Assembly (NCBI GenBank): GCA_964035545.1
Contig: OZ037773.1
Location: forward strand, 2,893,751 to 2,957,750
DNA length: 64,000 bases
Reading direction: 5' to 3'
Origin: Bugula neritina
Lineage: Eukaryota > Bryozoa > Gymnolaemata > Cheilostomatida > Bugulidae
Shown piece after piece: positions 1 to 64,000 of this stretch (position 1 is the stretch's first letter; each line of letters begins with the position of its first letter). Position numbers and translations under genes: made by a program. The notes beneath the pieces were generated by a model that made no database searches, was not told the DNA's origin, and saw only the letters and a program-made list of their open reading frames with translations.

Positions 1-127
1 ATTATTGGAGTTGTACTCTCTAGTATATCAGGTAAACTGTGAATACTCTTAATTTATTGCTGCAATATATGCGTGTAGGTGTTACTCAACAATACCAATT
101 CTATTGAAGCTGTTGACTCACTTGCAG

Positions 128-3100
128 GGTGATTTCATACCTCAAGTTGGTCTGATGTATGTGCGGGGCTGTGAAATAGAAGGCATGTTGGACGCCGACG
201 GCAGAGTGATTGAGGAGGGCCCGGAGCCTCGCCCCCAACTCAGAGGAAATGTTAGAACATTCCGGGTGTGGCTAGACCCTAACCAGTACAAGAAAGACAT
301 GACGGCGCATGAAGGAGGCCAGGAGGTTTGTTGTACTGCTTCTTCCTTCAGTTAGACCGAGCTCTATCCGGTATATCAGCTCTACGTCGTGTGTGTAAGT
401 TTATAGGCTTTCAGTACGCTCGGGAGCCTGTAGTTCCCCACCTTGTATGTAGGCCTTCAGTGCGTCTCAACTCACCGCTAGTGTCTTTGGTTGAGGAACT
501 CTGCAAAGTGCTATGAAGTGCTGTCTGATATACCAGCATGCTCTCTCACTGCACTGACAGCCAGTATTGTAGGGGCAGCAGTGAGGGCATAGTATTAAGT
601 GGAGTAGCAAATATTTGTTATGGCATCAGTGTCGTTACTATATTTCATGTCACTTTCCTAGTTGTTGCTATATTTGTGCAGTCATTATAGTAAATTTGGA
701 GTTGTGTCGACAAAAAGTCATTTGTTGCCTTTTGACAATCTTTTCTCCTTTCTCCTTGGTGCATCATCTATTTAATATAGTTTAGTTTATAGGTATTATA
801 TTTTTAGTTACACATGCGCACGCACACACGCACGCACGCGCACACACCCACTGTATCAATGCATGTATATTGTATGAATATCAAATGTAATGATTTATCA
901 GTTTATCTCTAATGATATTTGTCTTCTCCATATTTCTCCAAGCAGTGGCACTTATATATTCCTTGTATGACAGGATGTTTACGGGACCTTTAATATCATA
1001 ATGAGACGAAAACCCAAAGAGAACAACTTCAAGGCTGTATTGGAGACTATCCGAGACCTGATGAACACAGAATGTGTTGTCCCTGATTGGCTACAGGATA
1101 TACTACTCGGATATGGAGACCCAGGCTCCGCCCACTACTCTCGGTATGTCACTCACTTTCTGTCAAAGGGCACATGACTCCATGTTTAGTCAATGTTGCG
1201 TAGTTCACACTCCTGGTATTCTATATAGTGAATAGTGTTTTTATTACGAGTCAGAATATATGTGTCTGAAATATCAACATTGCTTAACTTTTGTTACACA
1301 TGTTGATTTAAGTATTTAATGGTTTAAGTTGGTTGTTGTAACTTCTGGGAATATCTGTTTATTTTAAACTCACTGGAAAGGAAAAAATACATTTAAATCT
1401 TTTATAATGTTAATGCATTGAGAAGACCAAATGCTGGGGGAGGTAGTCTCGCTTGCTGTCACATGTTAGTGAGATGTCATACCTTGATATTCATATAAAG
1501 TTATCTATGGCATACTTTCACATGTTACCCTTGTTAGTTGATCATCATATCCGTGATATTCGCTCTGTTATTGTGTAGAATGGAGAAACATATTGGCACT
1601 CTGGATTGGAATGACACTTTTCTTAGTGAAGAGCATTTGAAGCATTCATTCCCTGATCACGACGTCGTCATGGAGAAGAGTGAGGAGGGGGTAGAGAACC
1701 TCCCGCCTTTCACGTAAGTCTGCAGGCTACAGTTTACCTGAAGCTTTTTTGCCACTTTTTGTCTTCTATTTCATCACAAAGTGCAGGATTTATGGAATTT
1801 ATTGAATATAAAGATATAAACACTAAAACCTAATAAATTTCACTGTGTAGGAAAGGAAGTGTGTTGTGAAGTACTGCACATTAAATAGAGTTTAGCAATA
1901 CTATTTGTCAATTGTTTTCATCATCCTTCACTCTAACTAGTTTGTGTACAGTGTGTAAATCACTATGTTGGTTGGCGCCAGGGGGTCCCCACACCTGTAT
2001 AAAGGTTACGGTAGGGGGTCCCAATCATATATAGAGGTTAGCATAGGAGGTCCTCACCTACATAGGAGTTAGCATAGGGGGTCCTAACCTATATAGGGGT
2101 TAGCATGGTGGATTCCAGCCTGTAAAGGGGTTAGCGTAGGGGTGACTAGAGCTTATTCTGCATCCCTTGTCTTTGTTATCAGACTTACTATAGAAGATGG
2201 CGAAGATAAAGAATCCAAGAAGGTGCTAGCTCAGAATCATCAGATGCTCAACAGGGGGCCTTATGAGTATAATGTGCCTAAAAAGTGAGTAATGCCTAGA
2301 ATCACAGTCTAATTTATGTCTGAATTGAGATGATAGAAACTCTGAGTTGAACAGCTTATGGTTTCACACTGTCACTATATATAAATACTCGTACTGCTAA
2401 TGGACATTGGCTCTCTCTCCCCACTTACCAACTGAAGGCTTGATTCATTAGTTTGATGAATTTGACATTCCAATGTCTGAGGTATTATTAGCCAGCAGTT
2501 GACTGAACTGGTAACCTTGCCAACTCTCACTTCACTTCTTATTTGCTTCAATAGAATTAACGTCGGCTCATGGAGAGCTCATTGTATGTATAATGTAAAG
2601 AAAGCTGTTAGAGACAAACTTGACCAGCTCTAACCTGGGGCTGAGTGCGCTGAAATTCACGGATTTAATTCAGTTAGAGATCATTGAAGTTTGATATATA
2701 AAAGGAGTTTGAGTAGTGTACTGCAGATCGTTCATGTCTACTCTTTCTCAGATGCCACACCTTGTAGCAGCGTGCAGTTGTATCGCTTAGATGCATGTTA
2801 TATGTGGTATATTGTATATCCTCACCTAACCCTGCTCTGTCCTGTCGTATATTGTATATGTATATATTATAATATATGTATATATTATATCTACATGTAT
2901 TATTATAATATATATGTATTATAATATACGTATATATTATAATATATACATATATATTATATCTACAGGATATATTATACTCTATGTATATATTATAATA
3001 CATGTATATATTATATCTACATGTATATATCATTTCCTGGGCTCACTTGAATTGTTTGAGTCATTTTCATGTGTTGAGCGGTTTTCTTAGACTTTCTCCA

Positions 3101-6100
3101 GGCATCAAACTATACCCAGATACTCATCCTGAAACTATTAATAGGACTTGGGCTACTTGAGTCATAAACACGTGCTGCGCGCCGGGCACGGCTTCTACCT
3201 CCCCCTCCCCTTCTCTCTGCCAAATAAAGATCTATGTCTAATATCCAGCCATTATCTTAGCCTTCTATCTGTATTTGATTAAGAATTTGTTTTACCCTTT
3301 TGTGCAATTAAAAGTCTTATCCCATCTTGCCAATTACAAGGATATTTTCTGTAAATGGTTGTTTTGCCTCATGTTTATAGAAATAGCATAAAGTTCACGC
3401 CCACTCAGGTGGAGGCCATACGAGCCGGCACCAACTACGGGCTCACCATGGTGGTCGGACCTCCCGGCACAGGAAAGACAGATGTGGCTGTGCAGATCAT
3501 ATCCAACCTGTACCACAACTTCCCCGAGCAAAGGACCCTCATTGTCACTCACAGTAATCAGGTTGGTACACGTGGGCTACGCCCTTACTTAGCAGTCGGG
3601 TAGCAGTTGGAGCTGAGTCTTATCGAATGTGCGTGTGTAGCCAGGAAGTGCTGTATTCTGCGTACTCATTGTCTCCAAAAGTCATTTCACAGTTTTCTCA
3701 CGGTTTTGCAGTTATGTTTTAGTATACATGGTGTTCAACACATGGTATATGAGACTACTAAACTATCTTAGCATGCAAGTGTAACACAAGTGATGTGAAC
3801 TAATTTTAATTCATGTTGTACAAAGAAGACTTAGGCTGAAGTAGTCGTAGCGGTGATCTGTATATGTTTGCTGTGTTATACATCATAGTATAGTGTATAT
3901 TATTTACCATATGTTTGTCTTATAATACTGTATAGTGTGTAGTATTATACTCTAAGGTGTAGGTAGAATGTAAATGCTGTACGTGTCACTCTGCTACACA
4001 GCATAGTGCTATACTCTGAATATATCTCAATCTAGAACCACATAATTAATATCCTTCACCTGCCACAGGCTCTGAACCAACTGTTTGAGAAGATCATGGA
4101 GCTGGACATTGACGAGAGACACTTACTGCGTATGGGACACGGCGAGGAAGGGCTGGAGACTGACAAGGACTTCAGCAGGTCTGTCTGTTACACCATGTTC
4201 AGTTACTCTCAGGTAGTCTGTCTCTTACACCATGTTCAGTTACTCTCAGGTAGTCTGTCTGTTACACCATGTTCAGTTACTCTCAGGTAGTCTGTCTATT
4301 ACACCATGTTCAGTTACTCTCAGGTAGTCTGTCTCTTACACCATGTTCAGTTACTCTCAGGTAGTCTGTCTATTACACCATATTCAGTTACCCTCACGGT
4401 AGTCTGTCTCTTACATCATGTTCAGTTACTCTCAGGTAGTCTGTCTCTTACACCATGTTCAGTTACTCTCAGGTAGTCTGTCTCTTGCACCGTGTCCAGT
4501 TACTCTCAGGTAGTCTGTCTCTTACACCATGTTCAGTTACTCTCAGGTAGTCTGTCTGTTACACCATGTTCAGTTACTCTCAGGTAGTGTGTCTCTTACA
4601 CCATATTCAGTTACTCTCAGGTAGTCTGTCTCTTACACCATGTTCAGTTACTCTCAGGTAGTCTGTCTCTTACATCATGTTCAGTTACTCTCACGGCGGT
4701 CTGTAAACACAGTCATTAGTATAACTTCTCACTTTTACAACTGCAATAGAAGTTTTATTTGTTCAGAGTTTAGATTTTAAAAGAAAAATGTTCAGCTTGG
4801 CTAAATGTCGGTGCGCCATGTTGTGTGTACAGGTAGATATGCTGTGTGTACAGGTAGATATGCTGTGTGTACAGGTAGATATGCTGTGTGTACAGGTAGA
4901 TATGCTGTGTGTAAAGGTAGATATGCTGTATGTACAGGTAGATATGCTGTGTGTACAGGTAGATATGCTGTGTGTACAGGTAGATATGCTGTGTGTACAG
5001 GTAGATATGCTGTGTGTACAGGTAGATATGCTGTGTGTACAGGTAGATATGCTGTGTGTACAGGTAGATATGCTGTGTGTACAGGTATGGAAGAGTGAAC
5101 TTCGTCTTGTCTCAGCGACTCGCTCTGCTGGAGGAAGTTGGCTGTCTACAAACAAGTTTGGGGGTTCAGGGTGATGTCTCGTACACATGTGAGACAGCCG
5201 CACACTTCTACCTCTACCAGGTAAATCCCGTTATCTCAGGTAAACTCTACCTCTACCAGGTAAACTACTTTAATCAGCTAAACTGTGCCTGGACAGTTCA
5301 ACAGGTGATTTGTCTCTCAGGTACACATTATTATAAGTTAAAAACTATTTCTACCAGACAGATTTAAACTCCCTTAATAAGTTTCCTTTGACCATGTGAT
5401 GAAGGCCATATACATGAGTTGGAGTTTGAAACAAGACCCAGGGTGATAGGTTCAATGCACTAGAGTTATTCACCGGCTTTCCATGGACCGATCTCAGATC
5501 GATCTCAGTGAGATCGATCTGAGATCGGTACATGGAAAGCCCGTGATTGTGAGATGAAGTGTTTATATATATTTTAGCTCTGTTACATAATACTATTTTT
5601 ACTGGCCATCTTTGTCTGTAGAGTGTAATGAATATATCTATGGTATACATTATATTTATGGTATACATTATATCTGTGGTATACAGTATATATATGGTAT
5701 ACAGTATATCTATGGTATACAGTATATCTGTATCCACCAGGTGCTATCAAGGTGGGAGAAATACGCAGGTGGTTATGACACATATAGTCTGGAGCAAGTG
5801 TCATCCGAGTTCCCCTTCCACACCTTCTTCCAGGATGCCCCCCAACCTTTGTTCAAGGGGAAGAGCAAAGAATCGGACTGGGAGATTGCCGAAGGTTGTT
5901 TCCGGCACATCAAACGTATCTTCACACAGCTCGATGTACGTGTAACTGTGAACAGTTAACCAGCAGCGTCGCTGGCATTATTCTCTGCTCTCCAGTTCTG
6001 TTTGCAATAAATATATTTAGTCTTGTTAGTAGTACCATATGCATAGATCTCATGGACATCGTATACACAAGAAAAAATGTAGTTAAAAACATTTTCCTTG

Positions 6101-9100
6101 TCTGAAATGTTCTATTTAAAACTTTTGTGTTGCAGGAGTTCCGGCCTTTTGAGTTGTTGAGGTCGGGGGCTGACCGTGCCCGTTACCTTCTGATAAAGGA
6201 GGCTAAGATTATAGCTATGACGTGTACTCATGCTGCCCTGAAGCGCCATGATCTAGTTGCTGCCAGGTTTCAGGTAAGACCTTGCTTTGTCGACTCTGGA
6301 AAAAGTTAAACCAACCTTTTCTAAAAGCTGTGACCTTTTTCTCAATGTCAGATTGATCTTTCCTTCCTCTGTGTTGGTGTATTTTCGAGTGCATCACTAA
6401 TTTAAGTTTATCTCGCAAATATTTTTATCTATGCTACACTGAATATATTTTACAGATCTTTGGCCATCTGTTCTTCCATCATTAGACAGCTTCGGATTTA
6501 TTGAATGCATTTTGTGTTTTATTCAAATAACTTTCATTGTATAGGATTAGAAAGCTCACATTGTCATATAGCTGCATTATATAAGGTTTAATCACCTCCA
6601 CCCTCCCTCTCTCCCGTCAGCTTGTCATATTGTAGAACATACTGCACTGTGCTAATTAATATAATCTTAGTTTACACTCTCTAGTAATAACTGGAAGAAC
6701 TCCTATACACATTTCCTGTGTGCCTAGTCAGTATCAATCCTGCATACTTCAGTCTTGTGTGTGCAGCGTATTGTACATATGTGCTGGTATATATTGTTTC
6801 TTAGTCCTAGTAAAATATTTAAACAAATTAGTATGGTATTTGTACACATGTACATACATCTGAAATGTTTGCTGTTGAAATGGTATAAAGTAAGTTCAAT
6901 CTTTGTAAAAAAAAAATAAAAATTAATGCGCCACTCTTGTGTAACATATAAAAGCATATTTTAGGTTTTCATATCATATAGCGTTTCACATGTGCTGTAT
7001 ATAACATCACATATACTCATACGTTGGATAGCTCAGTGTTGTGTGTGCATACTATGTTTACATACACCATATAACCTTAACCTGTTGTTTTATAGTACGA
7101 TAATATCTTGATGGAGGAATCAGCTCAGATCCTGGAGATTGAAACGTTCATACCCCTCCTACTTCAGGTACTAATATAAACTGGTCTCTCAGTCTAAGTT
7201 TTAGTCTTTAAGGCTATGTTCTAGTCTCTTAGGCTAAGTTCTAGTCTCTCAGTCTATGTTCTAGTCTCACTCTAAGTTCTCCAGTCTCACTCTGAGTACT
7301 CCAGTCTCACTCTGAGTACTCCAGTCTCACTCTGAGTACTCCAGTCTCACTCTAAGTACTCTAGTCTCACTCTGAGTACTTTAGTCTCACTCTGAGTACT
7401 CTAGACTCACTCTGAGTACTCTAGACTCACTCTGAGTACTCTAGACTCACTCTGAGTACTCTAGAGTTACCAAATGTTTTCCTTCTGTTTGCTAGAACCC
7501 AGAAGATGGCTTCAATAGGCTGAAGCGTTGGATTATGATTGGTGATCACCATCAGCTACCTCCCGTCATAAAGAACATGGCCTTCCAGAAGTACAGCAAC
7601 ATGGAGCAGAGTCTTTTCACTCGCTTTGTCAGACTGGGTGTCCCAACTGTCGACCTGGACGCACAAGGTAACTTCTCTCAGAGTTGGCTCTTTAGGGTGG
7701 CTGCTGGGTCTACTACTATATATTATATTCATGTGTCCTGCTACAATACCATCTATACGCGCAGTAGAGTTATGCCCTGTGTGTGTTTGCCGCTGTAACG
7801 CCACACGAATGATGTAGGTAGAGCTAGAGGAAGCATAGCCAACCTTTACCGCTGGAGGTACAAAAAGCTGGGTGACCTCTCTCACATCAGCCAACTGGAG
7901 CAGTACAAGACGGCCAACGCTGGCTTCAGGTTTGACTTCCAGATTGTAGATGTTCCCGACTTCAACGGGGTCGGGGAGAGTGAGCCCAACCCGTACTTCT
8001 ACCAGGTGAGTGTCGTGGAGAAATATATCTACATTACCTGTAGGGGAATATATCCACATTACTTGTAGGGGAATATATCCACATTACCTGTAGAGGAATA
8101 TATCCACATTACTTGTAGGGGAATATATCCACATTACTTGTAGGGGAATATATCCACATTACTTGTAGGGGAATATATCTGCATTACTTGTAGGGGAATA
8201 TATCCACCTTACTTGTATGGGAATATATCCACATTACCTGTAAGGGAATATACTCACATTACCTGTAGTACAGTATATCATATCAACCTTGAGTCAAGTA
8301 TATTATACTCCCTTGTGCTACACACTGTAGTTAAGTATATTATACTCACTGGTACTACACACTGTAGTCAAGTATATTATACTCACTGGTGCTACACACT
8401 GTAGTCAAGTATATTATACTCACTGGTGCTACACACTGTAGTCAAGTATATTATACTCACTGGTGCTACACACTGTAGTTAAGTATATTATACTCACTGG
8501 TGCTACACACTGTAGTCAAGTATATTATACTCACTGGTGTTACACACTGTAGTTAAGTATATTATACTCACTGGTGCTACACACTGTAGAATCTGGCTGA
8601 AGCCGAATACTGCGTGGCCACATTCATGTACATGAGACTTCTGGGATACCCGGCTGAGAAGATCACCATCCTCACCACTTACAACGGGCAGAAACATCTG
8701 CTCCGTGATGTCATAGCGCAGCGATGTGGCGCCAACCCTCTCATTGGTCAGTTGAAGTTCTCTTGAATAACTTTATTTTTAATATTTAGTCTGCTCGGTC
8801 ATTGATTAACAAGCTATATGCATCTCTATATTCTTCACCAGTGTCTTTTCATTCAGATCTTTTTTCCCGTGACAGCTGAATTAAGCAGCTTATGTAATGT
8901 TTTGGTTTTGACTATGCTGCTTTAACATTTTTTTTTATAGAGTTCTAAGGTATTTTGTGGTCGTGCTAAACTTTATTTCAACACATTTTATCCTATTCTG
9001 ACCTATTTTATTCTATTCTGACCTATTTTATCCTATTCTGACCTATTTTATTCTATTCTGACATATTTTATTGTATTCTGACCTATTTTATCGTACGCAA

Positions 9101-10567
9101 TATTCTGTTCTCAGGTCAACCTCATAAGGTCACCACCGTCGACAGGTTTCAAGGTCAACAAAATGATTACATAATTCTATCTCTGGTGAGAACTAGAAAT
9201 GTGGGTCACCTCAGAGATGTAAGGAGGCTGGTGGTAAGTAACACAGTGACCTTGACCTCCAGTGGATCACAGGCTACCTTGTTGTTTTTTTACTAGACCA
9301 CGCGTCTCATTTAATAACTGTAAAGCATCTAACTACTGTATATGTCTCAAGTTAGTACTACCTATACTGTGTTTACCTTCATCGCTTTTGTTGAGTTGGT
9401 GACGAGTGTCGAGTTGGTGTTAATATTAGCTGAGGCTTCTCTTGCAGCCAATTCTCTGGGGGAGGGGGTGTCTGCTCATCTCGTTAATAAAGAATTCTAT
9501 TCATAGAAGAACTCTATTGTTACTTTAGGTAGCAATGTCAAGAGCTAGGCTAGGGCTCTACGTGTTTGGTAGAGTATCGCTCTTTCAAAACTGTGTGGAG
9601 CTCACCCCAACTTTCACACAGCTGGTGCAGAAACCCCTGAGGCTACACCTGCTTCCCTCTGAGACTTATCCCACATCTAGACTGGTGAGTCCAACTTCTC
9701 TTCATTCTAGTCTGTGTGTCTGTGCATGTTCATGTGTGTGCGTGTGTGTCTGGGCGCGTGCGTGTGTGTCTAAGCAAGTGCATGTGTTTACGTGTGTGTG
9801 CGTGTGTGTGCGTGTGTGTTTGTGTGTATGGTGTGGCTTCAATTCCTGCCCAGTTTGTTGGTAGCAGCAGAGACAGAAATACTTCATACTGTCGTTTCTC
9901 CTGCTAGTCCCCTATGCCTGTAGCTCATGTAACCATTACTCCAGCATATGAGGCTGTAGGCACTGCACTGTAAGACACTTGATACTCTGTTCAATAGGTT
10001 GCCGACAGTCCGAGTAGAGAAGAAGCCATGATTATTCCTGATATGCCCGCCATGTGTCAGTTTGTCTACGACCTTTATGGCAGCAGCGTGGAGATGATGA
10101 TGCAATCGATGCCAGTAAGTACAACGTATTTTGGTGTAATATACTCAGTTACTCACTCACTCACTCAGTCTGTCACTCTGTCACTCACTCACCTAGTTTG
10201 TTACTTACTCACTCAGTCTTCTACTCACTCAGCATTTTACACACTCACTCACTCGTTCTGTCACTCATTCACTGCGTTACTCACTCACTCAATTTCTTAT
10301 TCACTCACTCACTCTGTCACTTACTCACTTTGTAGTTTTGATGCTACACTTCAGCCTACATTAAACAAACAGAGGAAGGTTGAAATTTGAGAATGACATG
10401 AAGCTGTGTGAATGTGTAACCATGAAATCTCATTGATATTCTAGAAAGAAGTGCCTGTGGAGACTGAAGAGAAATCTGTAGAAGATGATGGCAAGGGCAA
10501 AGGTCAACCTGTTGTTACTAAGGAAATAGAGTTCGAGGTTCTGGATGACAGTGCAGCTAAGGAGTGA
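128..10567 (+). CDS. AQR: Aquarius intron-binding spliceosomal helicase (5' partial)
   Basis: Aquarius is an SF1 RNA helicase that binds intron RNA upstream of the branch site in the spliceosome as part of the intron-binding complex. Exons read here: 128-325, 974-1143, 1579-1713, 2183-2284, 3381-3561, 4069-4178, 5085-5220, 5741-5935, 6136-6273, 7096-7167, 7496-7667, 7818-8005, 8590-8746, 9115-9233, 9529-9684, 9998-10114, 10445-10567 (TGA). They sum to 2469 nt in one frame, about 822 residues, roughly the C-terminal 55% of the usual ~1480. Visible landmarks are the Walker A motif GPPGTGKT (3457-3480), the motif II region ILMEESAQ (exon 10), GDHHQLPP (7541-7564), [11 protein letters not shown] (exon 14) and [13 protein letters not shown] (exon 15). 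The tail after FVYDLYG is short and acidic compared with vertebrates. The upstream exons lie outside the window. Recognition comes from continuous similarity to known Aquarius proteins recalled from memory; the exon borders are GT-AG with consistent phases. Confidence 0.96.
1966..2150 (+). repeat. Degenerate ~30-bp minisatellite in AQR intron 3
   Basis: About five to six imperfect copies of a unit of the type GGTTAGCATAGGGGGTCC followed by an AACCTATATAGG-like half. It lies wholly inside the intron between exons ending 1713 and starting 2183. Confidence 0.7.
2860..3030. repeat. AT-rich TATATTATAATA-type repeat, AQR intron 4
   Basis: Imperfect tandem repetition of TATATTATAATATATGTATA and ATATTATATCTACATGTAT blocks. 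The long reading frames across it are artefacts of the repeat. Confidence 0.7.
4179..4695 (+). repeat. 37-bp minisatellite starting at the AQR exon 6 donor
   Basis: About 13-14 copies of a 37-bp unit (TAGTCTGTCTCTTACACCAT followed by GTTCAGTTACTCTCAGG). The array starts directly at the exon 6 donor: the junction CAG/GTCTGTCTGTTAC is a shortened version of the unit junction CAG/GTAGTCTGTCT. Each copy therefore repeats a donor-like CAG/GT. Confidence 0.92.
4818..5084 (+). repeat. 21-bp minisatellite ending at the AQR exon 7 acceptor
   Basis: About 13 copies of TGTGTGTACAGGTAGATATGC (21 bp), nearly identical. The last copy supplies the functional acceptor: GTGTGTACAG at 5075-5084 is followed immediately by exon 7 at 5085. 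Each unit thus contains a pyrimidine/GT-rich stretch, an acceptor-like ACAG and a donor-like AG/GTAGAT. Confidence 0.93.
5209..5264 (+). repeat. 38-bp tandem duplication of the AQR exon 7 donor
   Basis: CTACCTCTACCAGGTAAA, the end of exon 7 plus its donor, occurs at 5209-5226 and again at 5247-5264. The intron therefore begins with a second copy of the exon end and a second plausible donor. Confidence 0.85.
5475..5541. repeat. Near-perfect 33-bp-arm palindrome in AQR intron 7
   Basis: Arms 5475-5507 and 5509-5541 are reverse complements with one mismatch around a single central G at 5508. The inner part is built from GATCTCAGATCGATCTCA. It resembles a tiny foldback element; as RNA it would be a long hairpin with almost no loop. 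Confidence 0.85.
5630..5735 (+). repeat. 18-bp minisatellite upstream of AQR exon 8
   Basis: Five to six copies of a TATCTATGGTATACAGTA-type unit that stop just before the exon 8 acceptor (ATCCACCAG, exon at 5741). Confidence 0.85.
7185..7470 (+). repeat. 20-bp minisatellite, AQR intron 10
   Basis: About 13 copies of CTCACTCTGAGTACTCTAGA and variants fill most of the intron between the exons ending 7167 and starting 7496. Confidence 0.92.
8014..8265 (+). repeat. 26-bp minisatellite, AQR intron 12 (donor side)
   Basis: About nine copies of TTACTTGTAGGGGAATATAT plus CCACAT. It begins within 20 nt of the exon 12 donor. Confidence 0.92.
8262..8589 (+). repeat. 37-bp minisatellite ending at the AQR exon 13 acceptor
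   Basis: About eight to nine copies of a 37-bp unit (AGTCAAGTATATTATACTCA followed by CTGGTGCTACACACTGT). The final CACTGTAG is the acceptor of exon 13 (starts 8590), so every unit carries a copy of the acceptor. It directly follows the 26-bp array, so the intron is almost wholly tandem repeat. Confidence 0.93.
8985..9095 (+). repeat. 20-bp minisatellite, AQR intron 13
   Basis: Five copies of CCTATTTTATTCTATTCTGA lie shortly before the exon 14 acceptor (TTCTGTTCTCAG, exon at 9115) and add to its pyrimidine-rich tract. Confidence 0.9.
9705..9830 (+). repeat. GT-rich microsatellite, AQR intron 15
   Basis: Interrupted (GT)n with GTGTGTGTCTGGGCGCGTGC-like variants; no coding content. Confidence 0.85.
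10140..10330 (+). repeat. ACTC-type repeat, AQR intron 16
   Basis: Irregular runs of ACTCACTCACTCAGTC and variants from near the donor to the middle of the intron. Confidence 0.85.
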
Positions 10568-10781
10568 CAAGTGAAGTTATCTATCCCATGTTGCTATGGC
10601 AACTATGTAAACTCTCGGCTGTGGAACTGAAATGACTACTAGCATTTCTTAAATATTAAAAAGTTTTATACTGTGTAAATATATGTATATTCCAATGTAT
10701 AGACTCCAAACACTGTTGAATTCTTATATGATTTATTCTGAAGAAAACTCTTTAATGCTGGAAGGTTAGAGGCTACAAGTT

Positions 10782-10866
10782 AATAAATATTTATGAGTTA
10801 TTAGTTTGTATATAATTATTGTGACAGCTGCTTTGTCATGGTGATGTTTTATATATGTGCAATAAA
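10782..10866 (+). promoter_or_regulatory. Candidate polyadenylation signals of the AQR gene
   Basis: Two AATAAA hexamers lie downstream of the AQR stop codon, at 10782-10787 and 10861-10866. Either would give a 3' UTR of about 230-320 nt. Which one is used cannot be told from sequence. Confidence 0.5.
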
Positions 10867-10869
10867 TTC

Positions 10870-13800
10870 TATTACTAGCCTTCAATCAATTCTTTTACTA
10901 GCATTCTGCTATTCTCACTCAGGTTAATCTAGTTTTCATGTAGGGTCACTCATCTTATTTTAACATAGAATGAGTGGTTGTAGTGTATGCTCCAAGAACA
11001 CAAAAGCTCAAGATTTAAACACCAATATGATAAATAGAACTCTACTAGTAATCTGCAATATTGAAATTGAACATTTTATGGACAGGTGAATCGTTTTATA
11101 TAATATTCATGACACTTTCAGCATGAAAGTCATCTGTCAACCTGGCTACAAGTTGAGATTATATTATAAAATGCAAGAAAGAGTTTTCAGCTGAACACTA
11201 CACTCTAACATTTAATTGCAAACTTTTCTTACTCTGCATACATCAATAAAGTTGGGGTTTAATTGAGGTCAACACATGCACATTCATTGATGTGTGTGAT
11301 CTGGGCAGTGAAGTAATACCATATTATATCCCTGATTGGTCTTGCACAAGGTAACTTGACAGATTCTGGTGTGTCTTTAAGGCTGACCGAATTTCAACCC
11401 ACATGTTAAATTAGTTGAAATTAAAAACATAAGCCTAGATGATCATTGCTGCACTTTTGTAAAATCTTAGAACATTTTTTTATAAACTATATTTGAGTCA
11501 TGAGTCTTTTTATTTTGTTTCTGCTATATTTCCATTGTAAAAGCAAAGCTACAAAACCAATAGATGACAATAGTTTTTGTGAAAGAACTTGCAATATTTA
11601 GTGCAACATTTTAACTACAATATGTACAAGTTTGCCATTTCTAGGTTTTTAGTTTCTACTAATCGATTAACCAACTGGTCCAACCAGAACTGTTCATGCA
11701 GTAACTGATGGTCAGATGTAGATGCCCTCAAATCGTTAATGTTATATCTGTGTATATAGAAACTAACACTGCAGTCTAAATGCACAGGGTTGCCAGTTTC
11801 AAACAGCATTACAAAGAGAAGGTAGCCCTAGCGAAGGAACAATAAGCTTCTGTAGAAGAAACCTTGTCTCTTGTTTTCACTAGCTAATGGCTGTATTTTG
11901 TTGATAAATAACGCCCAGCCCGATTCTAAAGCCACGTTGTTGATGTATGCAGTATAATGCTATTGATAGGGCACAGTACTTCACAGCCAAACCTCTAACT
12001 AACTATTCAAATCATAATTTTGAAAGGGTTTGCAGGGGACAACAATGAAAACAGCTTGGCTTGCCTAGTTACAGTAAACATATAAAACAAACATGAGTTT
12101 AAATCAGTGTAGCTGACTGCATGTAGCTCATTTCTAGCTTAGTGACTGCTTCTAGACATCTGGGCCTACTCTTCTTGCAAGAGTCTTTGATCTCCACTTA
12201 CTAAACATGAGCCTCTCCAAGGTAAGGGTACATGTATCAGTTGACTTCCATTAATTTCTTCAACAGAAATGTTTTGCTAGTAGATTCTTTTTCTTCCTTG
12301 AGCTGAGGCATGAACCAAAGTTTTGTGAAGTTAAAAGAATGTTTGCTGTGTAATGTAGGCTTTTTGCTCACATCTTTAGAGTCTTGTATGTATAGAGTAT
12401 GCTAGTTTGGAAAGATTTTTATCAATATTGAACAACTCTTTTGCAACCATGCAATTAAAAGATAATCATTAGCATACTAATACTTTTAATTCTTGTTCTT
12501 TTAAATCAGTCTACGATAATCAGTCTTGCTTTGCCTTTTAAATGACAATTTAAAACTTGTTCTGTACTTTATTTTATGCCTAAGCAGTTGCTCTGTTGAC
12601 TTTGTAATTGCTTCAAAAATATCGTATTGCATCTGAACATTCATGCTTATATAGTAAATTACAGTCAGTTCCCATGATATAATATAGAGATTACAGCGCT
12701 ACAGTGTATACAGTACTATTTTGCATAGATAATAATTCAGTCAATAGATAATAGATTTTTCGTCAATTAATAACCTAGTTTTACTGCACAAGAGAAGAAA
12801 ACTCTATCACTTATACAGAGCTTATATACAATGTCTTTATTGGATACTTGAAACCAATACTACAATGCAAATAAGCTATTGTTTCGCAATTTTTAAATGT
12901 TTATATCTGTAGCATATATATAATAGTCATGTACGACACAAGGTTATGTAGGTTTAATGATACACTATGTTTTCAAGCTAGCTTCGAATCATGTAGATGG
13001 ATTTTTCATTTGATGCTTGGAAACAGTTGCATCAAATGAAACCACCATGATAGGATCATGCAAACCCACATCACAAATTCATTGTATGCGCATCTATTTA
13101 GAAGCAATGGAAGCACAGTGATAAAGAAGAATATATAAACCCTATATATAATGTTAAAAGTTACATTCTCATAAAAAATTGATGGTAACTGATTGCTTGC
13201 TATAGATCCAAGGAGAGAAATGGTAGCTGGAAACTTTAATTCATAAAGTGACAAAATATGCGCAGTTAATTAATAATTGATCTTGCTAAATAAATTAACT
13301 AGACTATTGCTTTAAATGCAGACATTGCACTGGAAAGTAAGTCTTTCAAGTTTATAACTCTAGATTCTACAAAATATTTAAATATAAAAACTTATCTTTT
13401 CAGCTGCAAGTTTCTTTTGTTACTTGTTGTTTTATTCAAAACACTATAAGTGGATAACTCAGTTTTATTCTTGTTGGAATAATTGCCCGAAAAACAAACT
13501 ACTTTTACCTTCACCCTGTTCAGTAGCCAAGTTTTTATTTGATCTTAATAGAAGTTTACAGCAGAAAACAGTTTAGACTCTAAAAAATAAAATCAAAGAA
13601 AACTGTATAAAAGCATTCACGTTATTTTCTTGTTGGATTTGAAGTTAGATCATCAAAAATAATGTGATTATCATTGAAACTATATGCAGTTTTTAACAGA
13701 ACTAAGGAGTTTATTATTATATTACTGGTAGTGTAGAGTACTGCTATATATAACAAACCACCTAATTGAAAAATATATAGCAATATAAAGTTACTCCCTC

Positions 13801-13990
13801 TTCACAGAAACTGCAAAGAAACTTTTTGCAGTTTAACTCTTTTTCCTTGTTTCTTTCATAAAAATCTCTCCAGATTGTTTACTATAACCAATCTAATAAA
13901 TCACATGATATTTTTACAGCCAACTCTCTACTATACAAGCTGCTCATCACTCATTCAACACTGTAAGAAGGTGACGTCAGGATTAATAGC
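10870..13990. other. Intergenic stretch without recognised gene
   Basis: AT-rich sequence. Open frames are short and have no recognisable motif or convincing splice partners. I see no RNA gene or clear repeat family here. Confidence 0.6.
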
Positions 13991-14002
13991 CTTAGAACTA
14001 AC

Positions 14003-14090
14003 TCCCTGATAGCTCGGTCAGTACGGGTGCAAAATTGTTAAACATAGACTAATATTGCACCTGTCCCGGCTTCGCTAGCAAAGGGATATG
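14003..14090 (+). repeat. Possible tRNA-like SINE head
   Basis: CCTGATAGCTCGGTCAGTAC resembles a tRNA A-box region (TRGCNNARNNGG type). CCCGGCTTCGCTAGC about 55 nt later is a weak B-box candidate. It differs from the main SINE family of the window, and no tail or target duplication was identified. Confidence 0.3.
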
Positions 14091-14116
14091 TCAGCATAAA
14101 CTCATTACAAGGTTTA

Positions 14117-14215
14117 CTTTAACAGAAGGAGAGAGGGGGAAGAGAGGAATGGTGGCTGGGAGAGACAAGGGAAGAGAAAGAGGGGGAAGAGAGGGGAGGG
14201 AGGGAAGGAGAAAAA
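14117..14215 (+). repeat. Polypurine tract
   Basis: About 95 nt of almost pure G and A (runs such as GAGAGGGGGAAGAGAGG), lying just upstream of the inverted-repeat element at 14283. It is a candidate for triplex formation. Confidence 0.75.
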
Positions 14216-14282
14216 CAAAAGCTAGAATCTTGGAATATAAAATTGCTTCAGCAATAAAAATTAAGGAATTCGTCATATACGG

Positions 14283-14472
14283 GGGGCACAACGGGCCGAA
14301 TTTTGCATTTTTTACTCTCATTCGTCTGTTTTTCAAGTTACTAGTTCAATAATCTCTAGTCTTAATGCTGCATCTGTTGTCTATTACAGGTATCAGTTTG
14401 TTGTTTCTATCTCTCTCACAACTTTCAGAATAATGAAATTTTCATGACGAAAAAATCGGCCCATTGTGCCCC
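14283..14472. mobile_element. Short MITE with GGGGCACAAYGGGCC ends
   Basis: The left end GGGGCACAACGGGCCGAATT and the reverse complement of the right end (GGGGCACAATGGGCCGATTT) match over about 22 bp with two to three differences. This gives a ~190-bp element with terminal inverted repeats and no coding capacity. A target duplication is not certain. Confidence 0.65.
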
Positions 14473-14478
14473 GGTACC

Positions 14479-15200
14479 GGGGTAGAATGGGCCACTAGGT
14501 GGGACACAACAAACATATTGAAACTTTGCAAATTTTGTTGCATCTGATCTTTATTTATTTAATATTACAAATAAATCAAAATATTCTTTCAGATCTAAAG
14601 CAAAATTCATGTTTTAGCTGTAAAGTTTCTGCCACCACGGATAGCAGAGGAAGGCAAAATCAAACGCACATCTCTCGGTTCTATGGTGCCATTATCATTA
14701 CTGTTTAGAACTAAAAATGTTTTTTATTTACACTTTAGAGGAACTTTTATCAAAAAAAACTTTAGTAACATGTGCTACAAAATTTTGAGTAGACTTTTTT
14801 CTATGAACTGTAGCTAAGGTGCATGGCTTATCGGTTTGTGGCTGGAGTATGGAAGGGAGAGGGGGGGAGCGAATGAGCAAATCACAATTTATTTTAGTCA
14901 AATACATGTATATTCCCTAAATGATATAATGTATAATGAATATCATGACTATCTACGAGTAGCAACAGCAGAGTGTTTTGTATTATGTATAAAATAGCAT
15001 AACTTTAACCTCACCAGATGTATATATTAGGGGAGCTTCACCTTGTAGTTTTGTAGTCTTACCATGATGTCTTTGATATTTTACAAAAACGTCAGAAATG
15101 GCTATATCTATAGATTTTAGTAACATTTCAACCAACTTTTTGAGCAAACAAACTAATAACAGTGATCAGGGTACAATAATAAGGTGGCCCATTGTGCCCC
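14479..15200. mobile_element. Second element with GGGGCACAATGGGCCAC-like ends
   Basis: GGGGTAGAATGGGCCACTAG at 14479 is mirrored by TGGCCCATTGTGCCCC at 15185-15200. Further right-type ends occur at 15209-15224 and about 15567-15582, so several related or nested elements probably overlap here. No transposase is visible. Confidence 0.5.
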
Positions 15201-15815
15201 AGTCAGCGTGGCCCATTGTGCCCCGGATGGCCAAATTGAACATAAATGTGCCTCAAAGAAAATTTATTTTAGAGTTTGCTGTTATACTAATTAAGCAATG
15301 TAGAGATAAGCAATGGCAACAATATTAGTAAAATCTAGGCTTGTTGCCTTTGAGTGCAAAAAGTTATAAAGCTTTAACGACACTTTAAAATTATACAAAA
15401 AGTAGGTAAAAACAGTTTTTTACTCGCCTTTTCAACACGTATGTTCTGCAAGTGTTCAAACTACAAAGGCTGAATAATTATGTCAATACGGTTTTTATGA
15501 AAGAAAAATCACAACTCTAAGTCGATAAGTTCTCTCACAATTTAGCCGGCTTTTTGTACCCCTATGACCGTTGTGCCCCCCCGGGGCCCCTAAGTCATAA
15601 TTTAATATACATAATATTTATTGTCACTAGTTAGACAACCATAACCCTTTCCTATTAATTTTCACAGTATAAAATTGACTTTATATTTTGTATAAACTAT
15701 GACCAATTAGTAATGTTTTATGGAAGATTAATATTTTTATTAATTACTTATTATATAAAAACAAAAATGAATGCTCTATCTTTATTCTACTGTTGAGACG
15801 AACACCCAATATAAC

Positions 15816-16013
15816 TCAGGTTGGGCTTATAGTCACCGCCCTTGTGAGAATCTCTGATAGAAAAGTCTTTAAGTAGACTAGAATTTGTTCTCTATTATGG
15901 CAAAGAGCAACTATGACTGGATGCTCTTCCTATAACACCACCAATGGCCTTTGCTGGGGTCAAACCACTGACCCATGTTTACTAAACCGGTGACCCCTAG
16001 ACCACAGCTGCTT
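15816..16013 (-). mobile_element. tRNA-derived SINE, copy 1
   Basis: Same family as the copies at 20.95, 35.6, 39.4, 43.0 and 61.2 kb. Read on the minus strand it starts with GCAGCTGTGGTCTAGGGGTC (A-box region). It continues through a B-box-like segment and an AAAGGCCATTGGTGGTG body, and ends with the AACTATAAG-type tail shared by the family. Confidence 0.8.
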
Positions 16014-16015
16014 CT

Positions 16016-16413
16016 TGTAAACCTACAATAACTAATGAAGTTCTTATTATATAATATAATTTAAACTACTTATAGTCATATTTTTGGGTCAACAGCTTTA
16101 CATTGAATCATTTGTTATAAGGAATACAATTTATTTTTAGAAATTATCTACATTGCAGAGATAAGAGTTCTTAGCCATATTCAATAACAGTAAAAAGGTA
16201 AACAATAATGCTATGCATGTAAATAACATAAACTGGAAATAAATAATATATTTATTTACTTTGTATACGTAGCTTCTAATATTTATTAACATGTTATGCA
16301 TTTAAAAACAATAATTACTATAACTCCTTTTTGTATACAGTATGGTTGTTTGACAGTAGAACCAATAGTTTTCCATTTAATATTTCCCAATTTTATTACT
16401 CAATGATTTTGCT
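16016..16413. other. 3' flank of Ly6 gene 1
   Basis: AT-rich, no gene. It presumably contains the 3' UTR of the neighbouring minus-strand gene; no unambiguous polyadenylation signal was assigned. Confidence 0.4.
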
Positions 16414-18635
16414 TTAGGATATGCATATTAGTAGAACTGTCATAATAATAGTACAAATAATGGTGGTTGAAAGGGAGAATCCACTTCCTGCATTACACAA
16501 GTCCCCCTTGCACGAACATACCCATACAGAGAATGTTCCATTCCGTCTGATATTGATCTTCGGGTTTGTGCAGTGTGTGTTTGGGTATTTGTTCCCACAG
16601 CTTCTCCTCACTGCAAAGAAAAGAAATGAACTCAAAAAACTTATATATTTAATGGTTGGTTTTGCTAAAGCCTTTTGCCAGGGTCTAAGCATAAAAATGT
16701 AAGGAGATGATGACTCCTATTTTATTCACAATTTTCAATCTCACAATATATGTAATACAATTTCTACTCATTATTTCTAGAATTGGTTATTAATGCTTTT
16801 TAAGTTAGTTTATAATGAATTTGTGATGAATTTAATTTGATAACTTTTTATTATGTTATGATCATTGAGCTTGTCATCAAAATGATTAAAATTATCGGTC
16901 TGTTTTAAAACAATGATTAGTGGTTATATGGCACATGCATAGGGTATGTGTGAGCATTAATGATCTCTTATATGCAATAATTTTCTTTTTAAAAACATAC
17001 AGTACCTACTGGAAAAAAGTCTGAAATATTTCACTCATAAACAAATTTTGACCATGGCAGCAAATAAGGATTAGTGACAACATGATGGCAAAACCTGATC
17101 TGTTAAGAACATTCAAATACTAGTTTTTTACTACATTTGCTACATTTCTTTCTATAAAAATGTTTTGAAACTCAAAATAAACGCATATTTTTTAAACTAA
17201 AATTTTTGTGCTTCTAATCCAAATATTCCAGAGTTTTTGCCTGCACTGTACACATGGAACACTTTGAGTTATTGACAATGTTACCTATATAGTCAGCTGT
17301 GTTATTCACAATACGGATGATATCTTCTTTAGTGCAATATCCGTCATCGTGTATCCCAAGAGGCAGTGTAGAGCAGTTGATGATATCAGAGCTCGGGCTG
17401 CTGTAAGGGTCAGCACAATCATCCTGGTTGTTAGTCCCTCCGCAGACGTAACAGGACGTGGCATGGAGACTTGGTATAAGAACTGTCAGGCACGCATGAC
17501 GGAGGTTAGCAAACAACTCAAAGTTTATTCAAAAACTGCAGTAGACTTTCCAATCAAGTGTAAAATAGATTAAAAAGTTGTTTAGTTTGAAGTGCAATAT
17601 GAGCATTTTTAGTAAAACGTGAAAAATTTTTTGAAGTTGTCTAATCTTAGGATTTTCTGGTTTTGTGTTTACGCTAAGTATGAAACTTGTTTTTCAGACA
17701 AGAAGCTAGTTAAAGTTATAGTACAATGTAAACTATGAAAGCTGTGTAATTGTTTCTATCTTAACTATATACCTGCTTACTAACCAATCAAACTGATACC
17801 ATGCCCTATTCTTTCTTGGTTTGCTCTAATTTATAATAGATTTAAAGTTTTTGTGTAGTTAACCCAAATTAAAATATTTTTTGGCATGTAGATCTCTGCT
17901 AAAAAAAAGAGAAACTTTAATTCTCTGGTTAAATATTTTAAAGTGTATTTGAACTTTAGAATTGGAACGAAGAGGATAAAAATTATTATAATGGTGATGA
18001 TAGAAATGTAATTATAAAATACATCAAATAGCTTTTTAATGGGATCTTTTTAACACAGGCATAAAACTTTAAATTATTTACTTGTTTTCTTTGTGAGTGA
18101 GACAATAAAACCTTCTTGATAATTGATTACTTCTCTGACACAACTTGATAATACTTGACACGAGCTAAGTAATATTTAAGTCTGCAGTTTGCTCAAGTCA
18201 CAATTCAGTGTAGTCAGTGTAGCGAAGCAAAGGAGATAAAAAGATTTCAGTAAACTAAAGATCTCCTAATATTTAGCATCTTCTAGTCTCATCTAAAAAT
18301 TTAAAATCTGCTAGTTTCTACTAACCTATAGCTGCATGCTTTGAAACATATTCTACAATATAGGGCATGAAATATTCCTAAGGCATGTTGCAATCTATTC
18401 ATACGCAATCTACTTTTTATAGCACAACTTTTTGCTTATTCACATAACGTGAGCTTGCTTTTCTCCTGTATATATTCTTGCAATCAATTCAAATAAAACT
18501 ACCAATTCAATAAATAATACAATGATTTCATATTGTAGGAGAGCCCCAAGTTGCAAACCAACCAAACCAGTAACTATATTGATATAAAATCTTACCAACG
18601 AAGGCAAAGAGTGTAACGATTATATGAGTATCCAT
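16414..18635 (-). CDS. Ly6/uPAR three-finger protein, gene 1 (divergent)
   Basis: Three exons on the minus strand: 18635-18596 (ATG), 17482-17285 and 16610-16414 (TAA), joined by two phase-1 introns, giving 144 residues. Exon 1 codes for a hydrophobic leader (MDTHIIVTLFAFV). The mature part starts near SCYVCGG (residues 23-29). It has ten cysteines in the Ly6/uPAR order, ending VCSCKGDLCN, then a hydrophobic tail (SLSTTIICTIIMTVLLICIS) that fits a GPI-anchor signal. This pattern predicts a small disulphide-rich cell-surface protein, resembling the quiver/sleepless-like group. It is the most diverged member of the array and lacks the SQLTYSAALV tail of the others. Possible N-glycosylation sites occur in exon 2 (NNTAD, NCST). 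The ligand or function is unknown. No other start codon fits the exon 1 frame. Confidence 0.85.
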
Positions 18636-19159
18636 TAAGCATCCCATCCATATATCCAAAACCTAATGAGCTCTTGTCTAATAGGACAGTACTCTACATG
18701 TATAGCAACATACATTGTTGTCACATCTCTAAATGCATGTGTGCACAATTATGATGGTTATAGCTGGCGTCATTTTCAACTACTATTTCATGCCATACAT
18801 CATCCCTGTGGACATGGTAATGCCTCATTCCCAATAAAATACAGTCATGAAAATAACTATTATAACTATTATAGCTTTTCTTGATCATTGTACCTCTATT
18901 TTATTGGTTTTGTGTTGATTTTGGTTGAGAAATATTGCACCAAGTATATTATTTTCATAATACATCGCCAATTGTTAGTAAAGTTGATGCATGACTATTG
19001 TATTGTAAGTTTTCATATTCTTTAGTTTTTCTAATACATTGTGTTGTGTTACGGCAGCCCAAATTACAATACCCGCATGCATGACAATATAAAATGGTTT
19101 ATGCTACATGTTTACAGTAGAGCAGTTACTAATTCTCAGACTATAGAATTAAATATATA

Positions 19160-19233
19160 TATGGTGTGGGCCATGGTACTCTGTTCTGTGCTGATGAGGG
19201 GACAAATTTCGAAACAGCTGCTGTCCACAGATT

Positions 19234-19236
<3 letters not shown>
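19160..19236 (+). ncRNA. Hammerhead ribozyme motif, copy 1 (type I, short stem III)
   Basis: Core CTGATGA at 19191-19197, GAA at 19211-19213, A15.1-U16.1 pair 19214/19224 and C17 at 19225, with predicted cleavage between 19225 and 19226. Stem I pairs TCTGTG (19185-19190) with CACAGA (19226-19231). Stem III is ACAG/CTGT with a 3-nt loop (19214-19224). Stem II is closed by G19198-C19210 followed by two G-U pairs, where copy 2 has G-C pairs. All nucleotides of the conserved hammerhead core are present. The motif is followed directly by (TA)n. Confidence 0.85.

Positions 19237-19297
<61 letters not shown>
19237..19297. repeat. (TA)n microsatellite between two hammerhead motifs
   Basis: About 30 TA units with no interruption. 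It forms the centre of a ~215-bp inverted repeat made of two copies of the same hammerhead-bearing sequence. Confidence 0.95.
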
Positions 19298-19301
<4 letters not shown>

Positions 19302-19375
19302 AATCTGTGGACAGCAGCTGTTTCGGGATTTGTCCCCTCATCAGCACAGAACAGAGTACCATAGCCCACACCTTC
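19298..19375 (-). ncRNA. Hammerhead ribozyme motif, copy 2 (inverted)
   Basis: Minus strand: CTGATGA at 19344-19338. Stem II is GGG/CCC around ACAAAT (19337-19325), GAA is at 19324-19322, stem III ACAG/CTGT at 19321-19311 and C17 at 19310. Stem I pairs TCTGTG (19350-19345) with CACAGA (19309-19304). Stem II is a perfect G-C stem here, so this copy looks fully intact. Upstream GGTGTGGGCTATGGTACTCTG matches copy 1 with one change, showing that the repeat extends beyond the ribozyme. Confidence 0.87.
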
Positions 19376-19376
19376 G

Positions 19377-19506
<130 letters not shown>

Positions 19507-19957
19507 ACAATTATAACAGCTCTGGTTTTACAGTTTAATGACCTGTTTTGAAGTGTCAACACAAACTATGAAGTAATACAACTGCTGAAATCGATGAAGA
19601 ACAAATTAGAGGAGGAATTACTAATTAGTCTAATCTTTGCTGGTTTTGCTGTTCAACAAACTCAGAGCCTTTAAACAAACTTATTTTCACAAGGAAATTT
19701 GTTCTAATTCAATTTTAGAAGCAATCATCTGTAATTAGTCTGCTTACTTTAAAATTGCAAAACCAATAATATATAATCGCATCACCAAATATGATTTATT
19801 CTGATATTGAATGCTGTGAAGCATAGGTAAGAAACAAGCTACCTCAACAGTTGAAAATAAACAAACGTAAACCCAATACATATTTCAGTTTATTAAGGTA
19901 GTGAAGTTCTAATAATATATCTTTTTAACAGACAATGAGTTTGTATAACGAATTTCT

Positions 19958-20105
19958 CTATAAGCAGCTCCGAGTTGAGGGTGACTGAGTTCAGTAGTTT
20001 AGGGGGTCTTAACTTTGGAGTTGAAGCTCTACTAAAGCCTCCAAGTTTAAACTCAAACACCCAAGCTACTGCACTCAGTCACCTCTAACTCGCAACTGCT
20101 TATAG
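19958..20105. mobile_element. Foldback MITE, copy 1
   Basis: ~148 bp with arms of about 40-45 bp: TATAAGCAGCTCCGAGTTGA at the left is the inverse of TAACTCGCAACTGCTTATA at the right. The inner parts (GGTGACTGAGTTCAGTAG versus CTACTGCACTCAGTCACC) also pair. A related copy is at 63221-63384. Confidence 0.8.
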
Positions 20106-20135
20106 AACATTTTTTCTACAACAGCAGCTGCTTGT

Positions 20136-21790
20136 TTAGTAAAAGAAAAGTCTGGCTGTTAGAGCAGAGACTAGAAAAAACACTGATGCTCTGAACTGAC
20201 TTCCTCCATTACACTTGTCTCCATGGCAACTGCATAAATAACCATCTACACCTTTCATATGCTCTGCTTTTGCACAGTAGTCGTTGTTAAAGAGTTTTCC
20301 ACATGATCTGCTCACTAGAAAGATATATATCCAGTATAGTCATTGCAAGCAAGTATGAAATCTACACAAATTATTCTACCCCAGCGTTACATTAGCATTT
20401 CACTGATTTTAGTTTTTAATAAATATTACACATGGTAGGTTATATACATCAGTATGACTGTTAGTTTTTTATTCAACGATCCAGTTGAAAGCTGAATTTT
20501 AAATAATGAGATACAATTAAATAATAAATCTAAGTTCTTCAACTTTATTGTAACAAAATAAATAAAACAACTCCTGACAATGACATAATAATTGCGAATT
20601 ACCCCAATTTTGTGTTGTAATATTCAGGTGAGTCAAAATTACTTCGTGCAAATGGTTTTCTTTTCGACAGAAATTTGAAAACACTAGTTGATTTTTCAAC
20701 ACCACAACACTTCAAACTAAACTCTTGAAGTATATTAATTGTCTGCTTTTTTCATTAATTTCTTTGCTTTATTAAAAACACATTTTATATTTTACACTTT
20801 GTAATTAATAAAATTCTACTCATTTAAGTGCTGAGTTATCTTATATATAGATGTTTATTTTAAAATAGATCTGCAACATTATTTTCCTTCCTTATATGTT
20901 TTATTTTTGTCTCTAATAAATTGTATAATATATGCTTAGAATAGACCTACAGGGAGCAGTCATGGTCTAGAGGTTAGGACAAGCCTACGTTTTGCTTTGA
21001 AGACACCAAGTCATGGGTTCAAACCTGAACAAAGGCCATTCGTGATGCTAGGAAGAGCATCCAGTTATACAATTGCTCCTGTGCCCCATCTGAATAAGCT
21101 CTTAAAAAAACCCTTTCCATCAGGGGTTTCTCACAGGGATAACAACTATAAACTTTGGTGAGCATTTTTTAGAATAGACCCATGATGTATAATTTATAAT
21201 ATCTGATCTTTTACACATTTATCAAGCAAATATCCTTCTAAGTTTTATTACAGTAAACATTCAAAGTTAACGATTACGCTTACCAACTGTAGTTGTTGAC
21301 CCCAAAGCTTTTGCTATGCTTTTACTTTTACTGCAAGAGCCATCGTCATAAATACCGAAGAGGTACGTGCCACAGTCTTTCTCGTGGTTGCTAGGTGACA
21401 CATACTCATCAGCACAAGTAGAATCCAAGATGGAGGTGCAGACGTAGCACTGGGTATTGACAGCAAAACAACAGGCTACTAGGCCTATCAAAAATTACAT
21501 ATGACTTTCCAATAGATGTGTTGTGTTCTTTTATATCAGATTCAAAAGACAGCATGAATAAAAAAACTTCAAATTTTCAATAGTCCTTATCAGGGCTGTT
21601 GAAAATCCAATAACACATGGTTTGTTAAAATTTTCATTTGAAATCATCAGCAGTTAACTAATCTAAATAATTAACACACCAGAAAAGCTTTATACTATTA
21701 GAGATTACTAACTTCTACTAATCAAAATAAAGACAACTTTTCTTAGAAACCCTCACCTGAAAAATATATAACCATAGCAGAGCAGTTCAT
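20136..21790 (-). CDS. Ly6/uPAR three-finger protein, gene 2
   Basis: Minus-strand exons 21790-21757 (ATG), 21484-21284 and 20314-20136 (TAA) with two phase-1 introns; 137 residues. The leader is MNCSAMVIYFSG plus LVACCFAV, and the mature domain starts at NTQCYVC. Ten cysteines are arranged as in the other members: CYVC, TCADEY, KDC, GSC, SRSCG, DYC, LCSC and DKCNGGSQ. After CNGGSQ the C-terminus is hydrophobic (ASVFFLVSALTARLFFY), as expected for a GPI signal. This tail differs from the SQLTYSAALV tail shared by genes 3-8, so the gene is intermediate between gene 1 and the main group. The exon 1 donor is GTGAGG and the exon 2 donor GTAAGC. The role of the protein is not evident beyond its family. 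Confidence 0.85.
20952..21165 (+). mobile_element. tRNA-derived SINE, copy 2 (in the 5' end of gene 2 intron 2)
   Basis: GGAGCAGTCATGGTCTAGAG (A-box region) is followed by a B-box-like GGGTTCAAACC, AAAGGCCATTCGTGATGCTA, AGGAAGAGCATCCAGTTATA and an end near AACTATAAACTTT. The A and B boxes make it a tRNA-type pol III element. It is inserted in intron 2 of Ly6 gene 2, antisense to the gene. Confidence 0.85.
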
Positions 21791-22036
21791 GTTGACGAAT
21801 TCAAAGTACTTTGACTATTGCTAATAGCAGCCACATGCAAATCACCCAACTATTGGCCAGCAATGATTAATCAACAGCAATTGGTCGGTTTTAGTCCAAA
21901 CTACAAGTTGAGTATCGAATTTTTCCAATATTATTGACAGATTTGCTATGTCTTCCCAATTTTTTTATGTACATTTAATATGAAGTATTCTCTTATTCGG
22001 GGAATATTCACATAAACAAAGATTAAACTTATATAT

Positions 22037-23400
22037 TTAAAGTTTTGCTTTTACACATATAACAGCATTTTACTGCAACTACTAATTCAAGTTAACTTTG
22101 AATATAAGTTTAATCTTTGTTTATATGATACATGCACTCTTATTTGTTTTAACTGATCTAATCAATTACTTTTGTCTATGGCAGTTATCATTTTTATAAT
22201 ACATTTTAATATTTTTAGTAGAACTATAATGTCCTTTCCTAGAGTCAAACTCACCCTAGCTATAGCCACTAAAGGCAAGAGGTGAGTAATTCAGAATTTG
22301 TATATATTATGTTTGAATACATTACAGCTTCATAAATATTTTTTGTTCGTTTTATTTTAAAAACCTATTATAATTACATATTTTGACCTACTTTTACAGC
22401 TTCTTACGGCAGTTGGAATAAGTATAGATAAAGTTACTAACACCAACACCAGTACAACTCATCTGTAGTTAGTGGCCACGCTAGCTACAATATTGTGTAT
22501 GGGGCATGGGTACTCAGCTGTCTCTCTATTTTGTTTGTAGCTTGAAAGTATTTAAAAGCCGAATTCATAAACGTAGGTTTGCTTTTTGGTGGGTGTGTAA
22601 AATAGGTTTTTCCTTCCACAGCAGGAAAGAAAAAATAAGATCATTTATTCATTGCATACTGAAAGACAAGAGGGCTCAACTCCCAGATAGCCTGCAGCAG
22701 GTGTTGATGAACAAATGTGGAAGCTGAACTTAGAGAGTCTGTTGAAATCTGCATGCATGAAATGTGGTATTTGGAAAAAAATAAAATTTGTGTGAGACCA
22801 GCAGTATGAATTATGTGTATTGAATGTGATGCAAGAATGTTATTAGTTGCAGTCCGAAACAAAGAGCTCATATAAGAACTAACATTTGAATTGCTATATA
22901 AGTGTTTGGATGAACCGTCTTCAACTTATTACAGTAAACTAAAATAACTGTAGCGTCGCCACTAACTATAGATGAGTTGTACTGGTGTTGGTTTTCGTAA
23001 CTTTATTTTTACTTATTCCAACTGCCGTAAGAAACTATAAAAGTAGGTTAATATATACAATTATATTAGGTTTTTAAAACAAAACAAACAAAAATTATTT
23101 ATGACATTGTAAAGTATTCAAACATATATGCGGATTTTAGATTAATCACCTCTTGCCTTCTTTTAGTGGCTAGCTATAAGGGTGAGTTTGACTCTAGGAA
23201 ATGACATTGTAGGTCTACTAAAAATAATGAAGTTTATAATAAAAATGACAACAAATGATAACTGCCATAGACAAAGTTAATTATCAGTTAAGACAAGTAT
23301 TAGTGCATGTATCACATAAACAAAGATTGAACTTGTATTCAAAGTTGACTCGAATTAGTAGTTGCAGTGAATTACTGTTATGAGTAAAAGTAAAACTTTA
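22037..23400. mobile_element. Long inverted-repeat (foldback) element
   Basis: Arms of about 450 bp (22037-22484 and 22951-23400) are reverse complements at high but imperfect identity, around a spacer of about 465 bp. Matching landmarks are GTTTTGCTTTTACACATATA / its inverse near 23380-23400, CTAGAGTCAAACTCACCCT (about 22239) / AGGGTGAGTTTGACTCTAG (about 23180), and the inner ends at the CTGTAGTTAGTGGCCACGC region. No protein-coding content is recognised in the spacer. Confidence 0.8.
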
Positions 23401-23779
23401 AGCTACAAATTAGGATTCTATTCTGTGACAATCTGATCAATAACTGGAGAGCCTGTCTTAAGAAATTGTAATTTTATGAGAAATCTATTATAAAGTAAAC
23501 ACATAGCCATGAATTTTATCATGCACCGACCACACTGGTATTTCAAACTTGTTAAACTCCTAAACATGCTAAATAAACCAAATATTTATTATTAAGTTTA
23601 AATAGATAAACAATACTTAAGGAAAGCTTTAAATCATACAAATACTGAAAAACAAAATTAACCTGTGCCTCTTGAAATTAATTCCAATTCAAATTCATTT
23701 ATATTTTGCTAATTATATCATTAAAATGTATTGTTATTTATGCGATGGAACTTGCATTGCTAGCGCTACTATTATACTA

Positions 23780-23970
23780 ACTGTAGGGTCAACGTCTGCA
23801 CTGACACATCCGGGCTGCCGAGACGTAAAGCTACAGCCAATGGGCGAGGGCGTGCTGTTATCTAATTAATGAATTGACAACTATTGCAGTCGTTGCGTTG
23901 CGTATGTAGGCAAGAATCACGTGATGTGATCATCTATTTGAGTAGAACGTTGCGCTAAGCGCAACGTTGA
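23780..23970. other. GC-richer patch with an 11-bp palindrome
   Basis: A GC-rich patch in AT-rich surroundings containing CAGCCAATGGGCGAGG, CACGTGATG and the palindrome AACGTTGCGCT-A-AGCGCAACGTT (23946-23968). It might be a repeat fragment or a regulatory patch; no gene starts nearby. Confidence 0.4.
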
Positions 23971-25184
23971 ATGCTTAATAAACTGTTGGATATTCATTCG
24001 GTTATGCTGCTTTTACAACTTGAAATAATTATGCTCTATAGAGTATATGTGATAACTTTACAATAACTATTACAAATTATTTTGTTATAAGCATTTTTAA
24101 AACTATAATCAACTTTAAAAGTTGATAAAATACATAATATTTAGATACATAAAAGGTCTGTCAACTAATGTTTGGAGTTATGCACCTTCACAATCTTTAA
24201 TTTGAATAAGCCACCAGTTCCACGTGAAAGTGTTTACAAGACATATATTCTTGACAGTGGTCATCTATATAGCTTGTATATGCTGTTTAGTGCAACATAA
24301 TTCTGATTTTTTTCTTATAAGTAAAGATAAAATGCAGTAATTTGTAATTGCAGTAAATAATTTCACATTTTGGATTAGACATTTGCAGACTATGTTGGTT
24401 AATGAAGTAAAATTAAACATGTTTGGCTTGTTTATTAATATTCATCACTCATTTTAATTTCATTTAGTTGTGCTCTTCCATAGATATACAGCCATACTGC
24501 TAGAATCAAGGGCAGACAACTGCATTTTCACAATAATTATTTTCCATGTCTAAAAGTCAATTCTTTTTATTGTAAACTAAATTTGAATAACTTAATTAAC
24601 TGGGCAATAATTTCTGTAAATAATTTTATTTAAAAGCTAACGGGAGCTCTTCCATTCTGGGACCTGTTTTTAGGATAAATAAAATCTGTCAATTTAATTG
24701 CTGCAGGACTATTCAACGTGCTATGTTATATAGGTTTTCCTTCTTAGCTTAAACCTCGTCCAATAAGCCTAATTATTTATAAGTGAAGTCGTTGAACCTT
24801 AATTGATTTTTACAATTAAAATTGAAATTCACAATTACCGAACCTATCTGAAAGATTATGTAGATGCAGCATAATGCAGCCAATGTGCTTAAAAACAGGA
24901 CACAACTCTAAAGAAATTTGCGGAAGGCTTTCAGGCTATGGAAGGTTTATTGTATCAGAGCTAAATTACAATTATAACGCTGAGGATGCTATTTTCTTCA
25001 GCAGTCAAATATGCAATACTAACTAAAATTTAGTTGCATGAGTGCCAAAAATTCAAATTTATTTAAATAGAAAAATGCATTGCTTTATTTTAAAGATAAC
25101 TTTTGCAAATTGGATCAAAAATATTGTTGAAAAATCAAATACTCAAGAATGATATGGCAAACAATAACACAATAAAATATGTAG

Positions 25185-25475
25185 TGTATAATAATGAAGC
25201 ATGTAATGTAGTAATGCATAATGTAATGTAGTAATGCATAGTGTAATGTAGTAGTGCATAATGTAATGTAGTAATGGATAATGTAATGTAGTAATGCATA
25301 ATGTAATGTAGTAATGCATAACGTAATGTAGTAGTGCATAATGTAATGTAGTAGTGCATGATGTAATGTAGTAATGCATACTGTAATTTAGTAATGCATA
25401 GTGTAATGCAGTATATAGTGCAACATGTAGTGTAGTGATGCAATATGTAATGTAGTATTGCATACTGTAGTGACA
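25185..25475. repeat. 20-bp minisatellite
   Basis: About 14 copies of AATGTAGTAATGCATAATGT with variation. The overlapping reading frames on the minus strand are artefacts. Confidence 0.95.
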
Positions 25476-25740
25476 TAATGTTCCTATTTACTACTTTCAT
25501 AACTTTTTATCACAAGTATCATTAGACTTATTGTAAATTTCAAATCAGCAAAGTTGAAACTTGTATGATCCCTTATACACTCTTTACCAAATACTTATCA
25601 ACATATATTCACTATTAACTCAGGTAACCTGGATGTACTCACCAGATGATTGGTCATCAAGAAGAATGATGATGTCACAATGTCTTTCCTATTTTTCTCA
25701 AACATATAAGACTAGTTTTACGGCAGTTGGTTACAGCACC

Positions 25741-26085
25741 CAGTGAACAGGAAGTGGATTGGTAGTGGACAGGTAGTGGACATATAGTGGACAGGTAGTG
25801 GATATATAGTGGACAGGTAGAGGACAGGTAGTGGACAGGTAGTGGATATATAGTGGATATGTAGTGGACAGGTAGTGGACAGGTAGTGAACGGGTAGTGG
25901 ACGGGTAATGGACGGGTAGTGGACATATAGTGGACAGGTAGTGGATATATAGTGGACAGGTAGTGGACAGGTAGTGGACAGGTAGTGGACATGTAGTGGA
26001 TATATAGTGGACAGGTAGTGGACAGGTAGTGAACAGGTAGAGGACAGGTAGTGGACAGGTAGTGGAGAGGTAGGGAATAGGCAGC
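25741..26085. repeat. 10/20-bp minisatellite (GTAGTGGACA)
   Basis: About 33 copies of a GTAGTGGACA decamer, many arranged as higher-order variants with GTGGATATAT. The open frames across it reflect the period only. Confidence 0.95.
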
Positions 26086-26544
26086 ACATACATTATGTTA
26101 AGGCAGCATATTCAAGGCAGAGCTCAAGGTTACTAACCTCTCATCCAATATGTTGCAAATTGAACTGAGATTCTGAATGCTTTGTTTGTCGTGAGACTTT
26201 GAGTTCATCAACCTCATGTTCTAGTCAAGGAGACTTTAAGCTGACTAGTTTAGTCAATAATGAGATTTCTAAGATATTGTGAACTGTATTCATATCAGCT
26301 ATAAGTATATTGGCTGGGTTTGCTGTCTATAAGCTAGTATACTGTACGTACTTTTAAAATATATTACTGCACTTTACCACTTTGTTTTGTTCAAAGAAGA
26401 AAATCTTTGTGACATACGCTTATATACACAGACGAATCACGAACATAAAATTGTTTGTTGTGACAGTTAAAAAATTAAAAATGTTTATTTATTCCAACAT
26501 CGTCCAATGATATTGAGACTGTAACTATATTAAAAAACAGAGTT

Positions 26545-26615
26545 CTGCACACACCCGCACACGCACACGCACACGCACACCCACACGCACACCCACACGC
26601 ACACACACCCACAGT
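26545..26615. repeat. CACACG/CACACC microsatellite
   Basis: Short imperfect CACACG, CACACC and CA runs. Confidence 0.85.
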
Positions 26616-27857
26616 GCCATAGCAAATATGGTTGTAAGAAGCAATAAATTGTCTGACCAGATGCATAGTTGGCCAGTAATCACGTGTTTAATTATTGAAG
26701 GTTGGCAAGCAAAATTAACTGCTTTGAAAAATTAATTAATTCTTACAAAAATAACTGTTTGAGAAAAAATATGAAATTTCAACGTACAGTAATCAAGAAC
26801 TGAAATAGTAAAAAAGCATAAATTTGTGCTGCTGTTTTAAGTATCTGGTGTCAGTTATTACTATTACTTGAATAATAGATTTATTCAATCTGCTTAAAGA
26901 GTAGACTGTTTGGGTTGTGCCTTTGACTTGAGCTATCTTTAATCTCTGAGCTAAAGCCACGTGAAGCAGTGTTTTGTACTTTGATTTGTACTGCAGATGC
27001 AGAATCTTATATATGCGGTGAAAATACTGACTGCAGGGACGTTGCAAGAGTTTATACGTTTCTGATATAATTGGCTGATCACTATATTTTATCGAGTTTA
27101 CTTTTTACTTTCCGGCTTTTTGTTTTTACTCCATTTGAATACAAAGGAGCAGTAAAGTTATCAGCAAATGCAATTCTCACTTGAATTTCATTTCTGCTGC
27201 CAAGCTATTGTAACTACACAGAGGATTTTCACAAAATACTATTTTGCACGGGGGAGTTAGTTTCACAATTCTAGCTCTATCCCTAGCTGTACTAATTGTG
27301 TTTGTATTTGTATAGAAAAGCTAAATTCCAGTGGAATTTAACACAAGACTTAGTTAGGCTTCATTTCATATTTATTTTCTTCACAAATTGACTAAATCTA
27401 GTCAAACTTGCAAGCTCAACTATCATTATTGATTAAAAGTTTGTAATTATATTCATTGATTTTTAAAATGTTTTGAAAATGAAATAATTAGTTGAAAACC
27501 TGTAAGTAGTTTGATGTCAGTGAACTGGGCTTAGACTGGGGGGCTACAAAAGCAGTTTTAAGCAAGTATAACTGGAATGTATAATCACTGAAGAGCCCCC
27601 CCCCACATGTATGAAATATATTATACAAGAACTCAGGCTGAGCACTAACTTTCACATCAGTCTTCTGCAAACTTTTATTCTTTTTATTTGAAAGTTGAGT
27701 GAGCAAATTCAACTTAGTTTGTTTTTAAAACACAAGATTTTAGCAAAAAAGAACAATATAGAAAATACATCTGTTTTTGGTTGGAATCAACGTCTTTTTA
27801 TCATAAAGAACTACAATTTGACAGGAAAACATCTAATTTATTGTCGTATGAAGATCT

Positions 27858-29487
27858 TTAAAATAGAAACTTCATAACGACAGCGCAGAAGAGAGCAGCA
27901 GAGTAGGTCAGCTGACTTCCTCCGTTACACAAATCTCCGTCACAGCTGCAGGACCAAGTCTGAATCTTAGATACAACTGTACTAACTTTCTGGCGGTCAT
28001 TTTGTTTGCAATAGCTGTTGTCATAGCTACCTCCACAAGTTCTTGTTACTGCAACATTGAAAATTCATGAGCTGTTGCATGGGATTTTTTATTACTGGCA
28101 AGTTTTTGTCAAAAGGAAAGATTACTTGGTAGCAAATGTACAATATGAGGTTAAGGGAATGAAAAGATAACATTTTATATATGGAAATAGTGGTTTCACA
28201 ATTTTAAAGTTTCAGATTAATTTAAATAAAGAAGTTTGTATATATATCCTTAAGTTTTCTCTAATTGCAAACCATTTCAATTACAAGATGCTCAGAAATT
28301 CACAAAATATCTAAAAGGACAGCTACTTAAGCTTCTAATAGTGGTTTCATATAGTTCAAGTATAATAAAAGGTTTGGTTAAGAAGTTATGTCCTGAAAAG
28401 GCAATAACATGTACCATGGTAATACCATCAATTAGAGCTATGATGCAGTAATGGAGAAATTGAGAAAAGCCTGCTTTTTATGTTGAAAATATAGCAAAAG
28501 AAATTACGTTCTCGCAATAATTTCAATCTGTGCCCCAAACTAAAATCTAATAGTAAAATTAAAGAACTTAGACCATCTTGATTTCTCCACTACTGCTCCT
28601 AAATTATATAATGATATTATTATTATGACCTATCAGGTTTATTACCTAAAGTAATATCATTCCCAAGAATAGTGGTCGTAACTTTTGCCTTGCTGCAGGA
28701 GCCGTCGTCAGTGTAGTCTAACCCGGAGCAGTCAGTCTCGTGACTCGAGTCTCCAGCGTACTCGTCATCACAGCTGCCGATTAAATTGTTGCAGACATAA
28801 CACATGGTACCGGCAGCAGTAATAACAGATATCAGCCCTGTTGGACAGAATGGTTGCTGTAGACATTTATTTATACCTCAGCTTATACATTAAAGAGTAA
28901 TTTTACTCTAATTGTTTGTTTTGCAATAAAATCTCAACCGTTTGAACTGAACATAATATTTTGCGCGTAATCATGTAATTTGTAATAAGCTACTTGTAGG
29001 TATTGTTGTATAATATTATGAATTACAAATATATTATTTAATTATAAAAGTTATATTTAGGATGTAGTAATAACTTTAATATGTTTTATTGCAGTTTGAA
29101 AGATATTTACGAAATATTTAAATATAATTCTTACGCCCGGTTATAAGCAGTTTAATTAAAAATTTTTTTATCCTTGACTATATTCAAACATTCAGAAGAA
29201 TTTTTTTTATAAAGTCTGTTTGCACTTGAGTAGTTTGATAATTTGCCAAAATCCATGTTTTTCAATCCTATAATGTAAATTCAAGCCACTCAATTGGTCA
29301 GTTCATTGCAAAACTACAAATTCTCTTTCGATTCCATCTTTTCATTAAGAATTTATAAGAAGTTAAAAGTCATTACGATTAGCTCTAGAACTAGTTTTCG
29401 GTCACATTTTTATGTAAAAGTGAATCAAATCGAGTGCAATATGAGTTACTCACCACAAAGGAATGTTAGCAGTGCCAAAGCTTTCAT
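27858..29487 (-). CDS. Ly6/uPAR three-finger protein, gene 3
   Basis: Minus-strand exons 29487-29454 (ATG), 28837-28646 and 28048-27858 (TAA), two phase-1 introns, 138 residues. The leader is MKALALLTFLCG LISVITAAG and the mature domain opens TMCYVCNN. Ten cysteines include SCDDEY, ETDC, GSCSKAK, TRTCGGSYDNSYC, WSCSCDGDLCN. The end (NGGSQLTYSAAL then FCAVVMKFLF) is the hydrophobic GPI-type tail shared with genes 4-8. The DDEY...SSHE...DC...YTDDGSCSK block is shared closely with gene 7, suggesting a recent common copy. Predicted to be secreted and membrane-anchored, with unknown ligand. Splice sites are consensus (GTGAGT and GTAATA donors). Confidence 0.9.
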
Positions 29488-29922
29488 CTTAGCTGTAGTG
29501 GGAAATTCACACTTCTTCAAGCTTCAGTTTAACTCAAAATGATTCCAGTGATGGCTTTCAACTCTTTTATATTGTATATTATAATTATATTTTGTATATG
29601 TATCTTAGTAATAACACAATTGAATGTTTGTTATTTGCCAGGTAAACTATAAGACTATTTTCATTGGTTATTCGAGTTGATACACTATTTTATATAATAT
29701 AAATCTTAGATTAGGTATAGGCTTTCAAGTATATTAACCTGTGCATATCAATATGAACAATCGTAATTAGCTAGATTCTAAATAATTTATTACACTGTTG
29801 CTGGGAATAACCGCAAACAAAAGTTCGTTTTCTTTCAGCTGAAATAAATAGCAGTGTTGAGCATTCATATAAAATATATTTTTAATTAAATGTCACTATA
29901 TATACCAGTAATATATATACCA

Positions 29923-30492
<570 letters not shown>

Positions 30493-30941
30493 TTCTTAAA
30501 TGTGGTTTCATAAGGGCTGCTCATAGGGGGCTTATATGCATTTGGTATATTTCGATACCATAGAGGGCCTATAAACAGAGCCCCCTCTGTTATCAGAATA
30601 TATCATATTTTTTTACTTTGAAATTGTCTTCTCATTTTTACTTTTTGAGTATTAAAAGCTATATTACATTTGTACTATACAAAGTATAGAAACTCAATTG
30701 GTTTTGTTCTACTTTGTCTGCTATAATTAATTCTCCAACAATTTCATTTAAACAAAAATTATTGTTCAAGCCTCAGAACTTTTATTCACACTATGCCATT
30801 AATCTCTGTAAGGAACTTATATAGCCATGCATTCAAAATAAAAAAAATTACACTTCAAATTCCTATGTTATACTGCCATTGGAATAATTCAGTTTTCTAC
30901 TGCAACTTCTAGAAATGCCACTCGACTCATATGCTGATGCC

Positions 30942-31134
<193 letters not shown>

Positions 31135-31414
31135 TAGGGGTGCAAGCTTATGAGATCCAAAAACACCCTAAATAAATACATTGCGGAAGTTGCTCTGTTC
31201 CATTCAAAATTATCACAAAATGTTAGTTATAGCCAATAGACTAGCGCCACAAATTCCTAAACTGAGATGGGACAACTCCTGATCCAGTTCTCAGTGCTTC
31301 CACTATTTCTAAATAATATTGTAGCAAAATCTTTAATAATTATTAAAGCTGAAGAAAATATATTCTAATACATATAAAAATATTGTGATGTGTACACAAA
31401 CACTGGCTCGTTAG

Positions 31415-31685
31415 AATAGAGGTATGCTAGCAAATAATAGAGGTATGGGAGTTAGTAATAGGGATGTGAGAAAAAGTACAGTAATAGGGTATGAGAGACA
31501 ATAATAAGCATAAGAGAATGAATAATGACTATAGGAAAGCCAATACATAATGGAGGCATGGGACTGAATAATAAGCATAAAAGAGAGAAAAATAATGGTA
31601 TGGAATGAATAATAGCAGTGTGAGACCAAATAATAGACCTAAGAGCACGAATAATAAGAGATAGGAGCAAATTATAGACCTATGA
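31415..31685. repeat. Degenerate minisatellite
   Basis: Diverged copies of a ~30-bp unit rich in AATAATAG and TATGAGAG words. An old, decaying tandem array. Confidence 0.55.
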
Positions 31686-33316
31686 GAGTGTTTTGTGAGC
31701 ATATGAAAAAAAATAATAAAATAATTTTTGACCATTTGGCACTCCATAATATAGCATGACCTAAAAGGATTGAGTTGCATTGTAAGTGTGAATGTACATA
31801 TAGTATACCTATACAACTTACACAAGTTTATTAAGTAAAAGACAGTAATATAAGTCTAACAACAGCATATACAGCTGAAACAACAGCAGAAAACCCCAAT
31901 AAAATTGGACAATTCTAACAGAAGACAACTCTAACAACGGTAGACAAAAAGTTTAATAATTGTTTCTGTAAATAATTAGTTTGCATTACATCTTGTATTA
32001 CATAGATTATAATATTATAGTTTAATTTGCAAAAGTAGAAACAAGTTAATTCTTTTATTGACTAAAATAGCTAAAACTATTGCATTATAATTTTTTTTAT
32101 TATTCTGCTACAATCAGTACATGTAACTGTTGATTCTAGCAGAGAACAGCTGAGCGTTTACTAATGATATCATTTATTGATATAATCACCGGGTAAACTG
32201 CAAAATTATAAAAAATGAAAGTGAGTTCAATTTGAGATGGAAGGAATAAGAAGTTCTATGGTGAAACGGTGGTGACCAAATCACCAGCTGAAAGTTACTG
32301 CATGTGTGAAACAACTAGTAGTCAGAAAGGGACATTTTAAATTTGAGAAATCTACATTACATGTAACACATCTGAAAATTTTTTAATTTTCAATTTATAT
32401 CATCTTATTTTTACATTTGAATAGTAATTGTTAAATTCTAATTGCTATTGACTTTCAGTTTTTATTTAATTGATTGTGCATATCATAAGCTATTGGTTAG
32501 TTTACTCTAAAGTCTCTGTTTGTGTATTACTAAAGTTGACCCACATATTGCAATGAACATGACATGATATACAATATTGCAAAACACAGCTAATTGTTGC
32601 ACTTACTGCGTGACAAATAGCATTACACAATACCATGCACAATTGATTATGAGGTATATGTTCTTAATTCGCTATGCAGGTTACTTACCATGTACACGGG
32701 ATGTTATGTTATATGCATGGGCTACCACTGTGAATGCTATGCATTGGTTGGTTGCATGTGATGCACGAGCAACTCTGAATAATTAATTTGCTCTGAGATG
32801 AGTTAGATAGGAGGCTAAAAGTCACACCCAGTTTTTCCTACTATAATAAGTCATACTGAATACTATAATTAATGCATATAAGCTATTCATTTATTGACAT
32901 ATTCTTTGATCTTGCTATTTTAATCTTAGATTAAATTAGTCTTTTTTAGAAAAAGTTTGCAGTTTTCTAGGTGTAAAAACTCAGCAGTTACTTTTAGAAC
33001 TTTTTTTTAAAACTGAAAGATCAATTACTGAATAAAACTTCTAAAAAGTACAAGAGCTGTATAGAACTATATTGAATCATAATATTGTAGTGTACTGAAT
33101 ATATTTAAAGGAAACTCTGAGCTAATGGCTGATTCATGGCACAAGAGAGTTTGGGAGAGAAAAGAGTCCCCAGTGTTGTGTGCAATGAGCTCTTAAGAAA
33201 CTTATGGGGCTGAACCTTGTTTCTGATGGTGCAATAGGGAAAAGCTCACTCGGTACTACAAGGCTAAAAAGTGCTACATCACGCCTCAGTTATGCCCTCA
33301 GTGAATCAATCATATA

Positions 33317-33570
33317 TTCCAGTAAAAATTACACAGGTAAAATTGGCATTGTAAAAATGGTACAGGTAATAATGGCACAAATGGCGCAGTAAGTAAAAAT
33401 AGCTGATTCTCAACACTATAGGGTTTAGGGTGAGAATTGGGGGTTTGAGGTTTGGGGTTGGAGTTTGAAAAAATTTAGCATCAATGTTTCATTCTTACCT
33501 AATTTTCCATTTGTGCCATTGTTACCTGTGCCATTATTATCTGTGTAATTTTTACCAAAACCATTTTACA
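33317..33570. repeat. Imperfect foldback sequence
   Basis: Left arm words AAAAATTACACAGGTAA and GGTAATAATGGCACAAATGG (33317-33390) reappear inverted at 33505-33560 (CCATTTGTGCCATTGTTACC, AATTTTTACC). The ~110-nt spacer contains GGGTTTAGGGTGAGAATTGG-like G-rich runs. Probably a decayed MITE. Confidence 0.6.
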
Positions 33571-35186
33571 CATCTCTGTGTTACAGTGAAGGAGCCAAAT
33601 TAATGCAAGTTTCCTTTTACCTGAACTATACTTATAGTAGGAATAAAGTGAAGTGTAACATTAGAAAGCTGAACAAAACAAAAATAATAAACCAATCAGG
33701 AAATTCTTTTTTGTAATATTCCTTGCATTTCTAATTTCTTCAATATTTATGAAAACGCATTTGAAAGAGTTGCTTTCACTTTCCAAGCATATTATTTATT
33801 AAATAGGCTGATTAAAGAAGTGTATGCAGATCATAAAGGAATACAGATATAGTTTGACAAGATAAATAGTTGTGTCATACAGAAACTAAAGTTCATTACA
33901 TGGCAGATTAAGGAGTAGTATAGAGAATATCAGGTACATCTGATGAAACAATATATCATGCCATAGGCTCCGCCCATCTATCAATTTTTAGTCACAAGTT
34001 TTTTGAGAAATAGTTTCATAGGTGTAAAACATTTGTAGAAAGTATTTTAAACATCAAACTAAAATTACTCAAATAATTGCATATTTAAAATTTCATGATG
34101 CCCCCTTGAAAATGGGCCAACCCCTGCATATCCACCCCTTTTATGCGAGAACCTCTCAGTTATTTGCAGATCTGAAATCATTAGAATGTTGGCTTCGCAG
34201 TGATATATAGCAACAAAGGTTAGTATTGATGAGCTCCATCAGCCAATTTTTGCATGCTGGCTCCCTCACTAATAATGACTATGAAACGTTGACTATGCCA
34301 GCAGAAACTCTAGAATTACAATATTGGTTATATGGAGGGCCAAATATACGAGTAGTAGAGAAAGCATATTGTACAAGAAAGTGCATATGAAAATAAAGCA
34401 CATAGATGAAAGGTATTACAAGTTAAATATATTTAAACATAACGATATTTAGGTAGCTCCAAAGACCATTAACATTTTTGTTAACATTGATATTGACATT
34501 AACATTGAGCTTAGTGTAGAACTTGTTAATGTTGAGCTGGTAAAATGAGAGATTAGAGTTGAGGTGACATAACTGCTTGTGTCAAACTTGCTCTATATAG
34601 TTCAACTTGAGCTGTAACTACAATTTTGTAGCTTTTTGTTGTTAGAAATGCACTAGGCAAGCAGTAACTGTTTGCTGCAGAACTTCTACATGGACTGGAT
34701 CCAGATCCACCACGAAAGCTCAAGAAAACAGCTGAACTACTTTCATTTTGGCAGGCAGAGTTAAAAGTCACATCTTTTTCTATCTTGTTTGAGTGCAGAA
34801 TGTCTACATGAGCCAAGTAGTTGGGTGTTGACCCCATTTTATTTTATCACATGAAATGTTTTTTACAAAGGCTAAGATTTAATAAGCTTTCACGTATAAC
34901 ATCACAGAATATGATTACTTACAATAGCAAACAACATTGAGCATTGTGATGGAGTTTGATACTACACTCTAATAAGATATGCTACAGAGAGTATCTCTAC
35001 CTTACATTGTTAGAGCTTTTTATTTCTTTAGTATGTCTAATTTTTGAACAAAATAGGTTTAGGAAAATAAGTTATAAAAAAATGAGAAAAACCAGAAACG
35101 TTAATTTTATAGCTGCAGTTATATCATTGTAATAAACATGAGAATTAGAGTTTCATTATTAGTGTTATTGTTACATGTTAAAATCC

Positions 35187-36837
35187 TTAAAACAGGAACT
35201 TCATAACGACAGCACAGACGAGAGCAGCGGAGTAGGTCAGCTGACTTCCTCCGTTACATAAGTTACCATCACAGGTGCATGTCCAGGTTTCAGTCTTGAC
35301 TCCAAGAAAATTAAATTTCAAACGGTCGCTTTGCGCACAGTTGGCTACATAACTTCCCCCACACAATCTTTCCACTGTAAAAAAAGTAAAGCTTTTGTCA
35401 GTAGTGAACACTTAAAATTCTCCAACTTTGACTTGGACATTTTTTCAGATATCAGTCCTTATGTTGACAATTTGGAAAAATTAACAGAGTGATGGTAGTG
35501 ATAAGGCATGACAATTTCATAGAGATAATTTTTTTATTTCAAGTTCATAAAGTAATATTATGAAATTTAAAAACCTTTCTACTATGCATGACTGAGTAAA
35601 TGTCTCACACTCCTTCCTTATAAAACAACTCATCTGGGTTTATAATAGTCACTAAAACTGTTAGAACCTCTAAAGAAAATCTTTTCCATTAGTATAATAA
35701 AAACTGGGTTTCTAGCCTGGCGAAAAAACAATTATGATTTGATGTCCTTTCTAACATTATCAATGGCATTTACAGACGATCAAACTATGACTTCCTGTTT
35801 TCTAAGTCACTGCTCCAACCCCTAAGCTACTGCTCTAACCTCTAGACTACTGCTCCAACCTCTAGACTACTGCTCTAACCTGTAGACTACTGCTCTAACC
35901 TGTAGACTACTGCTCTAACTCCTAAGCTACGTACAGCTGCTCTCTACACTTCTTCCTTTAATTGAGTTCATACTGGTAACTAAACATAACACTAATTTTA
36001 TAATTTGCAAATTAAAAACTAATTGGAAAGTTTTACAATCACCCATAACTGAAACATTCATACATACAATGTTGTGTTTCTACATCTTTCACTATTCTAG
36101 AATACATACATACATACATACCTACAGTAACCTGAGCACCAAATGCTTTTCCTTTGGTTTTCTCTTTGGTACAGGCACCATTATCAACATAATTAAGATT
36201 ATTAGAGCTGCAGTCAACTTCGTGAGCGGAAACTCCTGTGTACTCATCACTACATTTGTCATCAACAGAACTGTCACAGACGTAGCAAGACGTGCCAGCA
36301 GCAAGAGAGAAAGCAAGTAACCCTGTAAATCATGAACCTTATCTGATAAAAACACTATATTTTATGACTGAACAATAATATTAGCCTGCCACTTTTTATT
36401 TTAACTTATAGGTTTTTTAGATAAAGCTATGCTATTCAGCAGGTGTCTGTGTCTGGAACACATGCACAGAGTTAAGAGTGAACTCAATAAAGTACACCTC
36501 CTCGCATTTCAAACTATTGCTTATAATAACTCATATCACTAGCATGTTTTACATAACAATATAAAGGTATTTAAGCTTCTTATATAATTATATTATATCA
36601 ATATATATTATATATAGTATGATTATACTAATATAAATAGTTATATTATGGCATATAATATACATTTCTGATGTATGATTATATAATTACATATAAAGTA
36701 TAATATATAGCTATGCTAAATGTATTTACATGTTACATTAATGTATATAATTACATATAATACAATTAAAGTAAAGTGAAGTAAAGTAATGTACAAAACT
36801 TACCACACAGGAGAGTGAGAGCAGTTGAAGCATACAT
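35187..36837 (-). CDS. Ly6/uPAR three-finger protein, gene 4
   Basis: Minus-strand exons 36837-36804 (ATG), 36322-36122 and 35374-35187 (TAA), phase-1 introns, 140 residues. The leader MYASTALTLLCG LLAFSLAAG is followed by TSCYVCDSSVDDKCSDEYTG. Ten cysteines end in WTCTCDGNLCN, and the GPI-type tail is NGGSQLTYSAALVCAVVMKFLF with its last residues identical to gene 6. Exon 2 is seven codons-class longer than in gene 8 and carries NNLNYVDNGACTKEK in the variable loop. It is the first of three tandem segmental copies (genes 4-6). A SINE with an internally amplified A box sits in intron 2. The exon 2 donor GTATGT is followed by a small (CATA)n run. The molecular role is unknown beyond the family prediction. 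Confidence 0.9.
35638..35944 (-). mobile_element. tRNA-derived SINE, copy 3, with amplified A box
   Basis: Family member inside intron 2 of Ly6 gene 4. The tRNA head contains about six tandem copies of a 20-bp unit (GTCTACAGGTTAGAGCAGTA on the minus strand, 35808-35927) that covers the A-box region, which is single in the other copies. Orthologous in position to copy 4 in gene 5. Confidence 0.8.
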
Positions 36838-37699
36838 TTTGGCTGTTGGAGTTAGAAACACACGTCTGTATTGGAGCTTAGCTGGGCACAAAATGAATGG
36901 CACTACACATTTATTAGCTCTGAATTGTTTCCATGTGATACAAAGCTCAGTGAATCCTTTAGAATTCTTGTAAAAAGGGAGAGAATACTTGTAAGTTAAT
37001 TCCTTAAGAGTATGCTTCATGCAATGTTACATTATACAATGTGATTGGTGAATGTTGGTAGGATGATGGTCATGGTACATGCACCATTGCTTTAATATTA
37101 CATTATTCACTCTAAGTAGAAAGTAGTCAAATAGGCACCAAAATAGCTACATCATACATGCACTGGTTAATAACCATGACAATGAATACAGACAATATAT
37201 TCAGCTATTGAGTACTCCAAACTAATCTTTCAGTAATACTAATGGTTAGAAAAGTATAGTGGCTATTGCTATCTGTCATAATGAGTAACTGTAATCACTA
37301 AAATCAGTCTTCGTTTATGTAAAGGTACTATTAAATTCTGCTGTTTATATTTAGTTCACTCACCTGCAGTGGTCGAAGCTACTTTGCTAAAGATCAATCT
37401 ATAAAACAGCTGTTTAGTACAAATTTATATTTGGTTGCATAGAGTGGATGCTAATTGGCAGCATTAATATATAATATTTTGATTTTGTATATATATCTGG
37501 TCCTTGTACCATGTATTACGTTTGACTTGTACTTAGATCGTATAACTTTGACTGTAGACTATGTATAAACACAGGGAATTTTTTGCTCTATAATTTGATG
37601 AAATATTATACATTGTATTTGTACAAACTGGGGCTATTTTCAAGATGTTACACAACTAACTTAGCTAAGGTTCTGCAGTTTACACTACTAGGGCAAAAT

Positions 37700-38620
37700 C
37701 AAGTCTTAAAGTGAATTAAGAAGTCAAACTTTCTTGTAAGAGAAGGAGCTAAAAGCTTCAGTCATCTTAAATAGTCTGCTTCATAAATTTATCTCCATAG
37801 AGTTATCTCCCTACAGTTATCTCTCCTATTTCTCTAGAGTTATATCCCTACATTTAGTTCCTTGGAGTTATTTCCCCATTATTGTCTCTTTGGAGTTATC
37901 TTACTAAAATTATCGTCCTAGAGTCATCTCCTTTGAGTGCTAACTGGATAGCTGACAAAAGTAACTTTCATGTTGCCATGCATGGCCACATTGTTTTTGT
38001 AGCGACACAGAAATTCACTTGAAACAGAATGTGGTATACAGTAAACATTCTTTTTTTAAAAATTATTGTTTTACTTTTGATGATATAATGGCTATACTAT
38101 ATTAGGCTACTGCATTTTCATGTAGCATGTGCTCTAATGTACTTAAAAACAAGAAGGTTGACAAAAGCAAAAACTTTCGAAATTTGATTGGAACTAAATC
38201 CAAGCTAAGAGAATTTGGTCATAATTACTTATTCATATTTATATTATGGTTATACAGATTATACAGATTAACATATGAGTATTCACATTGTTATTATATC
38301 TCCATAACAATGGTTCATGATCTGTGATTTCATAAATCATTTTGAGGAAATTAATTCTCTGATTTGTGCTTCCTTTATAAGGGTTTTTATGTTGTAAAGT
38401 AATTATATTTCAACATTTTGATATTTGTGACTTTTTTTCAAAGTAATTGTAAAAAGTACTCTGCTGTTGCTGTTTATTATTATTAAGTTTCATTTTAATC
38501 AGTTTTGAAGATGATTAAACTTCTAAGTTTTAGAGAATTACAGGCTAAATAAATTGTTCAACGCATACAGTATTTTTGCATATAAAATACTGCACTATAT
38601 AATGAGGTTGCAATAATGAT
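37700..38620. repeat. Segmental duplication flank, unit 1
   Basis: Upstream flank of gene 4. Words such as ATAGAGTTATCTCCCTACAG and AGTACTCTGC recur at 42,600-43,720 and 46,120-47,070 in the same order and orientation. Confidence 0.85.
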
Positions 38621-38925
38621 GATGTTTGACAAGATTGAAGATTTTAAGATAGTCACCTTAGCATAGAAATCACATGTTTATAGATGAATTAAAACAACAA
38701 TGCATGTTTAGCTTTTAGAAATTAAGAAAACCAACATTTTAATTAAAAATTCAAGTTTCCTTTATTTTTACACAAATTTCTAACACAATTAAAAACATGA
38801 AAAAAATTATTATGTTATTAAAGTCCACTCTTTTGTCATATCAATTAATTTTTGTCAAAGAACTTTATTCATAATGAACTAGAGTTTGACAGGTAGCCAT
38901 ATAATTTATTGCCATGTGAAGATCA

Positions 38926-40984
<2,059 letters not shown>

Positions 40985-41447
40985 TTTGGCTGTTGGAGTT
41001 AGAAACACATTTCCTTATGGGATCTCAGCTAAACTCAAAATGAATTGCACTACGCATCTGTTAGCTCTGAATTGTTTCCTTGTGATAGGAAAAGTCCTTT
41101 GTCAGGTTACATGAAGTTCAGTGAATTCTTCAGAATTCTTGCAAAAAGGGAGAGAATACTTGTACATTTCCTTAAGAGTATACAGAATGCAATGTTATGC
41201 TATACAATGTGATTGGTGAATGTTGGTAGGATGATGGTCATGGTACATTGTGTTCTAGTATTACATTATTCACTCTAAGTGAAAATAAGTCAAATTGGCA
41301 TTAAAAGTAGTTACTTCATATGTGCACATGACAATAAATGCAGACAATACGTTCCGCTATTAAGAGCTGTAAAATAATATTTCAGCAATACTAATGATTG
41401 AGAAAGTAAAATGGCTACTGCTAACAAATTTATAACAAATGACTATA

Positions 41448-42178
41448 CACAGAATAGTTAAGGGCATCCTCACTTAGAATATCATAAATTTCTCTCAAAT
41501 TTTGTAGTTTAAGTTCTCCTATAATATGGCTCTGTGGGTGGCATGCCTGTTGCCTGAGCCTGAGGTCAAACTACAACCAATATGCAGCAACCTCAATCAG
41601 GGCTGCAACGTCTATCAACATTCCAGTATAGATGTTCCATAAATAAAATGCACCACATGCTAGTCATTATATAGCCTGTGACTAGTGATGTAAGCGCCAA
41701 TATCTTCTCACCTCTACTTGTTCACTGAAGCTCGAAGTGCTGAGCAGTGCTAATTACCTAGGAGAAAATATAACAGTTTAAGTGTATAAATCACTAATTT
41801 ATATAAAATCTAAAAGAGTTATTGGAAAAAAAAATAAAGAAGCACTGCAGAAATTTCTCTAGATACCAACCGTGCTTTATTCAGATATCTTGTTTTCACG
41901 CTGAGATATTTTTCTAGTACTGCAAAGTCAACTTTTCCGGCAAAATTGACCAAAAATGGGCAGATTTTTGTTTTTAACTTTAGAAAATTAAATGAAAATT
42001 GAAAATTCCAAAAAAGTTGCACTGGGAAAAAAAATTTACAACATAGTTTTTAAATTTTGATTCTATAGCCCAATTAGGTGCGATTTTATTTTACTGGTAC
42101 TGAGGTCCTATAATATGATTACAATGCAAACCTCAGCGAGACAGTTTCAGCTAATAGGTTGCCCTTAACTATCCTGTG
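41448..42178. mobile_element. 731-bp non-autonomous TIR transposon with TA target site
   Basis: The left end CACAGAATAGTTAAGGGCA and the inverted right end CACAGGATAGTTAAGGGCA match over 19 bp with one difference. TA flanks both ends (41446-41447 and 42179-42180). The segmentally duplicated flank upstream of gene 4 (near 37280-37300) lacks the element, giving an empty-site comparison. The TA duplication suggests a Tc1/mariner (IS630-type) transposase acted on it. No transposase is encoded inside. A tRNA-like stretch near 41528-41580 may be a nested SINE. Confidence 0.85.
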
Positions 42179-42559
42179 TAATCACCAGTTGTGCAGCTTC
42201 CTTGTTTATGTGAAGGTACTAATACATTCTGCTGTGTATATTTAGTTCACCCACCTGCAGTGTTTGAAGCTACTTTGCTAAAAATCAATCTATAAAACAG
42301 CAGTTTAGTACAAATTTATAATTGGTTGCATAGAGTGGATTTTAGTTGGCAGCATTTATATAGTTTTTTGGTTCTGTATATATTTTATACTTGCACAGTG
42401 TATTACAGTTGTACTTAGATAATATAACTTTGGCTGTAGCCCAAGTAACGCAGGATCTTTTTTGCTCTGTAGTTTGATAAAATGTTATAGATTGTATTAG
42501 GGCTCAAGCTGGGGCTTTTTTCAAGATGTTACACAACTAACTTAGCTAAGGTTCTGTTT

Positions 42560-43720
42560 ATACTACTACTGCAAAAACAAGTTTCAAACTGAATAATAAA
42601 AATGAACTTTTTTTAAGAGAAGGAGCTAAAAGCTTCAGTCAGCTTGATTAGTCTGCTTTGTAAATTTATCTCCATAGAGTTATCTCCCTACAGTTATCTC
42701 TCCTATTTCTCTAGAGTTATCTCCCTAGATTTAGTTCCTTGGAGTTATTTCCCCATTATTGGCTTTTTGGAGTTATCTTACTAAAGTTATCATCCTAGAG
42801 TCCGATCTCCTTTGAGTGCTAACTGGATAGCTGACAAAAGTAACTTCCATGTTGTCATGCATGCATGGGCACATTGTTTTGTAACAACACAAAATCACTT
42901 GAAACAGAATGTGGTATATAATAAACATTCTTGTAAAAATTGTTGTTTTATTTTTGATGATATAATGGCTATACTATATTAGGCTACTGTATTTTTATGT
43001 AGCATATCTCAGGCCAGTTTATAGTCGCTCTCCCTTAGAAAAACCCTGATAGAGATGGTTGTTGTTAGAACGAACTAGAAAGACGTGTCTAGATGAGGTA
43101 CAGAAGCAATTATGACTGGATGCTCTTCCTAACATCATCAATGGCCTTTGTCTGGGTTTGAACCTATGACCTCGTGTTCACTAAGCAAACACTCTAACCC
43201 CTAGACCACGGTTGCTCTTTTTCATGTACCATATTATTTAGTGTAATTAAAAGCAAGAAGAGTGACAAAAGTAAAAAACTTCAAATTTTGATTAAAACTA
43301 AAGCCAAGCTAAGAGAATTTGGTCATATATACTTACTGCCTGAAATTCATTATTTGAAGAGTTACCGAAATATTGTTATACATATTGATATATAAGTATT
43401 TACTTTGTTATTGTGTTCCCATAACGATGGTTCATAGCCTGTGATATCATAAATCACATTGAAGAAAATAATTCTCTGGTTTTGTGCTCCTTTTATAAAT
43501 GTTTTTATGTTGTGAAGTAACTATATTTCAATATTTTGATATTTGTGACTTTTGTAAACGTAATTGTAAAAAGTACTCTGCATATTATTGTTAATTATAA
43601 TTAAGTTTTATTTTAATAAATATGGGAGATTATTTAACTTTTAAGTTTTACAGACTTATGAGTTCGATAAATCGTGCAACAAATAAAACAGTTTTGCATA
43701 TAAAATACAACACTATATGT
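42560..43720. repeat. Segmental duplication flank, unit 2
   Basis: Copy of the same flank upstream of gene 5, interrupted by SINE copy 5. Confidence 0.85.
43006..43217 (-). mobile_element. tRNA-derived SINE, copy 5, with target duplication
   Basis: Flanked by TTTTTATGTAGCAT (42992-43005) and TTTTTCATGTACCAT (43218-43232), an imperfect ~14-bp target duplication. The paralogous segments near 38,120 and 46,560 have the uninterrupted site TTTTCATGTAGCATGTGCTC. This defines the element as about 212 bp. Confidence 0.9.
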
Positions 43721-44002
43721 AATAAGATCGCAATAATAATTATGTCTGACAAGATCGAAGGTTTCAAGACAATCACATTAGCATAAAAACCACATGTTTT
43801 TGAATGAATTATAACCACATAGATTAGCTTCTAGAAAAAGAACCAACAATTTTTATAAGCCTTTTTAGTTTCCTTTATTTTTACACAAATTTTGACAAAA
43901 TTGAATACAAGAAAAAATAGTATTTTATTGAAAACAACTTCTTTTTCATAATAAACTGCAGTTTGACAGGAAAACATTTAATATATTGTCATATGAAGAT
44001 CT

Positions 44003-45558
44003 TTAAAACAGGAACTTCATAACGACAGCGCAGACAAGAGCAGCAGAGTAGGTCAGCTGACTTCCCCCGTTACACAAATCTCCTTCACAGGTGCATTGCC
44101 ATCTGTCTGTTCTGATTCCCCGAAAATTTACTTTTGTACGATCTTTTTGCTCACAATTGCCTACAAAACTTCCTCCACACCATCTGCGCACTGTAAATAA
44201 GTAAAGCTTGATTTAGTAGTGAACACAGCTGTTGCACTGCTTTAAACATTCTCCCTTTTAGTTGGACATTTTTTATGGTAACATGCAGTCCTTACGTTAG
44301 CAATTTAGGAAATTTAACAGAGGGTTTAAACTAAATGCATTAAATAAGGATACGGTGCTGGCAATTAGACATGACAGCTTTATACAAAAAAAACTTGTTA
44401 TTCCAAGTTTATAAAGTGTGACTATCCACTTTACGAACAAAACCCAAAGGCCCCACATTTGTTTTTAATAAAAAACTCATTTCTCAATCTAGAGTCTAGA
44501 CTGTCATAGTTAAACATAACACCAACATTGTTATTTGCAAGTTGAAAAATTTAAATAATTCTACCATCACCCATAGCAGAAGCATTTATATACACAATGC
44601 TGTGTTTCACCTTTCCAGAATACATACATATACATACCATAAGTAAACGTAGCACCCATTCCTTTCACCTTGTTTTTCTCTTTGCTACAGGTACCGTTAC
44701 TAGTTGAACTATAAAGGCTGCAGTCAACTTCATGATCTGAGTATCCTGTGTACTCATCACTACATCTGTCATCAGTCTCACTGTCACATTCATAGCAAGA
44801 TGTGCCGGCAGTAAGAGAGAAAGTAATTAACCCTGTAAACCATAAACCTCATTTAAAAAAGCACGTACTATATTTTACAAGTTTGGGTGATCTTAGCCTG
44901 CCACTTTTTATTTTAACTTATAAGTTTTTTAGTACTTTAACTTGGATAAAGCTATGCTATTCAGCAGGTGTCTGTGTCTGGAACACATGCACAGAGTGAA
45001 CTCAATATAGTACACCTCCTTGCATTTCAAACTATATTGCTTATAATAACTCATCTCATTTGTGGGTTCATATCACTAGCACACTTTGCATGACACAATA
45101 CAAATATTATAACTTAATATTTAACTATATTATAGTAATATATAGAGTTGCATATGTTATAAATACATCATACTATAAGTTATAAATATAATTGCATATA
45201 TGATATAGTTATATTGAATATAGTTATATTCTCACATATGATATAGCATTATATTATAATATTGTATAATTACATATAACATAGTTGTGCTGATTGAACT
45301 TGGCATCAAGAAGGAACCCGCCATTTGCTCAGGAATGCTTGGCGGTGAAAGGTGAACAAAGGTGATCATATAACATAGTTATGCTATATGTAGCTACATG
45401 TTAAATTATTATAGAATTACATATAACAACATTATATTAGATTAATATGGAATTACATATAATACATATAACACTATTATATAGGTTATAGTGTTCGTGT
45501 AGTACAGTGACATACAAAACTTACCACAAAGGAGGGTGAGAGCAGTTGAAGCATACAT
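44003..45558 (-). CDS. Ly6/uPAR three-finger protein, gene 6
   Basis: Minus-strand exons 45558-45525 (ATG), 44832-44638 and 44190-44003 (TAA), phase-1 introns, 138 residues. Leader MYASTALTLLCG LITFSLTAG, mature start TSCYECDSETDDRCSDEYTG. Ten cysteines: GTCSKEK, VRRWCGGSFVGNC and WQCTCEGDLCN among them. The tail ends SAALVCAVVMKFLF. It is the third tandem copy with genes 4 and 5, but has no SINE in intron 2, so it either kept the empty site or lost the element. Intron 1 carries a short GC-rich hairpin-like insertion (45293-45366) within otherwise TA-rich DNA. Predicted GPI-anchored surface protein. Confidence 0.9.
45293..45366. other. GC-rich insertion with hairpin in gene 6 intron 1
   Basis: About 70 nt containing CCGCCA ... 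TGGCGG (a 6-bp stem) between two near copies of CATATAACATAGTTGTGCT / CATATAACATAGTTATGCT. The flanks could be a target duplication or part of the local AT-rich repetition. Identity unknown. Confidence 0.45.
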
Positions 45559-46119
45559 TTTGGCTGTTGGAGTTAGAAACACATTTCCTTATGGGATCTC
45601 AGCGAAGCACAAAATGAATTGCACTACGCATCTGTTAGCTCTGAATTGCTTTCTTGTGATACAGAAAAAATCAGTTGCCATATGATACGAAGCTCACTGG
45701 ATCCTTTAGAATTCTTGTAAAAAGGAAGAGAAAACTTGTAAGTTTCTTTAAGAGTATACAGAATGCAAACCTGCACTATACAATGTGATCAGTAAATGTT
45801 TGTATGAAAATGGTCATGGTACATGCACCGGTGCTTTAGTATTATATGACTCATTCCAAGTAGAAAGTAGTCAAATAGGCACCAAAATAGCTACATCATA
45901 CATGCACTAATTAATAACCATGACAATGAATACAGACAATATATCTAGCTGTTGTGAACAGTGAACTAATCTTTCAGTAATACTAATGGTTAGAAAAGTA
46001 TAGTGGCTATTGCTATCTGCCATAATGAGTAACTATAATCACTATAATCAACCTTTGTTTATGTGAAGGTACTAGTAAGATGTTACACAACTATCTCAGC
46101 TAAGGTTCTGCAGTTTACA

Positions 46120-47070
46120 CTTATACTATTGAAAAATCAAGTCTTAAAGTGAATTAAGAAGTCAAACTCTCTTGTAAGAGAAGGAGCTAAATGTTTGGTC
46201 ATCTTGATTAGTCTGCTTCATAAATTTATCTCCATAGAGTTATCTCCCTACAGTTATCTCTCCTATTTCTCTAGAGTTATATCCCTAGATTTAGTTCCTT
46301 AGAGTTATTTCCCCATTACTGTCTTTTTGGAGTTATCTTACTAAAATTATCGTCCTAGAGTCATCTCCTTTGAGTGCTAACTGGATAGCTGACAAAAGTA
46401 ACTTTCATGTTGTCATGCATGGCCACATTGTTTTTTTAGCGACACAGAAAAACACTTGAAACAGAATGTGGTACATAGTAAGCATTCTTTTTTTAAAAAT
46501 TATTGTTTTATTTTTGATGATATAATGGCTGTACTATACTAGGTTACTGCATTTTCATGTAGCATGTGCTCTAATGTACTTAAAAACAAGAAGATTGACA
46601 AAAGTAAAAACTTTCGAAATTTGATTGGAACTAAAGCCAAGCTAAGAGAATTTGGTCATAACTACTTACTGTCTGATATTCTTTATTTGAAGAGTCACCT
46701 AAATATTGTTATACAGATTAACATGAGTATTCACTTTGTTATTATGTTTCCATAACAATGGTTCATAGCCTGTGATATCATAAATCACTCAGAGGAAAAT
46801 AATTAAATTTAGTTTTGTGCTCCTTTATAAGGGTTTTTATGTTGTAAAATAATTATATATATTTCAATATGTTGATATTTATAAATGCAAAAAGTACTCT
46901 GCATATTACTGTGTTTTAATATTAAGTTTCATTTTATTAAGTATCGAAGATTATTTAACTTTTAAGTTTTACAGACTTATGAGTTCAATAAATTGTGCAA
47001 CAAATAAAACAGTTTTGCATATAAAATACAACACTATATGTAATGAGGTTGCAATAAAGACAATGCTTGA
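46120..47070. repeat. Segmental duplication flank, unit 3
   Basis: Copy of the same flank upstream of gene 6. The short reading frame starting MCSNVLKNKK is present here and at 38127 only because the DNA is duplicated; it has a frame break in copy 2 and is not supported as a gene. Confidence 0.85.
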
Positions 47071-47324
47071 CAGGGTTGAAGGTTTTAAGATAGTCACCTT
47101 AGCATAGAAATCACATGGTTACAGATGAATTAAAACCACCATGATTAGCTTCTAGAAAGAAAACCAACAATTTTAATAAACATTTGAGTTTCTTTTATTT
47201 TAACACAAATTTTGACAAAACTGAATTCGAGCAAAAATTATTATTTTATTGAAAACAACATCTTTTGTCATAATAAACTACAGTTTGACAGGAAAACATT
47301 TAAGATATTGTCATTTGAAAATTT

Positions 47325-49032
47325 TTAAAATAGAAACTTCATAACGACAGCGAAGACAAGAGCAGCAGAGTAGGTCAGCTGACTTCCTCCGTTACACAAA
47401 TCTCCTTCACAGCTGCAGGACCAGGTCTCTGTTTTGACTCCAAGAAGAGTTGCTTTAACGCGGTCTTTCTGCTCACAATTGCTATTGTCAAACGCCTTAC
47501 CACATGTTCTTGTTACTAAAACAGAAACGAACTATTTAACAAAATAGCGATTGCAATTAGGCTACGATTTTTATGAAAATATATTTTTTTAAATTAAAGA
47601 CATCATTTTTTTCAAAACAGTACATTAATCAGTTTAAATTCAAGTTCAGCAAAGAATTATTATGTAAAGTCGATATTTTTTTAATAATTTAAAAAAACAG
47701 TTAAGAATAAAATTAAATGCAGCAAGAGTGTCAAAATAATTACCAGATGTGTGCAAAGTTATTATATAGGGGCATAATTGTTTGGGTAAATAGAGTATTT
47801 AGAAAGTGCACGGCTTAAAGTGTGTTCACATACCAGTGGCAACCCAAGCTCCACCGACTTTACCCGAAACCTTTAGTTTACTGCAGGATCCATCATCTGT
47901 GTAACTCCCTTCTGAACAGTCCTGTTCGTGACTAGAGTCTCCAGAGTACTCGTCATCACACGCACCGCCAGTGCTTTGGCAGACGTAGCATTTAGTATTG
48001 GCAGCATAGGACACCGCCAACATTCCTGAACATCAAAATTGTCAACTTACTTGTACAATAACGTAATATACAAGCTCAATCTATTTAAATTTATAATATA
48101 ATTTAATATAAGCTAGTAATGTAAAATAAAGTTATAATTTACAATTTACAATTTAATTAAATACAATAATTGCTGGCAAACAATTACAATAATTCACCAA
48201 CAGATTAGCTATTACATCATTATGCTGCAGCATTGCCCAAATATTTAGCAAATCCTATATCGATTATGTTTTTTTATAATAGCATGTATTGTATAAATAA
48301 TAGTATCTATCATATATTAGTGCTAATAATATAAATAAATATAATAATACAATAATAATATTAATCTCTATCTTAATAAAAATTATTGTTAATAATTTCT
48401 ATTAATATCTATCGACTCAATGAGTAAAACATTTGCTAAATAACTAAATATTCAGTTATAAAATTAAATGTCATTGTATAAGCAAAATTTTATGAAAAAT
48501 AATTAAAACATGCAGTGTAACTATAACTTTGCAATAGCCTATAGACTTTATACTCTATAAGTAAACTTGTAACTTTATCATATATAAAAATATAAAGCAT
48601 TTTATAACTGCATTAAAAATTGCATAAAGCCTCTCAATTTTAGAAGCTTCAGTTTTGCTCAAATATGCCAAAACAAAAGAAATAATATTTTTGCCAATAT
48701 TCCAACCTTTCTGCTCAAGCTACTCCATGATAATTGGCTATTACAATTATTAATTTTTTATGATTCTATCACCAATCTAAAAAGCCTTTATGTGTTTTTA
48801 CTAATATTGTTATCTTATAAGCACTTGTAGTCTTAAAATTATTAGCTTGTTTGTTGAGATTTTAGTGAAAATATTGTAGGTACTATTCTCAACACAATAT
48901 TTTTAAACAATCATGGACAGAATTTAGTTATAATGTACTTTGTACTAAACTACACAAGCTATCAACTATGTCACCATGTATATCGCAATGTCACTTACCA
49001 CAAAGAACGGCAGCAACAATCAAAACTCTCAT
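47325..49032 (-). CDS. Ly6/uPAR three-finger protein, gene 7
   Basis: Minus-strand exons 49032-48999 (ATG in the strong context GCCACCATGA), 48025-47834 and 47515-47325 (TAA), phase-1 introns, 138 residues. Leader MRVLIVAAVLCG MLAVSYAA, mature start NTKCYVC (residues 21-27). Ten cysteines: ACDDEY, EQDC, GSCSKLK, TRTCGKAFDNSNC, WSCSCEGDLCN. Tail SQLTYSAALVFAVVMKFLF. The exon 2 block DDEYSGDSSHEQDC...YTDDGSCSK is close to genes 3 and 8. Its upstream flank is not part of the tandem segmental repeat seen for genes 4-6, so it marks the edge of that array. Predicted secreted GPI-anchored protein of unknown ligand. Confidence 0.92.
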
Positions 49033-49039
49033 GGTGGCT

Positions 49040-51335
49040 GTTGAAGTTGAATGAATACTTCTATATCAAACCTCTGCTAAGCTTCAAGTAACCAAGGCAG
49101 TTTACCAACTCTCTATTTGTACCAAAATAATTAAGTAAATATGATTCTGATTTGCCATACATATATTCATTTTAATTTTATTGGCTGTTTTAGTTGAAAC
49201 TTGAGAGTTTTTTTATAAAATGCTTTACTCTTGTTGGCTTGTTTGCAGAATATTGAAAGCAAATATGATGCTTGCCTGTTACATTATAGCTTGTAAAAAA
49301 TCTATACAGATCGTGTTCTGTGGCAACAGCTCATAAATATGCAGCAGTATAATTAGCTAATAATAGTGTTTGTGTGCTCTCTTGTTAATTTAGCTTACTC
49401 TCTCATACTGCTATCAAGTAGCATTTTAGCATGCAAATAGTTTCAACGAAATTTCACCGTACAATGATACATGCATGTAAAACGAAGTTTATGATCAGTC
49501 CCTCTATATATTGACTGTTGAGATATATAACTTAGATTTGCAACATGCAACAATTTTATGCCAAACTTTGAAGTACAATTATTGATGTTTCTGTGGGAAT
49601 TGTTGCACATTGCTAAGTACCTACAGAAATAGATCACTAGTTGTTAACTACAGTTACAGTCAATATAATAGCACTGCTATAAACAAGAAATAACATAAAT
49701 TATTGTTAACAAATTTTGTACAGTAAATTTTAATTTAAATGCTTCAATTTGCTGTTTTGGAATTTATCATTCTTTAACAGCTGCAAACTTTCTTTCAAGG
49801 TTTTACTTCAATGTACCAAATATCAAAAAATATCCCAATCTAGTGCATGGACGTTTTCTTAGCATTGCTCTTTTGTAGTCCACTGACTCTTCTGATAACC
49901 GAGGTAGCATGAGTTTTTTAAAATTTACCTCTTTATTTAAATTAATAACAAACTCGCCTAGAGGCTGAATCTCAGGTATATTCTGAAACACTGCAACCGT
50001 ACTTTGTCTTTCATCTGCATACCCATTGTAGAATCATTGCCGCCACCATACAAGATTCTTTGTTTGTTAAGAGGGGAGTTGGGTTTAAGAATTACTAATT
50101 AAATATATCGTTATTTTTGTCCTATTTGGAATAACATGGAGGATTAGAACAGGTGGTGGTATCAGATAAACATTTCCAATAATAACATAGTTCAAACTGA
50201 ATAGAGAGCATAACTTTAAAACAAGCATGCTGCTATAGGCACAAGCATCTTTGTCCTATTCATCTTCACCTCATCTTATTACTGAGACATAAGTGATCAA
50301 AAGTAAAAAGTTGATTAGAGGAAAATGGCTAAACATTTATAGAATAAATAATTTTATCTATAGAACGACAAAATGTTTGTCAGAAAGATCAGTAAATCAA
50401 TCAGTTTAGATTGAAAACTTGCAAATAATAATGATAGATTTTGTATAGTTTTTTATTATCCAGAAAACACATTTTCAAATATCTTAGCTTGATCACCACC
50501 AAAAGAACATAGAGTGTATTGGTGCTAAGGAATTGAAGTTTATTTTTACCATTGATTTTAGGTCAACATGGCACATGCAGGTAATATATACATGTGTATG
50601 TGTGTGTGTTGTGTGTGTGTGTTGTGTGTGTGTGTGTTGTGTGTGTGTGTGTGTTGTGTGTGTGTTGTGTGTGCTTTGTGTGTGTTTTGCGGTGTGTATT
50701 TTGCGGTGTGAGTGTATGCATGCGTGCGTGCATGTGTGTGTGTGCGTCTTATAATTTGGTAGTCATAACAATGTATTGTCCGCAAAAATAGCATAGATTA
50801 ATGAAACATACTTGAACGAGAAATTTAATTTTCATTTAATTTGCCTGTTTTATTGACTTGGCTATTAATTTAACTACAGCTGCACACTCAATCATAGAGC
50901 AAGAAAATTAATTTTCTTCAGCCCAATTGGATAAAAAAGTCACTTATTTTTCTGCAGTTGTGCTGGTCTTCTTGCTACCTACCACTGTCGTTGCGTTAAT
51001 CAATATTTCACTAATTAGCAGTTAGCAGAAGCTCGGTGCAAAATTTGCTAACGATTATTTGAAAAACTCTGTATCAATTGCCATAAGAATTGTTATAATC
51101 AGCCTCATTGTTTTTGCTCATAATAATGGCTGAGTTGCATTGTAAAACTAAAAGCATTTATAGAAAGGCCATTATCGTAAGATGGCCAATAAAATTTGAA
51201 TAACTACGAATTCTGCGAATGAAAATGCTGAATTGCTCAGTTTTATACAATTGCTTATACATAAAAGCAGGTAACAAATCTTTGAATCATTCTGATTTTA
51301 GCTTTTGTTTAACTATTGAGTGTCCTCCTAACAAA
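49040..51335. other. Divergent intergenic region between genes 7 and 8
   Basis: Genes 7 (minus) and 8 (plus) are transcribed away from each other from this 2.3-kb region, so it must hold both promoters. No TATA element or other site could be assigned with confidence. It contains a GT microsatellite (50597-50735). Confidence 0.5.
50597..50735. repeat. Interrupted (GT)n microsatellite
   Basis: GTGTGTGTTGTGTGTG-type repeats; the frames on both strands are artefacts. Confidence 0.95.
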
Positions 51336-51339
51336 CAAG

Positions 51340-53435
<2,096 letters not shown>

Positions 53436-53944
53436 AAATCTTCACATGGCAATCTATTAAATGTTTTTCCGCCAAACTTTAGTTTAATATAATATAAGAA
53501 GCTGACTTTAATAAAATAATGATTATTTTACTTGTATTCAATTTTGCTAAAATTTGTGTGAAAATAAAAGAAACTCAAATGTTTATTAAAATTGTTGGTT
53601 TTCTTTCTAGAAGCTTATCATCGTGGTTTTATTTCATCTATATAACCATGTGATTTCTTTGCTAAGGTGACTATTTTGAAACCTTCAATTTTGTCAGACA
53701 CCATTATGATTGCAACATCATTATATACTGTTGTATTGTAGTTTTGCTGGCTACTACAAGTGTGAGTTATTTTGTGTGCTTGCACTGCTAGAGCATACCT
53801 TTACGAGATTTATAAGAGAAAATGAGTAGTTGTTGTTGAACAAATAGATATGTATATTTAGAACACTAATTATCAAAAATTTTACATCAATGTGTGAAAA
53901 AGTGACAGAGATTCATATAGTAATGAGCTTTGAAACGTATCTAA

Positions 53945-54265
53945 GCGTAGAATGAGTCTTGAGCGCCCAGGAGGCTTGCCTTATAAGGGCAGGCTGTCTT
54001 CTGATTGGCTAGTAAGTTCCAGCAGTGGAGACTGCGACGGCTGGCAGCATTTTACAATGAATCGGATGTTCCGTTTGGAATCGAACTTCGAATCAGACAG
54101 AATTCGGACGCACCCGAACCCAGTTAGCACGTCTGAATTTTTCCCAATCAGACACTCCGAAGTTCAGGATGTCCAAATTCGTACTTACACAAGAACAAAG
54201 AAAAACTGAACAAAGAGAACTAGACTAAGCCGCCTTTGGATTCCCTGCGCGTAGGGAATCCGAAA
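53945..54265. repeat. GC-richer patch with 9-bp palindrome
   Basis: GC-enriched segment that reads open for 85 codons but has no family match. It ends with GGATTCCCT-GCGCGT-AGGGAATCC (54238-54261), a perfect 9-bp inverted repeat. Likely a repeat fragment rather than a gene. Confidence 0.4.
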
Positions 54266-54269
54266 GTGC

Positions 54270-57200
54270 CTTAACAATAATACAAAGATAACTCCTAAAG
54301 ATCTACTACAGTATAATTTCGAGAACTTGATTTATATAGTTTATACAAAAAGTAGTGGAAACCTGGGTGATATGGGCCGCTTAAGCCCACAGCCCAAACT
54401 GTCAATGTTTGATTGAAAATTAGTATTTCAACATGTGGGTGCTATCTCTACTGACCTACAAACAGACTTTGAAGCTCCTATACAGATGCTTGACTGAGCT
54501 ATAATTGAAAATTGGTGGACCATACTGCTTATATATTTTTTTCTATTGAGGTAAAAATTACACAATGTCTCATCTAGCAATTATAATTCAAGATAAGATT
54601 CTTTCGAGAACATTTTGTTATTGTCCACACCCACTTTGATTGGGCAACATGTCAATAATACGGTGCTTTATTGCTAGAAGACTCCGTTTGACTTTGTCTC
54701 CATATACATATTTGCCATCAACTAGCATATACAAAATGCTACCAAACTGCCACCATGTTATATTAATTTACGAAAACTTTGAAAGGAACTTGTTCCTTCT
54801 TGGCCAGTGTGTACTAAATAAACTATAATGACTTATGCCGTAGGTTTGCTTTTGCATGTAACAATGTAATGCTTATGAGATTGTAAATTTATAGAAATGT
54901 GTCACTAATCTCCGGAAAAATTCTAGAATTAGAAAAAATGACCTAACAGAAATTAAAAAAAAATTGGAACATAACATAATATTTTGGGTATTGCGTGGTG
55001 GTATGTACCGTAATAGTAAGTGATACTATGGTTGACTTGTAGTGTATTATATTGTAGATAAACTATAATTGATATTAGTAACACTGTGAAATCTAGATAC
55101 TAACTGTTTAGCAAGAACTGTACAAATAATTTATACAGTTGCTGAAGATGATAATAAAAAGGAAACTTGGCCCACACTTACTAATTATAGCTATTAGCTA
55201 TATTAAGAGTTAAAAAATAAACTCCAGTATAACATACAACTATATATAATAACTGTATACTTGATTTTATCACGGGTCTATTATGAGGAGTTGCTTTACC
55301 AAAAGACCTGTGAAGCTTTATTCAAATAGATTATACTATATTGTATGTAATCAAGATGCAAAGACCGTATTAATACACCATTTTAACTCTCACACTAGCT
55401 AACCAAATTTAGACTAACTTCACAAAATCTGTGGCATTAATAATTATGCATTGGTGCAGCATCTACACTTTACAGTATACTATATTTGTTTATAAGTTGA
55501 ACTCCTTGGCGTCAAATTTACTATCAGACGGGTTATTTCTCTCCAGCTTTTTTGAGGTAGGCACAACAATTGGAAGAAATTAAAAAAAGCCTGTGTTCTA
55601 GATGATAAACATAGCAAAAGAAGTTCCGTTTTTGCAAAAAAAGTTTAACCAGAATCACCCAAACCAAAAGCGAAAGATTTATTTTCCTGTGTGCGCGCGC
55701 GTGTGTGTGTGTGTGTGTGAGCACATGCACACAAAACCATGCTGTATAACCAAAGACATAGTGGGGAAAGTATATAAAGCAGAAAGTGCACTAAAACACT
55801 GAAAAATTTAATAAAATTTATTAAATAATGGCTCTTTTAGAGCTTTTAGTCAACTGTAGCTTAATAGATATATGCAAACCTTCACTTCAATTTGAGGTTG
55901 TGCCAGGCAATAAAGAATGATCAATAACATTGTTTAAGTTCAGCATGCCTTAGTTGCAGTACGTCTGTTTACGTGTTGTATCCATAACTAACAGTATCCA
56001 GGTAACTGGTTGCTAGACTAAAAAACAACTAATCAAACAATTCTAAAGCTATTGTCTAAAGCAAGTGGGGCGTGAGTAAACCATCCTTACCGATTATAAT
56101 GCTATGTACGGGTGACCTGGCTATTGACCTTCGAAATTCTATTGACCTCGCTGCTCAACAAGCTTTATAGTTTAAATATCTTTCAACTCAATTGAGTTGA
56201 AAATGTTATTGTTGGAAAAATTGAAAGCAGCGTATTAACACAAACACTAACACTGAATTTTCAATCGAATCCTCGAGTCTTTTTCAATTTGCAGCCTTCA
56301 AATGGGTAGAAGAATTATATGTTGATATTAAACAGCCGGATAGGCTTCTTACAGGCTTATTCTACATTCTACTTTTTTATAGTATTGCATGTGAACAAAC
56401 ATAGCATTTGCAAAACACTATGATGGCTAGAGACATATAAATTATTGCTTGATCAAGCCAATTAACTCAAGTTGTAAATAATATTTGAAGACATTCAATA
56501 ACTGACATTACTCAATGCTGTTGAAAATTTGAGAAAGATAGTTATGAGTAATTGTCAGTCGGAATTTACTTGTGTGCTTTTAAATGAGCTTTTTTCTTTC
56601 ACTTACAGTGATGGTGCTACAATATTATGGCAGACAACACTGTACATTTATAAATTTAAACTTATATAAGCACAAGACTTGCTATTTATCCCAAGTAGTG
56701 ACAATAAAATAGAGGCAAAAGTTACACCAAAAACTCTCAGCCTATACCAACTGCTGCACTGGCATCCCATTACATAACGGAAATGCCTGTAGCTTTGGTT
56801 CTCACAAATTCAACCTAGCAACTTGAGCAGGTATGTAGGGGATGGCACTCTGCACTAGCAATTATAATTTAGATCCAATTCTAATTTAGTTCATACCAAT
56901 GGCCATGAACGCATGTAAAACAAAAAGCTTTCAGGGTATGAACGCCTACATAGAATATCAATACATGTATTATTAAAACAACTTTTTATACAATTCATGA
57001 AAGTTTTCCATTGTTGGCAGGCAACGGTGATTGTGAATATAAAGGTTGTTATTGGTTTTTGTCAACTGCAAATACATCTTTTGAAAAGTTTTATTGATTA
57101 AACCGAAGGCATTCACAGCAGTAATATAATTGTTAATCAGGTATGCAGCTTTCTATTCTAGCAGTGTTAGAAGACAAGCAAAGCACTAGCTAACAAAGAT

Positions 57201-57755
57201 GGAATTGACGTCATTCATTCTGAAAAAATTAGTTCCATTCAGTATATGAGAAAATGGCTACAGCAACACAACTGATGCAGAATTGCTTTCATAATCACGA
57301 AGTCGACCTTGAAAAATACCAAAAAAAATTTACCAGCAGCTTTGATATACAAGTATATACACTACACAATACACAGTTCATAAAATGTATATACATAGCA
57401 CATACAAAACAATATATAGTAGATATGCATTGTACTTTTACAAAATTTTAGTATAATGGTAAAAAGAAATGAACTTTTGTAAATTATTCACTAGTGAAAA
57501 CAATATACATCTGAATAATATAATTGTCAGTATTTAAAAAAAGACCAAATTTAGCATCAGTTAAAATAATATTCATGACATACAAACATGTAAGTATCTT
57601 TGATTGATGATCAGTTAAAGTGAGTAAAAGTTCTACCCAAACGCAGCAAATTATGAACAAACTAACGTAGTTATATGCCTTCTTCAGCTTGCTGGCTATT
57701 TTATCCAACGCTAATGTACATTTCTAGTCTTCTGCACCCTGTTTATGACATGGCA
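54270..57755. other. Region without recognised gene
   Basis: AT-rich with only short frames. A GT microsatellite lies at 55690-55720. Nothing here could be tied to the neighbouring genes. Confidence 0.55.
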
Positions 57756-57761
57756 TAACCT

Positions 57762-60700
57762 TTATTTTACTAGATACATGTTTATAGCGTCTAAATCATC
57801 ATCATTTTGTGTCTTTAAACTTTCCTCATATCTTCCAACTTGGTCTGATAAATCAAACTTTCTTAAGAAACTTGTGTCGTACAACATCTGGAAAGAAACT
57901 AAATCAGATTAGGAGCAAGATTATGGTATTGTAGAACTGTATTTCAATTAACATAGTAGAAGCTTTGCGAGGTACTACAACCTCTTCATACGACAGCTTC
58001 AACTCAAATATTTGTGATTAAATATTATATCTGTAAAATAGATTTACTTAGCCCCAAAAGACCAATTATTTGCGTGAATACCTGCCCAGACCATAAAGCT
58101 ATGATAGCAGAGGAATATATATACTTAAAGGAACCCCAAACTCGATTAGATATAGAAGAATAGTTTGAAAGCTTAAGAAAGCAGGTATTGCACCATAAAT
58201 AGAGCTGGGATTCACAGACATAGCTGGGATACATAGCTGAGACACATAGCTGGGACATGTAGACATAGCTGGGATATATAGCTGAGACACATAGCTGGGA
58301 CATGTGGTTGGAATACGTACATCTAGGCCAGCTAAGGCAGTGCTCACTTCAGGGTATGTGATCAGCAACCTGCCAGACTTCTTTTTAATCTCATCCAAGC
58401 AAAACAGCCACAGCCTGTTAGCAACAGAGAACTGTATAAATAGAGGTGTCCTTAAGCACACAGCAGCCTACAATAGCTACCGGCTTTTACATACTATTGT
58501 TGATGGGTTGCTAAGCAACTTCTCTATCGCTAGGAGATAGGCACAGGCACAAAAACTATACAATTGAAAGAGCCTTATTTGGTAGGCAATCAGGTGAAAA
58601 TTAATATAATTGCAAACAAAACATTCCACACATCAATAGGATTATTAAGATACTAACTATGAGTACAATAACTATTAGAAACCATGAATGGCAAACACTA
58701 CACACACAAATACATTAACCTTAAGTTCACTTTTATCAGTTAAAACCAGTAATGCATTTTAACCAAAATTGTCACCTTTTGCAAATATTACAAAGATTTA
58801 AAGTGAATTTCAAGTAATGTGTGTATCAATGAGACCTGCAGGATTAACAGCAAAAAATTAGATAGCATTTTGAAAATCTAATCATGAAAAAGTTTGATAT
58901 AAATTGTGAGGTACCAGTAGAAATGATAGATAACAGTTAAAGAGAGTAGATATATCCATCAACAGGATGAAATAAAAACTATTTTTTAAAATAAATTTAA
59001 GACTTTACAGTTTTAGAAGCATGACCACTACCCACTGTAAACTGCATTAGTACTACGTCTATTTCTAAACATCTCACACAAAGCATACTATCCTATCACA
59101 AATGACTGAAAGAAGTATGCAAATCAGACAATAATAACACCGAAGGAGTTGTCTTCCCAAAAACTTTAAAATTGACGGTTTGGGTGTTTTATTTTGTAGA
59201 GCTAAGTAGATAAGCATAAATAGACTGGGAACTATAACTGTAGGTAATGTATACATACTTTCTCTGGGAATCTTTGTCACTGTAGAAATCAAATACATTA
59301 TTCATCACCACAACATCAGCTGAAAGAAATGAGACAGGAAATATGTGAACATGTCCTTTTATACGAAAATACAACACATATTAGATAACAGGCTAAAAAT
59401 ATAGTGCCTACCAGAAAGATGATAAAACTTGAATGAGAAATTATACAAAAAACTCGAACCACAGTGAGTACACAACTCCAAACTACAAGACAAAAACCAT
59501 AGTTTAATTCAAGAACAACTCATGGAGATTATTTATTACAGTGCATTCACTGAGCATTTAGTATGTAAAGTAGATCAGCTTTACACTTAAACAGTACTTG
59601 ACTTCAATCGAAAAAGAAGTTAATGACTCATTTGTATAGCTATGAGTCAACTGCAAGACTTTTGTACAGAGGAAAACATATTCTAACTTAATGAAGTAGG
59701 CGGGAGGAGGAGAAAAATAGACATTCCCAAAAATATTTTTCCGAAAACACCTGAACGTTTTTTTCGTGACCATCCACCAATCTAAATTAACTAAATAATT
59801 AGGAAAAACATGAAAAATCAAGCAAAATTAAAAAGAAACTTGATTATTTATTTGTATTTATTGATGTCTTATTAGTTTTGAGCAAAAACCCATATAAATT
59901 AGCAGCTAAATTGTGAAAAATAGCTGAAACCTAGACATTTCAAGTGTGTACTAATTAAGTAAAATGATCCAATTAAAATTAATTTTGTTCTCACAAGGAA
60001 CAAATAAGAGTTATATAATTTAACCAATTACATTAACTGTGTAATTTGTAGTTGTATTTAGTTGCAATTGCAACTTACCCCAACTCCGGAGCTGCAAAGA
60101 ACTACTCGTGAAAAATTGGTAAAAAAAATTCTTGTTGAGAAAATAGAGCAAATCGATTGGCTCATCAAGAATAAAAGTAATGTAATGAAAAGTAGTGTTT
60201 TTAGAACAAAAATGGCTTGATTTACAGGAATAGAGGAAGACTTAGGCTAAGCACAGGTATAGATATAATATAATATTCACCTTCGGCAAGGAGCTGGGGG
60301 CAGTTGATGATGTCATCATGCACAATACTGATCTTTTCCGAGAGATCATATTTGTCAACCATTGATTGGCTGATCTTACAGAAATCTCCGTTCATCTCAA
60401 CACCAATACACTTTTTCAAAGGGCTGAATAAAGCTACCTACAGCATACAAAATCCGAACTTAAACCAAAATAGTTTTGTTATATAATGATAAAGAAAACA
60501 GTAAACAAATATAATGTGTTTTGTTTATCTATAATTAAGCTACTAGCCTGTGAGGATATATTTAAATTGTTTTATTTTATTTTACAAAATGATGCAGTAA
60601 GAACAATAACCTTGTACCAGCCGCAGAATTACTATAATGAATATTTGTGTAAGAATAAGTCAGGTTTGTTGACAGTAAACATGTTCATTAGGAGAACAAC

Positions 60701-63700
60701 GATACAAAAGCTTTAAAACTCGCTTCGAGGTACATTAAATTACAAAAAAGTAATTTGCTTTTCACTAAAATATGACAGATAGATGGTTTAGCTACTGCAT
60801 AATATGCCTATAGTATGTAGGCTGGTAACATAGACAGCAGACAACTCTAAAACACAGCATATAAATGACTCACCCCATAGAGCACAGCACCGGTCCTTGA
60901 GCCGATATCTACTAGAACTTTGTCTTTGCAGTTTGAGAGAAGACATTTACATATATACTTCACTTCATTTGCAGAGAACGAATGAGAAATGAGCTCTAAA
61001 AACAAATACCTGAAATTACCATAGCTTACTGATCCAGTATATATAAGACATTCTTATACCATCTTTTCAAAACGATGTTGGGAATGTCTATAGAAGTTAG
61101 TTTTTAATTGAAACAGTGAGAATTTAGGATCAGCCTCAAGTTATTATAAATAAAACTAGGAGCAGCGACGGTCTAGGGGTTAGAGCTTTTGCTTAGTAAA
61201 CACGAAGTCATGGGTTTAAACCTTGCAAAAGGTTATTGGCGATGTTAGGAAGAGTGGCCAGTCATAACTTCCTCTGTGTCACATCTGAATAAGTTCCTAG
61301 CCCGATTCAACAAAAAGCCCTTTCTATCAGGGATGGTGACTATAAACTTGCATGAAATTTTTGTAAAGCTACTGTTAACAGTCTTTACTATTCATTTTAG
61401 TCAAGATTCTAGGGTGACATACTGGATGTTACATAATTTCAAACCCGCTGCACAACAAAATTTTATTACACTTGAGAAAAAACTCTTAGCAGGGCTGCCA
61501 TCTGTGGGTATTTAAGAGCCTTTCTTGGAAAACACATACTTGCTGATGAGGTCTAAGACTTACTGATACAGCATAAGATCTTAACTCAGCTACAATTTGC
61601 AACCAAATCTATAACCTCGGCGCATATATCAATTGTGAAATTAAGGGGAAATGTTGTCAGCTAATATATTTCCATATACTTTGAATGGTTTTGCTACAAA
61701 ATGACACGCAACATACAAAAAGAAAACAACTCCAAATAACAAATATATTTTGTATTTAAATGCAGCTTCTATCGCATATATAGCCTCAGAGCATATATCG
61801 AAAACTTAGGGCTGATTCTACGTCAGTTGATAATATATTATTACAATACTTTGAATGAATTTATATAACACTTTTCATTACCAGGCAGCATATAAAAAGA
61901 AGACAATCCTAAATAACATATATATTTTGTATACCATGAAGACCTGACAGGAAAAAGCAGTTGGGTACAAACCTATTTCTTTCACAGCTTTACTTCCACA
62001 GGTGGTGCAGTAGTGCCTGGAGAGATTTCCCTGACTACAAGCTATGTCCAAATCATCCTCGTCATATATGAATGAGTCGACGTGCTCAACCAAACCGGTG
62101 CTGTCCCCACAAAGCAGCGTTTTCTACATGCAAGTAGCTAGGCTAAGATGCAGTACAGTACAATGTAGACACATGATCCCAACAAGTGCAGGCTGATGGG
62201 AAATTTTAAGATGGAACTTGTGTAGAAAGAAAATGTAAACTTAGTATTTGAATAAAATTTTTCTTTGATTATTATATTACATTACCATTATTTAAAAATT
62301 GGGTATGAAAATAAAAAAATTGGTTTGATGACGAGTATATTTCTTTATTCAGAGGGTAATATTCAGGGGGTAGTTAAATATAACATATCTGCAACGAAAA
62401 ATTTACAGTTGAATATTTATAACTAGGCAACAATTATACTCTGATTAAAAAGTAATACAGTTTGAAAGAAACTATTTTACTTTAAATCATAATTTGATTG
62501 ACTTTAGACTTAATGACCAACATTAGCTGTACCATCATCGTGCTAAATTGCAAATCAATGTGATAGTAAGTTGAGAAAACAGCAAACCTGAGCAGGTTTC
62601 AAGGATTCACTCTCCAGTACACAACTCGGAGGCAGAATTTCCCGAAGATCCTCTCGAATAGCTTCCAGAATCATCTGAGAGTCTCCATAGTCATCTGACT
62701 CAGCATGGTTTGTATTAAAATCTGCTGAACAAAGTCACAGCAAATCGTGCTGCCTTCAATATCCTCACTATTTCTATTGGCATCAAACAGCAATCTAGCC
62801 AGAGTACTACCACCCGAAGTCAAACAATTTCTCACATCTAATTCTATCAAAGAAGGTTGACTGGAATAAAAATACATGCTTACTGGAAGTAGTGTTAGAT
62901 GATTCCAGTTGATGAAGCTGCCACCATGATGTGTAGAAATATTCAGTGCCACTGTGTACAAAGTCTGCTACATTTCTTATTATCATAAGTAAGAATGAAA
63001 GAACCATTTCTCTGCGTTGAATTTGGGAATTTGAGTCACTGCAAAAAACACACCCTAAGGCTGATACTAATGGCCACGACAACGGAAACTGCTTAGCATT
63101 AGTATTACTATAACTATTAGTACAACTACAGTTATTACTATTAGTATTACTATTACTATTAGTATTAGTATTACTGTTCGTGTTAGTAATAGCTATAGTG
63201 AGACCAATAATAAGAAAGTTGCTACAAAAAGACTCCGAGTTGAGGGATGAATGGTGCAGTAGTTTGAAGTTCTAGAGTTACGAGTTCTAGAAGTAGAGTT
63301 GGACCTTATACCACCCCAACTTCAAACTCAAAATCCCGGACTATTGCACTCAATCACTCCCAACTCGGAGCTGCTTTTTGCAGCTTTCAGTTTCTAATAA
63401 TAATAATAATGCTGCCTGTTATTGATATGTCTATTAGGAAGGATACTGACTTGTTACAACTCTTAACGGTATTCCTTGAATTCCTAATTAATCTAATATA
63501 TTTAGAGTAAAACTTATATTCGTACCTTGCAATCCCAAGCTTTTGAATTTAAAACAGTGTTGAAACATTTACCCACGTGGTGTTGGAAAAATAGACCGAG
63601 AACCGCAATTACTCAATACAGCTTTTGTGCAAAAGATAAATTTGTCCAATGGTAAAGCTTGTTAACTGAAAGTTTCCGCCAGAGTAGCGAGGTTGTTAGC

Positions 63701-63806
63701 ACCATTTATCTATTGTTGAGTAGAAGTCATAGAGATCAGTACGAGTATCACCGCCTTTGGCTTCACTGCTACCGTTTGCGTATGACTCGGTGATACTGAT
63801 TGCCAT
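57762..63806 (-). CDS. Orphan SAM-dependent methyltransferase-like protein
   Basis: Minus-strand exons: 63806-63703 (tentative start exon), 63038-62884, 62843-62769, 62724-62588, 62123-61973, 60995-60874, 60437-60281, 59319-59259, 58414-58321, 57887-57762 (TAA). All phases agree and give 1182 nt, 393 residues. Residues 1-157 form a poorly conserved, partly helical region (RREMVLSFLLMIIRNVADFV). A CxxC (YCTTCGSK, C196/C199) precedes the Rossmann-type methyltransferase core: motif I VLVDIGSRTGAVLYG (234-248), KKCIGVEMN with the acidic residue of strand 2, VHDDI, then ADVVVMNNVFDF at the motif IV position. It resembles an uncharacterised animal family that I recall as zgc:109986-like; substrate unknown. 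The last seven exons are secure. Two introns are only 40 and 44 nt. The first exon has a weak donor (ATG/GTGCTA) and is the least certain. Confidence 0.8.
58195..58305. repeat. ACATAGCTGGGA-type short tandem repeat
   Basis: About six imperfect copies of ACATAGCTGGGATAC, lying just after the donor of the exon ending 58321 of the methyltransferase gene. Again an intron-edge minisatellite. Confidence 0.7.
61158..61355 (+). mobile_element. tRNA-derived SINE, copy 6
   Basis: GGAGCAGCGACGGTCTAGGG at the head, a B-box-like GGGTTTAAACC and AGGAAGAGTGGCCAGTCATA, ending near GACTATAAACTTGC. It lies in an intron of the methyltransferase gene, antisense to it. Confidence 0.85.
63110..63180. repeat. TTACTATTAGTA microsatellite
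   Basis: Short imperfect hexamer repeats in the first intron of the methyltransferase gene. Confidence 0.8.
63221..63384. mobile_element. Foldback MITE, copy 2
   Basis: GACTCCGAGTTGAGGGA at the left mirrors TCCCAACTCGGAGCTGC at the right. Arms match the element at 19958-20105 (CAGCTCCGAGTTGAGGG and the GTGCAGTAGTTTGAAGTT / AACTTCAAACT inner parts). About 164 bp. Confidence 0.8.
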
Positions 63807-64000
63807 TGCTGATTGTTGTTAAACTTAAAGTGCAGTAGTAACCTTGAAATATATTGGAAATAGCAAAACTGGAAGTAAACATTACCAATGTGTTGCTTGT
63901 AGTTGTATCAATGTGAATGTGTTACAGAGTATTAGTGAGAGTAATAAATTAAAATTTATTTATCATCTAATCACCAAGAGTAAGTCTAAGACTAATGAGT

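Follow-up and report, generated by a model that had tools for sequence, protein, structure and literature searches.

Animal retrozymes have been reported as abundant circular RNAs, and Penelope-like elements (PLEs) have been proposed as a strong candidate source of the re-inserting enzyme (Cervera and de la Pena 2020, PMC7229834). A review describes the role of PLE hammerheads as a mystery and reports no conserved motif in retrozyme repeats that points to a helper (PMC7761336). A study of Poseidon, a PLE of the green anole (Frangieh et al. 2024, PMC11167929), showed that reverse transcription of this element begins internally at two neighbouring sites, which are reflected in the genome as short and long tails, that RNA downstream of the start site is needed and that both DNA strands are cut and extended. 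In vitro, the PLE hammerhead was dispensable and the main substrate was unprocessed RNA; the words circular, retrozyme and non-autonomous are absent from the main text of that paper.

The locus described here is relevant to the way in which such ribozyme-bearing elements move. The window, the 64,000-nt stretch of Bugula neritina DNA that was analysed, likely carries two 5'-truncated insertions of a 271-nt non-LTR retrozyme that is mobilised by a PLE, probably from an RNA circle made by the ribozyme.

Two hammerhead motifs in the window

Both motifs at 19163..19381 contain a complete type I hammerhead core and three helices and are open at stem I, as the first-pass annotation had claimed and as direct reading of the letters and descriptor matches confirmed. 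The plus-strand ribozyme (19185..19231) is composed of stem I (19185-19190/19226-19231), CUGAUGA (19191-19197), stem II (GGGG 19198-19201/UUUC 19207-19210), GAA (19211-19213), stem III (ACAG 19214-19217/CUGU 19221-19224, with a CUG loop) and C17 (19225), with cleavage predicted between C19225 and C19226. The minus-strand ribozyme, read between 19350 and 19304, is built in the same way, with C17 at 19310 and GGGG/UCCC as stem II. Cuts after C19225 and C19310, which had been named beforehand, are right as predicted C17 sites. The G-U pairs said to preserve stem II of the plus copy are indeed kept, but the helix is weak because it consists of one G-C and three G-U pairs. Stem I can extend outward through an internal loop (UGU/UU) into a CUC/GAG helix. 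Within the 64-kb window, a descriptor combining the core with the three helices matched these two sites and no others, and it had no match in 25.6 Mb of simulated first-order Markov sequence, in agreement with the earlier judgement that a chance origin is unlikely.

The arrangement of the two motifs had been described as head-to-head, which is wrong; the copies lie tail-to-tail, with their 3' ends facing across a 62-bp (TA)n tract at 19237-19298 that includes the last bases of both ends. The cores had also been treated as units in themselves, whereas each is the tip of a longer 5'-truncated insertion. Taking phase 1 as the first base 3' of the predicted cleavage site, the plus-strand insertion (19163..19240) covers unit phases 209-271 and then 1-15, and the minus-strand insertion (19295..19381) covers phases 200-271 and then 1-15, with a second (TA)n tract on its 5' side (19379..19503). 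The plus copy carries two C-to-T changes (phases 254 and 255), both in stem II, and the minus copy a single change, C218T, outside the ribozyme core. Each window copy has one cleavage site, so release of a unit-length RNA is impossible from either and only multi-unit copies could provide it.

The Rfam covariance check that had been proposed for the two copies remained below threshold, which is formally the outcome named in advance as refuting the ribozymes. No family reached its gathering threshold in the 64-kb window, and no hammerhead family was among the 50 Rfam matches at E<=10 in 18500-20000, which contains both copies. Scanned alone, the plus copy gave RAGATH-1-hammerhead as its best match (E 1.2; 15.2 bits, the cut-off being 56.3), aligned with the core and helices in the expected register. 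A tandem copy (locus L026) had no hammerhead match to Rfam, and a genome-wide search with RF00163 gave no match, as was also the case for the control genomes. We gave the sub-threshold score little weight because the best-scoring hammerhead alignment places core and helices as expected, and because the motif recurs within an element that has retrozyme-like ends and arrays. MicroRNA-like and other Rfam matches over the inverted repeat were all below the gathering score and were set aside as probably an effect of the palindrome.

Nearest-neighbour folding, a model outside which tertiary contacts lie, preferred a rival fold by 2.9 kcal/mol for the minus copy and for an internal unit of L026, and by 4.8 kcal/mol for the plus copy. 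Stem III could also pair between two molecules, with 10 of 11 positions matching when counted by hand; hammerheads of amphibian retrozymes have been reported to work as dimers (PMC7229834). The 12 core bases were kept in 53 of 55 ungapped hammerhead segments (58 in total, three gapped ones left out) and all 14 pairs in 54 of 55, rates that are biased by the selection of most copies for ribozyme similarity; core conservation was dropped as a sign of selection owing to this biased choice of copies.

Elsewhere in the window, a large inverted repeat at 22059-23381 (arms of 176, 99 and 74 nt, 88-89% complementary) is possibly a snap-back transposon. Several short cysteine-rich open stretches at 16414-53435 resemble what we take to be Ly6/uPAR-type proteins, and the exons between 3355 and 9296 are presumably helicase-like.

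Unit and copy number of the retrozyme

The full element is a 271-bp unit that occurs singly or in head-to-tail arrays, with near-identical copies on several contigs (C1-C9) of the 215.8-Mb assembly. L026, for example, comprises three complete head-to-tail units with a period of 271 nt, plus a few bases of a fourth. Similarity searches with DNA scored only the best of their candidates (about 40 of 707, 708 and 496), and copy counts were therefore taken from pattern searches. With at most two mismatches, 452 genomic places matched 40 nt of the ribozyme, compared to 0 in a backward control; viral contigs had no match to the ribozyme pattern. The best 40 of the 496 candidates for the middle of the unit were all 100% identical, which indicates that part of the retrozyme family is young.

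The unit has a GC content of 43%, below 50%, and is non-coding, as the longest open stretch is 45 codons in a concatemer. Its RNA is strongly self-paired (71.6% of bases paired, z -8.3, none of 200 shuffles equally stable). A 271-nt unit with one type I hammerhead and tandem copies falls within the definition of metazoan non-LTR retrozymes, which have units of 170-400 nt.

For mapping of insertion ends, 43 places were considered and L033 was dropped as its flanks equal those of L032, leaving 42 copies. Loci L009-L042 were picked by ribozyme similarity and L053-L055 for being arrays, and L051 and L052 supply in full copies that had been cut at a locus edge. Also left out of the counts were L001-L008, which overlap later loci, and L034:682-715, a 34-nt match of 85% that is below the mapping cut-off. 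An A12G-marked subfamily was observed at L022:6458-6606, L052 and L055:1-82 and in many of the two-mismatch rows of the unit-junction search; the three named copies also have the core change G257A at a CpG, in L052 in one of its two units.

Insertion ends and arrays

In 41 of the 42 mapped copies the 3' end was located at phase 15, at a distance of 15 nt from the predicted cut; the remaining copy, L035, reads 13 owing to a shifted base beside the TA tract. TA follows the 3' end directly in 41 of 42 copies, the exception being L029, which runs into (AC)n. Genome-wide searches found 458 3' ends in TA and 116 internal unit-unit junctions, with 0 of either in the control. The unit contains two AUAU sites (phases 12 and 171), and only the phase-12 site is seen as a 3' end among the mapped copies. 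The start of copying is therefore not determined by TA complementarity alone.

The 5' flank is TA-rich in 37 of 42 rows, without it being so in L013, L028, L030, L039 and L041; in this count L033 is included and L055:1-82 excluded, and the flanks of L051 and L052 are clearer in L031 and L036. The 5' ends are variable, and 11 of 41 are at phases 10-12 against 0.45 expected if they were uniform (L055:1-82, at a locus edge, was excluded). Nine of these 11 copies are single full turns, while L051 makes two turns (2.02 units) and L053 four (4.01 units); 56 starts of this type were found genome-wide. Fixed 3' ends and variable 5' ends in (TA)n, dispersed on C1-C9, are marks of retrotransposition.

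Arrays of more than 1.1 units account for 11 of the 42 copies, three of which (L053-L055) had been picked as arrays. At least one variant is shared between units in six of the 11, namely L037 and L051-L055. The three full units of L054 all carry G37T, the two units of L051 agree in G193C, and the two full units of L055 agree in A30T and in a deletion at 229 that its partial unit does not have; L037 and L052 have unit-shared variants that are also present at other loci. Four arrays (L017, L019, L023 and L029) have unshared variants only, and L026 has no variants. The sharing of variants is thus mixed, and is compatible with the copying of one circle without being proof of it. In the four-unit array L053:431-1519, the combination 264G-10T-19A is found at the three internal junctions and is absent at the terminal junction, a pattern that suggests later expansion of the array after insertion rather than one circular template.

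Inverted pairs were also observed. The head-to-head pair at L019:4328-4461 (-) and 4645-4967 (+) has A201T in both members, and the tail-to-tail pair at L020:4438-4713 (+) and 4780-5054 (-) has G37T and C115T in both, G37T being present in L054 as well. Each pair may derive from one template, perhaps copied onto both DNA strands.

A Penelope-like element with the same target and hairpin

A relaxed descriptor applied to the fetched loci revealed further hammerheads in the flanks of L009 and L015, with (TA)n starting about 45 to 60 nt past their predicted cuts. One of these is part of a repeat for which 40 of 275 first-look candidates were scored, and which is tandem at 2602-2605 bp, occurs also in inverted pairs and has its own hammerhead in a repeated UTR. 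A PLE had initially been assumed to be absent from the genome, an assumption overturned by this 2.6-kb hammerhead-bearing tandem element. We call it Penelope-like on the basis of RT-like motifs read by eye, tandem copies, the hammerhead and two tails. The presence of a hammerhead-bearing PLE and a 271-bp array-forming element in one genome bears out the link to animal PLEs and retrozymes made by the first-pass annotation, the interpretation of which is, as a whole, partly supported. Another two hammerheads close to (TA)n, at L009:4366 (+) and L015:9000 (-), are more divergent and possibly represent older PLE families.

The L058 copy of the PLE has a 715-aa open frame, and the L057 copy is interrupted. 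The 715-aa frame had no match to Pfam RVT_1 or GIY-YIG, and 2251 of 8000 scored proteins were related to it at E<=0.001; among the relatives listed (120 of 2251) were proteins of Solemya velum (Mollusca; bivalve) and Watersipora subatra (Bryozoa). Four relatives were scanned in Pfam, of which one matched RVT_1 (P0080, 25.9 bits, below the cut-off of 29.6), one matched GIY-YIG (P0001, 26.2 bits, above the cut-off of 22.6) and two matched neither; P0080 and P0001 are each 52% identical to the frame over the aligned part. A GIY-YIG search of the genome returned one match among four candidates, SLX1-like by eye, and a PLE RT motif pattern matched only two places, each with one mismatch. Viral contigs contained no PLE relative.

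PLE ends were fetched for 20 of the 40 scored places, and all 20 run into TA, 11 near a short site and nine at a long site located 80-81 nt beyond it; three of the 11 short ends (L063, L064 and L073) are a few nt before the usual position. One further array end, in L057, runs into (TG)n instead. Head-to-head PLE pairs were seen in L057, L058 and L075/L076, one arm having a short-site end and the other a long-site end. In L061 a PLE 3' end faces, across a single (TA)n tract, a sequence that by eye resembles a decayed retrozyme.

Comparison of the two elements identified a bulged hairpin, GCUC-stem-UU-GAGCACU, that occurs twice in the retrozyme and twice in the PLE just past end points. In tandem PLE copies GCTC, a stem-loop, TT and GAGCACT begin 4 nt after each end point, and in the retrozyme a hairpin of the same design begins 3 nt after the end point; the second retrozyme hairpin has no used end point before it. 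The spacing between the TTGAGCACT words is 82 nt in the retrozyme and 79 nt in the PLE, and the upper stems of all four hairpins pair, though their sequences differ. The full hairpin descriptor was matched in 0 of 20,000 retrozyme shuffles (three with a looser descriptor) and once in 29.7 Mb of simulated sequence, and in 262 kb of real sequence its matches were confined to the two elements, statistics that overstate the evidence because the descriptor was written after both elements had been viewed. The longest word common to retrozyme and PLE (12 nt) is not significant alone, being reached in 110 of 2000 shuffles. It is the like placement beside end points that weighs most in favour of the hairpin link.

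Proposed mechanism and alternatives

In the mechanism that we propose, multi-unit genomic copies would be transcribed, the type I hammerhead of each unit would cut the RNA into 271-nt pieces and, by analogy with published retrozymes, a host ligase would close these pieces into circles. The RT/endonuclease of the PLE would recognise the bulged hairpin common to both RNAs, cut (TA)n DNA and start reverse transcription at the AU-rich site 3-4 nt upstream of the hairpin. Copying would proceed round the circle and stop early, giving 5' truncation, at whole turns, or after several turns, giving arrays. The two end sites of the PLE mirror the two RT start sites published for the anole PLE.

The position of the retrozyme start, 15 nt past the cleavage site, implies a template that is uncut or re-ligated there, and since the hairpin is downstream of the end point and the published PLE needs downstream RNA, the template should extend past that point. 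A cut monomer left linear is thus a misfit, and an uncut multimer or a closed circle fits. The first of these would be an uncut multi-unit linear transcript of the same element, used by the same PLE helper through internal initiation, the ribozyme being incidental to insertion. Such a template is consistent with the internal initiation of published PLEs and with ribozyme mutants that insert equally well in vitro (PMC11167929), and any uncut RNA is compatible with an end fixed 15 nt beyond the cut. Peaks of 5' ends at one, two and four turns are, however, not predicted from a linear template, except where they result from TA microhomology at phase 12, and we regard the linear template as rather unlikely. 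A circle is favoured by whole-turn stops because copying meets its own start there, and the phase-12 microhomology could contribute to such stops.

It is less probable again, and in our judgement very unlikely, that an ordinary LINE moves the element and that the (TA)n in common with the PLE reflects a shared AT preference. RVT_1 had 2124 first-look candidates, many of the 150 scored having long open frames, and repeats of Nematostella have been reported with LINE-like 15-bp duplications (PMC4918200); yet none of four LINE-like families, with two copies each, ends in (TA)n, and eight pieces of 3.6-3.7 kb from these families, from the RT onward, contained no such hairpin on either strand. Three LINE-like families (L043-L048) each terminate in a short repeat of their own, for example (ACAA)n or (GTAA)n. 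The spread of the arrays by recombination as satellite DNA, with hammerheads as relics, would accommodate the variant pattern of L053, which fits unequal exchange, but this origin is highly improbable in view of the dispersed insertions in (TA)n, whose 3' end is constant and whose 5' ends vary, and of the complete identity of the best 40 unit-middle candidates.

PLE-driven copying of a circular retrozyme RNA may have a wider bearing. We tentatively suggest, with somewhat less confidence than doubt, that animal retrozymes are parasites of PLEs copied from ribozyme-made circles into (TA)n, and that the hammerhead of PLEs acts likewise, with tandem copies and pseudo-LTRs arising from circular PLE RNA. 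If this is true, the circle is entered by the PLE enzyme next to the common hairpin, at an AU-rich site, and is copied for one or more whole turns. Near-identical copies, the 715-aa frame and the common target and hairpin make the choice of helper and circular templating testable with one protein and two short RNAs.

Comparison with known systems

The plant LTR retrozymes (PMC4918200) resemble the proposed system in having hammerhead-made circular RNA intermediates and an RT supplied by another element, features that would apply here by inference. They mostly have type III hammerheads in LTRs, a primer-binding site and 4-bp target duplications, whereas the element here has a type I hammerhead and a (TA)n target.

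Closer to the PLE of this genome is Poseidon, as described in the green anole (PMC11167929), which likewise has tandem pLTR copies, a hammerhead, AT-rich targets and two tails, in the anole corresponding to two internal RT start sites. Whereas the start sites of the anole PLE are not homologous to the cut DNA, the putative ones here are AU-rich and similar to the (TA)n target; they also precede bulged hairpins, and a non-coding retrozyme has the same signal.

The retrozyme itself agrees with the metazoan non-LTR retrozymes as described by Cervera and de la Pena (PMC7229834) in having one type I hammerhead per unit of 170-400 nt, head-to-tail copies, a GC content below 50%, strongly self-paired RNA and hammerhead-bearing PLEs in the same genome. 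It is set apart from that description by 3' ends fixed in (TA)n, by 5' end peaks at whole turns and by a hairpin common to the retrozyme and its resident PLE.
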